In this document: positions 1-56,503 of the stretch, in pieces
Layout of the letters: each line of letters starts with the position of its first letter
How positions within the stretch are numbered: position 1 is the stretch's first letter
From: a virus
Reading direction: 5' to 3' (one strand)
IMG/VR virus record: IMGVR_UViG_3300034180_000036
Location: 1-56,503 of that record
Length of the DNA stretch: 56,503 nt
The notes under the pieces: generated by a model
Told to the model about the DNA's origin: nothing
Databases searched by the model: none
What the model saw: only the letters and a program-made list of their open reading frames with translations
Translations under genes and position numbers: made by a program

Positions 1-759
1 CGAGAACGACCAGGTGCGTCCGCCGGTGTTGCCGGCCAGGTCGTCGACCGAGACCGTGATCGACGTCGTGTCATTCATCGGCAGATCGCCGACGCGATCG
101 ATCACGACATCGATGAAGCCAGCCCCGGGCGTGATCGACGACCCCGCGCCGTTGTAGGGCGCCTGGAACACCCCGCCAGTGATCGCCGCTGCGGGGCTTC
201 CAAGCACGCCCTCGGTGAGGGTCACGTCCAGCGTGCTCGAGTCGACCCCCGAGCCGCCATCCGTGACGCGGAAGCTGACGTTCGTCGATTCTGAGACCCC
301 CGTCGCACCGTTGACGGGGCTCAAGTTCACGACCGACGGAGCGGTCTCGTCAGCCGTCGTGAACGAATAGGTGACGTCTGCGGCGTTGAGGAGCGCGCTC
401 AGGTCGGTCGCGCGCACGCGGACCGAGATCGCCGTGAGCTCGGGAAGGGCGACGGCCGGCGTGATGCTGAATCGATACCCGTTGGCGATCGCTGTGACCG
501 ATCCGGTCCACGTGCCCTGAAACGCACTGCCGCTGTAGGCGGCCTCGGGGGTGCCGGCGCCGATCGTCACATCGATGATGATGGAGCCGAGGTTGACGCC
601 CGATCCGACGTCGACGATGTCGAGGCCGATTGTCGTGTTCGTCGGAATGCCCGTCGCGGCCGGCGCCGGAGCCTGGTTGAGCACCTGTGGCGCAGCGGTG
701 TCCGCGGGCGCGGCGCCGCTCGCAGCCGGAACGATCGTCTCGATGAGGACGCGCGCCAT
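1..759 (-). CDS. Tail fibre-like protein with Ig-like domains (3' end outside window)
   Basis: The frame opens at ATG 759 and stays open to the left edge (253 codons), so the C-terminus is missing. An AAGGTG ribosome site sits five bases before the ATG. The translation begins MARVLIETIVPAAS and contains two passages typical of bacterial Ig-like (Big_5 type) domains, around 'TAPSVVNLSPVNGATGVSES' and 'STLDVTLTEG'. Low-charge beta-rich repeats at the distal end of a tail operon usually belong to fibre or adhesin proteins that contact the host surface. It follows the 397-residue protein by nine bases. The fold class is supported by sequence pattern; the receptor-binding role is inferred from position. 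Confidence 0.7.
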   Translation of the reverse strand, partial: MARVLIETIVPAASGAAPADTAAPQVLNQAPAPAATGIPTNTTIGLDIVDVGSGVNLGSIIIDVTIGAGTPEAAYSGSAFQGTWTGSVTAIANGYRFSITPAVALPELTAISVRVRATDLSALLNAADVTYSFTTADETAPSVVNLSPVNGATGVSESTNVSFRVTDGGSGVDSSTLDVTLTEGVLGSPAAAITGGVFQAPYNGAGSSITPGAGFIDVVIDRVGDLPMNDTTSITVSVDDLAGNTGGRTWSFS

Positions 760-768
760 GAGGGCACC

Positions 769-1962
769 TTACAGCGGCATCGGGCCGAGCGCGTAGTAAT
801 CGGGGCTCGTCGACGTGAAGCGCTGAGGAGAGGCCTGGACCACCGGCGAAGCGCGCTGATCGTCGAACCAGTCGTGAGGGAAGAGCGTCGGCGTCCCCGC
901 GTACTGCCACAGGCCAGGAACGCGGCCCATCTGCCCGGGATGATCTGTCGTCGCCGAGCCCATGACCGCCGCGCGCGCGAGGAAACGGAGGTTGGCTTCG
1001 GCCGGCGAGCCGCCCGAACCGAACTCGCCACCAGACGCCGCGCCGGGCGCAGCAACGCCACCCGACAGCGCCCACACCGTGCGATATGCGTGGTCGTTCC
1101 CGCTCGAGCCGGCGCCGGTGTTCTGAAGGTCTTGGTCGCGGACGTTGTCCCAATGGAACGGGCTCGTCCAATTCGAGACGAGGTCGAGATCGTTGTTCGT
1201 TCCGACCCAGCGGAAGAGCGGTTGCGCGAGCATTCCGATTCGGGCGTCGACGTAGCTGTTCGCGAGACGCACGAAGGTGATGCTCGTCGTGGTGACGGCA
1301 GCGACGACCGCGCGTTCGGCAGCGGGGGACGTGCTCGCGTCGAACTCGGCGAGCTGAAGGACGTCGCCGGGCGTGAGGCCTGCCGTCAGGGGGTTGCCCG
1401 TCACCGTCACCGTGACGAAGCGCCCCGCCGTGATGCCCGCCGTCGGTGTGAAGACGTCGGGCACCACGCCAACGCCGTCGCGGATCATTCGACCCATGAA
1501 CATCGAGAAGACCGATCCGGTGTGCGCCGTGTTCTGGAAGAAGGCCCAGATCGAATCGAGGTCGGCACGGATCTGAAAGTCCATCGCTTCTTCCGTCGCG
1601 ATGTTCCAGTTGTCGAGCGTCCCGACTCCCGCCCCTGTCGTGACGCCGATTTCGCCCTCGAGCGCGTTCGACGCATCGAGCTTCGCGCCCAAGAGGAATT
1701 GGATCCGAGTCGAATCGAGGATGATGCGCATGCCGATCTGTTCGGCAGCGGACTCGCCGGTCGAGTAGAAGACCGAGTCACGCGTCGCGAGGCTGTTTTC
1801 GCTCCATCCGGCCGCGAGCAACGCCGTTTGCAGCGCATCCCACATTCCCGCGCGAGTCGACGGCGCCGCGCGCTGCGTCGTTCCTGTGCGCGTCGTGTCG
1901 AACACGGTCCCTGACGGCGAAGCGTCGGGGACGTTGGGCGTGTACTCGTAGATCAGCGTCAT
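769..1962 (-). CDS. Virion-associated tail/fibre protein, 397 aa
   Basis: No named family was recognised. The protein begins MTLIYEYTPN, is rich in Gly, Thr, Ala and Asn, and has few charged residues, like phage surface proteins. An N-terminal segment (about 35-160) resembles an alpha/beta attachment domain containing MWDALQTALLAAGW. The middle (about 170-235) looks like a beta-sandwich with Thr/Val-rich strands. It sits between the 93-residue protein and the Ig-like protein in the host-contact part of the operon, so a fibre, fibre-attachment or baseplate-periphery role is likely. The stop TAA is nine bases before the next ATG. Confidence 0.6.
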   Translation of the reverse strand: MTLIYEYTPNVPDASPSGTVFDTTRTGTTQRAAPSTRAGMWDALQTALLAAGWSENSLATRDSVFYSTGESAAEQIGMRIILDSTRIQFLLGAKLDASNALEGEIGVTTGAGVGTLDNWNIATEEAMDFQIRADLDSIWAFFQNTAHTGSVFSMFMGRMIRDGVGVVPDVFTPTAGITAGRFVTVTVTGNPLTAGLTPGDVLQLAEFDASTSPAAERAVVAAVTTTSITFVRLANSYVDARIGMLAQPLFRWVGTNNDLDLVSNWTSPFHWDNVRDQDLQNTGAGSSGNDHAYRTVWALSGGVAAPGAASGGEFGSGGSPAEANLRFLARAAVMGSATTDHPGQMGRVPGLWQYAGTPTLFPHDWFDDQRASPVVQASPQRFTSTSPDYYALGPMPL

Positions 1963-1965
1963 GGC

Positions 1966-2247
1966 CTACCCCTGATTCACGATCGGCACGAGGTCGGGGA
2001 TGAACGTCGGCGGATGCGTCTCTTGCGGAACGAGATCCCGAAGTTCGTCTTCGCCGTCGGCTGCCACTACCAGAGCGCCGCCCGACAAGACACCTTGATC
2101 GAGCGGAACGAGAATGAACGTCGCGAGGTCGTCGAAGGTGGGCTCATAGGTCTCGACGACCTCCCCGAGCTCAAGAACGTCATGAGGCACGAGCTCGAGC
2201 AGGGTGTCGACGGCCGGAATGACCGTTTCGATCACCCGACGGGTCAT
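1966..2247 (-). CDS. Small acidic tail protein, 93 aa
   Basis: The real start is the internal ATG at 2247, which overlaps the stop of the preceding gene as ATGA. The longer upstream frame is arginine-rich antisense-like sequence and was not used. The product is acidic and hydrophobic (MTRRVIETVIPAVDTLLELV) with no recognised domain. Tight coupling between two large structural genes suggests a connector, chaperone or minor component for the adjacent fibre proteins. This role is inference from position only. Confidence 0.6.
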   Translation of the reverse strand: MTRRVIETVIPAVDTLLELVPHDVLELGEVVETYEPTFDDLATFILVPLDQGVLSGGALVVAADGEDELRDLVPQETHPPTFIPDLVPIVNQG

Positions 2248-4649
2248 GCCGGCCTCGCCATTGCGGCCGGCATAGGACCCAGCAACATCGTGATGGGCGG
2301 CAACGTCGTGACCGCGAGGTCGCCGTCTGGATCGTTGAATGGAGACGGAAGCGCGAGATACCACTCGCCCGCCCGATTCGCGATTACGCCGCCGCTGCCC
2401 GCTCGTGCCGACGCAATCGCGAAGTGCGGGATGTAGCCGCGCGTCGCGTCGCCGTTCGGATCCGTCACCACCACGCGATGCGCACCCATGTGACCGCTCG
2501 ACTGATTCGGCTGTGACGTCGAGACGTTCGTGTCCGCCCCCTCGAGACGGCACGCCATGTCGAAGCCCGAGTTCACGAGCGTCGGGCTGTTCACGTCGTG
2601 ATAGGTCGCATCGCTGAACGCGTGACGGTTCCCGACGCGGACACTTCCGTTCGTGATCGACGTCCACGGGTTCGTGGCATGGGGGAACTTCGAAACGTAG
2701 ATCGGTTGCGGGTCTTCGCCCACGAGCGCGCCCGCGAGGTAGTCCTCGCTGAGGTTGGCGACCGTGATTCCATAGCCGCCGCCACCCATACCCGTCGCGA
2801 CGAAGCCGCTGTCGCCGACCGTTTCCGTCATCGAGACGTTGCCGACCCCGCCAGCGGTCCCATGAACGAGATCGACACGCGCCGTGTCGCCGATGGACGG
2901 CGTGATGTTCACCGTCCCGGTGCCGATCGCGGTGATCAGACGATCGCGCATCGTCGTCGCGCTCGGAGCGCCGGACGTGTCGACGAGGATGTTCCCGCCG
3001 GTGGGCGTCGCGTCGTCGCGGAATTCGTACGTGTCCGTGTTCCCTTCGCCGTCGTTGATGACGAGGGTCTCGCCGTTCACGTGAGAGGCGCCGGCGATCG
3101 TCGTGACGGTGCCGATGGCCGGCAGTAGGCCGGGGAGTGCCGTGATCGTCGTGCTTTCGATGAACTCGCCGCTGTGCGAGGTCTCCGCCGTGATGCCGGC
3201 GCGGACGTCCTGCCCGACGATCTGGAGACGATCGCCGACGGCGTAGGCCGTGCCCGAGCTCGGCGAAGCCGGGTTCTCGCCGTTCGCGGTGCCGGGCCCG
3301 CCGATGCGCAGCGTGACGCTCGTGCCGTTCGTCACGGGCCACGACAGCCGCCAATTCGTGACGGGCGTCTGTCCGCGCGGCGCGAGCTGACCGAAGCTCA
3401 CGTAGCTCGAACCGTACCCTTCGAGGTCGAACCAGATGTGCATGGCGTCGAGGTCGCCGAAGATCGCGTAGTTGTAGGTGCAGAGCTGGCCGCCGCGCGT
3501 GGTCACCTTCGCGTTCTCGCGAGCGAACTGCGAAGCGGCCGTGCCGTGATAGGGCGTCGCCCACGCAAGGAAGTCGGGGATCGCGCTGCCGTTGAGCATG
3601 TCGGGATGCCACAGCGGCCCGTTCGTGTTCGTGTTTGCTCCGTCGAACGAAGTCGCCCAACTGTTGTTGGTTGCATTGCCTCCGCGGCAGATGTTCACCC
3701 CGTTGCCTTCGTTCGTGCCTCCGTTCACGAACGAACGGTCATAGGCTGAGATCATCGAGAAGTCCCAGCCGTGTTGACCCGACGTACCCACGCCGACACC
3801 GTTGGCGTTGTTGCCGCCGAGCACACGCGCGTAGAGCTCTTTTTGTCCATCCTCGCCCTGCGAGTAGTAGATCCGATCCCAGACGATCCGGCGTCCGGCG
3901 CCGGCGCCGTCGTTCTTCCCGCGATCGTGGTGGATGGCCCAGCCGCACAAGAGCATCGCCTTGTGGATCGCGTGCCCGATATCTTCCGGCGTGAAGACCG
4001 GCGGGTCGCGCATCTCCCACGCGAGGCTCGAGGCCGTCGGGAACGTGCTGATCGCGTCAGGGTGTGGCGACGAGATCGTGACGACGGTCCCGGACGTGCG
4101 CCCGCTGATCTCCCACGGCAGCCATCGGAGCTGAAGATCCGAAGCGGTCGGGAAGAAGATTGCACGACCCACCGTCGGCCCGTTGTTGGTGCGAACCGCC
4201 GGGAAGGGGCCACCGCCGCCGCCGAGCGGACCTTCGTCCGTGGGGAACGTGTTCGCGGTGCCGACCGTGAACGTCGCGCTCGCGTGGATGATGTACGTGA
4301 CGCCGGTCCCAGCGACGGACGCGCGGAAGCCTTCGACCGTCGCCCAGGCGCCGCCACCGTCGACCGCGGTGATGCGCCCCGTGAAGTTCTCGTGTCGCCG
4401 CGTACCCGAACCCGCGGGCGATGCCGACGCCGGCGGAGTTGTTCGGAACGTTACGAGCCGCCCCACGTCCGCCGCCGTGAACGGCGTATCGACGTTGTTG
4501 TAGATCCGCCCGCGCTCCGCCTCTGAGCCGATCTGGAAGGCGCCGTTCGTGTTCTCGACGCGCGCCGCGGGCGCCGAGACGGCGCCGTCGGGAGCGCCGA
4601 AGGGGCTTCGACGCCAAAGGGTGCGGGTGTTGATCAAGGTCGCGGTCAT
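2244..4649 (-). CDS. Large tail fibre/baseplate-peripheral structural protein, 801 aa
   Basis: The start is ATG 4649, overlapping the stop of the baseplate J gene as ATGA. The frame extends further upstream but only as shadow sequence. The N-terminal third is Gly/Thr-rich and beta-like. The middle contains aromatic and Asn-rich stretches (WDFSMISAYDRSF, GNATNNSWATSF). A later module (about residues 575-690) has the look of a phage tail beta-domain (NGETLVINDGEGNTDTYEF followed by MRDRLITAIG). No enzyme motif was seen. Directly downstream of gpJ, such proteins are usually fibres or baseplate-fibre adaptors. Function is inferred from context and composition. Confidence 0.7.
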   Translation of the reverse strand: MTATLINTRTLWRRSPFGAPDGAVSAPAARVENTNGAFQIGSEAERGRIYNNVDTPFTAADVGRLVTFRTTPPASASPAGSGTRRHENFTGRITAVDGGGAWATVEGFRASVAGTGVTYIIHASATFTVGTANTFPTDEGPLGGGGGPFPAVRTNNGPTVGRAIFFPTASDLQLRWLPWEISGRTSGTVVTISSPHPDAISTFPTASSLAWEMRDPPVFTPEDIGHAIHKAMLLCGWAIHHDRGKNDGAGAGRRIVWDRIYYSQGEDGQKELYARVLGGNNANGVGVGTSGQHGWDFSMISAYDRSFVNGGTNEGNGVNICRGGNATNNSWATSFDGANTNTNGPLWHPDMLNGSAIPDFLAWATPYHGTAASQFARENAKVTTRGGQLCTYNYAIFGDLDAMHIWFDLEGYGSSYVSFGQLAPRGQTPVTNWRLSWPVTNGTSVTLRIGGPGTANGENPASPSSGTAYAVGDRLQIVGQDVRAGITAETSHSGEFIESTTITALPGLLPAIGTVTTIAGASHVNGETLVINDGEGNTDTYEFRDDATPTGGNILVDTSGAPSATTMRDRLITAIGTGTVNITPSIGDTARVDLVHGTAGGVGNVSMTETVGDSGFVATGMGGGGYGITVANLSEDYLAGALVGEDPQPIYVSKFPHATNPWTSITNGSVRVGNRHAFSDATYHDVNSPTLVNSGFDMACRLEGADTNVSTSQPNQSSGHMGAHRVVVTDPNGDATRGYIPHFAIASARAGSGGVIANRAGEWYLALPSPFNDPDGDLAVTTLPPITMLLGPMPAAMARPA

Positions 4650-6823
4650 GGGTTCACCGAAAGCGAGAACGTTCCCGCAACGGGGAGCTCTCGGGGTTGA
4701 AGGGTGAGATCCGTCGCCGGCGTCGAGATGTCGACGTCGGTGGCGGTCGGATCGGCGGCGAAGATCTCGTGCGTCAGGCGCGAAACAGGGACCCGCCCGC
4801 CGAAGTCCCACGTGAAGGTGACGCCGTCATCTTCCACGGCTTCGGGGAGCAGGATGCGCGCGAGAGCGTTTCCGATCGTCGTTGCGGTCGAGTTGCGGCC
4901 CGCCTGAATCACCGCCGTGATATCGATGACGCGCGGGACGTAGTTCACCGCAACGACCTGCGAGTTCGCGACGAAGCGCTTCGGAATGGGCGGGTCTGCG
5001 AAGGGATCGCCGTTGAAGAAGCTCGAGATGGCGTCGAGCTGTGCTTGCGTGAGCAGCGCCCCGCCGGCGGCAACCACGACGAGCTCGACAGTCTTCGGCC
5101 CGAAGCCTTCTTCGATCGCCGCGGCGCGAGTGATCAGCGGAAGCGTCGCGTCGTAGTTTCGCGCACGAAGCACCAGGTCGATCGCGTCGTCGGGACCGAT
5201 CGCAACGCCGCGCGTTCGAAGAGAGGCCGGCCCCGCGATCTTCGCGCGGGCGAGCGACTCGGGCGTCGAACCTTCGGGCGCGGCCCATCCGGTCGCCCGT
5301 CGCGCGTTGAAGATCGTTCCGACGTACGTCAGGCCCGTCTTGTCGACGATGATGGTCCGGGCGCCGACGTTCCCATCGAGCTCGCCGCCGTATCGATACT
5401 CGGTTCGGATGTTGGCCGAACCGGTCGCGGGGATCGCCCCGGTCACGCCGTCGCCGAACTGAACGATCATGCGGCCGTCGTCGTCCGTGTCGATCGTGAA
5501 GTGCCGATCGGTCGGCGCGCTGGAAAGCAAGCTCTCTTGCCGCGTCCATTCGACGTCGTCGACCCACACACGCGCGGTGTCGTCGAGGTAGTTCTTCCGC
5601 GCGCCCACGAACTGTTGGTTGACCGAGCCGTCGCTTGAGCCGAGCGGATTCTCGGCCTGTGTCTGCCCCTGAGTCACAAGCCGCTTCACGTACTGGTTGC
5701 GCTGTGCGATGTCGATCAGATCGATGATCGGAGCCGTCGGCGCGCTCACCGTGATGATGCGGTATCGCATCCAATAGCCCGACGTCGAGTTGATGGTGCC
5801 CGGATCCCAATTCTCGGTGATCGACTGCGGAAGGTCGAAGTCGACGTTCCCCGACGCTTGAAGATCGATGGTCCCGTCGGTGAGGTTCGTGAACCTCACC
5901 CAGGGGCCGCCCACGGTGTAGTCGTCGACGAGCGTCGAAGGCGAGCTTTGCCCGAGCAAGCCGGTCGTCGTCACGACGTTCACGCCGCCGACGAAATCGC
6001 TGAAGAGGTCTTCGAACGCACCTGTCGAGTTGAGCCGCACACGGATCGGCGTGCCGCGCAGATCCGTCGTGCCGAGATAGTCGGTCAGGTCGAAGGTCAG
6101 CGTCGTCCCGTTGTCCGTGACGAGCGTCGGGTTCGCCTTGTCGAAGCGGCCGTCGTAGTATTCCCAAACGCCGGTCAGGCCAGCGCCGGGCGTGTCGAAC
6201 GTGAGCGCGACGCGATCCCACATCGCTTCGGGATGCGAGAAGAGGAGCGAGTCGCCTTCACGCGCGGCACTGCCGCCCACCGGCGTCACCCACGGGGTGA
6301 TCTCGTTCCCCGCCGTCCCCAGATTTGCGAGCGCCGTGACGTCGGTGTAGACGCCATCTTCCACAGCAAACGCGGACCCGACCTGATCGGTTCGCGTGAC
6401 AGAGAGCGCGACGAGGGCTTCGAAGACCCGAGCCGGATCCGTCGGCGTCGAGCGCGTTGCCACCTGCGCAGCCAGCGGGATCACTTCGACCGTCGCAGAA
6501 AGCACTTGCGCGAGCTGATACACGACTTCGGTCTGAGCAGGGCTCGCGGTGGCGAGCCGGTAGTCGATCAGCTCGAGCAGGTTCGCCACCGACGCGCGAA
6601 GCTGGGCCGTCGGAAGCGTGCTCTCGTTCGCCGCCATGTCGACGCGCACGGCGTTGATGTGACCGACGAGCCCGAGCATGCGCTCGAGCTGGATCATCGG
6701 CTCTTGGTCGCTCTCGTCGGTCAGCTCGGGGACGTTGCGCCGGCCGTACTCGCGAAGCGCCTCGATGAGGTCCGCGTAGTAGAAGGCGCCGAAGCGAAAG
6801 CTGGGAATGTCGATAGTCGCCAC
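4646..6823 (-). CDS. Baseplate wedge protein, gpJ/gp6-like
   Basis: This 725-residue protein has the organisation of baseplate J-like proteins. It has a helical N-terminus (MATIDIPSFRFGAFYYADL), a long beta-rich insert, then the conserved core around 'IVQFGDGVTGAIPATG', 'RYGGELDGNVGA' and 'EGSTPESLARAKIAGPASLR', and a C-terminal 'VELVVVAAGGALLTQAQLD' segment. Family members form the wedges that surround the hub and trigger sheath contraction. It lies directly after the gp25-like gene, the usual order. The start is GTG 6823, just after the gp25 stop. It is longer than P2 gpJ because of the central insert, as in many T4-like or injection-system-like tails. Confidence 0.92.
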   Translation of the reverse strand: MATIDIPSFRFGAFYYADLIEALREYGRRNVPELTDESDQEPMIQLERMLGLVGHINAVRVDMAANESTLPTAQLRASVANLLELIDYRLATASPAQTEVVYQLAQVLSATVEVIPLAAQVATRSTPTDPARVFEALVALSVTRTDQVGSAFAVEDGVYTDVTALANLGTAGNEITPWVTPVGGSAAREGDSLLFSHPEAMWDRVALTFDTPGAGLTGVWEYYDGRFDKANPTLVTDNGTTLTFDLTDYLGTTDLRGTPIRVRLNSTGAFEDLFSDFVGGVNVVTTTGLLGQSSPSTLVDDYTVGGPWVRFTNLTDGTIDLQASGNVDFDLPQSITENWDPGTINSTSGYWMRYRIITVSAPTAPIIDLIDIAQRNQYVKRLVTQGQTQAENPLGSSDGSVNQQFVGARKNYLDDTARVWVDDVEWTRQESLLSSAPTDRHFTIDTDDDGRMIVQFGDGVTGAIPATGSANIRTEYRYGGELDGNVGARTIIVDKTGLTYVGTIFNARRATGWAAPEGSTPESLARAKIAGPASLRTRGVAIGPDDAIDLVLRARNYDATLPLITRAAAIEEGFGPKTVELVVVAAGGALLTQAQLDAISSFFNGDPFADPPIPKRFVANSQVVAVNYVPRVIDITAVIQAGRNSTATTIGNALARILLPEAVEDDGVTFTWDFGGRVPVSRLTHEIFAADPTATDVDISTPATDLTLQPRELPVAGTFSLSVNP

Positions 6824-6826
6824 GTC

Positions 6827-7216
6827 TCACGCTCCGAATTGGCTGATCGCGGACAGCTTACGCCGAAACGTCTCGGGTCTGTCGGTCTCGAGGTCGATGT
6901 AACGGAAGCTGAGCACGAGCTCGCCTTCGGTCTCGCGCGTGAACGCGATCGATTCGGGCACGAGACGAAACCGCTTGTCGGTCTCGAACCGCGAGAAGAT
7001 CACGATGAGCCGTCGACGGATCAGCGCTTGCTGAACCGGATCCGACAGCCCGAAGACGTGGCCATATCCGAGATTCCTGTCGAGCTCGAAGGCGTTCTCG
7101 GTCTCGTCGGCCCCGAGCGCGACGAGGAGCAGCTTGATCGCCTGGTCGGCCCCGGAGAGCAACGGCGTGCCGCCCGAGGGGCCAGGACGAACAGGAAGCG
7201 GAAGGCCGGTCGACAT
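6827..7216 (-). CDS. Baseplate wedge protein, gp25/gpW-like
   Basis: The protein is 129 residues, normal for the GPW_gp25 family. Residues 20-125 contain the expected pattern: an N-terminal helix with AIKLLLVALG, the segment LSDPVQQALIRRRLIVIFSRFE, then 'RFRLVPESIAFTRE' and a closing beta strand. gp25 nucleates the sheath at the baseplate and joins the wedge complex with gpJ, whose gene follows. The gene starts ATG 7216, three bases after the stop of the proline-rich repeat protein. Confidence 0.9.
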   Translation of the reverse strand: MSTGLPLPVRPGPSGGTPLLSGADQAIKLLLVALGADETENAFELDRNLGYGHVFGLSDPVQQALIRRRLIVIFSRFETDKRFRLVPESIAFTRETEGELVLSFRYIDLETDRPETFRRKLSAISQFGA

Positions 7217-7219
7217 CGT

Positions 7220-7543
7220 TCACTCAAAGGGGCACGCAGGGAGCTCAGGAAGCGCCGGGAGTGCCGGACCCGAAGGTAGCGCGATCGTCGGGACGGGGAG
7301 GGAGATCGTCGGGAGTGTCGGCAAGACGCCCAATTCTATGCTTGGCAATGCTGGCAATGTTGGAAGCGCGGGGCCGGCCGGCACCGCGATCGTCGGGACG
7401 GGGAGGGAGATCGAAGGCAGCGACGGAAGAGACACGTCCGCGCTCAGCGAGGGGAGAGCAGGAAGCGCCGGCCCGGCCGGCGGCGCGATCGTCGGAACGG
7501 GCAACGCAGGAACCGGAAGCGCTGGGAAGTTGCACGACGGCAT
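7220..7543 (-). CDS. Proline-rich repeat protein of the baseplate hub region, 107 aa
   Basis: The ATG at 7543 overlaps the preceding stop as TGATG, the same coupling used across this operon. The protein is almost entirely a low-complexity Pro/Leu/Ala sequence. Three copies of the 17-residue unit LPVPTIAxPxGPALPxL occur at residues 14-30, 47-63 and 82-98. They are separated by LPSLPSISL-type spacers and flanked by single cysteines at 4 and 104. The DNA shows matching direct repeats near 7275, 7387 and 7487. No catalytic motif is visible. A polyproline-type rod or flexible linker is plausible. Its place between the spike and gp25 genes points to the baseplate centre, but no family was recognised. 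Confidence 0.7.
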   Translation of the reverse strand: MPSCNFPALPVPALPVPTIAPPAGPALPALPSLSADVSLPSLPSISLPVPTIAVPAGPALPTLPALPSIELGVLPTLPTISLPVPTIALPSGPALPALPELPACPFE

Positions 7544-7983
7544 CAGGACCAGGGTACAGGGCTCGCCGGCGGGATCGTCACCGTTCCCGTGATCGCCCAT
7601 GCGACGGTCGTCGCCGCGATCGAAGCGGCGGGGATGTTCGGGTCGTTGATCGGCGGGAGCGGCGGGGGCACGTAGAGCGCCGGAGGCGGGACCACAGCCT
7701 GTGGGGGCGTGGCGGCCACCATGAGCGCTGTGAAGGCCGCGTAGCCGGCGCCCAGCGCGACGGCGCCGACACCAGGCACCGGAGAGACCAACGGCGCCAT
7801 GGCGGCGCTCATGGCCGCCTCGGCGGCGCTGAGAACGCCAGGGAGCGGGGTGGGGAGCGCGACCGGGGCGAAGAAGGCGCCCAAGGCGGCGGCCCAGCGG
7901 TCCGCTGTCTCTTGCGCGTCAGCCGGCGGGTTCACCGACAGGTCGACGATGGCCGCCGTGAATCCACCTACATCGAAAGGCAT
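7543..7983 (-). CDS. Small hydrophobic, proline-rich protein next to the spike gene, 146 aa
   Basis: ATG 7983 overlaps the spike stop codon (TGATG). The N-terminal half is alanine-rich and hydrophobic (about 45-95, AAEAAMSAAMAPLVSPVPGVG and following). The C-terminal half is proline-rich (VPPPALYVPPPLPPIND). In contractile-tail operons a small protein here is often a spike-associated or PAAR-like accessory. No PAAR motif was recognised, so the role is unassigned. Composition links it to the neighbouring proline repeat protein. Confidence 0.65.
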   Translation of the reverse strand: MPFDVGGFTAAIVDLSVNPPADAQETADRWAAALGAFFAPVALPTPLPGVLSAAEAAMSAAMAPLVSPVPGVGAVALGAGYAAFTALMVAATPPQAVVPPPALYVPPPLPPINDPNIPAASIAATTVAWAITGTVTIPPASPVPWS

Positions 7984-8954
7984 CAGGACACCGTGACCGT
8001 CGCGGACGCAACCGCCGGGAGCAAGGGCACGACGGGCGGCGAGCTCGGGCCGAAGGCCGTCAGGTGGATGTGCGTGTCGAAGCTCGCTTGAAGCTCAACG
8101 AAGCGCGCGACGGGTGACGATGGCGCGGCCCCGAGCGTGGTCTGAGCTCCGCGCACGTTCACGGTCGCGCCGTCGACGTTCACGGTCCCGCCCTGCGAGT
8201 TGACGTTGACGGTGCGTGCGGCGCCCGACTGGACCGTGACGTCCGCGCCGGCCTGCACCGTGACGTTCGAGCCAGCGTTGATGAGCGTGTCACCCTGCGC
8301 ATTCACAGAGATCGATGCGCTCGTCGTCTCGATCGTGTTCCCGTGGCGGTCGATGATCGCCACGCCGGCTGAGCGAGTCGTGATCACGTTCCCGTGCTCG
8401 TCGATGATCATGAACTCGCCGGCTTCCGCGTTGAAGAAGATCGTCGAGCCGGTCCGGTTCTGAATCACGATCGAGCCGTTCGGCTGGAAGTCGAGGAAGG
8501 CCGTTCCGCCGTCGCTCGGGCGCGTCCATGCGAGAAGAATCCGCTCGGCGCCTTCGGTGTCGTCGAACACGAGGAAGTGACCGGTCGGCGTGGCGAAGCC
8601 GCGGCGCTTGCCATGGTTCGTCGCGGTGAAGATCGCGTTCGGCGGGCGAGGAGCCTCACCCTCTTCGCTCGCGAAGCGACGCCCGGTCCATCGGAATCGA
8701 GGTTCGTCGATGAACGCTTGGTTCGGCACGTCTTCGGTCGTCTCGTCCGAGGTCACCGCTTCGATCTCAATCTCTTCGCCGACATCAGGAACGGTGAACC
8801 ATCCCCATTGCCAAACAGGCTCGATCGCATCCGGAAGCTCTTGCTCGTCGTCGCCAGTGATGTCGGCGCACTTCACGAACACGCGCCCGCGCGGGGGTGA
8901 ATCGTCCGCGAGCCGAGTGACGATCGCGGAGAAGCGTTCGACGATGACGGTCAC
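7983..8954 (-). CDS. Baseplate spike protein, gpV/gp5-like
   Basis: The chosen start is GTG 8954, which overlaps the hub stop as GTGA and has a GAGGAAGG ribosome site. The upstream extension of nine codons is not needed. The N-terminal region (to about 95) fits the OB-fold of gpV/gp5 spikes (VFVKCADITGDD, WGWFTVPDVGEEIEIE). The middle and C-terminus form a repetitive beta-helix, with short repeats such as 'GSNVTVQAGADVTVQSGA' and 'GGTVNVDGATVNVRGA'. These are typical of trimeric membrane-piercing needles. 'FDTHIHLTAFGPSSPPVVP' lies near the C-terminus. No lysozyme domain is present. Confidence 0.88.
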   Translation of the reverse strand: MTVIVERFSAIVTRLADDSPPRGRVFVKCADITGDDEQELPDAIEPVWQWGWFTVPDVGEEIEIEAVTSDETTEDVPNQAFIDEPRFRWTGRRFASEEGEAPRPPNAIFTATNHGKRRGFATPTGHFLVFDDTEGAERILLAWTRPSDGGTAFLDFQPNGSIVIQNRTGSTIFFNAEAGEFMIIDEHGNVITTRSAGVAIIDRHGNTIETTSASISVNAQGDTLINAGSNVTVQAGADVTVQSGAARTVNVNSQGGTVNVDGATVNVRGAQTTLGAAPSSPVARFVELQASFDTHIHLTAFGPSSPPVVPLLPAVASATVTVS

Positions 8955-10099
8955 AGCACCTTCCTCGCGGAGAACTCGCATCGGTATCCGCTGTCCGCGA
9001 ACTTGTGCCGCACGCGAACGAATTCGTATTGGTCATCGAAGAGGCGGCCGAGCCCGAGGATCTCGTGCGTCTGACGCGCGCGCAGATCGCTCACGCCGAT
9101 CACTTCGCCGCGCCCGACCACGAAGTTGTCACGCTGTCGCCGGAACCAGTTTCGAGCCCAGAGCTTGACCTCGGCGGCGTTCGAGAAGGCCTTCCGCGTC
9201 ATGGTCGTCACGCTGTACTCGCCGACGATGATCTTCGCGAAGGTCGGCGGCGGCAAGGGGCCTTCAACCTCGTCGTCGACGTCGCCGGCGAAGACCGTGT
9301 CGATCTCTTCCGAAGAGTCGTCGGTGACCTCTTCGTCGAACGTCTTCCCCGTGAGCGGATTCCGAACGATCACCTTGAGCGCGGTGCGGTAGCCTCGAAA
9401 CTTGTACGTCGGTGAGAACGAGAGAAGCGTCGAGAGCGAGCTCGTGCTGTAGCGGAAGCGGTATGCCTTGTCCTGGTAGGAAGGCAACGACTCGGGCTTT
9501 TTGAAGTGCAGCGTCGCAGTGCCGAGCGGATCGTGGTCGACCCAGAAGACGAAGCCCGTCAGGTTGGCGAGCCCTTTCACGAGGTCGTAGTCCGACATGC
9601 CCGTCTTCTGCGTGACCGACTTCCCGATGCTGAAGTCGTCCGCGTCGAGGTCCATCCCGTAGACGTTGGCCTTCTCTTCGAGGATCTCGCGGATTTGAGC
9701 GTTGCGCCACGTGCGCTTGTTCTTCTGTTTGCGCGTCTTGCCGTCGGTGAGCTTCGCCGGTCCGTCATCCATCATCGCGTGGTCGCGCGTGTAGCCGACG
9801 ATTTCGATGGTCGGCATCGCGTCCGCCGGGAAGAAGAACTTCGGCTCGACGATCTGGACCCCGCCGATGAACTCGGTACGATCGCCATACCCGCCGAAGA
9901 GCGAGACCTCGTTTCCTGCCGTCCAGAGCTTGGACGAGCTCAGCTTCGCGTCGACGTTCGCGATCTTGATCTTCAGAAGGTCCGCGATCCCGTCGCTGCT
10001 CTCGTACTCGACCGACGTGACCGCGCGCATGATGTCGGGACCGAGATTGATCCCGTTGACCTGAAGGTCGAACGCTGGCGCGAGGTCCCGCCCTTCCAT
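8951..10099 (-). CDS. Baseplate hub protein, gpD/gp27-like
   Basis: The 382-residue protein matches the phage late-control D/hub family. The N-terminus has 'FDLQVNGINLGPDIMRAVTSVEYE', then 'NEVSLFGGYGDRTEFIGGVQ' and 'IEIVGYTRDHAMMDD', as in VgrG/gp27 hub folds. Hub trimers cap the tube and hold the spike, whose gene overlaps by four bases. ATG 10099 overlaps the upstream stop as TGATG. A GTG three bases earlier is an equally coupled alternative. Confidence 0.88.
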   Translation of the reverse strand: MEGRDLAPAFDLQVNGINLGPDIMRAVTSVEYESSDGIADLLKIKIANVDAKLSSSKLWTAGNEVSLFGGYGDRTEFIGGVQIVEPKFFFPADAMPTIEIVGYTRDHAMMDDGPAKLTDGKTRKQKNKRTWRNAQIREILEEKANVYGMDLDADDFSIGKSVTQKTGMSDYDLVKGLANLTGFVFWVDHDPLGTATLHFKKPESLPSYQDKAYRFRYSTSSLSTLLSFSPTYKFRGYRTALKVIVRNPLTGKTFDEEVTDDSSEEIDTVFAGDVDDEVEGPLPPPTFAKIIVGEYSVTTMTRKAFSNAAEVKLWARNWFRRQRDNFVVGRGEVIGVSDLRARQTHEILGLGRLFDDQYEFVRVRHKFADSGYRCEFSARKVL

Positions 10100-10851
10100 C
10101 ACAGCACCGTGCTGGTACGCGACACGTTGAGCCGATCGAGCACGGTCTCGAACAGCGTCCGTTGCGCGGTCACCTTCTTCGACGTGGCGCCGGCGAAGAC
10201 GTGCGAACTCGGAGCGATCACCTCACTTCGGATCGCCTCAAGCGAAGGGAGCTTCACGATTGACCCTGCCGCGATCGGGAAGGTGAGGGCGGGTTGCCGA
10301 CGCGCGAGCACCACGCCAAGCTCGGCGCGTCCATACTCGGTCGCTGCGAGGAGCTCGAGGTAGTCGCCAGCGGCGGCCGGATGGTAGCGGGTCTCGGGCG
10401 GGTCCCCGGTCTCGAGGTTGTAAGACGTGTATTGTCGAAGCGAGACGGTGAATGCGGCGCCGCGCACCCCGCCGTCCCATTTCGGCGGGTCATACACGAT
10501 GTCCGTGACGCCCGAGATCACCGATTCTTGGCTGATCTCGCCGTTGCCGATCCAGAACAGCACACGCGGGGGACGGCCGAGGCCAGGCGTCACGCGCACC
10601 CACTCGATCAGGCGGTCGAGCTTCTCTCGAACGTCTTGGAAGCCGTGCCACGCGAAGACGCGCGCTGAGAAGCTGATCGTGTCGCTGTTGCCGTGAAGGA
10701 ACTGAAGGATCGGCTCTTGTCGGCCGACGGCGAAGGCTTCGCTGTATTCGGCCGTGACGTTTCTCGTCACGCCCTGCGCTTCGAAGTCGCCCTCGATCTC
10801 GTCTCCGCTATCGAGGTTCGCGATGTGCCAGTTGCGATCGAAGAGGCTCAC
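10099..10851 (-). CDS. Tail tube-to-baseplate adaptor, gp53/injection-system tube-protein-like
   Basis: The 250-residue protein lies between the tape measure and hub genes. The N-terminal half (about 25-165) contains beta segments like contractile-injection-system adaptor proteins (QFLHGNSDTISFSARVF, VLFWIGNGEISQESVISGV, FTVSLRQYTSYN). A C-terminal part near 'AAAGDYLELLAATEYG' resembles a LysM-like peptidoglycan-binding segment. Proteins of this kind connect the tube to the hub and may touch the cell wall. Start is GTG 10851 with a GAGGTGATCC ribosome site. The family assignment is from pattern and position. Confidence 0.75.
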   Translation of the reverse strand: MSLFDRNWHIANLDSGDEIEGDFEAQGVTRNVTAEYSEAFAVGRQEPILQFLHGNSDTISFSARVFAWHGFQDVREKLDRLIEWVRVTPGLGRPPRVLFWIGNGEISQESVISGVTDIVYDPPKWDGGVRGAAFTVSLRQYTSYNLETGDPPETRYHPAAAGDYLELLAATEYGRAELGVVLARRQPALTFPIAAGSIVKLPSLEAIRSEVIAPSSHVFAGATSKKVTAQRTLFETVLDRLNVSRTSTVL

Positions 10852-10855
10852 CGGA

Positions 10856-13324
10856 TCACCTCACCACCGCGCCGTGCTCGAGCGCAAGCCGACGCTGCCA
10901 TGGCGTCGCCTTGAAGCCTGCACGGTCCGTGACCTCGGTCTGGTTCTCGGCGACAGCGAACGCGATCTCACGACCGTCGACGGTCAGGGCCGACTTCACG
11001 TTGATCGTGCGCTTGTCCTCGACCACGACGTCGGCCGAAAGTTCGGGCGGGGCCGCCGCTTCCGCTGCCGTGTTGGTGTTCGTCTGCACTGCCCGCGCGC
11101 CGGCGGCGCCGGGCTCGTCCTTCGGCTCGATCCGAATGGGCTCGAAGCCCGACTCGGCAAACTTCCGAAGCGCGTCCGGGATCGGGATGTTCACGGCGTC
11201 GGCGAGCGTGATCGCGGCGAGAACGATCGACCGGAGCGGCGCGAGAAGCGAATCGAGGAGCGCCGAGCCGATCTTCTTCAGGCCGGACAAGATGTTGCCG
11301 TTGAAGAGGTCGGCGAGACCGTCTCGCGTCTTCTGCACGATCGCGATCACCCGCAGGAACGGGTTGACCATGTTCGCATAGACCGCCTTGTAGATGCGCA
11401 GCGCGGTCGTCACGGCGAAGATCCCGACCCTGATCACCCATGCCGCCAACGTCGCGACCGCCGAGATCACGGCCGCAAGCGCCGAACCAATCGTTCGCCC
11501 GACCTCGAGCCAATCCGTCTTCCCGCTCATCGCGGTGAGGCCCATCAGCCGACCGATCTCCGTGAAGCCGAAGAGGAAGCTCTCGACGACGTTGAAGAAG
11601 GATGCCTTGAGGTCGTCGAAGACAGGCGCGAAGCCTTGCGCGATCCCTTGGATCAGCGGCCACAGACCGGTCGTCCAGATCTGTTTGAGCCACGCGATCG
11701 CGACGCCGCCCAGGCGCACGAAGGCCTGCGTCAGCGATTCGTTCTCGCGCTTGAAGTAGGCGACGAGCCCCGTGACGATGAGGAGCGCGGCCCCGACCGG
11801 GCCGACGAGCACGCTCGCGACGGCACTCAGCACCGCCCACAGGCCGCTCACCAGCGGGACCACCACGGTCGAGATCACCAGACCGATCGCGGCGAGCGCG
11901 CCGACCACAGGGGCGGCAGCGCCGGCCACAACGAAGAAGATCGTCGCAAGTCGAGAGATCCGTTCGATCCCGTCGGGCCCGAGGAAGGCCTTCACGCGCT
12001 TGCGAATCGACGAGAAGCGATCGCCGAGCCGCTCGACGGCGCCGACGATCCAGTCGATCCCGGCTGACACGCCCTTCGCGATCGACTTTGCGGTCGTGCC
12101 GAGCTTGGCGAACTGCGCACGAGCTTCCTTCCCCGCCTTCGTGCTCGAGTCGAGGAGCCCCGATCGAAGAAGCTGAATCGCCTGCGCGACTTCGCCGATC
12201 CCGGTCGCCCCTGCCGTGATGAACTTCCGAACCGCTCCGAGGATCGGCCCGAAGAGCTCGATCGCGAGACCCTCGGCCGCGCTCTTCAGAATCGTCATCT
12301 GACCGATGAACGAGTCGAGGCGCGTCTTCGCCATGCGATCGGCCGCGCCCTTCGCTTCCTCGAGCTCTTTGATCAGCGCCGCGATCGCCGGCGGCCCTGC
12401 ATTCCGAAGCGCAGCGAAGGCCTTTTGCCCACGGACGCCGAAGAGCTCGGTCATCATCCGCGCTTGCTTGACCGGATCCTTGATCGTCCCGAGCGCCTTC
12501 GAGAACTGCTCGACGATCCGCGGAAGAGGGACCATCTCGCCCGACGTCGTCGAGAGCGCGATCCCGAAGTTCTGCATGAACTTCCCCGCCGCCTTGGACG
12601 GCTTCGCCAGCTTCACGAGCATGTTCGTGAAGCTCGTGCCGCCGATCGACCCCTGAAGGCCTGAGTCCGCGATCTTGCCGAGCGCGGCGGCGGTCGTCTC
12701 GAGGGAGAAGCCCATCGTGCGCGACTGCGCCGCCGCATACTGGAAGCCCGAGCCGAGCTGAGAGATGTTCGTGTTCGACCTCGCGCTCGTGAGCGCGAGA
12801 ACATCCGCGACGCGAGTCGCCTCCCCGAACGAGAGGCCCATCCCCTTGACGACCTGCGCGACGAAGTTGGTCGCGTCGGCGAGCGACATGCCGTCCGCCG
12901 CCGCCGCCGCCATGGTGCCATCGAGCGCGGAGATGATCTCGTCGGTGTTGGCGCCGGCCCGCGCGAGGAACTCCATCCCCTGACCGGCCTGCGAAGCGCT
13001 GAAGGCCGTCGTGGCCCCCATGAGCTTCGCTTTGTTCGTGAGCCTCGTCAGGTCTTCACCGGACGCACCGGTGATGGCCTGAACGGCCTTCATCTGATTT
13101 TCGAACGAGGCGGCTTGGCCGGCGCCCACCGCCATCGCGGCCGTGAGCGGAAGAAGCGCGAGGGACGCGCCGCCCACGGCCATGCCGATCGATCGAACGC
13201 CAGACGCGGCGCCCTTCGCGCTCTTCTGGAGGTTGCGGAAGAGGCCGGCGGAACGCTTCATCGCGGAGTCGGCCGCCGCGCTGTTGAACGTCAGGGTCCC
13301 GCCAAGGCCAATCCGCTGGAACAT
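10856..13324 (-). CDS. Tail tape measure protein
   Basis: The 822-residue protein matches phage tape measures (TP901/TIGR01760 type). The N-terminal conserved region includes 'FENQMKAVQAITGASGEDL', 'TTAFSASQAGQGMEFLARAG' and 'MTELFGVRGQKAFAAL'. Hydrophobic segments occur near residues 45-75 and about 450-525, suitable for membrane passage during DNA entry. The rest is helical and Ala/Lys-rich. The tape measure fixes tube length and is kept unfolded by the tail chaperones encoded just upstream. ATG 13324 has AGAGGTGA five bases before it. Confidence 0.93.
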   Translation of the reverse strand: MFQRIGLGGTLTFNSAAADSAMKRSAGLFRNLQKSAKGAASGVRSIGMAVGGASLALLPLTAAMAVGAGQAASFENQMKAVQAITGASGEDLTRLTNKAKLMGATTAFSASQAGQGMEFLARAGANTDEIISALDGTMAAAAADGMSLADATNFVAQVVKGMGLSFGEATRVADVLALTSARSNTNISQLGSGFQYAAAQSRTMGFSLETTAAALGKIADSGLQGSIGGTSFTNMLVKLAKPSKAAGKFMQNFGIALSTTSGEMVPLPRIVEQFSKALGTIKDPVKQARMMTELFGVRGQKAFAALRNAGPPAIAALIKELEEAKGAADRMAKTRLDSFIGQMTILKSAAEGLAIELFGPILGAVRKFITAGATGIGEVAQAIQLLRSGLLDSSTKAGKEARAQFAKLGTTAKSIAKGVSAGIDWIVGAVERLGDRFSSIRKRVKAFLGPDGIERISRLATIFFVVAGAAAPVVGALAAIGLVISTVVVPLVSGLWAVLSAVASVLVGPVGAALLIVTGLVAYFKRENESLTQAFVRLGGVAIAWLKQIWTTGLWPLIQGIAQGFAPVFDDLKASFFNVVESFLFGFTEIGRLMGLTAMSGKTDWLEVGRTIGSALAAVISAVATLAAWVIRVGIFAVTTALRIYKAVYANMVNPFLRVIAIVQKTRDGLADLFNGNILSGLKKIGSALLDSLLAPLRSIVLAAITLADAVNIPIPDALRKFAESGFEPIRIEPKDEPGAAGARAVQTNTNTAAEAAAPPELSADVVVEDKRTINVKSALTVDGREIAFAVAENQTEVTDRAGFKATPWQRRLALEHGAVVR

Positions 13325-13328
13325 CTCG

Positions 13329-13523
13329 TCACCTCTTGCCGGCCCGACCTCGCTTGAAGGCCGCAGCTTCGTCGCGCTTCTGTCGCTCGAGCCGCTTCAC
13401 CAGCCACGCGCGATCGTCGGCGTCGAGTCCATCGTACGGGAACGCGACGCCGGGCGTGAGGTAGACGATCGCGAACATCTCTTCCCTCAGATCGTCCAGC
13501 CGCCTTACCGGGAAGAAGTGCCG
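13329..13523 (-). CDS. Tail assembly chaperone C-terminal extension reached by -1 frameshift (64 codons)
   Basis: This frame continues from the slippery run T-TTT-TTC at 13529-13523 and ends at 13329, five bases before the tape measure ATG. It adds 64 residues, beginning RHFFPVRRLDDLREEMFAIV and ending basic (FKRGRAGKR). If slippage occurs after TTC, the fusion with the upstream 295 codons is 359 residues. Lambda G/GT-type systems place the frameshifted partner exactly here. An alternative is independent initiation at ATG 13478 behind AGGG, giving 49 residues. The signal is seen directly; use of the frameshift is inferred. Confidence 0.7.
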   Translation of the reverse strand, partial: RHFFPVRRLDDLREEMFAIVYLTPGVAFPYDGLDADDRAWLVKRLERQKRDEAAAFKRGRAGKR

Positions 13524-14407
13524 AAAAAACCGTCGTACCCCCAATCGAGGGGGAAGCGGTTCTCGTGTTCGCACTTCGCGCAGTCATGCTCGATCGACAT
13601 GTCGGGGCCCGGCTGATGCGAATCGATCTCCGACGCGATCGCTTCGATGTCGCGCTTCGCCATGGGGGCGAGATCTGCCTCGCTCGGCTTCACCTCGAGC
13701 TCGGTCCCGTCTTCCGTGATGACCGCTCGAACGGAATCGCGGATGAACGACATCTTCGCGCCCGCGACCACGCCGGCCGACGTCACATCCACGCCCATCA
13801 GCGACGACCACCGCATCGGCCCGAAGCCGAACGCCACGGCCTTCTTTCCCGCGACCTCGAGCGGCTTCTCGAGGGTGTACCGCCAGATCAGCGGCTCGAG
13901 TGAATCGGCGATCCGCACCTCGGCGCTCTCGAGATCGACGGGGAGCTCGTACGACGTTTTGCAATTCACGCAACGGAACCGCATGCGCAGCGTCGGCCCG
14001 ATCGCGTGGATGCGAAGCATCAGATACGCGAAGTAGACGTCGCCCATGAGCATCGACGCGATGCGCGTCTGTCGCTCCGTGAAGGCGGCGCTCTTCCCCT
14101 TCCCCTTCGACAGCGCGACGAAGTCGTAAGGCCCGAGAACGCTGACCGTCTCGGCGAGCACCACCGACACGAAGGTCGGCAGGTCCGCCGTCTGCATCTT
14201 GTCGCGGCGTTTCGAGAGCCGCTTCTCGGTCTCGAAGGTCCAGTCTTCGAAGGCGATTCGACGGCTGATCTCGCCGGTCGCATCGTCACGAATGCCGAAG
14301 GGAAGGCGCGGGCCGAGCTCGCGAATGAGCTTGGTCTCGAGCACGGGGGCGGCGACGACATCCTCGTCGTCATCTTGGGTGGCGAAGGGATCGAAGTCGA
14401 TTCGCAC
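13505..14407 (-). CDS. Tail assembly chaperone / T4 gp26-like baseplate protein with zinc-ribbon-like cysteines
   Basis: This 300-residue protein starts at GTG 14407 behind a strong GGAGGTGACCC site. It contains 'RIASMLMGDVYFAYLMLRIHAIG' and four cysteines in two pairs: CVNC near residues 159-162 and CAKC near 279-282. That arrangement recalls T4 base-plate (gp26-like) or tail-chaperone proteins with a zinc ribbon in contractile-tail operons. It lies between tube and tape measure, the standard site for chaperones that coat the tape measure before assembly. The last codons carry a -1 slippery site leading into the following frame. Confidence 0.78.
   Translation of the reverse strand: MRIDFDPFATQDDDEDVVAAPVLETKLIRELGPRLPFGIRDDATGEISRRIAFEDWTFETEKRLSKRRDKMQTADLPTFVSVVLAETVSVLGPYDFVALSKGKGKSAAFTERQTRIASMLMGDVYFAYLMLRIHAIGPTLRMRFRCVNCKTSYELPVDLESAEVRIADSLEPLIWRYTLEKPLEVAGKKAVAFGFGPMRWSSLMGVDVTSAGVVAGAKMSFIRDSVRAVITEDGTELEVKPSEADLAPMAKRDIEAIASEIDSHQPGPDMSIEHDCAKCEHENRFPLDWGYDGFFGTSSR
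13523..13529 (-). promoter_or_regulatory. -1 ribosomal frameshift slippery heptamer T-TTT-TTC
   Basis: On the coding strand the zero frame reads GGT TTT TTC GGC. T-TTT-TTC is a perfect X-XXY-YYZ heptamer. Slipping by one base leads into an open frame of 64 codons that ends just before the tape measure gene, whereas the zero frame stops six codons later. Location and geometry match the programmed frameshift of tail chaperone genes. Confidence 0.75.
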
Positions 14408-14462
14408 GGGTCACCTCCAACCGGCCGAACCTTGATAGGTCGAGCCGTGCGGGTTTGGGGGG

Positions 14463-14906
14463 CTAGAGACCGATCGGAAGCACCTGAGAGCACGCCATGC
14501 CCCAGGTGACGACCGAGAGCTCGCCCTCGTTGTCCATCTCGAAGTCGGGCAGGGCCCGACGGCGGGGGAAGAGCCCCACCAACGTGTAGGAGCGCTCGCG
14601 CGACTGGCTCAGCGAGGGCAGGACCAGCATGCCGACCTTGCGGTAGGTCGGCGGGGCCGGATCCTGCGACTCGCGGAACCACGCCTCCATCGCGAGGTAC
14701 TCCGCCGTGTGGTGGAGCGGCTGCATGATGTCGAACTCGACGGGCCCCGTCCGGCCGCCCGAAGCGATCGTGCGGTCGGGAAGGTTCGTCACGTCGAGCT
14801 CTTCCTCGAGCCCGCTGACGCCCGTCAGGACGAGATCGGGAAGTCCGACGATCACGAGCCGGAAGCTGTTGAGCGGAATGTGATCCGCCTGAAGGACGCC
14901 TTTCAC
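14463..14906 (-). CDS. Tail tube protein, T4 gp19-like
   Basis: The real start is GTG 14906, with AAGGAG seven bases upstream. The longer frame to 15089 is antisense-like and overlaps the previous gene. The 147-residue product has the signature of the contractile-tail tube family (PF06841): 'LNSFRLVIVGLPDLVLTGVSG', 'VEFDIMQPLHHTAEYLAMEAWF', and a closing beta strand ending MACSQV. Tube hexamers stack under the sheath and polymerise on the hub. It is separated from the sheath gene only by the 118-residue gene. Confidence 0.88.
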   Translation of the reverse strand: MKGVLQADHIPLNSFRLVIVGLPDLVLTGVSGLEEELDVTNLPDRTIASGGRTGPVEFDIMQPLHHTAEYLAMEAWFRESQDPAPPTYRKVGMLVLPSLSQSRERSYTLVGLFPRRRALPDFEMDNEGELSVVTWGMACSQVLPIGL

Positions 14907-14917
14907 TTCATCGCTCC

Positions 14918-15274
14918 TTACTGCCGCGTCGCGGGGCTGACCGGGAGCACGAACCAGCGCACGACGGTGTTCGCCGTGGCCGCCGCGTCGCCGACGATCG
15001 TCAGGCGGCCTTGCGTGGCCGCCGCCCAGAACACGCGCGTGATGTACGTGAGCGTGCCGTCCGCGGTCGCCTGCTCGATGACCGCCCACGCGGGCGAGCC
15101 GTGAAGAGCCGCGTCGAGGTCGACGTTCACGGACGCCGCCGCGGCGAGGATCGTGGCCTGCCCCGATTGGACGTTGAGGAGCTCGGCGAACCGATCGGCC
15201 ACCCGCCGGAAGTGCGGATGATCGATCGAGATGCCGAGGCCCTCGAGCTGATCTCGGTTGAACGGAAGAGTCAT
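14918..15274 (-). CDS. Uncharacterised protein between sheath and tube genes, 118 aa
   Basis: ATG 15274 is preceded by AAAGGGG. The product (MTLPFNRDQLEGLGISIDHP) is Ala-rich, with helical segments and a C-terminal 'TYITRVFWAAATQGRLTIVG'. No family was recognised. Position between the two tail polymer genes suggests a tail component or assembly factor, for instance a terminator or minor tube variant. The product is not visibly homologous to the tube protein. Confidence 0.65.
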   Translation of the reverse strand: MTLPFNRDQLEGLGISIDHPHFRRVADRFAELLNVQSGQATILAAAASVNVDLDAALHGSPAWAVIEQATADGTLTYITRVFWAAATQGRLTIVGDAAATANTVVRWFVLPVSPATRQ

Positions 15275-15325
15275 CGCGAAGAACCCCTTTCGAGCCCCCT
15301 TCGGGCCCTGGTCAAGTGCGCCCTA

Positions 15326-17632
15326 TCAGGCCGCGGAATCGAACACGCCTTGCTTCGACATGCGGATCTTCAGCCGCTCGACGACGTCGGTGATCTTCAC
15401 CTTCACGTCGACGACCGCGTCGCCCGCGGCGCGCACGGCCGCCGGGTTGTTCGCGAGATCCGACTGAATGATCGCCGCGTCCTCGAACGCGAGGTTGTTG
15501 TCGAGCGCGCGTCGACGATACGCCCCGAGGAAGAACTCCTTGAGCGCGCCGACGACCTGCGCGCGGGTCTGCGGATCGTTGAAGCCGAAGATCACCCAAT
15601 CGAGGTTCTCGGAGAGCGTTTGCTCCCAATAGCTCATGACCTCGCGCGCGTGCGCGAAGCGCCACTCGGAGTTGACGGCGAGCATCCGGTCGCCCCACAG
15701 GATGAAGTTGCCTCGCCGTTTGCGGATCACGTTGATCCCGCGCGGGTTGAGGAACTCTTCGTTGAGCACCGTGTCGCCCGTCGCGAGTCGCGTGATGCCC
15801 GGAAGCGTGGCGTCGATCCCGGCCTCGGCCTTCGCGTAGGTCTCGTAATCGGCGGCGATCCGCGCCTCGCGACCGTGGATCTTGCCCGTCAGCGGGACGA
15901 GCTTCTCGGCGCCTTCGCCGTCGGGATCGACGATGTAGCCGAACGACGGGAAGCTCACCTTCGCGTAGTCGCTTCGGCCGAGCGTGTTGTCGAGGTACGT
16001 CGCCGCTGCGTCCGCGGTCACGGTGGCGGCCGGCACCTCGTAACGGAACTGGTGATTCCGCGCCGCGGCGTAGGCGCGCCCCGCTTGCTGCACCGCCGTC
16101 GCCGTCTGGCCGGGCGAGGCGAACTTGACGAGGCCGTAGCCCCCGAGAAGCGGAAGCTGATCGAACGGGCTCGACCCGACCGTGAAGGCCTGGTTCACGA
16201 AGTCCGCATCGACGAGATCCGCGATCCCGTCACGCCCGCCCGCGAGCTGATCGCGGTACTGCGCGCGCCACTGATCCGCGATCGCGGCGACGGCGGTCAT
16301 GTCCGACCCGGCCGCGACGGTGATCGCCGAGTGCGTGTTCGCGACGATGCGGAACGACGTCGTCGGGAAGTTGACGATGTCGGGGAAGAGCAGCCCGTCG
16401 ACGAGATCGCCGGCGCGAAGCCCCTTGTAGACGAGGCGCAGCACGTTGCCCGTCGCCAGGATGGTCGCACCGTTCGTGATCGTGAACGGCGGCGCGCGGT
16501 TGTTCGCCGGCGTGAAGAGCGTCGCTTCCGTTCCGGACCCGAGAGCCCCGAAGACGTCCGACACGACATCGAACGCGCTCGCGCTCGTCATCGTGATCGT
16601 GAGCACCTGAGCGACCATGAGATCGGTCGTCGTGCCGAGCGTGTGCGTCGGGTTCGCGCCCGTCGGGCTCGTCACGACCGTGAACTCGGAGAGGACCGGC
16701 GTCAGCACCGTCGCGGTGACGGTGCCGATCTCGCCGACCTGGTTCGCGGGGCGAGCGGTCGCGTCGCGCGTGCCCGTGAACGTGTCGGCGGCCGTCACGT
16801 AGAAGTTGCCGCCGTCGTTGTTGATGAGCGGCGCCCAATAGCGCGCCGAGTTCGTGTCCACGGAGAGGTTCGGCCACGCCTTCACGAGGTCGCCGTCGAG
16901 GTACACGTAGACGCCGAACTCGCTGGTCGGGTTCTCGGCGCCGTCTCGGATCTCGACGCTCAGTGCGCGCTCGTTGCCGCGCTCGTCCACGTTCGCACGC
17001 TCGAGGTAGTACCCGAAGTTGGTCGGCGCCGCCGCGGCCGTCCACGCCGCGAGGATGTCCGCGTCCGCGACGACGGTGATGATGCCCGCGGCCGTGTTGC
17101 CGACGATCTCCCACGACTGGTTCGTGACCGCGTCGAGGTAGAGCGTCCCGCCCGCCCACTCGTCCGTCGTGAACGTGGCGAGGCCGGTGTCGAGGGTGAT
17201 CGTGGTGAGGTCGCCGCCGGCCGTGAAGTTGCCCCAGAACGTTCGGCGGCGACCGCCCCACGTGCCGCCGTTCTGCGCGCTCAGCGTTCCGAGCTGCGTG
17301 CGCGCCGCGGCGTTGCGGTTGTAGAGGGGGATCGACGCGGCGAGCTCGTTGCCGTCGGTGACGCGCACCGCGAGGACCCCACCGGCGCCGGCGGCGATCT
17401 CGAAGTAGTGCTCGATCACGTCGGGAAGCGTGGAGGCCGCGATCCGACCGCCGATCTTCAGCGTCTTGTCGTCGCGGCTCGTGAGGATGATCAGCTCGCC
17501 GATCGGCCCTCGGTCCAGCACGCCCGCGTACGCGACCCAGCCGAGAGCGCCGGGAACGATGGGGTTGCCGTTGCTCTGTTCCTCGATGCGCGTTCCCGCG
17601 CCTTGGGTCGGACCGAAGCTCCTCGTCGCCAT
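15326..17632 (-). CDS. Contractile tail sheath protein
   Basis: The 768-residue protein has the sheath C-terminal domain. It contains 'QAGRAYAAARNHQFRYEVP', 'GINVIRKRRGNFILWGDRML', 'FAHAREVMSYWEQTLSENLD', and a final 'DVKVKITDVVERLKIRMSKQG', the beta-strand arm that interlocks subunits. The N-terminus (MATRSFGPTQGAGTRIEEQS) and large Thr/Gly-rich middle insertions are expected for the surface-exposed domains. An AGAGGAAGAAA site precedes ATG 17632. It proves a contractile tail. The protein is longer than many sheaths because of the central inserts. Confidence 0.94.
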   Translation of the reverse strand: MATRSFGPTQGAGTRIEEQSNGNPIVPGALGWVAYAGVLDRGPIGELIILTSRDDKTLKIGGRIAASTLPDVIEHYFEIAAGAGGVLAVRVTDGNELAASIPLYNRNAAARTQLGTLSAQNGGTWGGRRRTFWGNFTAGGDLTTITLDTGLATFTTDEWAGGTLYLDAVTNQSWEIVGNTAAGIITVVADADILAAWTAAAAPTNFGYYLERANVDERGNERALSVEIRDGAENPTSEFGVYVYLDGDLVKAWPNLSVDTNSARYWAPLINNDGGNFYVTAADTFTGTRDATARPANQVGEIGTVTATVLTPVLSEFTVVTSPTGANPTHTLGTTTDLMVAQVLTITMTSASAFDVVSDVFGALGSGTEATLFTPANNRAPPFTITNGATILATGNVLRLVYKGLRAGDLVDGLLFPDIVNFPTTSFRIVANTHSAITVAAGSDMTAVAAIADQWRAQYRDQLAGGRDGIADLVDADFVNQAFTVGSSPFDQLPLLGGYGLVKFASPGQTATAVQQAGRAYAAARNHQFRYEVPAATVTADAAATYLDNTLGRSDYAKVSFPSFGYIVDPDGEGAEKLVPLTGKIHGREARIAADYETYAKAEAGIDATLPGITRLATGDTVLNEEFLNPRGINVIRKRRGNFILWGDRMLAVNSEWRFAHAREVMSYWEQTLSENLDWVIFGFNDPQTRAQVVGALKEFFLGAYRRRALDNNLAFEDAAIIQSDLANNPAAVRAAGDAVVDVKVKITDVVERLKIRMSKQGVFDSAA

Positions 17633-17650
17633 TTTCTTCCTCTTGGTCGG

Positions 17651-18982
17651 CTATGTGCCGACGATGTCAAAGGGATTCTGTTCACCGTCGACCCTCAACC
17701 GGAGGCGAGAGACACCGACCTCATCGGAGGCCGAACGCACGAAGCGGACGACGGAGTAGACCACGAAGGCCCCGTCGCTCTCGAGGATGCCCTCGAGCCC
17801 CGGATCGCGTGCGGATGAGAACTCGTCCACGAGCTGCACTGTATAGCTTCGATCGAGGCCCGCGGAGCGGATCAGCGCGTTCTCGTCGAAGAAGCAACAA
17901 ATTTCGTCACTAAGACGAGCACGATCTTGCGTTCTTTCTGCCTCGATTCGAAACCCGAACCTGATGTCGCCCTGACGCGGCGAGGGAAGCCGAACGGCCG
18001 TCCCTGTCGCGCGATCGACGATCAGATCGGCGCCCTGAACCTTCTGCGTCTCGCCCTCGTGCGTGATCGTCGTGATGATGACCGCGGGGATGTACGCCGG
18101 TTTGATGTCGTCGCGATGGCGATCGACCGCGACCTCGGGGCGATAGACGAAGTGGATCTCGAGGTCGCCAGGCGCCGTGACCGGCCCGGTCAGCGTCACG
18201 GTGCCCGACGTCGTCGACGTCGCGGTGAAAGCGCTTGCGAGGTTCGCGAGACGATTCGGATCTGTCGCGAGATCGAAGACAGCTTCGATCCCGATCACGT
18301 CATACCCGCCTTCGATCGTGGCGGCGCCTGTGGGGACCGTCGAATCGTGCGTCACGCGCCAGTGAAGTGCGAAGCTCGAGGCCGTGGCTGCGAGCTGGTG
18401 CTTCGCGCGCGCGACCGGCGCCAGACCGGCGCGAAGAGCCCGAATGACGGTGCGGTACACGACGTCTTCTTCCCATGCGACGTCAGAGCGCCAGAGGAGC
18501 TTGATCCCGTGGAGCTCGGGCGCGACGCGGCCGTCGGTCGTCTGGAGGTTCACGACGATCCGAAGCGCGCGCGCGGTGAACGGAAACGTCGCGAGGTTCG
18601 CGTTGATCTCGGCCTCCGTGTTCCACTCGGCCGGCGCGGCAGCCACCGCCCATGCTGCGCCGTCCCACCACCACGCCGAAGCGCCATCGTTCACGCGAAA
18701 GCGAGCCGCCGTCACGAGCGCGTTGGTGCGCGGGGCGCGCTTGTGAACGATGTCCGATTCGATCATGAGCCAGCCGCGGCAGGTCGTCGGGGTGAAGAGA
18801 CGCGTCGCGACCTGTGCTTCGTCGACGCCGTCAGCAACGGTCGGGAAGAGCCCCGTGACTGGATCGGCGACGAGCGACACGAACGAGCCGACCGTGTCGA
18901 GCTCGGTGTTCGCGTCGGTGACGGTCGCTTCGAAGTCGCCCTCGCGAAAGGTGAAGCGTTCGATGAGTCGATTCGTCGGCAT
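17651..18982 (-). CDS. Structural protein of neck/tail junction, 443 aa
   Basis: No named family was recognised. The N-terminus reads MPTNRLIERFTFREGDFEAT; the body is beta-rich with 'FTARALRIVVNLQTTDGRVAPELHGIKLLWRSDV', typical of phage structural sandwich domains. The C-terminus is 'VSRLRLRVDGEQNPFDIVGT'. It sits between the tail-completion-like gene and the sheath, so it is probably a neck, tail-terminator-associated or decoration protein. The start lies one base after the preceding stop. Confidence 0.6.
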   Translation of the reverse strand: MPTNRLIERFTFREGDFEATVTDANTELDTVGSFVSLVADPVTGLFPTVADGVDEAQVATRLFTPTTCRGWLMIESDIVHKRAPRTNALVTAARFRVNDGASAWWWDGAAWAVAAAPAEWNTEAEINANLATFPFTARALRIVVNLQTTDGRVAPELHGIKLLWRSDVAWEEDVVYRTVIRALRAGLAPVARAKHQLAATASSFALHWRVTHDSTVPTGAATIEGGYDVIGIEAVFDLATDPNRLANLASAFTATSTTSGTVTLTGPVTAPGDLEIHFVYRPEVAVDRHRDDIKPAYIPAVIITTITHEGETQKVQGADLIVDRATGTAVRLPSPRQGDIRFGFRIEAERTQDRARLSDEICCFFDENALIRSAGLDRSYTVQLVDEFSSARDPGLEGILESDGAFVVYSVVRFVRSASDEVGVSRLRLRVDGEQNPFDIVGT

Positions 18983-18983
18983 G

Positions 18984-19616
18984 CTACCCCCGCGCGGCGA
19001 TCTGTTGGAACGTGCGCGTGATCGCGTCTTCCCACAGCTTCTTCACCGTCGCTTTGAATTCGTTCGTGTCGAGCGGCTCGCGAATGAAGGGGCGCGCGGG
19101 GATCTCGATGAAGTCCGTCGCGTCGCTCAGAGGAAGCCATCCCGCCGAAGGACGTCGAGCCCAGAGCTCCGCAGCGCGCCCCTTCAGCTTGCCGGCGTCC
19201 ATCTTGCCTTCGCTCACCATCCACAGCGCGCGGAACATCGCACGCATGTTCTCGGTGACACGGATCCGCCCGCCTTCATGCAAGAGCTCAGCGATGTTGG
19301 CGGCCTCGTCGCGCTGAAGCACGCCGATGAAGACCGTGTGCCATGACGGCTGTTTGAAGGTGATCGCCTGCCACAGGTCGCTTCGGTCGATCAGCGGCTT
19401 CGTCGAGCCTTTGATGAACACCGTCAGAGGTTTGTTCTGCGCGAGCTTCCCCTCTTTGATGGTCTTTCGGACGAGCTTCTTCCCGAACGAGCCGATCTTC
19501 GCGTTCGCCGCGGACACGTTCGAACGAAGCTGGCGCCGGAACTTCTCGGGGTCAGTCGCACGCGCGAAGCGCTTCCACCCGCGATCGAAATCGAGGCTGA
19601 TTCGAATCCCCGCCAT
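18984..19616 (-). CDS. Tail completion/virion morphogenesis protein (gpG/gpS-like)
   Basis: The 210-residue basic protein begins MAGIRISLDFDRGWKRFARA. It contains 'LIDRSDLWQAITFKQPSWHTVFIGV', 'ELLHEGGRIRVTENMRAMFRAL' and a 'IPARPFIREPL' motif near the C-terminus. This pattern is characteristic of Mu gpG/P2 gpS phage virion morphogenesis (tail completion) proteins, which terminate the tail and join it to the head. The gene order (head-tail connectors before, sheath after) agrees. Confidence 0.75.
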   Translation of the reverse strand: MAGIRISLDFDRGWKRFARATDPEKFRRQLRSNVSAANAKIGSFGKKLVRKTIKEGKLAQNKPLTVFIKGSTKPLIDRSDLWQAITFKQPSWHTVFIGVLQRDEAANIAELLHEGGRIRVTENMRAMFRALWMVSEGKMDAGKLKGRAAELWARRPSAGWLPLSDATDFIEIPARPFIREPLDTNEFKATVKKLWEDAITRTFQQIAARG

Positions 19617-19655
19617 GTCGCAGAGCGTAGCCGATCCGGGCCCGGTCGCGCGCCC

Positions 19656-20057
19656 CTACGTCGGAGCCTTGGCCGGCTCTCGGTCGTTGAAGTGCGCCTT
19701 GAGCAGCGTCGCGCCGCCCTGGTCGGGGTAGTGGCCGAGCGGCTCGAGACCGACGATCCACCACCGTCCGCGCTCGTGTCCGAGCCGCGTGAAGCGATCG
19801 TTGTCAGCGAGCGAGACGCCCAACGTCTCGAGGTCGGCGTAACGGAAGAGCGCGTAGCCGCTGGCCTCGAACTGGCGACCGCTGCGATCGACGAAGAGCT
19901 GACGAGACCGGAACCACTGCACCTGGCCCGAAAGTCGGACCGGCGTCACGTGCTCGACGCTGCCGATCGGCTCTTCGAGATCGGGATCGAACGTGGTCGT
20001 GCTCGTCGAGACCTGCTCGTAATCGATCGGCACGGGGTGGATCAGGTTCGGGCGCAT
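19656..20057 (-). CDS. Head-tail joining protein, 133 aa
   Basis: The small protein starts at ATG 20057, overlapping the previous stop (TGATG). It contains beta-strand-rich segments (VRLSGQVQWFRSRQLFVDRSG) and ends in 'GHERGRWWIVGLEPLGHYPDQ'. This resembles small head-closure/stopper proteins of tailed phages. Context supports this: it follows the connector-type protein and precedes the tail-completion protein. Confidence 0.6.
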   Translation of the reverse strand: MRPNLIHPVPIDYEQVSTSTTTFDPDLEEPIGSVEHVTPVRLSGQVQWFRSRQLFVDRSGRQFEASGYALFRYADLETLGVSLADNDRFTRLGHERGRWWIVGLEPLGHYPDQGGATLLKAHFNDREPAKAPT

Positions 20058-21127
20058 CAGATGTGCCAGTCCGTCGGCGCGCCGACGCCCTTCGGAGCTC
20101 GATACATTCGGAGGATGTCTCGGATGTACGGGTCTTTGGTGATGCCGTCGAGGCCGGCCGGCCGCTCGCTCGTTTCGCTCGCGACGCGATACTCGTGCCC
20201 GTCGGTCTTCTCCATGATGATGGTCCCGGCGATCCCGGTGTTCGCGACGATCGGCGCGGCGCCATAGGGCGGATTCGAAAGACGGTCGATCACGAGCCGC
20301 TCGACCGCGTCGATGATCGGTGCCGGCGTCGAGCCGTCGGCTTCGGTGTACCCGAAGACGCCGCGCACGTGTTGGTTCTGCCGCCCCTTCAAGAACTTGG
20401 GGTAGACGCCCGTGAACGGCAGCCGGTAGATCGCATCGCTCGTCGAACGATCGAGCACGATCTTCGGGTTGTGGCGGTCATCGTTCGGCGCCGCGCGCCC
20501 GTTGTAGACCCTGAAGAAGTCCGTCCCGAGGTCTTGGGTCGAATCGTTGATTCGAAGGAACTCGACCGAGATGACGGGCAGCGGGAGAAAGAGCGTGTCG
20601 GCGTTGTTGCCGTCGAGACGGAACTCGAGGGTGCGCGGGTTGAAGTGCTGACGGCAGTATCGCTCGACGAGCTGATGCACGATCCGCATCGTGAGCGTGA
20701 GCGTCGCGTCGTCCACGTCGAGAGCCGAAACGCCGAGTCCGCGGAACGCGCCGATCGTCGTGTAGAACGGATCACCGACGGCCGCGGGGTTGTAGACCTC
20801 GAACTCTTCCGTCGTGGTGAACTCGGGGCCAGCGATCACTTCGGTGAAGAACCAATCGATCCGATGGGTGCCCACGTTGAGCGTCGTCGGCGCCGTCCAC
20901 GGCGCGAAGAAGTGACCGGTCGCGATCTGCGAACCCGTCGGCGGCGCGGCGATCACGATCGCTTGCCGGCCCGAGACCGGAAAGACCTGCACCGGCGAAC
21001 CCGAGGTCAGATCGTAGATGACGAACTCGAGCGTCGCGGGATCCGTGAGGACGCCGCCGCTGGAGATCTGCACGTCGAGAATTGGCGTGACGTCGTCTGA
21101 GCTGTCGCCGAGCGCAATGCGGACCAT
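20057..21127 (-). CDS. Head-tail connector/adaptor protein with N-terminal beta domain, 356 aa
   Basis: Residues 1-115 form an Ig-like or BppU-like beta region (IVIAAPPTGSQIATGHFFAP). From about 120 the sequence changes to a helical connector-like part ('IGAFRGLGVSALDVDDATLT', 'MRIVHQLVERYCRQHF'), with a C-terminal part resembling gp6/YqbG-like adaptors. Adaptors bind under the portal ring. The unusual N-terminal beta domain could decorate the neck. The role is inferred from position between capsid and tail genes. Confidence 0.65.
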   Translation of the reverse strand: MVRIALGDSSDDVTPILDVQISSGGVLTDPATLEFVIYDLTSGSPVQVFPVSGRQAIVIAAPPTGSQIATGHFFAPWTAPTTLNVGTHRIDWFFTEVIAGPEFTTTEEFEVYNPAAVGDPFYTTIGAFRGLGVSALDVDDATLTLTMRIVHQLVERYCRQHFNPRTLEFRLDGNNADTLFLPLPVISVEFLRINDSTQDLGTDFFRVYNGRAAPNDDRHNPKIVLDRSTSDAIYRLPFTGVYPKFLKGRQNQHVRGVFGYTEADGSTPAPIIDAVERLVIDRLSNPPYGAAPIVANTGIAGTIIMEKTDGHEYRVASETSERPAGLDGITKDPYIRDILRMYRAPKGVGAPTDWHI

Positions 21128-21131
21128 CGGA

Positions 21132-21482
21132 CTACCCCTTTCGGTGTCGGCGCCATCCTGGTCGGTGGAGCTCGACGCGCACCGCGAGCTGCGACTTGTG
21201 GCGCCCGTTGAGTGTAACGCGGACCTCGACCTCGCCGACGAACATCCGGATCCGCTCGAACGTGAAACGCTCGTCGCGAACGAACTCGGCTTCGAAGGTG
21301 GGTTGGTCGGGCCCGAACTCGCGCGCGCGGATCAGGTTCGCAGACGCGCCGCCGCCGCGATCCAAACCGATCGCGCTGATCGTCTCAGGGGCCTTTGCGA
21401 GAGCGGTCCAGCGCGCGAGATGCTCGGGGTTCTCGAGGTCGAAACGGAGCGTCTCGCCTGCCGTCGTGTTGACCACGAGCAT
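21132..21482 (-). CDS. Uncharacterised head/neck protein, 116 aa
   Basis: A GAAAGGAAGG stretch lies upstream of ATG 21482. The product (MLVVNTTAGETLRFDLENPE) mixes strands and helices and has a basic C-terminus (RVELHRPGWRRHRKG). No family was recognised. It belongs to the set of three small proteins between the capsid protein and the connector, a position often used by minor capsid or head-completion factors. Confidence 0.55.
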   Translation of the reverse strand: MLVVNTTAGETLRFDLENPEHLARWTALAKAPETISAIGLDRGGGASANLIRAREFGPDQPTFEAEFVRDERFTFERIRMFVGEVEVRVTLNGRHKSQLAVRVELHRPGWRRHRKG

Positions 21483-21498
21483 TCCGCGCGCCTTCCTT

Positions 21499-21972
21499 TC
21501 AGGACGAGGAGCGCTTCGACTTGGAGGGCGCGGGCTCGGGGGCGGGGGCGGGCTCGGCCGCGACTTCGGATCGGGCGGGCTTGGACGGCGGCTTCAGCGC
21601 TTCGCTCACTGCCGCGCGGATCTCGACGGGGACGCTCTCGATCTTGAGAGAGCCGGACCGAACGAGCTCCGCGATGCGCGGGACCTGCGCGTCGCTCACC
21701 TTCTTCCGCGGCTTCGCTTCGGCCGCCTTGGCCGCCGCCTTCTTCATGCGTGCGTCCGCCGCGTGAGCGGGCGCCTGCGCAGCCGCCGGCACGGTGAAGT
21801 GCCGGTAGAGCGCCGGGTGATGTTGCTGGATGTGCGCGAGCTCCTCTTCGGTCACGACCATCGTGCCGAGCGGGCGCACCAGAAGCGATCCCTCGCGGGA
21901 ACGCTCGATGCCCGCCGGGAAGTCGTCGACCGGCGTCGGCGGGCAATTCGGGTTGACGATCACGAGCGGCAT
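21499..21972 (-). CDS. Uncharacterised head-region protein with Ala/Lys/Pro-rich tail, 157 aa
   Basis: An AAAGGAGG site precedes ATG 21972. The first 60 residues are folded-looking (MPLVIVNPNCPPTPVDDFPA, MVVTEEELAHIQQHHPALYR). The rest is a charged Ala/Lys-rich linker and a Pro/Ala/Glu-rich basic end. No family was recognised. A folded N-terminus with a disordered basic tail would suit a DNA- or capsid-lining role, but this is only inference. Confidence 0.55.
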   Translation of the reverse strand: MPLVIVNPNCPPTPVDDFPAGIERSREGSLLVRPLGTMVVTEEELAHIQQHHPALYRHFTVPAAAQAPAHAADARMKKAAAKAAEAKPRKKVSDAQVPRIAELVRSGSLKIESVPVEIRAAVSEALKPPSKPARSEVAAEPAPAPEPAPSKSKRSSS

Positions 21973-21983
21973 CGAGGCCTCCT

Positions 21984-22310
21984 TTAGCCGGCCGACCCCT
22001 CGGAGCCGCCGGCCTTCGCCTTGGTCTTCGTCTTCTTCGAGCTCGTCGCGGAGGCCGGCGGCGCCGCCTCCGCATCGCCCGAGGCCTTCGACCTCGTCTT
22101 CCGCTTCGACGTCGGTTTCGGCGTGGGGTTCTTCGGCTTCGCCTTCGAACCTCGACCATCTTCGATGACGCTGACCCCGAAGCCCTGTCGCTTGGACAGG
22201 TACGCGATCAGACGCTCGTTCGTGATCGTGCGCGTTTCACCGCGCGCCCACGTTTCGCCGCCGACTTCCTGCGACGCGCTCTCTCCGTTGTAAGTCACTC
22301 GTGCTTTCAC
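21984..22310 (-). CDS. Small protein with long basic disordered tail, 108 aa
   Basis: The start is GTG 22310 with AAGGAG ten bases upstream. Residues 1-50 look folded (TYNGESASQEVGGETWARGE). Residues 54-108 are Lys/Ser/Ala/Pro-rich, strongly basic in the middle and probably disordered. The composition is close to that of the neighbouring 157-residue protein, and both lie directly after the major capsid gene. No family was recognised. A head-associated DNA-binding or head-completion role is possible. Confidence 0.55.
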   Translation of the reverse strand: MKARVTYNGESASQEVGGETWARGETRTITNERLIAYLSKRQGFGVSVIEDGRGSKAKPKNPTPKPTSKRKTRSKASGDAEAAPPASATSSKKTKTKAKAGGSEGSAG

Positions 22311-22349
22311 CTTGATGTTCTCCTTTCAAACCCAATCGGTGAGCGCGAA

Positions 22350-23552
22350 CTACAGCGCGAGACCCAGGTTCCGGGCCTTGGCGACCGCGGTGATCTCCTC
22401 GAACTTGCAGTCGACCTTGAGCGTGATCGCGTACTGGTTCACGCGCTTGAAGATGTCCCGATCCTTCTCGATCCGGATGTCCCGACCGATCGCGATGAGG
22501 AGGTTCTGCATGGGCGTGAGGATGATCTGCGGCTGCGCGTTGTACGTGACCTTCACCGTCTGGCCGTCGGTGATGCCCGCGAGCGCGATGCGCGCGATCG
22601 TGCCGGCCGTCGCGTCGAGCGTGTAGTCGGTCGACTCCACGTACGGCGTGGTCGGCGTGTCGAGGCCGATCGTCGTCGGCGTCACCACCACGCTGGACAC
22701 CGGCGAGTGACGGAGCGCGACGGCCGTGGTGGCGTTGAGCGTGACGTGCTCGACCACCGGCGGCTGGAACGGCCACAGCGGGACCTCGACGGCCTTGATC
22801 CCCTGCGGGTTCGGCGCCATGCCCTCGATCGCACGGTCGCCGGCGCCCGTGGCGCGCGCGGCGAGCCGCTCGACGTACAGCGACCACAGGTCGCTGGACA
22901 TGTACCAGCGCAGCGCCGCCTTGTTCCGGCGGAACTTCGTCGGCAGAGCGCGGAGCAACCGCGAGAAGATGTTGTGACCGATCGCGGCGCCCTGCGCGTC
23001 GACGATCGCGCCGCTGTCGGCCTGGCGCGACCAGCCCGAGATGAGCGCGAGATACGTGTCGAGCACGTACTGAGTCGAGCTCGCCGGGCCGCCCGGGAGG
23101 TTCGACGCGAGCGTCGCCGGACCGACGGTGTCGCCGAGCACGTAGAGCTCTTCGAGGTTGTTCGCGACCACCGTCGCCATCAGGCGGATGATCGTGTCCT
23201 CGATGTCGTCGCCCTCGATGTTGTGCTCTTTGAACGAGTCGCCGATCTCGAAGGGCACGATGATCTCGTGCGGGGTCAGCGTGATCTTCGAGGTCGTGAT
23301 CCCGACCCGTCGGCCCGGATCCTGCGCCTCGGCCGCCGGCATCGCGACGCGAGAGCCAACGCCGATCTTGTCGACGTCGAGCGTCTCGTTGCGGAAGCGG
23401 ACGATGCGCGCGTTGTTCTTCATCGAGGTCTCGTCGATGACGTAGTCGATGAACTTGTCGCTCTGCGCCGCGTTGAGCTTGCCCGAAGCCGCGATCGCAT
23501 CCGTGGTGATCGCGGCCTTGTTGACGAGCTCCTGGTTGGTGATGCCACTCAT
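22350..23552 (-). CDS. Major capsid protein, HK97-fold
   Basis: The 400-residue protein follows the scaffold-like gene and has features of HK97-fold capsid proteins. The N-terminal arm 'LNAAQSDKFIDYVIDETSMK' is like the 'F.dyi.des' pattern of related myovirus capsids. 'HEIIVPFEIGDSFKEHNIEG' (E-loop/P-domain region) and 'LWSLYVERLA' follow. The C-terminal part has 'QIILTPMQNLLIAIGRDIRIEKDR' and 'AITLKVDCKFEEITAVAKAR'. The strong ribosome site GGGAAGAACC and moderate size agree with an abundant shell protein. Confidence 0.88.
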   Translation of the reverse strand: MSGITNQELVNKAAITTDAIAASGKLNAAQSDKFIDYVIDETSMKNNARIVRFRNETLDVDKIGVGSRVAMPAAEAQDPGRRVGITTSKITLTPHEIIVPFEIGDSFKEHNIEGDDIEDTIIRLMATVVANNLEELYVLGDTVGPATLASNLPGGPASSTQYVLDTYLALISGWSRQADSGAIVDAQGAAIGHNIFSRLLRALPTKFRRNKAALRWYMSSDLWSLYVERLAARATGAGDRAIEGMAPNPQGIKAVEVPLWPFQPPVVEHVTLNATTAVALRHSPVSSVVVTPTTIGLDTPTTPYVESTDYTLDATAGTIARIALAGITDGQTVKVTYNAQPQIILTPMQNLLIAIGRDIRIEKDRDIFKRVNQYAITLKVDCKFEEITAVAKARNLGLAL

Positions 23553-23602
23553 CTTGGTTCTTCCCTTTCGTGTCGAATCTTCAGAGGGGTGTCAGCTCGG
23601 GC

Positions 23603-24460
23603 CTACAGCCCGATCCCGTTCCAGAAGCCCTCGTTCTTCTTGACCTCGGTCGTGGTTTCGTCCCCGCCGTTGGGGCTCGCGTTGGCCGGCTCGCCGCGGG
23701 CCTTCTCGATCTTCTCGAGCCGCGCGCCCTGATCGTCGATGCTCTTCTTGAGCTCGACGACCCACGCGGGCGGGGTGTCGTCTTCGGCCTTCTTGATCGG
23801 CGAGTCCTCGCCCATCTTCGGCTTGTCGGGCGTGCCGCCGGCGCCCTGCGGACGGACCGCCGAGCGAACCGTCGCGTTCGACGGGAGCATCGCCATCTTC
23901 TCGAGGTAGGCGGCGAACGAGACCGGGTCCATCTCGAAGGCGGCTTCGCTCATCTTCTCGAGGCCGTCGAAGAGCGACTTCGCGCGAGCCTCGGTCACGA
24001 CCTGGCCCTTCGACACGGCGATCGCCGTCTGCCCCATGTCCGCGAGCACCTCGTGCAGCGACTTCGCGACGGGCTCGGCCTTCTCGGTCTTCGCCTTCTC
24101 GGCCGCCGCCGCTGCCGCCGCCTTCTCGGCCTCGGCCTTCTCGGTCGCGAGGGCCTCCATGGCCTTCTCGATGTCGGCGCCCGCTTTCGCGATCTCCTCG
24201 GCGGTCTTCGCCGTCTTGGCGCGCTGCAACGCCTCGGCCAGCGCGGGCGGCATCTTGCCGCCGCCCTTGGCCTTCTCGGTGTCGACAGCATCGGCGCCGT
24301 CGGCGCCGGCGTTCTTCGTGATCGTCTCGAAAGCGCTCATCAAAGGATTCCTCCGTTTGGTTACCAGGAACCGACGCCGGTTCGCGGCTTTGTCCACGAG
24401 CGAGACCTCTTCGACGTCGGTGTCGAGGAGCTCACGCGGTTTTTTGGGGCGAGTGCCCAT
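23603..24460 (-). CDS. Scaffold-like capsid assembly protein with XkdF-type N-terminal motif
   Basis: This 285-residue acidic, coiled-coil protein precedes the capsid gene. Residues 16-31 carry EEVSLVDKAANRRRFL, a motif usually seen at the start of prohead proteases and scaffold precursors. The middle is an Ala/Glu/Lys heptad-rich coiled coil (about 65-125). The C-terminus has another helix (ELKKSIDDQGARLEKIEKA). Scaffolds shape the procapsid and are cleaved by the protease encoded next upstream. ATG 24460 lacks a clear ribosome site; the conserved motif makes the later ATG (MSAFETITKN) less likely. Confidence 0.8.
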   Translation of the reverse strand: MGTRPKKPRELLDTDVEEVSLVDKAANRRRFLVTKRRNPLMSAFETITKNAGADGADAVDTEKAKGGGKMPPALAEALQRAKTAKTAEEIAKAGADIEKAMEALATEKAEAEKAAAAAAAEKAKTEKAEPVAKSLHEVLADMGQTAIAVSKGQVVTEARAKSLFDGLEKMSEAAFEMDPVSFAAYLEKMAMLPSNATVRSAVRPQGAGGTPDKPKMGEDSPIKKAEDDTPPAWVVELKKSIDDQGARLEKIEKARGEPANASPNGGDETTTEVKKNEGFWNGIGL

Positions 24461-24494
24461 GTGGGCGAGGTTATGGATCTGCGAGGTCGGAGGT

Positions 24495-27400
24495 CTACCC
24501 TTCGCGATCGTCGTCGTCTTCCGCCGGCACCGTCGCGATCCCGCCGATCGAGAAACCGGTGATCGACCCGTTCTTCACGCGGCGCCACAGGTCGTCGGAA
24601 AGGACCCGAACGGTCATGACCCAAGAGCCCTTTTTGACGTCCTGGCCGCCGAGCTTCATGTCGACCGGCGCGATGTAGCTCTCTACGAGTTCGATGCCCA
24701 GCTCGCCGAAAACGGCATGCATGACACCCATACGGGTCCGACGGTTGTACGCCGCAAGGAAACGGTGCGCCGCGCGCTCGATGGCCGGCGCCCGGATGAA
24801 GTCGTTGTGCGCGTCCGTCTCCATGGGGGTGCCGGGCTCGAGCACGATCCCCGTGACGAGCCGCTTCTCGCCTTCGGCTTTCTCGAGAGCGACCAGCCGG
24901 AGATCTCCGACCGGCCCGTCTTCTTCCTCGATGATCGCTTTCGTCAGCCGCCGGAAGCGCCATGAGTCATCGCGCTTGATCAGGTCGAACGTGCCCGCCA
25001 TCGACGAGCCTTTCAGCACAAACCGAGCGAGCGTGTCCTCGTCAGCAAGCACGTCGAGCGCGCCGACGGCGAGTCGCGACATCGACTCGGCGCCCGCCCA
25101 ATGCCCTTCGGGAAGCTCGCCGTCAATGTCGATGACATCCGGCCCCGCCGCCTTGGTGATCGTCACCGCGTGCTCGCCGCCTTCGATCGCTTCGCCGACC
25201 TCGATCGCGATCGGATCGCGCGCACCGCCGAAGTCCAGATGAAGCACCTGGTGACCGCCCACGTCGTGAAGCGCGAAGCGCGCCGGACGGCCGCCGGTTC
25301 GGTCTTCGTCGAAGCTCGCGGACCATCCATCATCGGCCCGCTTCAGGATCAGGGCGCGGTCGCCGAGGTCGAATCGGATCCCGTCCTCGTCTTCGAGCTC
25401 GGTCCGCTTCGCGATTCCGTGTGCCGCGAGACGATACGTCGGGCTGTCTTCCGTTTCCCCGTGCGTGTCCAACCAGAGTCCCGGCTCCCAACCGAGCCGC
25501 ACCGCAGGGCCCGGATCGGACCAGGCGACCGGGAGCTCGGCGGCCTTCGCGAGACGCACGCGACCACCAACATCGACCGATTCGAGCGACCACGCTTCGA
25601 CGACGTCGCGGTCACCGACTCGGAACTCGAGGCGCGCGCGCGTTCCGTCGAAGACCTGGTGAAGCGCCCATCGCTCCCACCCGACGGCCTTCTTCACCGG
25701 GAGCGGGCGCACGCCGTCGACGTCTTCCCCGTTCGACGCGAGACGATCCTCAGCGTTCTCCATGTGCGCGTCACACACCGGGATGAACGCCTTTCCCTCA
25801 GCCCACAGCACCGCCTTCTGCGCGGGGGCATCACAGAACTTGCACCGGTGCGCCCGCTCGAGCGGCTTGGCGCGGAACTCGACTGCGAGACTCTCGTCGA
25901 GCGCCTTCTCTGTGTCCTCATCGAGCCGCGGGCCCGCCTTGCCCTTGCCCCGGAGGTCGACGTCAACGGCCGCCCCTGCGAGGAAGGAATCGACGCGCGC
26001 GCGCGCCCATGAGCGCGCATCGACTCCGGCTCTCTGAACGGGTGAGAGCATTGCGGCGCCGCGGTGCCATGCGACACGGAGAGCGCCGAGTTCGGCTTTG
26101 TGCTCTTCCGCCTTCGCCGCGAGCTCAGCTTCGACGTCCAGGCCCAGAGTGCGATCGCCGGCACGCAACGCGGCTTCGACCTTCGCCTTGTGTCGTCGCC
26201 ACACCTTCGTCGCCCATGCGCGTCCCGCTTCGCCGCCGCGCAGAAGATACGAGACCCACTGCGGAGACGGCGCCGACGGGTCGCCCCAGCCCGCCGCGCG
26301 TGGCGCGCGTGCGTTCTGCGCGAAGAACGCGACCATCTGTCCGACAGCGTCGACCGGCACAGCACGACCAGCGTCCAGGTCGTACGCGCGCGCGATCGCG
26401 ACCGGCGAGCCACCACGCGCGAAAGACTCGAAGAGCTCGAGCCCACGGCGCGCCGCGGCGGCAACATCCTTCGGAGGCGTCACGCCATGCGTTTCGGACT
26501 TCGCGATCTTCACCCCGAAGTTGTTGAAGATCTTGATCTCGGACGACCCCGAAAAGCCGCCGGTCCGCGCCGACATCGTCGACTCGACGAAGCGCGAACC
26601 GAGGTCGAGTTCGCCTTGAAACGCGACGATCGCCTTGCCCTTCAGATCCTTCACGGCCTGCTCGAACTTCACGACGTCGAAGTTGGTCCACGCCTCGCCG
26701 ATGCCCGGGATCACCTTGCCGGGCGCGCGCCCGCCCGACAGCCACGGCGGATCGAAGAAGAAGACCGTCCGTGGTCCGTCGTACTTCGCCAGCTTCTTCA
26801 GCGCATCGCCTTCGACGAGCTCGACGTTCGCCAAGCGCTCGCGCCACTTCTCAAGGTTGCGCAGGAAGACAGACGCATCGCGTGCCTGAACCGATGCGGA
26901 GAAGTCGGGCCCGACGCCGGCGCCACGCACGGAGAAGTGATTGAGGTACTTCGCGCGATACGCCTGGCGCCGCGGATCGCCCTTGAACTTCATCGCCTTG
27001 AGCCGCGCGAAGTTGGACGGCGACCAGCGCCAGAACTGCTTTCGCATCCACGCGAAGTCGCTGTCGTCGCCGGTCTTCAGAAAACGCAGAACGGCCATGA
27101 CGTCGGGATCGATGTCGATGATGACCTCTCGATCGCTGGGCTCCTTCGCGAAGAGCACGGCCGCGCCGCCGGCGTACGCCTCGACGTACGTGTCGTGTTC
27201 CGGGAGCATGTCGACGAGCTGTCGCGCGAAGGCTGACTTGCCCCCAGGGCTCTTGAGCGGCTTCGGGATGCCGGTCGCCTTCTCGACCGCGACAACGGCC
27301 CACGGATCGCCGTCGATCGCGAAGCGTTGGGCTTTCGCCACCTCCGCAAGTTCAACGTCTTCCGCAAGGTCGAACTCGAGCACGCGAGGATCCACGTCGC

Positions 27401-28262
27401 CGATCGCGCTGTACGGGTCCAGGTCTGCGCTCTTCAGAACCGGCGCGCTGAGCGCGTCGAGTTCGGACGGGGCGCTTGGGTGCTCGAGGCCGCGCCGTCC
27501 GAGCTCGGCAACGATGAGAGCGTGTCGGTTCACGTCGGCGCGCAGATCGTCGGACGCCTCGGCATGAACGCGCGCGTGCTCGATCAGAAGCGCCGACGTC
27601 CGCTCGGTGCGCGGGTCGACCGACTTGCGGATCTTCTGACCGCCCAGGCTCGGCAGCACCCGCTTTTTGAAGTCGGCCATCGGGACAACGAGCACCGGCC
27701 CAAGGTGCTCGGCCGCCATGTGCTCGAGGTAGCTGTCGATCGCTTCGGCGCGCGAAGCGTAGCCGAGCATCACCTTCCACTCGTCGAACTGGCCCGGCTC
27801 CATGCCGAGGTTTTCGATCTCCCATTCGCCGGCGAGCTGCGCGATCACGAAGGCATGACTCGCGTCTTCCACCGGCCCGACGTACACGTCGAGCTCCTCG
27901 CCGTCCGCTCCGGTCGTCCCGCGGATGTAGCCGTAATCGGCCTTCATCTCGCGCCGAAAGTCGCTGTCTTCGTACTCGCGGACGGAGCCCGCCGGCCACT
28001 CGACCATGACCGGGATCCCTTGGAACGTCCGCTTCGTCTGCACCTCGTCGTTCTTGAGCAGTCGACGGAGCTTCGCTTGTCCGACTTCGCCGAGAAGATT
28101 CCACTGATCACGGACAGCGCGCAGGAACGGATCGGCGTCTCGGATCGCGCCCGCGATTCCGTCGCCGAGTCCGCGCTCGGGGGGCGTCTCGGTCTTCTTG
28201 GTGAGCGCCTTCCGGCGCGCGCGCGACGTGCGCGGGGCGATGAAGGGCGACGGCCTCGTCAT
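24495..28262 (-). CDS. Giant multidomain (polyvalent) protein: pyrophosphatase-like + Dam-like methyltransferase + XkdF prohead protease
   Basis: The protein has 1255 residues from ATG 28262; GTG 28337 is a longer alternative. Residues about 80-200 match the pyrophosphatase-like domain of phage polyvalent proteins (VMVEWPAGSVR; DYGYIRGTTGADGEELDVYV at 109-128). Residues about 335-595 are a DNA adenine methyltransferase-like domain: SPGGKSAFARQLV (motif X region), DTYVEAYAGGAAVLF (motif I), and FFFDPPW at 501-507, a DPPW variant of DPPY. Residues about 806-835 hold a Cys/His cluster (CKFC, VCDAH). The C-terminal about 145 residues are an XkdF-type serine protease: MGVMHAVFG (His1182), VESYIAP (Ser1195) and GSITGFSIGG. 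It should process scaffold and capsid. The attached enzymes may be injected with DNA. Confidence 0.85.
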   Translation of the reverse strand: MTRPSPFIAPRTSRARRKALTKKTETPPERGLGDGIAGAIRDADPFLRAVRDQWNLLGEVGQAKLRRLLKNDEVQTKRTFQGIPVMVEWPAGSVREYEDSDFRREMKADYGYIRGTTGADGEELDVYVGPVEDASHAFVIAQLAGEWEIENLGMEPGQFDEWKVMLGYASRAEAIDSYLEHMAAEHLGPVLVVPMADFKKRVLPSLGGQKIRKSVDPRTERTSALLIEHARVHAEASDDLRADVNRHALIVAELGRRGLEHPSAPSELDALSAPVLKSADLDPYSAIGDVDPRVLEFDLAEDVELAEVAKAQRFAIDGDPWAVVAVEKATGIPKPLKSPGGKSAFARQLVDMLPEHDTYVEAYAGGAAVLFAKEPSDREVIIDIDPDVMAVLRFLKTGDDSDFAWMRKQFWRWSPSNFARLKAMKFKGDPRRQAYRAKYLNHFSVRGAGVGPDFSASVQARDASVFLRNLEKWRERLANVELVEGDALKKLAKYDGPRTVFFFDPPWLSGGRAPGKVIPGIGEAWTNFDVVKFEQAVKDLKGKAIVAFQGELDLGSRFVESTMSARTGGFSGSSEIKIFNNFGVKIAKSETHGVTPPKDVAAAARRGLELFESFARGGSPVAIARAYDLDAGRAVPVDAVGQMVAFFAQNARAPRAAGWGDPSAPSPQWVSYLLRGGEAGRAWATKVWRRHKAKVEAALRAGDRTLGLDVEAELAAKAEEHKAELGALRVAWHRGAAMLSPVQRAGVDARSWARARVDSFLAGAAVDVDLRGKGKAGPRLDEDTEKALDESLAVEFRAKPLERAHRCKFCDAPAQKAVLWAEGKAFIPVCDAHMENAEDRLASNGEDVDGVRPLPVKKAVGWERWALHQVFDGTRARLEFRVGDRDVVEAWSLESVDVGGRVRLAKAAELPVAWSDPGPAVRLGWEPGLWLDTHGETEDSPTYRLAAHGIAKRTELEDEDGIRFDLGDRALILKRADDGWSASFDEDRTGGRPARFALHDVGGHQVLHLDFGGARDPIAIEVGEAIEGGEHAVTITKAAGPDVIDIDGELPEGHWAGAESMSRLAVGALDVLADEDTLARFVLKGSSMAGTFDLIKRDDSWRFRRLTKAIIEEEDGPVGDLRLVALEKAEGEKRLVTGIVLEPGTPMETDAHNDFIRAPAIERAAHRFLAAYNRRTRMGVMHAVFGELGIELVESYIAPVDMKLGGQDVKKGSWVMTVRVLSDDLWRRVKNGSITGFSIGGIATVPAEDDDDREG

Positions 28263-28290
28263 GCGCGGGAGGTTACCGCGCGGGCGATCG

Positions 28291-28524
28291 TCAGCGACGC
28301 GCTTTGGCCTGAGCTGCGAGAGCCCGCGCTTTGTCACGCATCGATGCGCGCGTCTTTGCTTTCACTTTGACGCCGGCCTTGGCCAGCGCAGGAGCGAGCT
28401 CGTCAGCGCGAGAACCCATCGTCAGCTTCAAGGCCTCGACCTCATCGCCCGTGATCTCGCCCTTGGCCTTCGCCCACGTCACGGCCGCCTCGATATCTTT
28501 GGGGGCTATGTCGCGCATCCGCAT
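28291..28524 (-). CDS. Small basic helical protein, 77 aa
   Basis: ATG 28524 is chosen; a GGAG lies 13 bases upstream. A second ATG two codons later is possible. The protein has 'RDIAPKDIEAAVTWAKAKGEI' and 'GDEVEALKLTMGSRADELAPALAKAGVKVKAKTRASMRDKARALAAQAKARR', showing Lys/Ala-rich helices. No family was recognised. It lies between the MuF-like fusion and the giant protease fusion in the head operon, so it may be virion-associated. Confidence 0.5.
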   Translation of the reverse strand: MRMRDIAPKDIEAAVTWAKAKGEITGDEVEALKLTMGSRADELAPALAKAGVKVKAKTRASMRDKARALAAQAKARR

Positions 28525-28534
28525 GCTTGTCTTT

Positions 28535-30952
28535 TTACTCCGCCATCTCGAAGCCGTCAAGCTGTGCCTTCAGGTCCCGACGTAGCTTGCCGGACAGGGC
28601 AGCCTTCGCCTTCCCCTTGGCGCCGGCTTCCTTCAGCGGCAGCGACTTGACGAAGTGCGCCACGTATTCATCCGAATCAGCGAATATCTTCACGGACTTG
28701 CGCATCTCGAACGCCGCCGTTTCGACCATCCCTCGAGCGACATCATCGCCGACCTGAGCCGCACGCGCCACGACCCCGATCAGGATCTCGATCGGCTCGT
28801 CGTAGTTTCCAGCCGCGTCAGCAAGCGCGAGGGGAACCCCGAATTTGTCGGCGATGATCCGGCGGGCCGCGAGCTCGGTCGTCGCCTCTTCAACCCACAG
28901 CGCCGCGCCCGTCGGCGCCGTCTCGATGATCGGCGACGTCGAGTGGACGGTCTCGTGAACGAGGGTCTTGAACCCCCACATGTCGAGGATGTCTTCGCCG
29001 TCGTTCGCGGCCTCGTCCCACTGCCCCCGAGCCGTCTTCCGCGCGAATGCGACCGCCGACTCGTGCGTCTCGTCGGTCACGCCGATGCGGCCCGTCAAGT
29101 CGTTGAAGCCGCCGGCGTCCGGCGGGTGGTCGGGCGGATCGACCTGATAGAGCCCGCGCCCCGCCTTCCGCGTTCGGTCTTGGATCAGGTCGTGGTTCAC
29201 CATGCCGCGCTCGTCGACGAGGTTGTTGAGCTGTCGACGCACAGCCGCCTCGTCACCGCTCTCGAGCGCTTCGGCCAGCGCCTCGATGTCGAGGGGGCCA
29301 TCCGGCGTCACGTCGCTCTTCGGGTAGCCTGCGAACGCAGGGGCGTGGTTCGGCTCGGCGACCTCCGAAGGCGCCTTCGCTTTGTCTCGAGCGCCGCGCG
29401 CGCGCGGAAGGTTCTCTCGACCAGACTTGCCCTTCGAATAGAGCGGCTCATCGATCGGCGGACCGGGGTCGAACATCGCGTCGTCAGAGACGTCGACCGT
29501 GCATCGACACCGGAAGTGGAACGGCGGGAGGCAGAAGCCGGCCGCGGCAAGATTGCGCGCGTCCGCTCCGCCTTGCGGTCCCGGCTTCGGCGAGATGTCG
29601 CGCAGCGCGCCGGCGCGGAGCCATGGATGCGCAACGCGGACCTCGTCCGGATCCTTGGCGTCCGCCACCGCGCCAGCGACCGCTTCACCCTGACTCACGG
29701 TGAAGACCTTCCCGTCCATGTGGCCACAGACCGGGCACGTGCGCTCGTCGCGCGGGTTGGTGATCTCGTATCGCGTGATCCCCGCGCGGCGGAAAGAGGT
29801 CAGAGAGCCGTTCACGCGAGCGACCGTCGCGGTGTTCGCCGCCAACGACTCGAAGTAGGCCGCCTGAGATCCGCGCCAGCCCGACGGCGTCGTTGCGTGT
29901 CCGAGCTCGTTCTCGATGGCTTCGCGAATCGATCGCCCCGCTCTCGTCCTGTCCTGGCCCCCGCGAATCATCACGTCGTCGACGGTCTTCCTCAGCGCCG
30001 CCCGGACGTTCTTCTCGTAGTGGGTGCCGGTCCAGAAGACGACGTCGCGCCGCAACGCACGGATCGCCGCTTGGTCTTCGACGTTGAACGAAGTCGCCAC
30101 GCGAAACTTCGGCGTCCGGCCGCCGCCGCCGCTTCTCCCGCTCGACGGTGGCGGCGCGGGCGGGGGAGATGCCGCCGCGATCGCCTTCTTCGACGCTCCG
30201 AACTTCGCGGCGAACTCGGCCGCATCGTCCGGATGTACCTCGACCGGAATCACGTTGTTGCCGAACTGGCGCCACGCCTCCGTTCTGTGGCGGCCATCGA
30301 CGATGCTCGGCGTGCCGTCCCAAATGCTCATGCGCGGCATGTGGACGGCCTGCTTTCCTTTCGCCTCCGAGATGAACGCCTTCGCTTGAGGGAGCCGCCC
30401 CTTGATTGGCTCCGCAGTCCCGCCCGGACCGATCAGGTAGCCGCGCTCGCTCGGGCTCGCGGCCATCGCACGATACATTCGATCGACGTCGACGAGCACG
30501 ACGGTCCCCTTGCGTGTGGGGTCGGCGCGCTCCCAGACGATCCCCCCGATCGTCTTCGCTGCGCTGTCTTGCGAGAGGCCCTTCTTGATCGGGGCGAAGA
30601 CGAAGTGCCCCGTATCGTACTGAAGCGAGCCGCGCACCTGGCGCGTCGCTTTCAGCCAAGCGATCTCGCGCGACAAGCGATAGATCCGTTCGACGATGTT
30701 CCCCGAGATCGGTTCGATCTCAGAACCCCACGCCCTCATCTCGCCGTCAACAGCCTTCATCACCGCGTCGGTAGACGTGGCGCCGGCGCCGGCCTCGAGC
30801 GCGGCGCGCGCGCGCTTCCGCCATGTCGTCCACCAGATGTCGCGTAGCTGTGTTTCGAGCCTCGCGATCTGCGCGACCTGGCTGACGCCGGCGACCTTGG
30901 CGATCGCCGCGTCGACGACGATCAGTCGCTCAATCGTCGCGAGAGAGCTCAT
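28535..30952 (-). CDS. MuF-like minor head protein fused to ParB-like and metallopeptidase-like domains
   Basis: The 805-residue protein begins 22 bases inside the portal gene. After a helical N-terminus, residues about 145-250 resemble a ParB-type domain (SIVDGRHRTEAWRQFGNNVI, with DGRHR). Residues about 300-495 are the MuF/SPP1 gp7 region: AGITRYEITNPRDERTCPVC with CPVCGHMDG, and later PPFHFRCRCTVDV. Near the C-terminus residues 666-670 read HETVH, followed by a WVEEATTELAARR helix, a HExxH...E arrangement typical of zinc metallopeptidases. MuF proteins enter the head with the portal. In many phages their C-termini carry exchangeable effector domains. Confidence 0.8.
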   Translation of the reverse strand: MSSLATIERLIVVDAAIAKVAGVSQVAQIARLETQLRDIWWTTWRKRARAALEAGAGATSTDAVMKAVDGEMRAWGSEIEPISGNIVERIYRLSREIAWLKATRQVRGSLQYDTGHFVFAPIKKGLSQDSAAKTIGGIVWERADPTRKGTVVLVDVDRMYRAMAASPSERGYLIGPGGTAEPIKGRLPQAKAFISEAKGKQAVHMPRMSIWDGTPSIVDGRHRTEAWRQFGNNVIPVEVHPDDAAEFAAKFGASKKAIAAASPPPAPPPSSGRSGGGGRTPKFRVATSFNVEDQAAIRALRRDVVFWTGTHYEKNVRAALRKTVDDVMIRGGQDRTRAGRSIREAIENELGHATTPSGWRGSQAAYFESLAANTATVARVNGSLTSFRRAGITRYEITNPRDERTCPVCGHMDGKVFTVSQGEAVAGAVADAKDPDEVRVAHPWLRAGALRDISPKPGPQGGADARNLAAAGFCLPPFHFRCRCTVDVSDDAMFDPGPPIDEPLYSKGKSGRENLPRARGARDKAKAPSEVAEPNHAPAFAGYPKSDVTPDGPLDIEALAEALESGDEAAVRRQLNNLVDERGMVNHDLIQDRTRKAGRGLYQVDPPDHPPDAGGFNDLTGRIGVTDETHESAVAFARKTARGQWDEAANDGEDILDMWGFKTLVHETVHSTSPIIETAPTGAALWVEEATTELAARRIIADKFGVPLALADAAGNYDEPIEILIGVVARAAQVGDDVARGMVETAAFEMRKSVKIFADSDEYVAHFVKSLPLKEAGAKGKAKAALSGKLRRDLKAQLDGFEMAE

Positions 30953-32732
30953 AGCTGAGACCCGTGACCTCGTCCTTCCAGGTCCGCTCGAGCCGCTTCT
31001 GAATCGACTCGAGGCGTTCGACGATCAGGCCGTCGAGCTCGAGGGCGCCTTCGTCGTCGAAACCGGTCAGCGACTTCACGAGTTCGAGCCGTTTCAGCGC
31101 CGTGACTTGCTGGCCTGGTTCCGCCGGATCGGCCTGGTTCTTCACGGCTTCCGCCATCGTGAGCGAGAACGGCACGTCCGCCGGGAAGTCTGGCGGGAGG
31201 GGCGGGAGCTCTTGCCCGAGGATGTCGGTCATGACCAGTCGCGCGATCCGCGGGGTCATGCCGCCCGTCTTCTCGGACCCCGCGAGGATCTTCACGAGCT
31301 CCGCGTTGTCGGTCGTGTTCGGCGAATTGCTCTTGAACTTGAAGAAGCGCACGCCCATCCGAGGGAAGATCGACCGGTTCACGAGCTCGTCGAAGTGCAT
31401 GCGCTCGGGCGCGAAGATCTGTTCGTCGCCGAGCCGCCGACTCGTGTCCGCCGTCGAACGCGTGTAGTCGTCCGACGCGCCAACGAAGATCGGCGGCATG
31501 CGGTAGAGGCGATGCGCGAGCCGCTCGCCCGCCTCGACGTACTTCTGAAACATGGCGTCGCGGATCTGGGCCTGGTTGAGGGGCTCGACTTCGATCTTCA
31601 TCTGCCCGCCGTCTTCGCCGTCTTCATCGATCGGCTCGGCTTCGACGACGAGGAACTTGCTGTAGTTCTGGCCTTCGGCGATCACGCTCTCGGTGAAGTC
31701 GGTGATTCGCTGAATCGAACCATCGGTGAGCTGCCCGTTGCTCACGAGGAGCATCATCGACGGGATGTTGTTCGACGTGAGCGTCTTGTAGTTCACCTCT
31801 TCGGCCGCACGCATGCCGTACAGCTTCAGAAGGCCGCCGATGTAACGCGGGATCCCGTACGGCGATCGCGCGCTGTAGATCGAGAAGTGGATGATCTCGT
31901 GCGCGAGCTCGCTCGGGTCGACCTTCTTCCCCTCCGGGATCACCTTGCCGGTCTTCCGCGAAATCCGCCGCGGGTCCCCGAACTCTTTGAAGAAGACGAA
32001 GCCCGGCTCGCTGACGGCCTGTGCGCCGAAGGTGCCCGCGAGGTAGCGCGCTTGAAGAAAGCGACGAAAGCGTTTCCGCCGCTGAATCTTCGAGACCTCC
32101 CACGAGCCATCTTCCTTGAGCTCGAGGATCGGCACGTCCGCGGTGATCGCTTCCCCATCTTGCGCACAAAGCCGCATCTGGTACGCGCGAATGTGCTCGA
32201 AGCCCTGAATCTCGCCGTTCTCGCCCGGCAGTACCTCCCAATACGCGTTGCCTGTGCGCTCGAGATCTTGCCGCGTTCGCTTTCGGATCTCCGTGAAGGG
32301 GTGGTCGAGCGAGGCGTAGTTGAAGAAGTTCTCGAGGCGCACGCGCTCGGCGCGGATCTGCCCGAGCATGACCTCGGCGATCTGTCGCTTCGCCGCGTCG
32401 CTTCCACCTCGAGCCGCCGTCTCAAGATCGGGAACGTTCGCGCGAGCGACGTAGGCGTGCCCGAAGCCGTCGATGTTCTGCGCCATCGCGTCGATGACCT
32501 GACCGAGCTCGTGGTTCTGTTCTGCGAGCACGGTGAGCGCAAGCGGATCGAACGGCGGAACGATCGCCTGACCTTCCCCCATCGAGTGGAACGGATCATC
32601 GGTGAGTGCGGCCGATGCTTCGGTGGCCTTCTCGATCGGGACGACGATCGCGCGCGCTTTCGCTTGGCGAAGCGTCCTCTTCGCTGCCTTCTCGGCATCA
32701 CGCGCCTGCTCGCTCGCTACTGCATTCGACAT
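30930..32732 (-). CDS. Portal protein, PBSX/XkdE-like
   Basis: The 600-residue protein follows the terminase (TGATG overlap) and precedes the MuF-like gene. It contains 'VIDAMAQNIDGFGHAYVAR', 'LERTGNAYWEVLPGENGEIQ', 'LAHEIIHFSIYSARSPYGIP', 'YGMRAAEEVNYKTLTSNNIP' and 'LAHRLYRMPPIFVGASDDYT'. These segments are characteristic of PBSX-type portal proteins: the wing beta strands, the 'YG.P....' stem region and the crown. Portals form the dodecameric DNA channel of the head. The length is normal for the family with a C-terminal extension. Confidence 0.9.
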   Translation of the reverse strand: MSNAVASEQARDAEKAAKRTLRQAKARAIVVPIEKATEASAALTDDPFHSMGEGQAIVPPFDPLALTVLAEQNHELGQVIDAMAQNIDGFGHAYVARANVPDLETAARGGSDAAKRQIAEVMLGQIRAERVRLENFFNYASLDHPFTEIRKRTRQDLERTGNAYWEVLPGENGEIQGFEHIRAYQMRLCAQDGEAITADVPILELKEDGSWEVSKIQRRKRFRRFLQARYLAGTFGAQAVSEPGFVFFKEFGDPRRISRKTGKVIPEGKKVDPSELAHEIIHFSIYSARSPYGIPRYIGGLLKLYGMRAAEEVNYKTLTSNNIPSMMLLVSNGQLTDGSIQRITDFTESVIAEGQNYSKFLVVEAEPIDEDGEDGGQMKIEVEPLNQAQIRDAMFQKYVEAGERLAHRLYRMPPIFVGASDDYTRSTADTSRRLGDEQIFAPERMHFDELVNRSIFPRMGVRFFKFKSNSPNTTDNAELVKILAGSEKTGGMTPRIARLVMTDILGQELPPLPPDFPADVPFSLTMAEAVKNQADPAEPGQQVTALKRLELVKSLTGFDDEGALELDGLIVERLESIQKRLERTWKDEVTGLSYELSRDD

Positions 32733-34225
32733 CAGATCACCCCAAAATCGCGACGTTGCCGACGGCGGCGCCGCTTCTTTCGCGTTGCGTTGGCCAGGTC
32801 GAGAGCGTCGAAGCCGTCGACTGGTTTCTTCGGGAAGCCGACGAGCTGATCGATCAAGCGGTGCATCGTCGGGTGCTCACGCCGAAAGAACACGCGCTGT
32901 TGCTCGAAGAGCGGAGAGATCTTCCACGCGCGCGTCGTCTTGTCCTTCACGGTCTGGATGCCGACGACCTTCAGGTCGGGCCGCTCGTCCTTCACGTTCT
33001 GAACCTGCGAGTCCTGATATGCGTTGTTCTCGCAGCCGACGAGGTTCACCTTCCATTCGTCGTGATGGTAGATGATCCGCTTCGTTTGCTTCGAAAAGCG
33101 GTAGTGGCCCCACTCGAAATCGACCACGTAGATCGTCACGTCGTCCGAGCGAATGTTCCGCCCCTTCACGCCGATCGTCACGATCGAGAATCCGTCGGGC
33201 TCTGACTCGCCTTCCTTCACTTCGCCGATCGCGAGATCGACGCCCGAGAAGTAGACGAGATCGTCCCACGGGATTTCGGAGTCATCGAGCTGTTGGCAGT
33301 CGTCCCACTGGAAGATCTCGCCACGCATCGCCTCCGTGTCGCACTGGTACTGTGCGAGGAAGATAATGCGGCCGGAGTTCTCGCGGATCTTCTGAAAGTG
33401 CTCGGACGAATACTTCTCGGGCCAAGGGCTTCGATCGTCATCGTCGAGAGCAGGAATCACTTGCGTCGTCTTCGCGCAGTCCTTCTTGCGAAGGTGCCCA
33501 TAGAGATCGTCATGGTGGTAGCGCGTGCCGAGCCGATGGATCTCGCCGCGGTGAGGAACCTCCGGATCCGGAGGTTCGAGCGTGGGCATGAGCGTCTGGT
33601 AATACCAGGTCTTGGTGCGCTCGCGCGACTTCGGCGTGCGCGCGTTGTCTTCGTCGACGAGGTCGTCCGCGAAGATCACGTCGTAGTGCTTCGACACGAT
33701 CGCCGAGTCGACGCCGCCGCACGAGATCGAGGCTTCCTTCGTGACCTTCGTGCGCCCCAGAACGTCGATCTCTTCGGTCGTCCACTTCGTGGTGACGCGC
33801 GGATCGTAGAAGTCGCCGAAGACCTCGATCAGGCGATCGTTGTTCTCGAGATGCGCCTTGATCTCCGCGAGCATGTCCTCGGCGTTGCCCTTCGTCTTGG
33901 ACGCGATCAGAATGCGCAGATCGCGGTTCTTGCATAGCAGCCAAATCGCGCGCGAAACGGTCAACGTCGTCGTCTTGCCGGCGCCGCGGAACGCGAGCTG
34001 AAGGTTGTCGGGGTGGCGAAACTGCCACTGCATCATGCGCAGGTGGAACGGCTGGACTTGGTAGCCGAGGATCTCTTGCGCGAGGATGTCGATCCGACCG
34101 TCGTTGATGATCCGCCGGCGTAGGAACTCGTTTTGAGCGTCCCGCGTCTGGGCGAGCAAGCGCGCGAGCTCGTCGCGATCGTCTATCGCGTCGAGGTCAC
34201 GGATCGGGATGAGGTCGGTGGCCAT
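32732..34225 (-). CDS. terL: Terminase large subunit
   Basis: The 497-residue motor has Walker A FRGAGKTT at 79-86 and Walker B DVIFADD at 182-188. A C-terminal RNase H-like nuclease starts with FSGVDLAIG (Asp330), then VVDFEWGH and, near 474-482, DGFDALDLA. The C-terminus is very basic (RKKRRRRRQRR). It packages DNA through the portal encoded next. The ATG at 34225 lies inside the 3' arm of a perfect 12-bp hairpin and has no visible ribosome site, so translation may depend on coupling or on opening this structure. Confidence 0.95.
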   Translation of the reverse strand: MATDLIPIRDLDAIDDRDELARLLAQTRDAQNEFLRRRIINDGRIDILAQEILGYQVQPFHLRMMQWQFRHPDNLQLAFRGAGKTTTLTVSRAIWLLCKNRDLRILIASKTKGNAEDMLAEIKAHLENNDRLIEVFGDFYDPRVTTKWTTEEIDVLGRTKVTKEASISCGGVDSAIVSKHYDVIFADDLVDEDNARTPKSRERTKTWYYQTLMPTLEPPDPEVPHRGEIHRLGTRYHHDDLYGHLRKKDCAKTTQVIPALDDDDRSPWPEKYSSEHFQKIRENSGRIIFLAQYQCDTEAMRGEIFQWDDCQQLDDSEIPWDDLVYFSGVDLAIGEVKEGESEPDGFSIVTIGVKGRNIRSDDVTIYVVDFEWGHYRFSKQTKRIIYHHDEWKVNLVGCENNAYQDSQVQNVKDERPDLKVVGIQTVKDKTTRAWKISPLFEQQRVFFRREHPTMHRLIDQLVGFPKKPVDGFDALDLANATRKKRRRRRQRRDFGVI

Positions 34226-34254
34226 AGCGGGGGGCGCTGCGTCCCCCCGCTATG
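34223..34254. repeat. Perfect 12-bp inverted repeat covering the terL start codon
   Basis: Arms CATAGCGGGGGG (34223-34234) and CCCCCCGCTATG (34243-34254) are perfectly complementary around an 8-base loop. In the terL mRNA the start codon is the last three bases of the stem. A second small hairpin (GGCGC-TCG-GCGCC) follows the stop of the upstream gene. The structure could be a terminator, a translational lock, or a recognition site near the terminase genes. Confidence 0.75.
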
Positions 34255-34288
34255 ATGCAACAGGTGGGGGTGGGGCGCCGAGCGCCTT

Positions 34289-34597
34289 CTACTCGGTCGC
34301 TTCCCAGACGACGTTTTCGCCGGCCGCGTTGAGGTCGGCGTCGGTCCCGAGCGAGAAGCCCGTCGCCGTCGGCGTGACCCCGCCGGTCGTCACCGTCGAG
34401 ATGTCGGTCGCCCCCGCGCCCGAATCCACGGTCTTCTGCATCGACGCGTCGGCCATCGGGTACTGCCACACCGCGGTCGCGTTGCCGCCGATGTTCCTCA
34501 GCTCGACCTTGCGAGGCCGGAAGCCGACCTCCACCGCGATCGCGGCACCGGTCCCGGTGAACTGGCCGCGCATGCTCCTCATGACGCCACTGGACAT
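34289..34597 (-). CDS. Small virion protein, decoration-like, 102 aa
   Basis: ATG 34597 has GGGAG ten bases upstream. Sequence pattern 'GTGAAIAVEVGFRPRKVELR' followed by 'AVWQYPMADASMQKTVDSG' is typical of small Gly/Thr-rich beta proteins encoded near phage head genes that act as capsid decoration or minor structural proteins. The protein has no cysteines and is rich in Thr, Gly and Ala. Its place between the terminase subunit genes is unusual, and the assignment is from composition and partial pattern. Confidence 0.6.
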   Translation of the reverse strand: MSSGVMRSMRGQFTGTGAAIAVEVGFRPRKVELRNIGGNATAVWQYPMADASMQKTVDSGAGATDISTVTTGGVTPTATGFSLGTDADLNAAGENVVWEATE

Positions 34598-34648
34598 TCG
34601 TAATCTCCCTTCGTCGTTCGGCCAATGGGGCCGGTTCGGGGCCTAGTG

Positions 34649-35305
34649 TTACCTGGACCTCTTCTCGCGGACCACCCTTCGGCCTCCCGCGACCTTCGTT
34701 CGCGCATGCGGCTTCGGGCGCCCGCCGGCGTTCGAGCCCGGACCGGGCCCCAACGCCTTGGGGGCGGCGGGCCCGTGATGGATCGGTCCCGGATCCACGT
34801 CGAGGATCGTCCCGCCGCCGTAGCGGTCGAGCATCGCCTGTCCGACCAGCGCGGCTTTCGCGATGAGCTGTCGAATCTCGATCGTCTCGAGGTTCGCTAT
34901 CGCGATGCCGCCGACGATCTCGTGTTGCTGTGGCTTCCGTGAGATCAGCCCGAGCGTTTGGCCGGTCTCGATCATGTCCTTCCAGATCGCCGCGCGCGCG
35001 CGCACCGCGCCAACGACAGCGGTCAGTTGCTTCGTGCCCTTCTCGCGCGCGAGGTCGATGACCATGTCGAGGTCGCGCATGTTCGCTTCTTGCGCGAGAC
35101 GATACTCGGCGAACCACTCTTGATCGGTGCGCCCCTTGAGGATCTCCGTCTCGTGCCGGATCACCTGTCGTCGAAAGTCGCGAACGTCCGACAGGCTCAG
35201 CCCGGTCTTCTTCGCGATCTGATCGTCGTCGAGGCCCGTCGCGATGTGCGTCCGGATCTGCGCGATCACCTCGCGCCTGCGAGCCGCCGTCAGCTTGAGG
35301 GCCAT
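34649..35305 (-). CDS. terS: Terminase small subunit
   Basis: The start is ATG 35305 with AAGGAAGAG upstream, overlapping the previous stop as TGATG. The 218-residue product has an N-terminal helix-turn-helix (VIAQIRTHIATGLDDDQIAKK and TGLSLSDVRDFRRQVIR), then a helical oligomerisation region (about 60-130) and a basic, Gly/Pro-rich tail (KPHARTKVAGGRRVVREKRSR). This is the architecture of small terminases that recognise packaging sites. Context immediately upstream of terL (with one small gene between) supports the call. Confidence 0.82.
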   Translation of the reverse strand: MALKLTAARRREVIAQIRTHIATGLDDDQIAKKTGLSLSDVRDFRRQVIRHETEILKGRTDQEWFAEYRLAQEANMRDLDMVIDLAREKGTKQLTAVVGAVRARAAIWKDMIETGQTLGLISRKPQQHEIVGGIAIANLETIEIRQLIAKAALVGQAMLDRYGGGTILDVDPGPIHHGPAAPKALGPGPGSNAGGRPKPHARTKVAGGRRVVREKRSR

Positions 35306-35544
35306 CAGCTCTTCCTTGGCCGATCGGCACGTCGCCGCGCGAGCACGCCCGCGCGCGTGAGGCGAATGCACGACGCGTCACGCGCCGCCCGAACCACGCG
35401 CCGGCGACGGTCGGCGACTTCGACGAAGCCCTTCGAGACGAGCACCTGAGCAGTCGGACGCGTCACGCCGTCCAGCGGCAGAGGCGTCCAGTGCGTCGAG
35501 AGGAGCCACAGGGCGCGCCCTTGAACCGTCGACAGGTCAGCCAT
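35305..35544 (-). CDS. Small basic, winged-helix-like protein, 79 aa
   Basis: The ATG at 35544 lies eight bases inside the preceding gene. 'MADLSTVQGRALWLLSTHWT' and 'TRPTAQVLVSKGFVEVADRR' suggest a small winged helix ('VSKGFVEVADRRRRVVR' as recognition helix and wing). The C-terminus is Arg-rich. A DNA-binding protein next to terS could help packaging or regulate the late operon. This is inference; no family was assigned. Confidence 0.5.
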   Translation of the reverse strand: MADLSTVQGRALWLLSTHWTPLPLDGVTRPTAQVLVSKGFVEVADRRRRVVRAARDASCIRLTRAGVLARRRADRPRKS

Positions 35545-36076
35545 TCCCGCGGCCTCCCAGGGAACTCAGAAGACGGAGCAGCGCTCCGAGGTCGACCGTG
35601 TTCCCTTGGGGGGCGTGAGCGGGCGCCGCGGGCGCCGGCCCCACGCGTGGTTCGGGACGCAGCGCCCGCGCGAGCTCGCGGAGCTTGGCGCCCGGACGGT
35701 GCTCCGCGATCGATGGGTGGTTCTCTTCGTCCCCCGGCATCACGGGAACGCGACGCCCACAAACGCAGATCACGGACGTGACCGATTCGTCGACGTCCTC
35801 GAGCGGCTGGCCGCCGGCCGGGCACAGCACGTGGTCCCGCTCGAGCGGGAAGACGAGCTCGCCATCGACGTCACGGACCTCGGCCCCAAGATCGAGCAAC
35901 AGGTCGCGCAAGTCGGGGTTTTCTTCCGCAAGAATCGCGAGAGCGAAGCCGAACAGGATGTCCGGCCCCGCCGGCCAAGGGAGGCGTCGGACCTCGCCGC
36001 GAATCAGAACTTCGCGACCAGCGGGTCCGATTGTGTGCTCTTGGGCGTGGGGGGTTTCGAGGGTGTCGTCAGCCAT
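35537..36076 (-). CDS. Uncharacterised protein at head of the late operon, 179 aa
   Basis: ATG 36076 has AAGGG six bases upstream. The product begins MADDTLETPHAQEHTIGPAG. It holds three cysteines (one in VLCPAGGQ, then VICVCGRR), possibly a metal site with a nearby His, and a Pro/Ala-rich linker before the C-terminal 'LGALLRLLSSLGGRG'. No family was recognised. It is the first gene of the coupled series leading to terS and may be co-regulated with it. Confidence 0.55.
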   Translation of the reverse strand: MADDTLETPHAQEHTIGPAGREVLIRGEVRRLPWPAGPDILFGFALAILAEENPDLRDLLLDLGAEVRDVDGELVFPLERDHVLCPAGGQPLEDVDESVTSVICVCGRRVPVMPGDEENHPSIAEHRPGAKLRELARALRPEPRVGPAPAAPAHAPQGNTVDLGALLRLLSSLGGRGNG

Positions 36077-36130
36077 CGCGCCCTTATGCGTAGCACAAGG
36101 ATCGTCGACATCGCCAGAGGATGGCGGGCG

Positions 36131-36316
36131 TTAGTACCGGTCGTGTCGGCACGAGAAGCAGTCGGATGCCTTTTCGTACTCCTCGACGCTCCCACACGCG
36201 CAACCGGTCCAGGTGCCACGGCTGCGCGACGAACCCGATGACGTTCCCGCACGACGTCCCCCGCCACACCGCTGTGCGCGCGCGACCGAGAAGACAGCGC
36301 CGTCGGCGCGGTTCTC
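36131..36316 (-). CDS. Zinc-ribbon-like extension of the upstream small gene, +1 frame (61 codons, no own start)
   Basis: The +1 frame after the UGA at 36317-36315 is open for 61 codons. It contains a cysteine set typical of small phage zinc proteins: TGCACG near 38-43 and SDCFSC near 51-56, ending RHDRY-stop. No ATG, GTG or TTG lies in this frame near the junction, so it is not an independent gene. Skipping one U at CGU-UGA would fuse it to the 91-residue protein to give about 152 residues. It may be programmed recoding, an inactivating frameshift, or a sequencing error. Confidence 0.45.
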   Translation of the reverse strand, partial: ENRADGAVFSVARAQRCGGGRRAGTSSGSSRSRGTWTGCACGSVEEYEKASDCFSCRHDRY

Positions 36317-36590
36317 AACGAGCTTTCGTGGGGACCAACACGCACCACGCGTCCCCCACCTTCACGTACCGACCAAAGACGGCCGCGCGCGCCACCGCCG
36401 CCTGAGCGCCGGCCAGAACAGCCTCGGCTTCTGCGCGGCGCTGACTGCCCATCCACCAGGCACGCTCGTCGCGGTCCCATTTGGCGCCGGCATCGCGGAG
36501 GGCGTCCTTTGCCGCATACGGCGCGTTCCGGAAGTAGAGCCGCCGCCCGACCTGCTCGATGGTGATGTTCGTCGTGTTCGTCGTCGTCAT
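36315..36590 (-). CDS. Cassette-driven small protein, 91 aa (possibly truncated by frameshift)
   Basis: The ATG at 36590 follows the promoter cassette (TTGACT-17-TACAAA) by seven bases and opens ATGACGACGACGAAC, like the other cassette genes. The protein resembles small phage proteins with a 'YAAKDALRDAGAKWDRDERA' domain, in which a target size is computed from an Ala/Trp-rich helix, followed by 'YVKVGDAWCVLVPTKAR'. Relatives usually continue into a zinc-ribbon tail. Here the frame stops but the tail is encoded in the +1 frame. Function of the family is unknown. Confidence 0.6.
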   Translation of the reverse strand: MTTTNTTNITIEQVGRRLYFRNAPYAAKDALRDAGAKWDRDERAWWMGSQRRAEAEAVLAGAQAAVARAAVFGRYVKVGDAWCVLVPTKAR

Positions 36591-36597
36591 GCCCCTG

Positions 36598-36626
36598 TTT
36601 GTACGGCTGACCGTCGCGCAAGTCAA
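36598..36626 (-). promoter_or_regulatory. Cassette promoter P36 with perfect 7-bp operator dyad
   Basis: -35 TTGACT at 36621-36626, 17-base spacer, -10 TACAAA at 36598-36603. The operator CAAGCGT-N4-ACGCTTG (36624-36641) is a perfect dyad overlapping the -35. It drives the 91-residue gene. The dyad differs from the common GCAT/ATGC form by matched changes in both arms. Confidence 0.8.
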
Positions 36627-36703
36627 GCGTCAAAACGCTTGTCTTTCGGTCCTCCCACGGAGACGGAACAGATCGGCCGCATACGGCGCTTAGGATACGC
36701 GTG

Positions 36704-36991
36704 ATGGAGGTCGACGTTCTGAAGCGGGTCTTCGCCGCGATCGTCCGCGAGCACACCCTCGCCGTCGAACAGCTTGAACGTCGGACCGCGGACCTCGCCG
36801 ATGCGCGGAAGAAGATCGCGGCTCAGGAGACGGAGATCATGCGGCTCCGTCGCGAGCTCCTCGCCGCCTACGACCAAGAGGCGATGCGAGACGCGTTCGA
36901 TTCTGACGATGGGCTCTTGGCGATCCTCGAGCCCGAAGAAGCTCAGCCGGCCGCCGGCTCGAACACGAAGCGCCAAGACGATCCCGCCTGA
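36704..36991 (+). CDS. Small coiled-coil protein, 95 aa (plus strand)
   Basis: ATG 36704 is directly preceded by a GTG. The sequence begins MEVDVLKRVFAAIVREHTLA and contains a 40-residue Glu/Arg heptad region (LEQLERRTADLADARKKI, ETEIMRLRRELLAAYD) typical of a dimeric coiled coil, then an acidic tail. The last 49 bases overlap the end of the opposite-strand gene. It is one of few plus-strand genes and would use the region between it and the divergent cassette promoter. No family was recognised. Confidence 0.5.
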   Translation: MEVDVLKRVFAAIVREHTLAVEQLERRTADLADARKKIAAQETEIMRLRRELLAAYDQEAMRDAFDSDDGLLAILEPEEAQPAAGSNTKRQDDPA

Positions 36992-37431
36992 TGGCGGATG
37001 AACGCGGAGAGCGCCGCCTCGACGAAGGGGGCCCACGCTTCTTCGTTGTCGATCCTCAGCTTCATCGTGCCGTCGCGCATTGCGTGCTCACGGCTCCACG
37101 GAAGGTAGAAGCTCACCTCGATGTAGCCGTCGCCGATCGCGACCTGGCTCAGCTTCCAGAACCGTTCCCCGTCGGGCACGTCGTCGACCCGTTCCATGTG
37201 GACCTTGACGCAACCGTTCGGCCTGAACGGCGCGGCCCCTTCGTGCTTCAAGTCGAGCTCGCCGCTCGGACTCGCCTTCCAGAACCGTTCGTTCTCGGCG
37301 CTGCCGTCTTCCTCGATACGATCGGCAATCCGCCGCGGCTTGACCGGATAGAAGTCGAGCAGGAAGAGCCCTTCCCACGTCTCGTTCGAATGCATGCAAC
37401 GCAGCTTCGCGGTGATGATCTTGTCGTTCAT
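36943..37431 (-). CDS. Uncharacterised protein, 162 aa
   Basis: The chosen ATG 37431 has GGAGG four bases upstream; 37482 would add 17 antisense-like residues. The product (MNDKIITAKLRCMHSNETWE) looks like an alpha/beta fold with 'GLFLLDFYPVKPRRIADRIE', 'RFWKASPSGELDLKHEG' and a repeat-like 'RFWKLSQVAIGDGYIEVSFY'. The ends of the two RFWK strands suggest an internal duplication. No family was recognised. It follows the recombinase operon end and overlaps the convergent plus-strand gene. Confidence 0.65.
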   Translation of the reverse strand: MNDKIITAKLRCMHSNETWEGLFLLDFYPVKPRRIADRIEEDGSAENERFWKASPSGELDLKHEGAAPFRPNGCVKVHMERVDDVPDGERFWKLSQVAIGDGYIEVSFYLPWSREHAMRDGTMKLRIDNEEAWAPFVEAALSAFIRHQAGSSWRFVFEPAAG

Positions 37432-37523
37432 GTGGCCTCCATCCGGCGCGCGGGCCGGCGTGATGTTCGGTTTGGAGGCCACGCGATTGCCCCGGCCCGT
37501 GGCACTGCGCCGGTTCGAAGAAC

Positions 37524-38237
37524 CTACCGCTCTTCGGCCGACCGTGGCAAGCGCGCCGCGACGAAGGCCCGCTCGGGCGGATCGAGCATGCGACGGATCT
37601 GCGTCGGGTCGAAACGACGTCCGGTCCGAGAGCGACGGCCGAGCGCATCGAGGCGATCAGCGATCTTCCGGAACGAAGTCCCCGTCGCGCGAAGCGACTG
37701 AACGTGTGCGACGACCGTTTGCTCTTCCGCGTCGCGAACGAGCGACCCGTCGCACGCGCGCCACCCATACGGAGGCTCGCCACCGACGTAGCCGCCCCGG
37801 CGAGACTTCGAAGCGAGAGCGCTCGACGTTCGCGACGCGCCCTCTTCGCGCTCCCACTGGACGACGCTCGCCATGATGTTGATGACGAGCCGTCCCATCG
37901 GTGAGGCCGTGTCGAGCGACTCGACGACAGAGAAGAGCCGGCGCCGCTTCGCGAAGGTCTCGTCGAGCAACGCGTTGAGGTCGAGCAACGAACGCGTCAG
38001 CCGATCGAGTTTGTAGACGATCAGCGCGTCGGCACGCTCTTCGAGCGCGGCCAACGCGGCCTGAACGCCAGGACGTTCGAGCGTCTTTGCCGACCAGCCA
38101 GCGTCCTCGAAGATCTCGACGAGCTCGAGGCCTTGCGCCACGGCGTAGGCCGTCACGCGCTCCCGTTGCATGTCGAGACTGATCCCGTCGTCAGCCTGTC
38201 CCGCTGTTGAAACGCGGACGTATGCGACCGCTTTCAT
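37524..38237 (-). CDS. Small serine recombinase (resolvase/invertase family)
   Basis: The start is ATG 38237, overlapping the upstream stop as ATGA. The 237-residue product has the catalytic domain signature MKAVAYVRVSTAGQADDG with Ser10, 'ALIVYKLDRLTRSLLDLNAL' and 'MGRLVINIMASVVQWEREE'. A 'GGEPPYGWRA' segment and a C-terminal DNA-binding part (SFRKIADRLDALGRRSRTGR) follow. It cuts and rejoins DNA through a serine intermediate. It is short for a large serine integrase: the usual zinc and coiled-coil region is absent. It may act as invertase, resolvase or a minimal integrase. Confidence 0.85.
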   Translation of the reverse strand: MKAVAYVRVSTAGQADDGISLDMQRERVTAYAVAQGLELVEIFEDAGWSAKTLERPGVQAALAALEERADALIVYKLDRLTRSLLDLNALLDETFAKRRRLFSVVESLDTASPMGRLVINIMASVVQWEREEGASRTSSALASKSRRGGYVGGEPPYGWRACDGSLVRDAEEQTVVAHVQSLRATGTSFRKIADRLDALGRRSRTGRRFDPTQIRRMLDPPERAFVAARLPRSAEER

Positions 38238-38470
38238 CGACCACCACCCGCGATCAGCGTCAGGGTCGGCGGGGCCCCGGAGGTCTCCCACGCGTCGAAG
38301 ACTTCGCGTGCGATCCGTTCGTAGAGCTCGAACTTCGGCGTCGCGCCGAAGCGTGCGTGGTAGGCGCGCGCGGCGATCGCGAGCGCGCGCGGCGACGGAT
38401 GCCCGTCCGGACAGAACTTCGGACCGACGCGCGCCTTCATCCACGCGCGGATCCGCGCGGGCGCGATCAC
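38234..38470 (-). CDS. Possible separate 78-aa protein inside the C-terminal end of the DpdA-like frame
   Basis: GTG 38470 overlaps the stop of the 125-residue gene as GTGA and is in frame with the DpdA-like ORF. The segment (VIAPARIRAWMKARVGPKFC onward) looks truly coding, with a conserved-looking 'DGHPSPRALAIAARAYHARFG' and a C-terminal helix. It probably represents an independent coupled gene between the nested gene and the recombinase. No family was recognised. Confidence 0.5.
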   Translation of the reverse strand: MIAPARIRAWMKARVGPKFCPDGHPSPRALAIAARAYHARFGATPKFELYERIAREVFDAWETSGAPPTLTLIAGGGR

Positions 38471-39901
38471 GCGAAGCCCTGCGCGAACGACATCGAGAAG
38501 ATCAGCGGCATCATCATGAAGGCGCGATCCAGCTTCACGATGTGCATCTCCCCGTGCTGAAGGCCGCGAACGACCACGCCCCATTCGCCGAACGGCAGGT
38601 CGTCCGGCGTCAACGTCGCCGCCCATCCGGTCCTGACCTTCCGCGGCTCGAGGTCGCCCAGGAACGCGCTCGACAGCGCTTGCGTCAGGAGCTCGCGATT
38701 GTTCGCCTTCGCGAAGAGCGTGTCCGGCTCCCGAGTCGAACGCACGATGCGGACGTTGTTCTCTCGCTTCGTCTCGGGCACTTGCTCGAGCACCGTCGCA
38801 AAGCACATGTGACCTCGGCTCAAGACCAGGAAGTAGGGGCGCATCGTCAGACTCCTCAGAGAAGACCGCGCGCACCGCTCGGCGCTTGCGCTCCGAACCG
38901 GTCTCGCGGTGATGAAAGTGCGCCCACGCGCGTTCGAGCGCGAGCTCGACCAACGGATCGAGCGCCCACTCGATGCCGTTCGGCGCATCGGTGATCAACC
39001 ACGCGTCGAGGTCAGCGCGCGCGGCGACGACATCGTCGGTCGTGGCGTAGGGGATCGAAGCGAGCTCGTCAAGGAACGCGGTCCGCGCGCGCCCACGCAA
39101 CCACGACGACGGCTCAGAGATCGAATCCGTGAAGTCGATCGGATCCATCCCGTCGGTTGCGGCCCAGCACTCGCCGGCGAGCTCGTCGGTGGCTTCGTCG
39201 AGCGCGAGCGTCAGCGGGCGCGGGCCGCCCCCGCGTCCGTTGCGACGCCCGACCAGCGCCTTCAGGCGCACGCTGTCACAGGTCAAGAGGGCGCCGGCGC
39301 GCTCGACTGCCGCGGCAGCCGCGCCGTACCGCGGAGATTCCGGCCCCAGCCCGAGCAGGTGAACGGCCGCCGGCCGCCACTCCGCGAGGAAGGCGCGGAG
39401 CTCACCGATCGACGTCGCATCCTTCTTCATCGGCACGCCACAAACGAACGGCAACGCGAGGAGCTCGGCCGCACGGTCGGCGAAGGCCGCCATCGAAAGC
39501 TCGCCCTTCTGGATCGGGACGATGATCCGCGCTCCCGCGCGATGAAGCTGTCGAAGCTCGGAGGCATACCGCTCGAGCCGCTCGAGCGTGACGACCTGAT
39601 TCCCGACCATGTCGGGCGCCACAAGCCACGCACCGGCCTCGAGCCCCGCGAGCGCGCGGTAGACGCCGAAGACGCGCGACCAGTGCTCAGCGCCCAACGG
39701 GCGCACGACGTTCGGCCCCGTCGGCCCGAACTCGACTTCGCTGAACGCGCCCGAGTCGACGAACACCGGCACACGAACGGAGGCGAGTTCCGTCATGGCC
39801 CGCGGCGAGAGCTCCGGCACGGCGACGCCGAGCGCCTGACCGGCATCGTCGAGGCCGCGAACGTCACCAGGGCGGTTCGAGCCGCTCGCGAAGTAGATCA
39901 T
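38234..39901 (-). CDS. DpdA/tRNA-guanine transglycosylase-like protein (555-codon ORF)
   Basis: ATG 39901 overlaps the preceding stop (ATGA). Residues 1-300 fit a TGT-type TIM barrel as in DpdA: MIYFASGSNRPGD, VFVDSGAF near 46-53 (candidate catalytic Asp), AGAWLVAPDMVGNQ (second Asp), IIVPIQKGELSMAAFA, FVCGVPMKKDA and VHLLGLGPES. DpdA-type enzymes insert 7-deazaguanine bases into DNA, a known phage defence against restriction. No deazaguanine synthesis genes are in the window. Residues beyond about 345 are Arg-rich and overlap a better-looking gene in another frame, so the native end is uncertain. The frame stays open to 38234. Confidence 0.6.
   Translation of the reverse strand: MIYFASGSNRPGDVRGLDDAGQALGVAVPELSPRAMTELASVRVPVFVDSGAFSEVEFGPTGPNVVRPLGAEHWSRVFGVYRALAGLEAGAWLVAPDMVGNQVVTLERLERYASELRQLHRAGARIIVPIQKGELSMAAFADRAAELLALPFVCGVPMKKDATSIGELRAFLAEWRPAAVHLLGLGPESPRYGAAAAAVERAGALLTCDSVRLKALVGRRNGRGGGPRPLTLALDEATDELAGECWAATDGMDPIDFTDSISEPSSWLRGRARTAFLDELASIPYATTDDVVAARADLDAWLITDAPNGIEWALDPLVELALERAWAHFHHRETGSERKRRAVRAVFSEESDDAPLLPGLEPRSHVLCDGARASARDEAREQRPHRAFDSGAGHALREGEQSRAPDASAVERVPGRPRAAEGQDRMGGDVDAGRPAVRRMGRGRSRPSARGDAHREAGSRLHDDAADLLDVVRAGLRVIAPARIRAWMKARVGPKFCPDGHPSPRALAIAARAYHARFGATPKFELYERIAREVFDAWETSGAPPTLTLIAGGGR
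38467..38844 (-). CDS. Uncharacterised protein nested within the DpdA-like ORF, 125 aa
   Basis: ATG 38844 has a GAGGAG site eight bases upstream, and the translation (MRPYFLVLSRGHMCFATVLE) is clearly more protein-like than the overlapping frame. It contains 'FAKANNRELLTQALSSAFLG', 'GWAATLTPDDLPFGEWGVVV' and a C-terminal Met-rich 'RAFMMMPLIFSMSFAQ'. No family was recognised. Overlap with the DpdA-like ORF means one of the two frames, probably the DpdA tail, is not functional here. Confidence 0.65.
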   Translation of the reverse strand: MRPYFLVLSRGHMCFATVLEQVPETKRENNVRIVRSTREPDTLFAKANNRELLTQALSSAFLGDLEPRKVRTGWAATLTPDDLPFGEWGVVVRGLQHGEMHIVKLDRAFMMMPLIFSMSFAQGFA

Positions 39902-40089
39902 CGCGTGTACCGCCGCACGCCGCCGAAGACGGACCAGGACGCGACGACGTCGCCGTCGCTGTTGCGAATCGACGCCTCGAACCCCGCGCCCTTCGCGGCC
40001 TCGAGCGCCGCATCGACGGTCGGGAAGACGCCGTCTTTGGTGTACCCGAAGTTGGTGAAGAAGACCGTGAAGCCCGTCGTCGTCGTCAT
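39898..40089 (-). CDS. Cassette gene, small protein, 63 aa
   Basis: ATG 40089 lies six bases after the -10 of its cassette and begins ATGACGACGACGACG (MTTTTGFTVFF). The product has a compact alpha/beta pattern: 'FTNFGYTKDGVFPTVDAALE' then 'AAKGAGFEASIRNSDGDVVA' ending 'WSVFGGVRRYTR'. No family was recognised. It is the first gene of a coupled unit leading to the DpdA-like protein and the recombinase. Confidence 0.7.
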   Translation of the reverse strand: MTTTTGFTVFFTNFGYTKDGVFPTVDAALEAAKGAGFEASIRNSDGDVVASWSVFGGVRRYTR

Positions 40090-40095
40090 GCTCTT

Positions 40096-40124
40096 GTTGT
40101 ACGGCCGCCCGTCCGCAAAGTCAA
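40096..40124 (-). promoter_or_regulatory. Cassette promoter P40
   Basis: -35 TTGACT 40119-40124; spacer 17; -10 TACAAC 40096-40101. Operator dyad GCAT-CGAA-ATGC at 40125-40136 abuts the -35. It drives the 63-residue gene and, through coupled stops, the DpdA-like operon. Confidence 0.85.
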
Positions 40125-40140
40125 GCATCGAAATGCACGA

Positions 40141-40575
40141 TTATCGATCGGCCGTTAGCCGGCGCCGGATCGCGGCCACGTCTTCCGCGATGGCGCCGTC
40201 GTAGGCTTCGCCTCGCACGATCTCGTCGAGATCGACCGGCATCGCGCGACTGGCCAGCTCGCCACGCGACCAGGCGTCTCGCATCGCCCAGGCGTAGACG
40301 GCCGCCGCCTGACGCGTCAACGGCGCCTTGAGACTCGTCATGCTCATCACGGCGGCGATTTCGGCAGCCGTCCCCGGCCCCAACGCCGTGCCCGACTTCG
40401 CGCGCTCGGCGAGCTCGAGCAGGTGCGCGAGGTAGAGGGGCGTCGAAGCGATCGCGAGCAACGGCGCCGTCGGCGTGCAGGCCGGAAACGAGAGCTCAGG
40501 CGTGGCGGCGAGCACGTCCTCGGCGATCCCCATGCACTCGATCAGCCAGCCGGCCGGCTCCGGAATCGGGATCAC
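40141..40575 (-). CDS. Uncharacterised helical protein, 144 aa
   Basis: GTG 40575 overlaps the previous stop (GTGA). The longer frame is antisense-like. The product (MIPIPEPAGWLIECMGIAED) is Ala/Leu-rich and helical with 'PLYLAHLLELAERAKSGTAL' and 'MSMTSLKAPLTRQAAAVYAW'. No family was recognised. Third gene of the P41 unit; its stop lies five bases from the P40 operator. Confidence 0.6.
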   Translation of the reverse strand: MIPIPEPAGWLIECMGIAEDVLAATPELSFPACTPTAPLLAIASTPLYLAHLLELAERAKSGTALGPGTAAEIAAVMSMTSLKAPLTRQAAAVYAWAMRDAWSRGELASRAMPVDLDEIVRGEAYDGAIAEDVAAIRRRLTADR

Positions 40576-40919
40576 TCTGACCACCCGTCGATGCGGATCG
40601 GCCGATTGCCTTCGGTCTCCCACCCACGTTCGCACGAGCGGCACATGCCGGTTTCGTCGCTTCGCGGGAAAGAGCCGCACGCCGCTTCTTCGACGGTCTG
40701 CCCGCCGCTGAACTCGGTTTCGCCGGTCGCGAGGTTCATGGTCCCGTGCGTCACGATGAAGCGGCGAAGCACCCGACAGCTCCCGCCGCTTCCGCGCGGA
40801 TCGTCTCGCGGCGCCAACCGATACCCGCGCTTCGCGAGGAGCTCGGTCAACCGAGCGTCTTCCTCGGCCTGGCGCTTGCGCTCCCGCCTGATCGCGGCGG
40901 CCTCGCCCCGGCCACTCAC
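40572..40919 (-). CDS. Small zinc-site protein, 115 aa
   Basis: GTG 40919 overlaps the previous stop (GTGA). The N-terminus is basic and coiled (REKRKRQAEEDARLTELLA-like helix). A cysteine set follows: CRVL, then CGSFPR and CRSCERGWE. The CRSC with upstream Cys suggests a zinc knuckle. Tryptophan and Glu end the protein. No family was recognised; likely a small nucleic-acid- or protein-binding factor. Confidence 0.6.
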   Translation of the reverse strand: MSGRGEAAAIRRERKRQAEEDARLTELLAKRGYRLAPRDDPRGSGGSCRVLRRFIVTHGTMNLATGETEFSGGQTVEEAACGSFPRSDETGMCRSCERGWETEGNRPIRIDGWSE

Positions 40920-41128
40920 GAGAGCTCCGCCACCGCGAAGGTGCGGCGCGAGTCGCAGAGGAACCAGGCGCCCGACTTCACGTTGCGAACGAGGCCGCGC
41001 TCGCCGCCGCGGGGGCCGCGAACCGAGAGAACGCCCTTCTCGAGGGTCCCGCTCACGACGGTGAAGGTCTTCGCCTTCAGGTGCCCGTCGAGGCGGATGG
41101 TCAGCGTCGTGTTCGTCGTCGTCGTCAT
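40916..41128 (-). CDS. Cassette gene, small beta-rich protein, 70 aa
   Basis: ATG 41128 follows P41 by six bases and begins ATGACGACGACGACG. The product has 'LTIRLDGHLKAKTFTVVSGT' and 'KGVLSVRGPRGGERGLVRNV', ending in FAVAELS: a small beta-barrel-like pattern. No family was recognised. It heads a three-gene coupled unit (41128 to 40141). Confidence 0.7.
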   Translation of the reverse strand: MTTTTNTTLTIRLDGHLKAKTFTVVSGTLEKGVLSVRGPRGGERGLVRNVKSGAWFLCDSRRTFAVAELS

Positions 41129-41134
41129 GCTTCT

Positions 41135-41163
41135 CTTGTACGGTCGCCCGTCGGCAAAGTCAA
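41135..41163 (-). promoter_or_regulatory. Cassette promoter P41
   Basis: -35 TTGACT 41158-41163; spacer 17; -10 TACAAG 41135-41140. The upstream GCA-CTTCGA-TGC dyad is present. Confidence 0.85.
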
Positions 41164-41181
41164 GCATCGAAGTGCATTATT

Positions 41182-41925
41182 TTAGACGGCGCGACGCCAT
41201 CGACGCTTTCGGCAGATCGGAGCCCGATCCAGGCGGCGCCGGCTCGGTCGATCGCGCGTGCCGCCTCGACTCAAGGCCTCTTCCACGAAGCCCGCCGCTC
41301 GCAGGCTTGCGCCGAGTTCGGTCTCGAGCGTGTAGGTGATCAGAGCATCGGCGATCCCGAGAGCTCGCGCCTTCCGCACACATGCCCCATAGAGCGCGCT
41401 CGCGATGTTCCGGCGAAGAGCCGGATGGCCCCACGCGCACACGCGCGTGACCTCGAGCGTGCGCGGCTCAGCCGCCTCGAGCAGCCGCGAGACCGGCCGC
41501 CCGACGACCGCCACGCCGACCAGCACCCCGCCGTTGTAGGCCGCGACCGAGAACTTGTGCGAGGTCGGCGCGTCCGGCATGTGTCGGTGATGGGCCTCGA
41601 CAGCGCTGAAGACGAAGTCGCGCCAGCCGGCCGGCGACCGAACGGCCGGCCGCCCACGGCGCTCCCAGAGCTCGCCAGGCGCCTCCGTCTCGATCCGCCC
41701 GCGGACGGTGCCATCGTCCGTCACCTCGCGCACGTCGCAGCTCAGAAGCTCGCTCAGCATCGTCTCGAGAGGGAAGCCGGCGAAGGCTTCGAAGCCGAAG
41801 GCCGCGACCTCCGCTTCGGCGGCCTCGCAGCACGGCGCCCACTCGAGCCAGCGATCGCCGTCGCCGCGAAACACCTCGACGTGCTCGTCGAAGGGGGTCT
41901 CGCAGAACCCGCACTCGCCGAACAT
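41182..41925 (-). CDS. XF1762/Mom-like GNAT-family acyltransferase, 247 aa
   Basis: ATG 41925 overlaps the preceding stop (TGATG). The N-terminus has CGFCETPFDEHV and a Cys pair (CCEAAE), possibly a metal site. Residues about 120-225 match the GNAT fold of the XF1762 family: SHKFSVAAYNGGVLVGVAVV, GRPVSRLLEAAEPRTLEVTR and VCAWGHPALRRNIASALYGA, then ALGIADALITYTLETELGAS. XF1762-type proteins are related to phage Mu Mom, which modifies adenines in phage DNA against restriction. A DNA-modifying role is known for Mom; here it is inferred. Confidence 0.7.
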   Translation of the reverse strand: MFGECGFCETPFDEHVEVFRGDGDRWLEWAPCCEAAEAEVAAFGFEAFAGFPLETMLSELLSCDVREVTDDGTVRGRIETEAPGELWERRGRPAVRSPAGWRDFVFSAVEAHHRHMPDAPTSHKFSVAAYNGGVLVGVAVVGRPVSRLLEAAEPRTLEVTRVCAWGHPALRRNIASALYGACVRKARALGIADALITYTLETELGASLRAAGFVEEALSRGGTRDRPSRRRLDRAPICRKRRWRRAV

Positions 41926-42218
41926 CAGGCCGCCGCCTGAAGGCGCCCGCGAAGCTGAAGCGCGCGCGCCTGAAACAGGCTGATCGTGTCCGAGACCTGC
42001 GCGACGAGCTCGCCGTCGCGGTCGTCGAAGATGTCACGAAGTTCGACGTGAAGGCCGCCGAGCGCGACGTACGTGGCTTCCACGAGGGGGAGCGCGTCAC
42101 GCGCGTCGCCGCCGCGGGCCATGAAGCGGCAGACCTCGGGGAGGGCGCCGGCCAGATCGCCAGCGCGGGCGAGGAGAGCGGAGAGAGCGGCCGTCGGGTT
42201 CGTCGTCGTCGTCGTCAT
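41925..42218 (-). CDS. Cassette gene, helical protein, 97 aa
   Basis: ATG 42218 follows P42a and begins with five ACG codons (MTTTTTNPTAAL). The product is Ala-rich and helical: 'LARAGDLAGALPEVCRFMAR' and 'ALGGLHVELRDIFDDRDGEL', then 'SDTISLFQARALQLRGRLQA'. No family was recognised. It is coupled to the downstream GNAT gene. Confidence 0.65.
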   Translation of the reverse strand: MTTTTTNPTAALSALLARAGDLAGALPEVCRFMARGGDARDALPLVEATYVALGGLHVELRDIFDDRDGELVAQVSDTISLFQARALQLRGRLQAAA

Positions 42219-42224
42219 GCTCTT

Positions 42225-42253
42225 GTTGTACGGCTGCCCGTTTGGAATGTCAA
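42225..42253 (-). promoter_or_regulatory. Cassette promoter P42a
   Basis: -35 TTGACA 42248-42253; spacer 17; -10 TACAAC 42225-42230; GCA-CTTCGA-TGC dyad upstream. It drives the 97-residue gene and the GNAT. Confidence 0.85.
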
Positions 42254-42367
42254 GCATCGAAGTGCAGAAAATTGACACGCGCACACGGCACGTGTCACGG
42301 TCCGTCATTGATAGAGGGGGAGGCGGGCTCACCGCGGCGGCGCGGAAGGGCGATCGGAGCTCGAGAC

Positions 42368-42397
42368 GGGCGCGAGCACCCTGACGGGTGTGCGCCC
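42368..42397. terminator. Hairpin after the DUF6011 gene
   Basis: GGGCGC-GA-GCACCC pairs with GGGTGTGCGCCC around TGAC, an imperfect GC-rich stem about 15-45 bases downstream of the stop at 42413 on the minus strand. No U-run follows, so it is only a candidate terminator. Confidence 0.45.
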
Positions 42398-42412
42398 GGT
42401 CCCTCCCCGCCT

Positions 42413-42826
42413 TCAGCGCCCAGCGCACTCGGGACCGAAGCCGCTCTCGACGCTCGAGGGGACCGTGAGGGCCCGTCCGCACTTGCCACATCGGCCTTCG
42501 TGGTACAGCTTCGCCGGGATGTCCGCGCCCGCCTGAAGGCGCCCGAAGACCCACCCGAAGCCCTTCACCGAAGGGGCGGACGCGCTGATCGTCGAGCGCT
42601 TCCCCGGCACGAAGCGCCGGCCGTCGAAGATCGTCCCGATGAAGGTGAAGTCGGTCGTGTTGCTCGGCCCCGTGAGCACCTTCACGAAGTGAACGCCCTG
42701 CGCGTCCTTCTTCGCGGACACCTTGTAGGTGAAGCGCCCGCCGCGCTCGCTCTCGACGGTGAAGACCGCTCGCCCTGCGAGCATGAAGCTGATCGGGTTG
42801 CCGTTGATCTCGTGTCGCGTCGTCAT
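42413..42826 (-). CDS. Cassette gene, DUF6011-like C-terminal zinc motif, 137 aa
   Basis: ATG 42826 lies six bases after the P42b -10 (MTTRHEINGNPISF). Residues about 20-105 form a single-strand-rich domain (RFTYKVSAKKDAQGVHFVKV, TTDFTFIGTIFDGRRFVPGK). The C-terminus carries 'HEGRCGKCGRALTVPSSVES' followed by GFGPECA, the conserved Cys/His arrangement of DUF6011. This small phage family is of unknown function, probably zinc-binding. It is a single-gene cassette with a hairpin after its stop. Confidence 0.75.
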   Translation of the reverse strand: MTTRHEINGNPISFMLAGRAVFTVESERGGRFTYKVSAKKDAQGVHFVKVLTGPSNTTDFTFIGTIFDGRRFVPGKRSTISASAPSVKGFGWVFGRLQAGADIPAKLYHEGRCGKCGRALTVPSSVESGFGPECAGR

Positions 42827-42832
42827 GCCCCT

Positions 42833-42861
42833 GTTATACGGGCGGCCCGTCGCGAAGTCAA
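42833..42861 (-). promoter_or_regulatory. Cassette promoter P42b
   Basis: -35 TTGACT 42856-42861; spacer 17; -10 TATAAC 42833-42838; AGCA-N6-TGCT dyad upstream. AGGGGC links -10 to ATG. Confidence 0.85.
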
Positions 42862-42879
42862 GCACCGATATGCTGATTT

Positions 42880-43392
42880 TCAGACGGCGCGCGCGGGACG
42901 ACTGCGCGCGCGCTCGAGCAGGCCGGCGAGCTCGTCGGGGGGAATGGCGAGCCCGCCGGCCCGAGTCACCGCCTCGTCGAGCCGTTGGGGGGCCCGACCG
43001 ATGAACGCGAAGCCGCGCCGGATCGTTTCGACGTAGGCCGTCGACGGCTGTCCGCGCGCTTCGGGTCGGTTGTGGACGTAGACCCACAGATCCGCACCGC
43101 GCTGCGCGCCCTGCCGCACGCGAGCGGCCACGCGACTGTAGACGTGCGGCGCGCCCTCGAAGCGGTCCAGGATGTCGAGATCGGCCCTCGAGACCTCCCA
43201 AAGCACGCCGGTCGTCATCGCGCCGGCGCACTTCTCGATCGTCGCGACCGCGCCGCCCCATCCGGCCGACCGGCCGACGAAGGCGAGGCGGTGCCCGGCA
43301 AGGTCGTACACGCCACGGAAGGTGGCGGATCGGCAGCGCTGCCGCATTTGCTTGGGGTCCATGTTGGACCCGAAGGCGAAAACCAAAGGCAT
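42880..43392 (-). CDS. Gamma-glutamylcyclotransferase-like protein A, 170 aa
   Basis: ATG 43392 has AAAGGGG seven bases upstream. Residues 4-11 are VFAFGSNM, the glycine-rich GGCT loop, and Glu79 in LDRFEGAPHVYSR fits the catalytic acid. 'GVLWEVSRADLDILDRFEGA' and 'WVYVHNRPEARGQPSTAYVE' are typical. GGCT-fold enzymes release 5-oxoproline from gamma-glutamyl groups or cleave gamma-glutamyl amines. It is one of two such proteins in this window near an amidoligase, suggesting joint handling of a glutamyl-type modification. Confidence 0.82.
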   Translation of the reverse strand: MPLVFAFGSNMDPKQMRQRCRSATFRGVYDLAGHRLAFVGRSAGWGGAVATIEKCAGAMTTGVLWEVSRADLDILDRFEGAPHVYSRVAARVRQGAQRGADLWVYVHNRPEARGQPSTAYVETIRRGFAFIGRAPQRLDEAVTRAGGLAIPPDELAGLLERARSRPARAV

Positions 43393-43434
43393 TTCGAGCC
43401 CCTTTCTACCCCATCGGGTTTCGCGGCGGAAGGT

Positions 43435-43464
43435 GCGGCGGAAACTCTTCACACTTTCCGCCGC
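43435..43464. terminator. Perfect 10-bp hairpin between cassette genes
   Basis: GCGGCGGAAA (43435-43444) pairs with TTTCCGCCGC (43455-43464). It lies just past the stop of the 112-residue gene on the minus strand, in front of GGCT A, and may end that transcript. Confidence 0.6.
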
Positions 43465-43471
43465 GTGCGGC

Positions 43472-43810
43472 TCACGCGAAGCACGCGAGAAGCCGCGCCG
43501 CCGCCCGCTGGTCCATCCAGACAGGGATCGCGGGAACGAGCGAACGCGTTTCCCACTTCCGCGGCTCGAGCTCGCCGCGCAGATCGAAGACGCGGTAAGC
43601 GCGCTCGGTCATCGTGGGGGTGCGGCCGTAGCGGCCGAACTCGACGAGGCCCTTGTCGTAGAGCCCCTGAAGGACGTTCGCCGCGATCTGAACGGTCCAC
43701 AGGCCGGCCGAAACGAAGATCTCCTCGAGCGCGAGGAACTCGTCGCGCGTCACGCGCACGAGGCCGGTGTCGATCACGTTCGGGATGCTGCGCTTCGTCG
43801 TCGTCGTCAT
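43472..43810 (-). CDS. Cassette gene, winged-helix-like protein, 112 aa
   Basis: ATG 43810 is six bases after the P43 -10 and begins with four Thr codons (MTTTTKRSIPNVI). 'VTRDEFLALEEIFVSAGLWT', 'VQIAANVLQGLYDKGLVEFG' and 'RTPTMTERAYRVFDLRGELE' resemble a small winged-helix, with 'GLYDKGLVE' as the recognition part. A DNA-binding role is plausible but not proven. It is followed by a hairpin. Confidence 0.6.
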   Translation of the reverse strand: MTTTTKRSIPNVIDTGLVRVTRDEFLALEEIFVSAGLWTVQIAANVLQGLYDKGLVEFGRYGRTPTMTERAYRVFDLRGELEPRKWETRSLVPAIPVWMDQRAAARLLACFA

Positions 43811-43816
43811 GCCCCT

Positions 43817-43845
43817 GTTATGCGGCCGCGCCGACGCGAAGTCAA
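43817..43845 (-). promoter_or_regulatory. Cassette promoter P43
   Basis: -35 TTGACT 43840-43845; spacer 17; -10 CATAAC 43817-43822; AGCA-N6-TGCT dyad upstream. Confidence 0.8.
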
Positions 43846-43957
43846 GCACAAAAATGCTGGCCTTTGTCGTTTTTCTCGTCTCGCGCCTGACGCGCCGTGC
43901 GCCGTTCTGACGGCCTCGAGCGCCCGCCCCCACGCGAGGCGCGCCGAGGTCGCTCGA

Positions 43958-44626
43958 TCACTTCACGCGCACGCCTGAGACGTCCTGAGCGTGCGAGAGC
44001 GCCACGAGCCCGAGGTCGGCCACGAGCTCGAGATAGGCCGCCGCCTGAGCGCCCTTCGTCTCGCCGTCGGGCACCGCGACGACGCCGCCGCTGACGCCGG
44101 CTATCATCGCCACCGACGCAACGATCCAGTCGGCGACCGTCGCGCCGTCGTGCTCGATCCCCCACGGCTCCGCGCGCATCCGCGCGACGACGTCGAGCGC
44201 ACGTCCGACGCGGATCCGCTTCGTGTGGACGTGCTCGACGACGAGGATAGGGCCGGCCGCCGGCTCACGCCACGCGCCGCTCTCAACCCTGCGCAGGCCG
44301 CCGAGCTCGCCTCCCCACACGTAGATCCACACCATGCGGCCGTCGAGCGTGTGGCGCGCTTCGCGGCGGTACATGCCGACGTCGACACCCTCGAGCCGGT
44401 CGAGCGTCGCGAGCTCGCGCGCCGTGACGCGGAAGACCTCGCCGTGAACGAGGCGCCGGCCACCCTCGACGACCATCGGGAAGCGAGCGTTTTCGTAGAG
44501 CTCGAAACCCTCGACTGCGGCTTCGCCCCTGAACTCGGCGCGCTCGATCAGATAGTGATTCCAATGAGTTCGCATGAGCGAGCCGTAAACGAAGACGAGG
44601 TCGGTGGTCTGAATGTCGGTGGTCAT
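43958..44626 (-). CDS. Gamma-glutamylcyclotransferase-like protein B, 222 aa
   Basis: The start is ATG 44626 (MTTDIQTTD) with GAAGGGAAAG upstream. Residues 11-18 are VFVYGSLM and Glu79 in LDRLEGVDVGMYRR fits the GGCT catalytic acid. 'ARFPMVVEGGRRLVHGEVFR' and 'MVWIYVWGGELGG' agree with AIG2/GGCT proteins. The extra C-terminal 100 residues (YLELVADLGLVALSHAQDVS) are unassigned. It lies downstream of the amidoligase, separated by a hairpin. A shared role with the ligase is inferred. It has no cassette promoter of its own, yet keeps the MTT start. Confidence 0.78.
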   Translation of the reverse strand: MTTDIQTTDLVFVYGSLMRTHWNHYLIERAEFRGEAAVEGFELYENARFPMVVEGGRRLVHGEVFRVTARELATLDRLEGVDVGMYRREARHTLDGRMVWIYVWGGELGGLRRVESGAWREPAAGPILVVEHVHTKRIRVGRALDVVARMRAEPWGIEHDGATVADWIVASVAMIAGVSGGVVAVPDGETKGAQAAAYLELVADLGLVALSHAQDVSGVRVK

Positions 44627-44659
44627 GGCGATCTTTCCCTTCGATTTCAAGAGGTTGTG

Positions 44660-44681
44660 GGGGCCGGCCGAAGCCGGCCCC
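44660..44681. terminator. 9-bp hairpin with CGAA loop after the amidoligase gene
   Basis: GGGGCCGGC (44660-44668), loop CGAA, GCCGGCCCC (44673-44681). The hairpin is ten bases from the amidoligase stop, a likely transcript-ending or RNA-protecting structure. Confidence 0.65.
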
Positions 44682-44690
44682 GTGGATGCT

Positions 44691-45617
44691 TCACGCCGCG
44701 GCGCGGGCGCGGGGGGCGCGGGTCCCGCCCGGGCGATCCGACGTCCGGCTTCCGCCGCGGACCGAGCCGGGAAGCGCCGCGATCAGGTGGTCGCGAACGT
44801 TCTTGTAGTAGTCACCCGTAAGGCCGAGACGGTGGTAGAGGAACCGATACATCGTCCACTTGGCGTCGTCGTAGGAGACGGCCGCCTTCGCGACGCGGAT
44901 GTTCTTCGCGCTCTTCGCGTAGGCGACGAGGCCGAGGCAAAGCGCGATGTAGGAGCGGACCTTGCCCGCGTGCAAGGTGCCGTTAAACCAACGGAATTCG
45001 ACCGTGCCGCGGAACCACACGTTGTGGAGGTTGAGACCGGCGTAGCGCGTGCCGTCGTAGTGCGACGGCGCGGGGTTGTTGTGGCCGTACCACGCGACGT
45101 TCGCGTCGCTGAGCGTCTTCGCGCCCTTGAGAGCCTTCGCCTTCTCCTCGGTCGTGGCCTTGCAGTAGCGGGCCGCCCGCGAAGCGTGAACGCCGAGCGC
45201 GCGGGTGATCAGCTCTTCGCGGCTGTAGACCAGCGCGGCGAGGTTGCCGACCGCCTTCGCGGTGAGGCCCTGAGCGCCCACGTGGACGTGGATCCCGCAC
45301 TGCTCGTCGCAGCGCGCGCCGGCCCGACGAAGAGCGCGAACGACGCGCTGGACCGTTTCGACATCCTCGCGCCCCTGAAGGATCGGCGAGACGATCTCGG
45401 ACGAAACGCCCGAAAGCGAAGAGTCGTTCATGCAGCGCCACTTGCGGCCGTCGGCGAGGCGCACGTAGACCGACTGGTAGTAGTCGCGTCCGTGCTCGAG
45501 GATCCCGCCGAGCTCGGCCTGAATCGCCTGCGCGGCGCGGAGGTTGTTGATCCGCTTGGTCTCGATCTCGATGCCGAAGGTCAGGTTCTCAGTGGCCGCG
45601 TTGTTCGTCGTCGTCAT
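44691..45617 (-). CDS. Amidoligase-family enzyme
   Basis: ATG 45617 is six bases after the P45 -10 (MTTTNNAATEN). The 308-residue protein matches the amidoligase family (COOH-NH2 ligase, glutamine-synthetase-like fold): FGIEIETKRI near 14-23, 'SDSSLSG'-type segment SSLSGVSSEIVSPIL near 67-81, CGIHVHVG near 107-114, and FRWFNGTL later. Known relatives form amide bonds between carboxylates and amines in peptide or small-molecule synthesis, and often neighbour GGCT and GNAT genes. The tail (RGGSRTSDRPGGTRAPRARAA) is basic and disordered. Confidence 0.85.
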   Translation of the reverse strand: MTTTNNAATENLTFGIEIETKRINNLRAAQAIQAELGGILEHGRDYYQSVYVRLADGRKWRCMNDSSLSGVSSEIVSPILQGREDVETVQRVVRALRRAGARCDEQCGIHVHVGAQGLTAKAVGNLAALVYSREELITRALGVHASRAARYCKATTEEKAKALKGAKTLSDANVAWYGHNNPAPSHYDGTRYAGLNLHNVWFRGTVEFRWFNGTLHAGKVRSYIALCLGLVAYAKSAKNIRVAKAAVSYDDAKWTMYRFLYHRLGLTGDYYKNVRDHLIAALPGSVRGGSRTSDRPGGTRAPRARAAA

Positions 45618-45623
45618 GCTTTT

Positions 45624-45652
45624 GTTATACGGATTCTCTCCCGCGATATCAA
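45624..45652 (-). promoter_or_regulatory. Cassette promoter P45
   Basis: -35 TTGATA 45647-45652; spacer 17; -10 TATAAC 45624-45629; GCAT-TTTT-ATGC dyad upstream. It drives the amidoligase. Confidence 0.82.
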
Positions 45653-45745
45653 GCATAAAAATGCACGACATCGAAGAAAGTTTATTCGCGCGTCGCGTCA
45701 TCGCGCGGACTTGAGGGCCATGGACCTTGGCTGATAGAGGGAAAT

Positions 45746-45767
45746 GCCCCGCCTTGGGGGGCGGGGC
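45746..45767. terminator. 8-bp GC hairpin after the 88-aa gene
   Basis: GCCCCGCC (45746-45753) pairs with GGCGGGGC (45760-45767). On the minus strand ATTTCCC follows, giving a weak U-run. It lies just past the stop at 45778. Confidence 0.6.
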
Positions 45768-45777
45768 CCGGCCCCTG

Positions 45778-46044
45778 TCAGGCGGCGAGCGGCTCGAGCC
45801 GCTCGAAGGCCGCCGCCGCCCGCGCGGCGACGCGCAGGATCACCCCGATGTAGTAGCGGCGATGGAAGGTGTCGGCGGTCGCGCGGTGCGCCCGGCGCTG
45901 AATCGCGCGGGCTCTTCGAGCGAGGCGCCGCGCTTCGTGGGCGTCGAGGTCGTCGAGGCGAAGCCAGGCGTCGATCAGGTCGGCCTCGGCGGCCAAACGT
46001 TCCAGTTTACGGGTGGATAGGCGTCGGATGTGCGTCGTCATCAT
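45778..46044 (-). CDS. Cassette gene, small Arg/Ala-rich helical protein, 88 aa
   Basis: Two adjacent ATGs (46044 and 46041) follow P46a; the second gives MTTHIRRLSTRKL like other cassette genes. The product is a basic helical bundle: 'LAAEADLIDAWLRLDDLDAH', 'EARRLARRARAIQRRAHRAT' and 'RRYYIGVILRVAARAAAAFE'. No family was recognised. It is a single-gene unit ended by a hairpin. Confidence 0.6.
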   Translation of the reverse strand: MMTTHIRRLSTRKLERLAAEADLIDAWLRLDDLDAHEARRLARRARAIQRRAHRATADTFHRRYYIGVILRVAARAAAAFERLEPLAA

Positions 46045-46051
46045 GCCGTCG

Positions 46052-46080
46052 GTTATCCCATGACGGCAACGCAAAGTCAA
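46052..46080 (-). promoter_or_regulatory. Cassette promoter P46a, overlapping end of upstream HTH gene
   Basis: -35 TTGACT 46075-46080; spacer 17; -10 GATAAC 46052-46057. The -35 and operator lie inside the 3' end of the 86-residue HTH gene, whose stop TGA is part of the -35. CAAGC-N8-GCTTG dyad. Confidence 0.78.
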
Positions 46081-46337
46081 GCATTCAAGCGCTTGTCTTT
46101 GCGCGATTCGACCTCGCGCCGTAGAAGGTGGCAGACGGCCGACTCGGTCACGCCGAGCTCATCGGCGATCATCGCGTGCGTGGCGCCCGCGCGCGAGCGC
46201 TCGCGCGCGTACATGGCGCGGACGCGCGCGAGCTCGGCCGTTGCCTCTTTCAGCTTGGCGGTTCGCTCGCGCGCGTTGGCTTCCGCGGCGCGGGTTCGCT
46301 CGCGCATGCGCGCGACCTCGGGGGTGTCGCCGTTCAT
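46077..46337 (-). CDS. Small helix-turn-helix protein, 86 aa
   Basis: ATG 46337 overlaps the previous stop (TGATG). The N-terminal 50 residues are a coiled helix (EARTRAAEANARERTAKLKE-like repeats, MYARERSRAGA). Residues about 53-77 form a helix-turn-helix: HAMIADELGVTESAVCHLLR. It ends basic (ESRKDKRLNA). A coiled-coil dimer with HTH is a fit for a regulator binding a short dyad, which makes it a candidate for the cassette operator. Its own end encodes such an operator. The regulatory role is inference. Confidence 0.7.
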   Translation of the reverse strand: MNGDTPEVARMRERTRAAEANARERTAKLKEATAELARVRAMYARERSRAGATHAMIADELGVTESAVCHLLRREVESRKDKRLNA

Positions 46338-46759
46338 CACAGAAGCCCGACTTCGCGCAGGCGCAAGGCCCCGCGCGCGCGCAGGCGATCGGTCGTGACC
46401 ATCATGTCCCGCAAGCGCGCACAGAACGGCTCGAGCTCCGCACGTGCGGCGTCGCCGCTGACACGCCCGAGGAGCGTCACGAGGGAGTCGAGGGCGCCCG
46501 CGAAGATCAGCGAGGTCGTATCGAGCCGCCCGCCGAGCATCTCCGATTCCGGGTTATCCTCGCGGATCGCGGTCGTCCGGATCATCCCCGTCGCCACGAA
46601 GATCCGGCTCGCGAGCCCGTTCACGTTCGCCCACAACGAACCGTCGGCGGCGGCCAAGTCGACGATCGTCTTTGTGCGCATGAGCTCGAAGGCGAGATCG
46701 TCGGCCTCGGCCGCGGTCGTGATCAGGTCCCCGAGGATGTCGGTCATCTTGTCGTTCAT
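46337..46759 (-). CDS. Uncharacterised helical protein, 140 aa
   Basis: ATG 46759 (MNDKMTDILGDLITTA) is preceded by AAAGGGC. The product is mainly helical: 'EADDLAFELMRTKTIVDLAA', 'FAGALDSLVTLLGRVSGDAA' and 'FCARLRDMMVTTDRLRARGA'. No family was recognised. Its leader from P46b is about 100 bases, longer than in other cassette genes, and contains a hairpin at 46777-46795. It is coupled to the HTH gene downstream. Confidence 0.6.
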   Translation of the reverse strand: MNDKMTDILGDLITTAAEADDLAFELMRTKTIVDLAAADGSLWANVNGLASRIFVATGMIRTTAIREDNPESEMLGGRLDTTSLIFAGALDSLVTLLGRVSGDAARAELEPFCARLRDMMVTTDRLRARGALRLREVGLL

Positions 46760-46776
46760 GAAGAGCCCTTTCGGTA

Positions 46777-46795
46777 GGCGCCCCCGCGGGGCGCC
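46777..46795. other. Leader hairpin between P46b and its gene
   Basis: GGCGCCCC pairs with GGGGCGCC around CGC. It sits just upstream of the AAAGGGC ribosome site of the 140-residue gene, so it could affect translation or end some transcripts. Confidence 0.5.
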
Positions 46796-46865
46796 CGGGT
46801 TTGAGGCATGGTCCCGGACCCGGCACAGAATCGCCCGAGCCCTTCGCTTCCCCGTTGCTGATTCT

Positions 46866-46894
46866 GTTGTACGGCCAACACGCGCCGAAGTCAA
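46866..46894 (-). promoter_or_regulatory. Cassette promoter P46b
   Basis: -35 TTGACT 46889-46894; spacer 17; -10 TACAAC 46866-46871; CAAGCA-N6-TGCTTG dyad. Unlike others, the gene start is about 107 bases further on. Confidence 0.8.
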
Positions 46895-46913
46895 GCACTC
46901 GCATGCTTGTTTT

Positions 46914-47840
46914 TCACGCGCGCGCCACGGCGCGGATCACCGCGGCGGCCAACGGCGGGGGGATTGCGTTTCCGACAAGACGGGTCCCCGGCGAGAGCGC
47001 ACGCGGGAGCTTGTAGTGGTCGCCGAAGCCCTGTCCTCGCGCGAGCTCGCGCACGGTCAAGGGGCGGATCCGATCGCCCTCGACCAGGTGCCAGTGCGAT
47101 CCCACGGTCGTGATCGTCCGCATGTGACCGTCGAGCGGCACGCCCGAGCACGATGTGACGTGCTGAACGAGGAAGGTCCGCCCGTGCCGTTTGCGGCCTC
47201 GCGCGACGCGCCGTCGCACGCCGATCGGCTTCGACGCGACGGGGGCCCAACCGCCCGCGCACGGCTCGAGGATCGTCCGCACCGGCGGCGCCGGCGACCG
47301 TTCGAAAGCGAGCTCGGGATGGGCCCCGAGGAACGCCGTCACCACAACGCGATGGCGACGTTGCGGCACGCCGAAGTCGTGCGCCCACAGCTTGTGGATC
47401 CGCGCTTCGTAGCCGAGCGCCTCAAGCGCGGCGAGCCATGGCCTGAAGAGGATCCAACGCGTGAACGGGATCGTGTTCTCGACGATCAGCGCACGCGGGC
47501 GGATGACCTCGGCCGCCGTCACGACAGCCCATGCGGTGTTGCGATCCGCGTCGTGACGCATCGCCACGCGACCGGACCGATCCGCCTTGCGCCCGGGCTG
47601 ACCGCACTCCGCGTGCCCGCGGCACGAAGGCGACGCGAGGATCAGATCGCAGCCGCCGACCAGGTGTCGAAAGTCGGCCTGGTGAAGGTCTTGCACGGCG
47701 TGCTCGACCTCGGGGTGGTTCCGCGCGTGGTATTCGACCGCGAGGCGGTTGTGATTCGCGGCCCATCGCACCGGCACGCCGGCGAGGCGCGCCCCTTCGG
47801 TGAAGCCGCCGGCGCCGGCGAAGAGGTCGATCGCTTTCAT
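46914..47840 (-). CDS. C5-cytosine DNA methyltransferase (Dcm-like) with variant catalytic motif
   Basis: ATG 47840 overlaps the preceding stop (ATGA). The 308-residue protein has motif I IDLFAGAGGFTEG at 4-16, a catalytic loop LASPSCRGHAECG (Cys73) instead of the usual PPCQ, VENTIPF at 120-126 in place of ENV, QRRHRVVV (motif VIII), and VGNAIPPPLAAAV near 287 (motif X). A target region with RVARGRKRHGRTF lies between. Such enzymes transfer methyl to cytosine C5 and protect phage DNA from restriction. The PSC and ENT variants are unusual, but many phage members vary here. Confidence 0.88.
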   Translation of the reverse strand: MKAIDLFAGAGGFTEGARLAGVPVRWAANHNRLAVEYHARNHPEVEHAVQDLHQADFRHLVGGCDLILASPSCRGHAECGQPGRKADRSGRVAMRHDADRNTAWAVVTAAEVIRPRALIVENTIPFTRWILFRPWLAALEALGYEARIHKLWAHDFGVPQRRHRVVVTAFLGAHPELAFERSPAPPVRTILEPCAGGWAPVASKPIGVRRRVARGRKRHGRTFLVQHVTSCSGVPLDGHMRTITTVGSHWHLVEGDRIRPLTVRELARGQGFGDHYKLPRALSPGTRLVGNAIPPPLAAAVIRAVARA

Positions 47841-48130
47841 CGGACCGGCTCCATCATCCACGCCATGAGGTAGTTTCGGCGACGGTTCGGGAGGCTGTGC
47901 GCCGAGAAGAAAGCGACGTCGATCGCGAGCTCGGTCAGGAAGCGCGCGTAGGAGCCGGCCGAATCCGACCCGGTGCCGTCGTCGTCCCCGGCGCGGCCGG
48001 TCGTGCCGTCGACGAAGCTCTCGTCGCCGATGCCGGCTTCACGGCAGACCGCGCGGGCGCGGGCGAAGACCTGGCGGAGGGCCGGGAGGGTGGCGTTGCG
48101 GGGCGTCGTGGGGGCCGTCGTCGTCGTCAT
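47837..48130 (-). CDS. Cassette gene, helical protein, 97 aa
   Basis: ATG 48130 is six bases after the P48a -10 and starts with four Thr codons (MTTTTAPTTPRNAT). 'LPALRQVFARARAVCREAGI' and 'SYARFLTELAIDVAFFSAHS' suggest a helical protein with an acidic Gly/Asp loop between. It ends 'YLMAWMMEPVR'. No family was recognised. It is coupled to the downstream methyltransferase and may be its partner or an unrelated early protein. Confidence 0.65.
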   Translation of the reverse strand: MTTTTAPTTPRNATLPALRQVFARARAVCREAGIGDESFVDGTTGRAGDDDGTGSDSAGSYARFLTELAIDVAFFSAHSLPNRRRNYLMAWMMEPVR

Positions 48131-48136
48131 GCTTCT

Positions 48137-48165
48137 GTTGTACGGGCGTCCGGTCTCGAAGTCAA
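48137..48165 (-). promoter_or_regulatory. Cassette promoter P48a
   Basis: -35 TTGACT 48160-48165; spacer 17; -10 TACAAC 48137-48142; dyad GCA-CTTCGA-TGC. It is divergent from P48b. Confidence 0.85.
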
Positions 48166-48220
48166 GCATCGAAGTGCAAAACTTTTCGTCCGCCCCTCGA
48201 AGAATTGTGCATTTGCATGC

Positions 48221-48249
48221 TTGACTTCGCCGCGCGGTGGCCGTACAAC
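48221..48249 (+). promoter_or_regulatory. Cassette promoter P48b (plus strand)
   Basis: -35 TTGACT 48221-48226; spacer 17; -10 TACAAC 48244-48249; dyad GCAT-TTGC-ATGC at 48209-48220. It drives the 54-residue gene. Confidence 0.85.
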
Positions 48250-48260
48250 ACAACAGAAGC

Positions 48261-48425
48261 ATGACGACGACGGACATGACCGAGACCGACTTCGCGCCCT
48301 GGCCCGACCCCACCGACGGCGACGCCGCCGCCGCCGAAGACTTCATCGACCTCACCGCGTTTTACGCCGAGTTCCTCTCCCTCGCCTGCCGCGGCGACGA
48401 TGGGCTGTGGTATCTCGCCGACTGA
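48261..48425 (+). CDS. Cassette gene, small acidic protein, 54 aa
   Basis: ATG 48261 is 11 bases after the P48b -10 (MTTTDMTETDF). The protein is very acidic: 'TETDFAPWPDPTDGDAAAAE' then 'FIDLTAFYAEFLSLACRG'. This composition is typical of phage DNA-mimic or small inhibitor proteins, but nothing specific was recognised. It is one of three cassette-type genes on the plus strand. Confidence 0.65.
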   Translation: MTTTDMTETDFAPWPDPTDGDAAAAEDFIDLTAFYAEFLSLACRGDDGLWYLAD

Positions 48426-48478
48426 GCGAGTGCGCCGAGGGCTTTGCGTCGCGCGACGCGACCTGAGACGATCGCGGG

Positions 48479-48937
48479 GTGTGGTTCGACCCCGCGTTTC
48501 GCGATCCTCGAGAGCTCTTCGCGACGGCGCGCCCGACGGAGCTCCGGCGCCACGTAGGCGAGCGCGGGAAGCTCGACGTCGACCGCATCGCCTACACGAC
48601 GAACGACGGCGCGCAAGTCGCGCTGCAACGCCTCAAGCCGGGCACCGCCGGGCATACCGTCTTCCACCCGCACCGCGCCCCGGTGATCGTCGCCGTCTTC
48701 CCCGGCGGCCTGTATCGTCACGGCGCCGGCGAAGGCACGTGGTACGAAACGCGAGCGCCGCACGTCTACGTGGTGAACCGCTCGCACTGGATCGAAGCGC
48801 TCGAGGGTGAGAGTTTCTCGTTTTCGGTGTGGGCGCCAGGCGGCGCCGCGGAGCTCGAGCCGTCCTTCCGGCTCCCCGAGCACGCGGACCCCCACGGGAT
48901 CCGGACGTGGCTCGAGGAGCGCTTCGCGGACGTCTAG
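48479..48937 (+). CDS. Uncharacterised, cupin-like beta protein, 152 aa
   Basis: GTG 48479 opens the frame (MWFDPAFRDPRELF). A middle region (about 60-115) reads as beta strands with His residues (HTVFHPHRAPVIVAVFPGGL, HGAGEGTWYETRAPHVYVVN) and a later 'SFSVWAPGGAAELEPSF', giving a jelly-roll impression. No family was assigned. It follows the 54-residue gene and converges on the minus-strand 80-residue gene with a four-base overlap. It lacks its own cassette. Confidence 0.55.
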   Translation: MWFDPAFRDPRELFATARPTELRRHVGERGKLDVDRIAYTTNDGAQVALQRLKPGTAGHTVFHPHRAPVIVAVFPGGLYRHGAGEGTWYETRAPHVYVVNRSHWIEALEGESFSFSVWAPGGAAELEPSFRLPEHADPHGIRTWLEERFADV

Positions 48938-49176
48938 TCGCGGACGCGGCCGATGATGTCGCCGGTCTCGACCCGCCGCTCGGATCCGAACGTGTCGCGA
49001 TACTCGCCCTTGGGGGTCACGTTCTGCATGCGCACGAGCGCGCCGACGATCTCGCCCTTGCGCTTCACGTGGCGCACGAACTTCGCGCGCCGTTTGTTCG
49101 TGCCGTTCGATGCACCTTGCCAGTGAATCTCGACGAGCTCGCCGTCGGTGAGGGTGGTGTCTGGGATCGCTGCCAT
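48934..49176 (-). CDS. Small basic beta-barrel-like protein, 80 aa
   Basis: ATG 49176 has an AAGGAAACGAAGG region upstream. The product (MAAIPDTTLTDGELVEIHWQ) continues 'KFVRHVKRKGEIVGALVRMQ' and ends 'FGSERRVETGDIIGRVRD': SH3- or OB-like strand alternation with basic residues. It is the second gene after P49a on the minus strand. No family was recognised; nucleic-acid binding is possible. Confidence 0.6.
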   Translation of the reverse strand: MAAIPDTTLTDGELVEIHWQGASNGTNKRRAKFVRHVKRKGEIVGALVRMQNVTPKGEYRDTFGSERRVETGDIIGRVRD

Positions 49177-49196
49177 TGCCTTCGTTTCCTTTCGTC

Positions 49197-49619
49197 TCAG
49201 AAGTCCTCGGGGAAGCCGATCGTCACGACGGGCTCGTGATCGTCGCCCGGCCCGATGTCGACCGTGAGGATCGTGTTGCGCTTGCGGCTGCCACGCCGCG
49301 GCATGATCACGACGAAGTTCCGCCGGCTCTGATCGCCACCCACCGCACGCGCGGCAAGGGAGGCCATCCACAGCACGTCGTGCGCGCGCCCGCGCACGTC
49401 CGCGAGGCCGTCGAGGCTCTTCGGAATCGCCTCGATCGCGGCCCACAGGGAACGCGTCAGGGCGACGGGGACCTTGAAGCCGCCCATCATCCCTTCGGGG
49501 CCCGCGCTCGCCCACTTCGTCACGTCGACGAGCTCGCCATCGGCGATCGCCTGCGCGCGGGTGTAGACGCTGATCGGAGCGCCGAAGAGGTCGGTGAGGG
49601 TCGTGTTCGTCGTCGTCAT
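49197..49619 (-). CDS. Cassette gene, DUF6573-like protein, 140 aa
   Basis: ATG 49619 follows P49a by six bases (MTTTNTTLTDLF). 'LFGAPISVYTRAQAIADGEL' and 'VDVTKWASAGPEGMMGGFKV', then 'PVALTRSLWAAIEAIPKSLD' and 'DVLWMASLAARAVGGDQSRR' match the DUF6573 family, common in phages and plasmids and of unknown function. The C-terminus ends in 'TVDIGPGDDHEPVVTIGFPE'. Its start DNA (ATGACGACGACGAACACGAC) is nearly identical to that of the gene at 36590. Confidence 0.75.
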   Translation of the reverse strand: MTTTNTTLTDLFGAPISVYTRAQAIADGELVDVTKWASAGPEGMMGGFKVPVALTRSLWAAIEAIPKSLDGLADVRGRAHDVLWMASLAARAVGGDQSRRNFVVIMPRRGSRKRNTILTVDIGPGDDHEPVVTIGFPEDF

Positions 49620-49625
49620 GCTTCT

Positions 49626-49654
49626 CTTGTACGGTCGCCCGTCCGCAAAGTCAA
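49626..49654 (-). promoter_or_regulatory. Cassette promoter P49a
   Basis: -35 TTGACT 49649-49654; spacer 17; -10 TACAAG 49626-49631; dyad AGCAT-TTCG-ATGCT. Confidence 0.85.
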
Positions 49655-49678
49655 GCATCGAAATGCTGTTTTTCTCGG

Positions 49679-49707
49679 TTGACTTTCTCGCCGTGCGGCC
49701 GTACAAC
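49679..49707 (+). promoter_or_regulatory. Cassette promoter P49b (plus strand, no clear dyad)
   Basis: -35 TTGACT 49679-49684; spacer 17; -10 TACAAC 49702-49707. Its -35 lies 24 bases from the P49a -35. The only operator dyad in this stretch belongs to P49a, so both may be controlled by one site. Confidence 0.82.
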
Positions 49708-49713
49708 AAGAGC

Positions 49714-50007
49714 ATGACGAACGGCGCACTCATCAGCATCTTTCTCGGCGGCGCGACGGCCCCCTCGGCCGTTGCGGTCTCGCACCTCTTCGGCCGCGTC
49801 GCAGAGGTCCGCGATCGCGCCGTCAGGCTCGAGCTCGACCCCGAGGGCGGGGGCCGGCCCTGGACGATCTGGCTCCCCCGCAAGGCACTCGTCGCCCGCA
49901 AGGGCGGCTCGGGTGGATACGAGCTCGCCCGCTGGTTCAAGCCCGACGCGCGCCAGGCTCGCGCGATCGAGCGCTGCGCATGGGTCGCCGGCGTCTCGTG
50001 CGCGTAG
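49714..50007 (+). CDS. Cassette gene, small beta-rich protein, 97 aa
   Basis: ATG 49714 follows P49b by six bases (MTNGALISIFLGG). 'AVAVSHLFGRVAEVRDRAVR' and 'GRPWTIWLPRKALVARKGGS' suggest a small SH3-like barrel; the C-terminus 'GYELARWFKPDARQARAIER' is helical and basic. No family was recognised. It is a single-gene plus-strand unit. Confidence 0.65.
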   Translation: MTNGALISIFLGGATAPSAVAVSHLFGRVAEVRDRAVRLELDPEGGGRPWTIWLPRKALVARKGGSGGYELARWFKPDARQARAIERCAWVAGVSCA

Positions 50008-50158
50008 CTCCGGAAGGGGGCTCGAGGGGCCCGACTCCCACGCGCGCAACATGGGGCCCGAGCTCGTGCTCGAGGATGTCGCGCAACATGCGCCACTGGC
50101 CTTCCCAGACGTGTTCGGTCCGCGCGTCCCATTCCGCGCCGTGGTCTGACGCGCGCAA

Positions 50159-50179
50159 AGTCAAGCACGGGAACCGTTG
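50159..50179 (-). promoter_or_regulatory. Degenerate cassette: -35 and operator without -10
   Basis: TTGACT at 50159-50164 is preceded by ACGG-TTC-CCGT, but the -10 position holds CGGCGC. No convincing gene follows on the minus strand. It looks like a decayed copy or an operator only. The gap 50008-50179 holds nothing else certain. Confidence 0.5.
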
Positions 50180-50989
50180 TCACCCGAAAGATTCGTCGTC
50201 GTCGAGCAAGTCGATCGCGCGCGTCAGACTGGTCATCGTCGTCTCGACGGTGCCAAGCAATCGCGGCCGATGGTGAAGCTCGCGCGCGGGCGAGACCGGC
50301 GGGAGCGCCGTCATCATGAGCGTCGGCGCATCGTCTTCCACGAACGCCAGGACGCCGGCGGGGCCGGTCGCGTCGGGCTCGTACCGAACCGGACCGTGAC
50401 CGGGCACGATCGTTTGCCAGATCCCGCCCTGATCTTCGACCTCGGTCCGCGGAACGAAACGCCCATCGAGCGGGCCGCCGGCGAGGCGCACGCCGTTGCG
50501 GAAGAGCTCGAGGTCGATCACCGCGCGCGGCGAGATCCATCCGGGGTGCTCGCCGGCGCCCGGATCGCCCACCGGTTGCTGACCTATGCGCGCCTCGCAC
50601 CGCTCGCATGAACCGGTGACGAAGCCGTCGTCGCCCTCGTGCCCCCACGGGGTGAGATGCGTCGTCGCGCCGCAGAACGGGCATGCGACTTCGGACGGCC
50701 ACGGCCCGAGCGTCGAAAGCGTCGAGAGCGTCGGCTCGGCGTTGGGTTCCCAGCTCTTCGCCTCGGTCTTCGTTTCGAACGGACCGAGACACCAGCCGCC
50801 GACGTCCACGAACCAACGCGAGATCAGAACGCTGTTCGTTCGGTCCGGGTCCCGCGGAGCCTCGCGCATCTCGCGCTCGCTCAGCCGTTCGACCAACACG
50901 CCGATCGGCACCGCCTCTTTTGCGAAAGGCCATGCAAGTTCGCTTGCATGATCCTTCTTCCTCCGCAGCAAACGCGACAGCACGCTCAT
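50180..50989 (-). CDS. Uncharacterised protein with zinc-finger-like cysteines, 269 aa
   Basis: ATG 50989 overlaps the preceding stop (ATGA). The N-terminus is basic (MSVLSRLLRRKKDHASELAW). A middle zinc ribbon is formed by CPFCGATT and CERCEA. Further on 'GWISPRAVIDLELFRNGVRL' and 'AGGPLDGRFVPRTEVEDQGG' recall small phage DUF-type beta domains. The C-terminus has 'VETTMTSLTRAIDLLDDDES'. No family was recognised. It is the last gene of a two-gene unit. A CATGCAAG-CGAA-CTTGCATG palindrome lies in its 5' part. Confidence 0.6.
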   Translation of the reverse strand: MSVLSRLLRRKKDHASELAWPFAKEAVPIGVLVERLSEREMREAPRDPDRTNSVLISRWFVDVGGWCLGPFETKTEAKSWEPNAEPTLSTLSTLGPWPSEVACPFCGATTHLTPWGHEGDDGFVTGSCERCEARIGQQPVGDPGAGEHPGWISPRAVIDLELFRNGVRLAGGPLDGRFVPRTEVEDQGGIWQTIVPGHGPVRYEPDATGPAGVLAFVEDDAPTLMMTALPPVSPARELHHRPRLLGTVETTMTSLTRAIDLLDDDESFG

Positions 50990-51324
50990 GCGTCGTTCCC
51001 CCTTCTCGCTCTTGCGAGCTCGTGCTTCAGGTCTTCGCAGAGATCCGCGCGATCGAGAAACGCCTCGAGCAACGCACCGTTCGTGAAGTTGCCGGCCGCA
51101 TCGAACTTGTCGACGTTCGACGTCGCGATCATGGCGAGGAGCTCGCGCGCGATGTTGCACGCGCCCGCCCCGTCGAAGTCGACGGCCGCCGGCGTCGCCG
51201 ACACGACGTCGATCGTGACACCGGCCTTCATCGCTTCACGCGCGACTCGGCGCCAATGCTCCATCAGCGCGCCGAGCGTCTCCATGTTCGCATCGCGCAT
51301 CGCGGGATCACCGTCTCGTAGCAT
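50986..51324 (-). CDS. Uncharacterised helical protein, 112 aa
   Basis: ATG 51324 has a strong GGAGGTGGG site. The product (MLRDGDPAMRDANMETLGAL) has 'MEHWRRVAREAMKAGVTIDV', 'ARELLAMIATSNVDKFDAAG' and 'LLEAFLDRADLCEDLKHELA', all helical. No family was recognised. The 95 bases upstream (51325-51419) hold no cassette, so it may read through from the operon before it. Confidence 0.6.
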   Translation of the reverse strand: MLRDGDPAMRDANMETLGALMEHWRRVAREAMKAGVTIDVVSATPAAVDFDGAGACNIARELLAMIATSNVDKFDAAGNFTNGALLEAFLDRADLCEDLKHELARARRGNDA

Positions 51325-51419
51325 ACCCACCTCCGTTCACGAGCGCGCCTGTCCGCGCACGTGACTTTCGACCGATGGGCCCATCCCACCGGCGTGATCT
51401 GTCGGGCGTGGCCGCACCT

Positions 51420-51770
51420 TCAGCGGCCGTGCAATCTCTTCGAGAGCGGGCGGGTCCTACGTTCGCGCCCGTACCACCGGCAGCCCAAGCGGTGCGGGAT
51501 CTGGCCGCCGATCACCGGACACCTGCAACCGTCCTTTCGATCAGGATGCGGAGCGACGAAGGAACGGTCGCCCTCGACGCGCGCCTTCGCTGCCTGTTCG
51601 GCGCTGCGCATGGCCGCCGCCGCGGACTTCGATTCGGCGCCGGCGACGAGCTTGTCGTCTGGCTGACGATGCACGCTCCACGTCCAATCGTCCGTGCCGA
51701 GCTCGCCCTCGACGGTGAGCACGAAGTCCTCGATCACCGCTGAATAGGTCACGTCCCACGCGGGCTTCAT
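51420..51770 (-). CDS. Uncharacterised protein with Cys/His cluster, 116 aa
   Basis: ATG 51770 overlaps the preceding stop (ATGA). 'MKPAWDVTYSAVIEDFVLTV' and 'EGELGTDDWTWSVHRQPDDK' form strands. 'VAGAESKSAAAAMRSAEQAA' is a helix, as in small DUFs that resemble dsRBD-like folds. The C-terminus 'DRKDGCRCPVIGGQIPHRLG' followed by CRWYG may bind zinc. No family was assigned. Confidence 0.6.
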   Translation of the reverse strand: MKPAWDVTYSAVIEDFVLTVEGELGTDDWTWSVHRQPDDKLVAGAESKSAAAAMRSAEQAAKARVEGDRSFVAPHPDRKDGCRCPVIGGQIPHRLGCRWYGRERRTRPLSKRLHGR

Positions 51771-52018
51771 GGCTCGACCACCGCGCGCACGGCCGCGATC
51801 ATCGCGTCCTCTTCCGCGCCCGCCTCGGGGCGTTCGTTGTGCTCGATCGCGAGCGGGAGCACCGACCGAAGCGCGGCCTCGAGCTGTACGATTCGCGCGC
51901 GCGCGTGACCGAGTTCGGCCGAGAGCTCCGCCAGATCGGCGAGCGCGCTCTTCGCGGCCGTCTCCCATTCGTCGCGCGCGCGACGAAGAATGAGCACGTC
52001 CATGCCCGACGCGCTCAC
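51767..52018 (-). CDS. Coiled-coil small protein, 83 aa
   Basis: GTG 52018 overlaps the lipoprotein stop as GTGA; ATG 52003 is an alternative. Residues about 6-55 are a coiled coil (LILRRARDEWETAAKSALAD, LAELSAELGHARARIVQLEA). A short acidic C-terminus follows. Similar short coiled coils with 'AALR.VLPLA' pattern occur in phage early regions and have no known role. Confidence 0.6.
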   Translation of the reverse strand: MSASGMDVLILRRARDEWETAAKSALADLAELSAELGHARARIVQLEAALRSVLPLAIEHNERPEAGAEEDAMIAAVRAVVEP

Positions 52019-52542
52019 TTCGTCACCACCGCGATTCGGCCGGTCGACGTTGCGCACGCATGTTCGACGTCGTCGTCGAGAAAGCCGAGCAGGTGCCCGA
52101 GCTCGCTCTCGAGTTCCGCCTGTTGCTCGTCGTCGCTCTTCCACCAGAACGACGGCAGCGTTCGGATGATCCCGCCGGCGTAGGCGCACTCTTCGATCGC
52201 GATCGACGTCACCGTGAGCGCGCTCGTACCGCGCGTCGCGAAGGCGACCTCGATCTCTTCCTGTGTCGCGTCGACGAAGCGCACGAGCGGCTTGCGCCCG
52301 CTCAGATCGGCCGTGAACAACTGGCGATTCGCCGCGAGGTTCCAGCTCGTCCCCGCCGCGAAGGCGAGCGGGACGACCGCTTCAGATTCGCCGACGATCC
52401 GCCACGGCCATCGCGCACCGTCGAGGCGATAGGCCTCGCAGTCCGAGCCCGGCACCGGCCGCCGAAGCTGTGCGGTGTCCACGTCGACGCACGGCTCTCC
52501 GCACGCGCACAAGATGAAGAGACCAACGATCGCCCAACGCAT
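52015..52542 (-). CDS. Predicted lipoprotein with matrixin-like but degenerate motif, 175 aa
   Basis: MRWAIVGLFILCACGEPCVD has a short basic start, a hydrophobic core and a lipobox with Cys12 (LFILC). It should be exported and lipidated. Later 'ELESELGHLLGFLDDDVEHA' resembles the HELGHxxGxxH zinc motif of matrixin-type proteases, but the first His is Ser and the third ligand is Asp or absent. Activity is doubtful unless another ligand is used. Phage lipoproteins often act in superinfection exclusion; that function is inference here. A 7-bp inverted repeat lies upstream (52571-52592). Confidence 0.7.
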   Translation of the reverse strand: MRWAIVGLFILCACGEPCVDVDTAQLRRPVPGSDCEAYRLDGARWPWRIVGESEAVVPLAFAAGTSWNLAANRQLFTADLSGRKPLVRFVDATQEEIEVAFATRGTSALTVTSIAIEECAYAGGIIRTLPSFWWKSDDEQQAELESELGHLLGFLDDDVEHACATSTGRIAVVTK

Positions 52543-52590
52543 TTTCTAACCCTCCCACGGAAGCACGCGCGATCGACGTCGACCAGTCGA

Positions 52591-53040
52591 TCACGACGCA
52601 AAACGAGGATCGTCGCGCTTCCGTGGACACGACAATCCGGTGATCCTTCGACGCTCTTCGAGCTTGAGCCACATCGCCTCGGTCCGAGCGGACTTCTTCT
52701 CGAGATGCAACGGGCGCTCTTCGAGCGGGGGCGGCGGGGGCGCGCTGTCGACCGGCGGACCGCGAGGTCGTGACGGCTTCTTCGAGGCGCGCTTCTTCTT
52801 CGGCGCGCTCGGCTTCTTCTTCGCCGCGCGCGCACCTTCACCCCACGGGGGCGTCGCGCGCGAGCTCAGCCCGGCACCGCCGGCCGCGTGATGCACGATC
52901 GTCGACAACGACCACCCCGTGACTTCGGCGAGCTCGACGAGCCCCCACCCCTGCGCGACCATGGTTCGCCACGCCTGATTTCGCGCGAGCCTGCGCGCGA
53001 CAGGTCCGTCGACGTGACGGGGCAACAGCCGCTCACCCAT
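52591..53040 (-). CDS. HTH protein with basic Lys/Pro-rich tail, 149 aa
   Basis: ATG 53040 overlaps the previous stop by eight bases. Residues about 12-55 contain a helix-turn-helix: 'VARRLARNQAWRTMVAQGWG', 'LVELAEVTGWSLSTIVHHAA'. From about 70, 'AAKKKPSAPKKKRASKKPSR' makes a histone-like basic tail with PPPPP near 110. The final part 'MWLKLEERRRITGLSCPRKR' is basic. Likely a DNA-binding regulator or nucleoid-type protein; a candidate second regulator for the cassettes. Confidence 0.65.
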   Translation of the reverse strand: MGERLLPRHVDGPVARRLARNQAWRTMVAQGWGLVELAEVTGWSLSTIVHHAAGGAGLSSRATPPWGEGARAAKKKPSAPKKKRASKKPSRPRGPPVDSAPPPPPLEERPLHLEKKSARTEAMWLKLEERRRITGLSCPRKRDDPRFAS

Positions 53041-53350
53041 CACGCCGCTTTCGTCGCGCCGGGCCGATGTCATCCGAGACCGGCGCCGCCGGCGGGGGCA
53101 TGTCTTCGCCGAGTACGGATCCGATCTCGCGCGCTGTCGCCCACCCCATCGAGTCGAGCACGTGGAAGACGCGCGGCGGGTAGACCGACGCGACGACGCC
53201 ACGCAACGCGAGATGCGGTTCCGGATCCGGGTTCGCGAGGAGCACGTGACCATCGCTGAACGCGACGATCGGCCAGCCGTCGATCGTCTGGCGAATCGCC
53301 ACCACGTGCGGCGCTGTCTCGCCGCATGGACACGTCGCGACGTCGTTCAC
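53033..53350 (-). CDS. Uncharacterised protein with CPCG motif, 105 aa
   Basis: GTG 53350 overlaps the ASCH stop (GTGA). The product (MNDVATCPCGETAPHVVAIR) continues 'QTIDGWPIVAFSDGHVLLAN', 'RGVVASVYPPRVFHVLDSMG' and 'WATAREIGSVLGEDMPPPAA'. The CPCG start and H may bind metal; a beta-barrel then helix is expected. It is coupled on both sides. No family was recognised. Confidence 0.6.
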   Translation of the reverse strand: MNDVATCPCGETAPHVVAIRQTIDGWPIVAFSDGHVLLANPDPEPHLALRGVVASVYPPRVFHVLDSMGWATAREIGSVLGEDMPPPAAPVSDDIGPARRKRRDG

Positions 53351-53751
53351 AGCATCCCCAAGACGGCCGCTTCGACGTCGTCGGGCAAGAGCCACAGCCC
53401 GAGCATCCCTCGAGCGGGGACCGGTCGCGGGAGCGTGAGCACGTCACGAAGCAACCACCCGACGGGACCGAAGAACCACGCGCGCTGATCGGCGGGAAGG
53501 TCGGCGGCCGAACGCACGACGCGATCGAGCGTCGCCACGCCGATCACGCCGCCGAGCGCTTCCGCGCGCCGAAGATCGAAACCGCGCTCGGCGCACGCGA
53601 CCGCGCCCGAACGATCCCATCGCTTGCCGGCGTGAATCGCGAAGCGCTCGCCCGGCTTGATCAGCTTCGGGGCCCACGGCCGATTCTCGACGCGCTTCCG
53701 CCCGGACACGATCGCCGACGCCCACGGCTGCCACAGCGTGAGGGCGCGCAT
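53347..53751 (-). CDS. ASCH-domain protein
   Basis: ATG 53751 overlaps the preceding stop (TGATG). The 134-residue product starts MRALTLWQPWASAIVSGRKR and continues VENRPWAPKLIKPGERFAIH, then 'ALGGVIGVATLDRVVRSAAD' and 'RAWFFGPVGWLLRDVLTLPR'. This is the ASCH fold (PUA-like). Such proteins bind RNA or modified nucleic acid; EVE/ASCH readers of modified bases are known. With base-modifying enzymes nearby, a reader or hydrolase of modified nucleotides is possible. Confidence 0.85.
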   Translation of the reverse strand: MRALTLWQPWASAIVSGRKRVENRPWAPKLIKPGERFAIHAGKRWDRSGAVACAERGFDLRRAEALGGVIGVATLDRVVRSAADLPADQRAWFFGPVGWLLRDVLTLPRPVPARGMLGLWLLPDDVEAAVLGML

Positions 53752-54173
53752 CACCCAAGGTGCCTTTCGATCCAGGGCCACGGGGTCGGCGATCGCATCG
53801 CGCGGAAGCGGTTCTCGGCCGCCGTGAAGAGCTGCGCCGAGAACCACCATCCCCACGTCGCGCCGGCGAGCGCGCGCGTGAGCCAGATCCCCGCGCGGCG
53901 CCACGCCGGCCACTCGGCCCACGTCGGCCGAGCCCAATCGGGGAGGTCGACGCCGGTCCGCCCGCGAACGATCGCGCGGAAGGTAGCCCACGGCCGATCG
54001 CGAGCGGGGGCCCCACAGACGTCGCACGTTCCGAGCGGCGGCGCGTGAACATCCATCCGGCGACGAGAGAGGCGCGCGACCGAGCCCCATCCCGCGTTGA
54101 CCCACACGTTTTGGCCGTCGGCGATCACTTCGAACAGCGCGCCATCGCCCATGAGCCAATCGCGTTCGGTCAC
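53751..54173 (-). CDS. Uncharacterised protein, 140 aa
   Basis: GTG 54173 overlaps the previous stop (GTGA). 'VTERDWLMGDGALFEVIADG' is followed by 'QNVWVNAGWGSVARLSRRRM', then CDVCGAPARDRPWATFRAIV and a Trp-rich helix 'RALAGATWGWWFSAQLFTAA'. One CxxC suggests a metal site. The Trp-rich stretch may associate with membranes. No family was recognised. Confidence 0.55.
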   Translation of the reverse strand: MTERDWLMGDGALFEVIADGQNVWVNAGWGSVARLSRRRMDVHAPPLGTCDVCGAPARDRPWATFRAIVRGRTGVDLPDWARPTWAEWPAWRRAGIWLTRALAGATWGWWFSAQLFTAAENRFRAMRSPTPWPWIERHLG

Positions 54174-54601
54174 GGCGAAGGCTCCGACGAGACGACGACG
54201 CCGCCCTCGCCCCACTCGGTCTTGCAGTAGCAACACCCGTCGTGGCTCCACGAATGATTGCAGTGATGGCCGCACGCGCGCTCGCTCTTGGGGCAGAGCT
54301 CCGCGTCTTCGCGATGACAGTCCTCGCAACCGGGATCGCGAAGCGCGAGCTCGCCATCGTCGACCTCGACGACCTCGAGCGCGACGGCGGCGCGGATCGC
54401 CGCGAGACACTCGGCGGGGGTGAACTTGCGACGGTACTCTTGGCGGACGCCCGCGATCGCGCCGACAAGGAAGGCGCGCGCGGTTGCGGCGAGCTCGACG
54501 GCGCCGGCCTCTTCGATCATGCGATCGCGCTCGGCTCGACGCTCTTCGCCTTGCTCGCGGATCACGCGCGACCACCCGCCCACGAAGCCCTCGTCGCTCA
54601 T
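54170..54601 (-). CDS. Cysteine-rich small zinc protein, 143 aa
   Basis: ATG 54601 overlaps the previous stop (ATGA). A helical, charged N-terminal half (REQGEERRAERDRMIEEAGA, VRQEYRRKFTPAECLAAIRA) is followed by a Cys/His-rich end: CEDCHREDAELC, CGHHCNHSW and CCYCKTEW. It probably holds two zinc ions. Phage proteins of this type are small RNA- or protein-binding factors; no family was named. Confidence 0.6.
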   Translation of the reverse strand: MSDEGFVGGWSRVIREQGEERRAERDRMIEEAGAVELAATARAFLVGAIAGVRQEYRRKFTPAECLAAIRAAVALEVVEVDDGELALRDPGCEDCHREDAELCPKSERACGHHCNHSWSHDGCCYCKTEWGEGGVVVSSEPSP

Positions 54602-54918
54602 CCGTTGGCGACCAGTCCACGGCCGGCGAGGTAGAGCTCCGCCGCGTGCTCGAAGGTCTCGGCGACGCCGACCGCGTTCACGCCCTTGAGCGCCGGGCCC
54701 ATCGCACGGATCGCTTCGCGCGCGGCCTCGAGCTGAATCATCGCGTTCCACTCGTTCACAAGGAACGCGCCCGGATCGTCGCCGCACACGGCGAACAGGT
54801 CGCCGGGCACCTTGAGCTGCGCGAGCGCGCGCGCGCGATCGAAGCCGCTGAAGGCGGCGCTTTCGCGCACGGTCGTCATGGCTTCCTCGATGCGAGGGAT
54901 CGTCACCGCCGTCTTCAT
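54598..54918 (-). CDS. First gene of the P54 operon, helical protein, 106 aa
   Basis: ATG 54918 (MKTAVTIPRIEEAMTTVR) follows P54 by eight bases. The ORF could extend to MTVPMDERTKIS at 54954 but that passes through the promoter. The product has 'SAAFSGFDRARALAQLKVPG', 'LFAVCGDDPGAFLVNEWNAM' and 'LEAAREAIRAMGPALKGVNA', all helical. No family was recognised. At least seven coupled genes follow. Confidence 0.6.
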   Translation of the reverse strand: MKTAVTIPRIEEAMTTVRESAAFSGFDRARALAQLKVPGDLFAVCGDDPGAFLVNEWNAMIQLEAAREAIRAMGPALKGVNAVGVAETFEHAAELYLAGRGLVANG

Positions 54919-54926
54919 GCTGATCT

Positions 54927-54955
54927 TTGTGCGCTCATCCATAGGCACTGTCAAG
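54927..54955 (-). promoter_or_regulatory. Cassette promoter P54 (diverged)
   Basis: -35 TTGACA 54950-54955; spacer 17; -10 CACAAA 54927-54932; GCA-TAACGG-TGC dyad. The leader and start lack the ACG repeat. It heads the longest coupled unit (54918 to about 52591). Confidence 0.65.
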
Positions 54956-55049
54956 CACCGTTATGCCGCGTGCCGCGTATCCTTTCGGAATCGCAGTGAA
55001 GAAAGCCAACGCTGCGCGCCCGCACCCCTTTCCCTCGCGACCCCTTTTG

Positions 55050-55238
55050 CTAGACGTCGATCGACTTCTCGAAGTCGCACCAGCGACAGGCCTTGCCGAT
55101 CACCAGGCCGCCGGCCTTGATCCTCACGAGCGCGTAGCCGCGCCCACAAGCCGGGCACCGACGGTCGGCGGCGATGTCGCGCATCCGCCGACGCAGGCCT
55201 GCTTTCCGTCGCCGTTGTGCGTCTGCGTCTCGGCTCAT
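55050..55238 (-). CDS. Small zinc-ribbon protein, 62 aa
   Basis: ATG 55238 (MSRDADAQRRRKAGL) follows a cassette-type -35 by 31 bases. The N-terminus is Arg-rich; the rest is a compact zinc ribbon: CPACGRGYALVRIKAGGLVI then CRWCDFEKS. Two CxxC pairs can bind zinc. Such proteins are common small phage factors that bind nucleic acid or host proteins. It is a single-gene unit. Confidence 0.7.
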   Translation of the reverse strand: MSRDADAQRRRKAGLRRRMRDIAADRRCPACGRGYALVRIKAGGLVIGKACRWCDFEKSIDV

Positions 55239-55246
55239 GCGCCCGA

Positions 55247-55275
55247 CAGTGCGGGCCAACCGGGCCAGAAGTCAA
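55247..55275 (-). promoter_or_regulatory. Cassette-like promoter P55 with weak -10
   Basis: -35 TTGACT 55270-55275, with GTTCCCGTGC upstream as in the copy at 50159. The -10 position reads GCACTG, so activity may be weak or need an activator. The GTTCCCGTGC form may be a second operator class. Confidence 0.5.
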
Positions 55276-55286
55276 GCACGGGAACG

Positions 55287-55329
55287 GCGAGACGGGGCCG
55301 GGAGGAGGGCGAAACCGGCCCCGTCTCGC
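55287..55329. terminator. Perfect 15-bp hairpin between units
   Basis: GCGAGACGGGGCCGG (55287-55301) pairs with CCGGCCCCGTCTCGC (55315-55329), loop 13 bases. It is the strongest hairpin in the window, between the stop at 55397 and the P55 cassette. It has no U-run, but would be very stable RNA. Confidence 0.7.
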
Positions 55330-55396
55330 TGACGTCGAAGACCGCCCCGTCCGTCGGGAGGGTGTCGATCATCCTGCGCGCGAACGGAAGCGCGCG

Positions 55397-55594
55397 TCAA
55401 CCCCGGCGCCGATTGGAGGCGAGGACCGCGGCGCGCGCGAGCTCCGCCGCCTGATCGGCGAGCCGCTCGAGGTCGACCTCTTCCTCGGGGACCTCGAGCT
55501 CGCGATGAATCACGAGCCGCGCCATCATCGAGCGCGGCGCGCCGTCGCGCCCGACGTACACGGAGATCCGCGCGACGCGACGTTCGTCCTTCAC
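55397..55594 (-). CDS. Small protein, 65 aa
   Basis: ATG 55594 overlaps the preceding stop (ATGA). 'MKDERRVARISVYVGRDGAP' and 'RSMMARLVIHRELEVPEEEV', then 'LERLADQAAELARAAVLASN' show a small beta-alpha pattern with a charged helix. No family was recognised. It is the last gene of the unit that enters from the right edge. Confidence 0.55.
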   Translation of the reverse strand: MKDERRVARISVYVGRDGAPRSMMARLVIHRELEVPEEEVDLERLADQAAELARAAVLASNRRRG

Positions 55595-55752
55595 CGGTTC
55601 TTCCGCCGCGCGAGACGGGCCCGCTTCGCGGCGGCGCGGCGGCGCGCGCGTTCCTTCGGGTCGAAGCGGGAGGGCTTCGACTGATCGCGCGGCGTTTCCT
55701 TCATCGGGGGCGGGACCAGGTGTTCGAGAAAGTCGAGCGGGTGCGGAACCAT
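55591..55752 (-). CDS. Small basic protein, about 53 aa
   Basis: ATG 55752 has GAGGAAG nine bases upstream; ATG 55761 and a coupled TTG at 55788 are alternatives. The product begins MVPHPLDFLEHLVPPPMKET and ends in a dense Arg/Ala/Lys stretch (KERARRRAAAKRARLARRKN). It may bind nucleic acid. The gene is coupled to the one downstream. Confidence 0.5.
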   Translation of the reverse strand: MVPHPLDFLEHLVPPPMKETPRDQSKPSRFDPKERARRRAAAKRARLARRKNR

Positions 55753-55784
55753 GGGGACCATCTTCCTCGGCGCGTGCGCCGTGT

Positions 55785-56060
55785 TCAAGTGCGAGCTCGC
55801 GCCCGCGGGTGAATGATCTCGACCTCGTTGAGGAACGCGGACCAGCGCCAGCCGTCGGCGAAGATCAGGTCGAGCCGCGGGTCCGCGCCCGTCTCGCCGA
55901 TCGGGCAGCCGTCCGGCTCCGCGCCGGTATTCGTGCCCCGCACGATCGCGGGGCGCCCGCGATGCGCCTCGATCTCCGCGAGCACCTCGGCGTCGCGCTC
56001 GGGGTCGAACATCCCGTAATCGTCATCGCCCATGTCGATGAAGCGCACGAAGATCGTCAC
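55785..56060 (-). CDS. Small acidic protein, 91 aa
   Basis: GTG 56060 overlaps the previous stop (GTGA). 'MTIFVRFIDMGDDDYGMFDP' and 'ERDAEVLAEIEAHRGRPAIV', then 'IGETGADPRLDLIFADGWRW' form an acidic alpha/beta protein. No family was recognised. Confidence 0.55.
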   Translation of the reverse strand: MTIFVRFIDMGDDDYGMFDPERDAEVLAEIEAHRGRPAIVRGTNTGAEPDGCPIGETGADPRLDLIFADGWRWSAFLNEVEIIHPRARART

Positions 56061-56275
56061 AGCGTCTTCCCCTTTCGCTCACGCCGGCGCACCGCGACGA
56101 AGAGCCACGCGACCGCGCCGAAGACACGGACGTCGACGCGCTTGACGCGCACCTGTTCACCCGGCGCCCGCCGCGTTCGCATCTTCGCGGCGGCGCGGCT
56201 CGCCTCGGACATGTCCGCGTGCCCCTCGATCTCGAGCACGGTCCACCGATCGCTGTTGAACGCACAGAGCCTCAC
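56057..56275 (-). CDS. Small protein with C-terminal hydrophobic segment, 72 aa
   Basis: GTG 56275 overlaps the previous stop (GTGA). 'VRLCAFNSDRWTVLEIEGHA' and 'MSEASRAAAKMRTRRAPGEQ' are followed by 'VKRVDVRVFGAVAWLFVAVR' and a basic end. The hydrophobic FGAVAWLFVAV stretch is short for a membrane helix but may associate with membranes. No family was recognised. Confidence 0.5.
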   Translation of the reverse strand: MRLCAFNSDRWTVLEIEGHADMSEASRAAAKMRTRRAPGEQVRVKRVDVRVFGAVAWLFVAVRRRERKGKTL

Positions 56276-56503
56276 GACGGATCCTCGACGAAGACGGCGT
56301 TTCCGAGGTTCACCGAACCGCGGGTGCGGTTCGAGTAGGTCCCGATCGCGAGCGGGTCCAGCCCGAGCCGCCGTGCGAAGTCCGTCGCGACCGTCCAGAC
56401 GTGTTCGGTCTTCGACGGCGAGCCGCCGGCGAGAACCACGTGTCGGCCGGCCATCACGTGCGCGATGGCCAGGCACGCGGTGCGCGTCGTGCGGCCGGTG
56501 CCC
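56272..56503 (-). CDS. P-loop ATPase-like protein, 3' part only
   Basis: The frame is open to the right edge. It begins GTGRTTRTACLAIAHVMAGR, a Walker A variant (GTGRTTR) with a strand-helix arrangement, then 'HVVLAGGSPSKTEHVWTVAT' and 'DFARRLGLDPLAIGTYSNRT', ending 'GSVNLGNAVFVEDPS'. Similar sequences occur in small phage AAA/RecA-like proteins with GxGRTT, for example packaging, helicase or recombination ATPases. The start lies outside the window. Confidence 0.6.
   Translation of the reverse strand, partial: GTGRTTRTACLAIAHVMAGRHVVLAGGSPSKTEHVWTVATDFARRLGLDPLAIGTYSNRTRGSVNLGNAVFVEDPS

Follow-up and report, generated by a model that had tools for sequence, protein, structure and literature searches.

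The window analysed here is a stretch of viral DNA of 56,503 nt (IMG/VR virus record IMGVR_UViG_3300034180_000036; 67% GC), and its minus strand carries a set of head genes in the order terminase-portal-MuF-polyprotein-scaffold-capsid, the head-gene context that an earlier sequence-only reading had assigned to the prohead protease of the long central gene. The genes and the domains of the polyprotein are as follows, with residues of the polyprotein numbered from the possible GTG start (GTG = 1).

22350..23552, minus strand: major capsid protein homologue (PHROG 1623)
23603..24460, minus strand: scaffold-like protein with an N-terminal VSLVDKAANRRRF motif
24495..28262, minus strand: multi-enzyme head protein ending in XkdF; 1255 codons when counted from the ATG, with a possible GTG start at 28337
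24531..24887, minus strand: predicted XkdF prohead protease domain (PF14550), residues 1151-1269, with conserved His and Ser
24903..25295, minus strand: PE2, second LigD phosphoesterase-like module, residues 1015-1145, homologous to PE2 of the relatives
25323..25670, minus strand: PE1, first LigD phosphoesterase-like module, residues 890-1005 (phmmer E 2e-5 to the related frame L195)
25734..25856, minus strand: Cys/His cluster CKFC...CDAH, at residues ~831-857
25893..26120, minus strand: DUF5824-like module, residues ~740-815, aligning to CRP-831 and to the part of L081 where Pfam calls PF19141 in L081
26163..26504, minus strand: GW module (PHROG 2859-like, all-helical), residues 612-725
26502..27284, minus strand: predicted D12 adenine methyltransferase domain, residues 352-612, with the motif YVEAYAGGAAV and DPPW
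27438..27617, minus strand: short helical module, residues ~241-300, common to many relatives (phmmer E 7.5e-8 to L207)
27660..28037, minus strand: InPase domain (PF18823), residues 101-226, E 1.2e-26, with GADGEELDVYVGP and FDEWKVMLGY kept
28535..30952, minus strand: MuF-type protein with an HETVH zincin-like C-terminal part
30930..32732, minus strand: portal protein
32732..34225, minus strand: terminase large subunit

The minus-strand frame 24495..28337 is open for 1280 codons from GTG, or 1255 codons from the ATG at 28262, and a small frame ending at 28291 lies upstream of it, with the MuF gene. We take the polyprotein to be one coding frame because its 1280 codons exceed the longest stop-free frame obtained by chance in 30 random windows of matched trinucleotide make-up (maximum 814 codons, mean 581), and because the GC content by codon position stays at about 0.7/0.45/0.83 with one frame kept from end to end, junctions included. 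The ORF of about 1255 codons described in the sequence-only reading, with an InPase-type domain, a Dam-like domain with DPPW, a Cys/His cluster and a C-terminal XkdF, was thus recovered with all four parts in one frame; its domain calls were right, but it had missed the helical, GW, DUF5824-like and LigD phosphoesterase-like modules as well as the membership of the protein in a varied class. That an error in assembly or a frameshift merged separate genes into a single frame might be argued from the long chance frames that GC-rich DNA yields, as the random maximum illustrates, and from the window being one virus record without independent reads. The constant codon-position GC across the junctions speaks against such an error, as does the order helical module-D12 being common to three related contigs (L195, L197 and L237), and it is disfavoured because D12 is found fused to XkdF again in independent contigs, where the neighbouring genes are the same, fusions of this kind being found in many of them. 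We therefore regard a merging error as extremely improbable, and the fusion of InPase, D12, Cys/His cluster and XkdF in one frame as almost certainly real.

In the N-terminal InPase domain, which matches the PF18823 family, the acidic motif is kept as GADGEELD and FDE by reading, and the domain matches the C-terminal part of the portal of phage Pa193 (PDB 9b41) with E 2e-15; no InPase was found in other XkdF fusions within the set of related frames. The D12 domain was recognized by Pfam (PF02086, residues 364-533, E 1.1e-9) and by PHROG (E 3e-59), its profile matches the structures of Dam and DpnM, and both motif I and motif IV are present. By family match and motifs it is a predicted N6-adenine methyltransferase. 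The Pfam calls of InPase, D12 and XkdF agree with PHROGs.

The modules in the middle of the chain are also met in other phage head proteins. Other phages have the GW module fused to portals, to MuF, to proteases of the S78 and XkdF types or to capsid proteins; comparison of its structure with known folds gave no match, and no function was found for it. Such fusions, to portals, MuF, S78 proteases or capsid proteins, are very common in environmental phages (L012, L063, L081, L031, L041, L084 and L065), and in phage PaBG the module stands alone beside topoisomerase genes. The CKFC...CDAH cluster occurs also in head proteins of a Gordonia phage (portal-MuF) and Arthrobacter phage Rizwana.

The C-terminal domain is a predicted XkdF prohead protease by family match (E 3.3e-30, 105 bits against a cut-off of 24), by its His and Ser, and by the position of the gene between the portal/MuF and capsid genes, as for XkdF proteases. 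The two residues, already noted in the sequence-only reading, are each conserved in 100 of 103 related frames. The scaffold-like gene lies about 35 bases downstream of the polyprotein gene. The MuF protein (805 aa) has, besides its zincin-like C-terminal part, a DGRHRT stretch (ParB-like by eye) before the MuF domain, and the MuF of a relative, L217, has a similar HEEIH part. The MuF protein (28535-30952) is a probable second polyvalent head protein.

Relatives were collected by scanning IMG/VR with XkdF alignments, which gave 103 non-redundant XkdF frames. The window's included, 34 of them are at least 600 aa long (up to 1768 aa) and have their XkdF domain no more than 40 residues from the C-terminus; the statement of the sequence-only reading that XkdF proteins have a few hundred residues thus fits those cultured phages that were inspected (154-411 aa) and fails for these environmental frames. 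Among the 34 long frames we counted as cargo ATP-dependent DNA ligase (20), nucleotidyltransferase (12), D12 (11), MT11-type methyltransferase (6), uracil-DNA glycosylase (UDG; 4), 2H phosphoesterase (2), and MBL and InPase as single cases, where the counts other than those confirmed by Pfam come from iterated profile searches with our own seeds, so that single assignments may be wrong. Pfam directly confirms fusions of ligase, UDG, methyltransferase, 2H and D12 to XkdF, that of D12 in L184, L195, L197, L203, L205, L206 and L223. Nearest in plan to the window protein is L195, with the order 2H-helical-D12-PE-Cys cluster-XkdF, in which a 2H phosphoesterase takes the place of the window's InPase. 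The D12 motif I and DPP[YW], and the ligase KxxG, are kept in all aligned members. In the 1743-aa polyprotein of L104 (1126-6354), an intein with a LAGLIDADG endonuclease splits the ligase right after the catalytic KKYDG.

When the full protein was used as a single query against viral contigs, it gave no match. Among 50,697 phages no record covered 80% of the protein, the top matches being single-domain; none of the cultured phages was seen to carry the fusion, although one of weak similarity might have escaped the search. In the genome collection scan only one XkdF was found, an ordinary one (L179), and an XkdF alignment across very diverse phages gave no usable pattern. Some short XkdF genes of phages (Lactococcus, Pseudomonas, Rhizobium) are labelled 'DNA methyltransferase'; this was rejected as a sign of fusion, those inspected having 154-349 aa. 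The window polyprotein is one member of a varied class of XkdF-tailed proteins and not unique, and the differing enzymes carried on the same protease by related phages suggest a modular enzyme loading of the virus particle.

The segment just N-terminal of XkdF is modelled with a fold like that of LigD 3'-phosphoesterases; the window's version of it is degenerate. For the PE2 model (mean pLDDT 64) the top three PDB matches were all LigD 3'-phosphoesterases (3n9b, 3p43 and 3p4h), at probability 1.00 but with E 0.006-0.02 and global TMq 0.32-0.34. When the PE1 profile of the relatives was compared with 177,635 PDB sequences, the sole match was a LigD phosphoesterase, a weak one (E 0.028). Such modules were detected in 32 long frames with PE1-type seeds, the window being matched only via its own and the PE2 seeds; its PE1 compared weakly with that of the relatives by hhalign. 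The signature HxxxxxxHxDxR is invariant in 15 of 15 aligned PE1 modules of the relatives, whose PE2 has lost it. By reading, this catalytic signature was not found in PE1 or PE2 of the window, and because of its absence the two modules of the window are probably not catalytic. A stretch like these modules occurs also in an 867-aa ligase protein of the archaeal ANMV-1 virus (L252:3200-5800), where the match stops short of XkdF.

In the long-frame loci with enough flanking sequence, homologues of the window's terminase, portal, MuF, scaffold and capsid proteins flank the polyproteins in the same order. On a tree of the capsid proteins the kinds of cargo are scattered. Placing D12 on it takes 7 changes for 7 rows, and well-supported branches force at least 5 of these. 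Some rows labelled 'none known' are truncated contigs; this inflates the changes of that label, and D12 may also have gone unseen in a few rows. Of the sisters L105 and L205, the first carries ligase and the second D12, and in the nearest capsid relative of the window, L217 (64% identity), the protease is bare and about 185 aa long. The head module therefore does not include the cargo as a fixed component; cargo is often exchanged, being swapped between near relatives while the gene order stays conserved. The existence of such bare-protease relatives with the same head genes, together with the missing catalytic signature of both window phosphoesterase-like modules and its loss from PE2 of the relatives, would fit N-terminal domains that are structural, serving as internal head filler or DNA-binding modules with recognisable folds and no enzyme use. 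The D12 and ligase motifs, being invariant across divergent members, argue for selection on catalysis, and we judge a structural role quite improbable.

Polyvalent proteins of phages and conjugative elements were defined by Iyer et al. 2017 (PMC5512222), who found assemblin-like peptidases always at the C-termini and proposed roles for InPase. The window protein resembles them in its effector-type enzymes within a phage structural context, in the same Pfam InPase and in a C-terminal capsid-type peptidase; at least two unrelated effector-type domains stand in one chain, and the gene lies in a head operon. It differs in that the peptidase is XkdF and that the cargo of the relatives consists mostly of enzymes of the kinds that repair or modify DNA (ligase, UDG, LigD-like phosphoesterase); 'DNA ligase' and 'XkdF' are absent from the main text of that paper. 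The window protein thus fits the polyvalent-protein concept and extends it, with delivery to the recipient cell being what we infer. Among the open-licence papers searched, none was found that joins XkdF with ligase, UDG or methyltransferase; nor did we find any account of a single phage lineage in which XkdF is the peptidase and the enzymes joined to it are varied ones for repairing and modifying DNA, in particular ligase with LigD-like phosphoesterase, and UDG.

Other known systems share parts of this arrangement. In phage P1, DarB is a virion-borne methylase, and the prohead protease cuts DarA, an antirestriction protein that resides in the head; an adenine methylase in a head protein is common to both, whereas the Pro protease and the Dar proteins of P1 are separate, and the protease and methyltransferase of the window form one polypeptide. 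Portal gp19 of Pa193 likewise has the same kind of InPase attached to a virion head protein, on the portal C-terminus instead of the protease; the virion portal chain includes the InPase, and the InPase region is without density. The XkdF proteases (PF14550) of Lactococcus phage 28201, Dulem virus 37 and Limnohabitans phage DC31 have the same domain in the same place between portal/MuF and capsid, but such proteins have 154-411 aa, the protease stands alone or is followed by a scaffold-like sequence in the same chain, and DC31 carries only a GW module. Bacterial LigD combines phosphoesterase and ligase; the relatives likewise have a single chain with ATP-dependent ligase, nucleotidyltransferase and LigD-like phosphoesterase, which, unlike LigD, is fused to a capsid protease and has a nucleotidyltransferase that by eye is Pol-beta-like and not the LigD polymerase.

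With moderate confidence in the whole chain of steps, we propose, in line with the sequence-only reading, that the window encodes a polyvalent-type head protein that is packaged in the procapsid and cleaved by its own XkdF, its enzymes being delivered with the DNA. Because prohead proteases work inside procapsids, the fused chain should be carried into them, so that the C-terminal protease would double as a procapsid address label and the polyprotein would be built in along with the scaffold. There the protease would cleave the scaffold as well as the linkers of its own chain, the cuts probably falling after Lys in [LIV]xK|A, so that the InPase and the adenine methyltransferase would be set free within the head, beside the DNA packaged in it. 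At infection the freed enzymes would enter with the DNA, the methyltransferase marking the incoming DNA and the InPase clearing pyrophosphate or a nucleotide signal in the infected cell; in related phages the same slot would hold DNA ligase, 3'-phosphoesterase, uracil-DNA glycosylase, nucleotidyltransferase or other methyltransferases. Packaging, cleavage and delivery are favoured because of the precedents of P1 (DarA cut, DarB virion-borne) and the Pa193 portal InPase. The enzymes might instead work in the producing cell or the procapsid, with DNA methylated during packaging, pyrophosphate removed by InPase and nothing injected: the protease fusion accounts for the capsid location by itself, and D12 methyltransferases are often free phage genes acting in the cell. 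Since a free methyltransferase could do this job without a capsid tag, and since UDG, ligase and 2H cargo fits poorly with work inside the procapsid, we find this rather unlikely.

For the lineage as a whole we advance more tentatively the possibility that XkdF serves these tailed phages as a modular cargo carrier: ligase, LigD-like phosphoesterase, nucleotidyltransferase, UDG and methyltransferases would be synthesised in a single chain with it, separated at [LIV]xK|A inside the procapsid and delivered to repair and mark the arriving genome, as a virion-borne kit for end repair and modification. If delivery is correct, the maturation protease would be both loading tag and release mechanism for enzymes delivered at infection, and some phages would bring ready-made repair and methylation enzymes instead of depending on early genes. 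The cargo would be predictable from sequence, there would be a testable cleavage rule, and the arrangement would offer a natural design for protein loading into capsids.

As candidate XkdF cleavage motif we propose [LIV]xKA, which is about 3-4-fold enriched in polyproteins (observed/expected 162/55, n=34), scaffold (100/25), MuF (49/13) and capsid proteins (31/10); the portal gave 13/9, and the terminase is not enriched (2/4), nor is the reversed motif [LIV]xAK (53/55 in polyproteins and 9/25 in scaffolds). In the polyproteins, 104 of 153 sites lie outside the annotated domains, in 41% of the residues (nominal p 1.5e-11, a value inflated because related sequences are not independent and because the motif was first noticed in the same sequences on which it was tested). 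For [LIV]xEA and [LIV]xRA in polyproteins no bias to regions outside domains was found; scaffold and capsid show enrichment of [LIV]xKR as well. The Lys/Ala-rich helices of the scaffold add to the inflation of the p-value, and unannotated domains may lie in the 'linkers'. The enrichment at domain junctions and in procapsid-internal proteins gives indirect support to cleavage by XkdF, the candidate sites in the window being:

24879-24881, minus strand: candidate cleavage site K1153
24939-24941, minus strand: candidate cleavage site K1133
25152-25154, minus strand: candidate cleavage site K1062
25545-25547, minus strand: candidate cleavage site K931
25689..25691, minus strand: codon of candidate [LIV]xK|A cleavage site K883 in PVKKA
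27279-27281, minus strand: candidate cleavage site K353
27333-27335, minus strand: candidate cleavage site K335

The VSLVDKAANRRRFLVTKR motif at the N-terminus of the scaffold, which contains the [LIV]xKA pattern, is on a separate scaffold gene in the window; in Lactococcus phage 28201 and Dulem virus 37 it is the XkdF protein whose N-terminus bears the motif.

Follow-up and report, generated by a model that had tools for sequence, protein, structure and literature searches.

The window, by which we mean the whole stretch of 56,503 nucleotides analysed, carries on its minus strand an amidoligase gene (44691-45617) and two genes for gamma-glutamylcyclotransferase-like enzymes, here called GGCT B (43958-44626) and GGCT A (42880-43392), all three intact. 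Pfam matches confirmed that these genes lie where a previous reading of the letters alone had placed them, 64 bp separating the ligase from GGCT B and 1.3 kb separating it from GGCT A. That sequence-only reading had described the ligase as flanked by the two cyclotransferases, which has to be corrected because both lie on one side, downstream of the ligase. The genes are distributed over two apparent transcription units, one with the ligase and GGCT B and the other with a gene for a 112-aa protein and GGCT A. The features of the locus are as follows:

45615-45652, minus strand: promoter-like TTGATA-N17-TATAAC-N6-ATG ahead of the amidoligase, a repeated element
44691-45617, minus strand: amidoligase (Amidoligase_2, glutamine-synthetase fold), 308 aa; PF12224, 3e-48
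44660-44681, minus strand: GC-rich hairpin between the amidoligase and GGCT B, 9-bp stem and TTCG loop, without a T tract
43958-44626, minus strand: GGCT B, B-type (gamma-glutamylamine cyclotransferase/YtfP-like), 222 aa, Glu79 intact; PF06094, 1e-23
44009-44209, minus strand: C-terminal extension of GGCT B, probably a fused small domain; HMM from 17 copies
43472-43810, minus strand: 112-aa protein, apparent first gene of the unit ending with GGCT A; own promoter copy
42880-43392, minus strand: GGCT A, A-type (human GGCT-like), 170 aa, Glu79 intact; PF06094, 2e-12, and AIG2_2, 1e-8
42413-42826, minus strand: DUF6011 protein adjoining GGCT A; relative beside GGCT A in locus L025
41182-41925, minus strand: Mom-like GNAT, a neighbour outside the conserved module; phrog_1384, 6e-20, and NCBIfam XF1762 family, 9e-37

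The 112-aa protein had no Pfam or PHROG match and no relative among the related loci. The DUF6011 protein is an unproven candidate for membership of the gene set, its sequence recurring in one other locus (L025) only.

The amidoligase matched PF12224 over 244/245 positions (165 bits, cut-off 22). It kept the conserved active-site pattern (ExE, W, D, S, E, CGxHxH, RY, ExR) as well as every column that is invariant across about 166 ligase relatives; the loss of key ligase residues on alignment, which the sequence-only reading had named as a possible objection, thus did not occur. Its AlphaFold2 model (pLDDT 95) exhibited the glutamine-synthetase fold. In VIA-align comparisons, this model ranked YbdK (Z 13.8) and a plant glutamate-cysteine ligase (Z 13.2) first, followed by glutamine synthetases, Dop (Z 11.5) and gamma-glutamylmethylamide synthetase. 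The glutamate-cysteine ligases (YbdK and the plant enzyme), gamma-glutamylmethylamide synthetase and Dop have this fold in common with the phage ligase but share only about 11-14% identity with it. These structural neighbours work on the gamma-carboxylate of a glutamate, which supports, without proving it, a gamma-glutamyl product for the phage ligase. ATP-dependent amide formation by the ligase is predicted from the model, from which the acyl donor and acceptor cannot be read. We found no report in the open literature of an enzymatic activity for any Amidoligase_2 protein.

The two cyclotransferases and their relatives formed two subfamilies, A being close to human GGCT and B to GGACT and YtfP. 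GGCT A exceeded the PF06094 cut-off of 22.8 with 48 bits, carries an FGSNM loop and aligned with human GGCT (E 6e-8), and GGCT B superposed on mouse GGACT 1vkb over 117 residues (Z 16.0, rmsd 2.0). Glu79, previously read as intact in both enzymes, is indeed the glutamate of the family: it aligned with Glu98 of human GGCT in A and with Glu82 of human GGACT in B (both human numbers counted off printed alignments), and was invariant in 137 A-type and 13 B-type relatives. Each enzyme has in common with its human counterpart a fold or sequence match together with the catalytic glutamate. Escherichia coli YtfP, unlike GGCT B, lacks an aligned glutamate, and the C-terminal extension of GGCT B sets it off from both human GGACT and YtfP. 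From these sequence and model comparisons, GGCT B is predicted to act on gamma-glutamylamines. The earlier suggestion that the cyclotransferases undo or process the product of the ligase fits the enzyme classes, its chemistry being something that we infer.

With the amidoligase as the only bait, we gathered 80 viral and 80 bacterial loci. A cyclotransferase was present in 68/80 of the viral and 72/80 of the bacterial loci, mostly less than 1 kb downstream of the ligase and on the same strand. Cyclotransferase matches numbered 142 in the 651 kb near ligases (the ligase with 1.5 kb to either side) versus 7 in the other 1,084 kb of these 160 loci, a 34-fold higher density, these counts not being independent because many of the loci are related mobile elements. 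Despite this kinship, the linkage is far beyond chance, and the co-occurrence outside this genome that the sequence-only reading had proposed to look for was thus recovered. The ligase was also found in 41 of the 43 records of an annotated phage collection that contained an A-type relative, the other two both being Bacillus phage G, and a plasmid collection yielded just one relative, on an 8-kb plasmid. As the gene set recurs in many unrelated mobile elements, it is probably a working unit.

Marker genes identified 73 of the 160 loci as phage-like and 36 as bacterial conjugation-like (VirB4, MobL relaxase, PrgI, NlpC/P60), and 51 were left without class, among them the loci with both an A-type and a B-type enzyme (A+B loci). 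In the conjugation-like loci, the ligase was often located between the genes for VirB4 and the NlpC/P60 hydrolase, and several exhibited the order PrgI, VirB4, amidoligase, GGCT, NlpC/P60, MobL, in which the PrgI label rests on the position in the cluster and a small membrane-like sequence without Pfam match. In the phage-type loci, the neighbours of the ligase were genes for terminase, DNA methyltransferase and SAM synthetase and not lysis genes. The terminase of the window itself gave only distant and mixed matches, and a C5 methyltransferase is encoded at 46914.

The GNAT at 41182 is a real gene, as previously reported, although its assignment to the amidoligase/GGCT neighbourhood did not survive comparison: its product belongs to a Mom-like family of DNA modification, the related loci yielded no relative of it, and we ruled it out as a part of the module. 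This bears on the idea that the gene set modifies DNA or nucleotides together with the Mom-like GNAT and a DNA methyltransferase nearby. The window does encode both proteins, and methyltransferases are common beside the ligase in other loci. However, methyltransferases are common phage genes anyway and the related loci have no Mom-like relative, so that we consider DNA modification very unlikely.

One A-type together with one B-type enzyme was found in the window and in 12 further, diverged high-GC loci, and the two cyclotransferases are therefore not a simple redundancy. The gene order in the A+B loci varied (AMI-B-A, AMI-A-B or A-AMI-B), and in L009 and L020 A and B were fused in frame with no stop between them. 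In the ligase tree, the window and all A+B loci belonged to a single clade of 25 ligases with strong support (100/99), although the order within this clade is uncertain and the window and several others formed long branches. The other 89 ligases of the tree, mostly from Bacillota phages and elements, had at most one detected cyclotransferase each. The sequence past the ligase was too short to tell the cyclotransferase content of L003, L008, L010, L013, L016 and L017, and L027, which was long enough, had no detectable cyclotransferase. These observations also concern the view that the genes have no functional link and form a hitch-hiking set held together by module exchange. The relatedness of many of the mobile elements, with the resulting dependence of the counts, speaks for such a set, but the linkage persists while the gene order shifts, spans phage-type and conjugation-type clusters and comes with the local enrichment described above and with A-B fusions, all of which make the absence of a functional link extremely improbable.

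A class II glutamine amidotransferase was encoded in 5/5 B-only loci versus 0/12 A+B loci of the same clade, and also in four loci whose sequence ended early (PF13522, 5.6e-20). The search of the window record with PF13522 gave no match, in a record that may be a fragment; 14/14 control genomes gave one. A search of the window for RimK-type ATP-grasp enzymes likewise gave no match, and a PF14395 profile search had no match in any control. The loci with the amidotransferase formed one sub-branch of the clade, so that the exchange between the A-type enzyme and the amidotransferase corresponds to a single evolutionary swap, which is suggestive and not statistically strong. The two enzymes may be exchangeable, as both split a gamma-glutamyl amide with release of ammonia or an amine.

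We also recovered a domain family of about 75 residues in 17 loci, encoded as a separate gene beside the ligase or the cyclotransferase, with no Pfam match and no significant PHROG match among the members scanned. The C-terminal extension of the window GGCT B, absent from other B-type enzymes, scored 13.9 bits against the HMM built from the 17 copies, the maximum over 2000 shuffles being 6.2, and it was the top match to this HMM among the predicted genes of the window; the search over all open frames left it unreported, and the fold prediction of this C-terminal part was unreliable. Judging from the profile match, the small domain is probably fused to GGCT B in the window. Its occurrence with the module in 17 loci would allow it to be a tag, a target or an adaptor in a protein tagging system, in which protein lysines would receive glutamate or a peptide from the ligase and lose it again through GGCT B, in a manner comparable to the Pup ligase and depupylase. 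The structural match of the ligase model with Dop and the substrates of GGACT-type enzymes, which are gamma-glutamylamines, are in line with tagging. Dop nevertheless ranked below YbdK and glutamate-cysteine ligase, and we regard protein tagging as improbable.

Amidoligase neighbourhoods were reportedly first proposed by Iyer et al. in 2009. PMC11318856 cites these authors in connection with the cell-wall modification proposed for podovirus cassettes (see below). Pairs formed by an amidoligase and a GGCT (AIG2) have already been described in Bacillota phages and elements (Ca. Heliusvirales phages, Terrisporobacter TPDSL_ph1 and the Tn6164 island) as well as in Arthrobacter phages of cluster AL (PMC5513430, PMC3485107, PMC11253131), and the amidoligase-cyclotransferase pair also appears in PMC10945688, PMC3890496 and PMC11318856. 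The Bacillota and cluster AL ligases belong to the same family as that of the window and, as in the window, the cyclotransferase is downstream of the ligase, there directly, and of A type where compared. In contrast to the A and B enzymes of the window, these pairs have a single cyclotransferase, and the Bacillota ligases formed a clade separate from the other main clade of the tree, to which the window belongs. The A+B variant appears to be new, in contrast to the pair, which is known and published; no description of this variant, of the A-B fusions or of the small domain was found in the open literature.

The cassette of the podoviruses phiEco32, LUZ24 and RIO-1 combines, like the window, an amidoligase and a B-like cyclotransferase (PMC3890496, PMC5498523), but has in addition a class II glutamine amidotransferase and an ATP-grasp enzyme, for which the window gave no PF13522 and no RimK-type match, and no A-type enzyme has been described in it. 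Peptidoglycan modification has been proposed for such cassettes of gamma-glutamyl amidoligase, GGCT, amidotransferase and ATP-grasp enzyme (PMC5498523, PMC11253131). Extended to the window, this corresponds to superinfection exclusion via the cell wall, the ligase putting unusual linkages on peptidoglycan side chains and the cyclotransferases processing or degrading peptidoglycan peptides. This explanation has been published as a hypothesis for phiEco32, LUZ24, RIO-1 and their relatives (PMC5498523, PMC11253131, PMC11318856), and the conjugative-type loci, which place the pair by the NlpC/P60 gene within the transfer cluster, agree with it. The phage-type loci, on the other hand, put the pair by packaging and methyltransferase genes, the window gave no match to a class II amidotransferase or a RimK-type ATP-grasp enzyme, and the literature examined offered no direct evidence. 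We therefore see cell-wall-based exclusion as a real possibility, if on the whole a somewhat doubtful one.

Phage-ZRK32 carries amidoligase and GGCT genes that its host lacks, and for these an auxiliary role in nitrogen or amino-acid metabolism, benefiting the infected host via a gamma-glutamyl cycle, has been put forward (PMC10945688). The effect on growth reported there is one of the whole phage and not of these genes (PMC10945688), and an auxiliary metabolism accounts neither for a linkage selected in phages as well as in conjugative elements nor for the A-B fusions and the small domain. We assign it a low likelihood.

The explanation that we prefer, and to which we give about an even chance, is that the three genes form a single mobile-element module making and selectively breaking gamma-glutamyl-type amides. 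Its basis is the linkage, the folds, the conserved residues, the A+B pairing and the A-B fusion; the reaction and the order of its steps are what we infer. The amidoligase would use ATP to activate the gamma-carboxylate of glutamate and join an amine to it, as its structural neighbours do. GGCT B, being GGACT-like, would free the amine from gamma-glutamylamines, and the GGCT-like GGCT A would free the amine part of gamma-glutamyl amino acids, both yielding 5-oxoproline. In butirosin synthesis, BtrJ, an ATP-grasp enzyme, adds a gamma-Glu that the cyclotransferase BtrG removes. The logic of a ligase followed by a cyclotransferase is alike, although the window ligase has the glutamine-synthetase fold; as in this glutamyl protection, the ligation could be transient or trimmed to one site. 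Several points stand against a module of this kind: an operon encoding both a ligase and bond-breaking enzymes would be a futile combination if they shared their substrates, the exclusion between the A-type enzyme and the amidotransferase amounts to one event, and the phage-type neighbours are not lysis genes. The host cell envelope as target is a speculative first guess, hinted at by the conjugative-type loci with the pair often between VirB4 and the NlpC/P60 hydrolase.

In a bolder version of the module, the ligase, two cyclotransferases of differing specificity and the undescribed small domain, acting as substrate or adaptor, would be the four parts of a gamma-glutamyl write-and-erase system, with an envelope target shared by phages and conjugative elements and with the A-type enzyme and the class II amidotransferase as interchangeable steps; we think this rather unlikely in its entirety. 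Gut and environmental phages, like conjugative-type elements, often carry an amidoligase-cyclotransferase pair, the chemistry of which has since 2009 been a matter of prediction only. The A+B variant sets limits to this chemistry, as the two erasers are non-redundant and work in sufficiently close concert to be fused, and an amidoligase-cyclotransferase pair within conjugation clusters speaks for a function common to two kinds of mobile elements.

Among the neighbours of the module, the gene at 38999-39901 had a TGT/DpdA likeness by eye, and we rejected a DNA-modification reading that includes it: Pfam TGT gave no match, PDB and PADLOC gave nothing useful, and a single viral relative was found. 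The promoter-like element ahead of the amidoligase was present in about 11 near-identical copies before genes on the right-hand side of the window, one of them preceding the gene for the 112-aa protein (about 43811-43847). A strict consensus promoter scan, requiring T at the last -10 position, missed all of them, since C is the final letter of the -10 copies. The spacing of the element brings the ATG close to the expected transcription start, and the mRNAs are thus predicted to be leaderless.

Near-identical copies of a promoter-like element, TTGACT-N17-TACAAC-N6-ATG, recur about 11 times between positions 36590 and 49716 of the window, on both strands, and stand immediately 5' of genes, most of which start with ATGACGACGACG. 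Example copies are located as follows:

45615-45652, promoter-like element, before the amidoligase gene
42824-42861, promoter-like element
41126-41163, promoter-like element
40087-40124, promoter-like element
48221-48263, promoter-like element

The pattern was matched 12 times in the window, 10 of these matches clearly corresponding to the element, versus 0-1 times after first-order Markov resampling of the window. The genes behind the element are predicted to form leaderless units, either single-gene or short, which are probably co-regulated.

Among other genes of the window, 41182-41925 encodes a Mom-like GNAT (DNA adenine acyl-modification family), for which linkage to an amidoligase was not found elsewhere. 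The protein encoded at 38999-39901 (open frame 38234-39901, the same frame being overlapped by a second gene call at 38467-38844) exhibited by eye a motif pattern resembling TGT/DpdA TIM barrels; the Pfam TGT search was negative, and one viral relative was recovered (locus L170). A DUF6011 protein adjoins the A-type (human GGCT-like) cyclotransferase both in the window (42413-43392) and in the related locus L025 (4593-5518). In genomes of Bacillota, the amidoligase-GGCT pair was also observed inside clusters of conjugation genes that include VirB4, NlpC/P60, and MobL (loci L106, L107, L109, L111, L116, L120, L121, and L123).

The 1255-aa head protein (24495-28262) has segments assigned to a minor head protein, to a Dam-like DNA methyltransferase, and to a head maturation protease, a multi-domain make-up similar to that of polyvalent proteins. 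A Lar-like restriction-alleviation zinc ribbon was weakly matched at 50180-50911 (E 6.6e-4). The serine recombinase (37524-38237), with only 237 aa, is shorter than typical large serine integrases and is possibly truncated.
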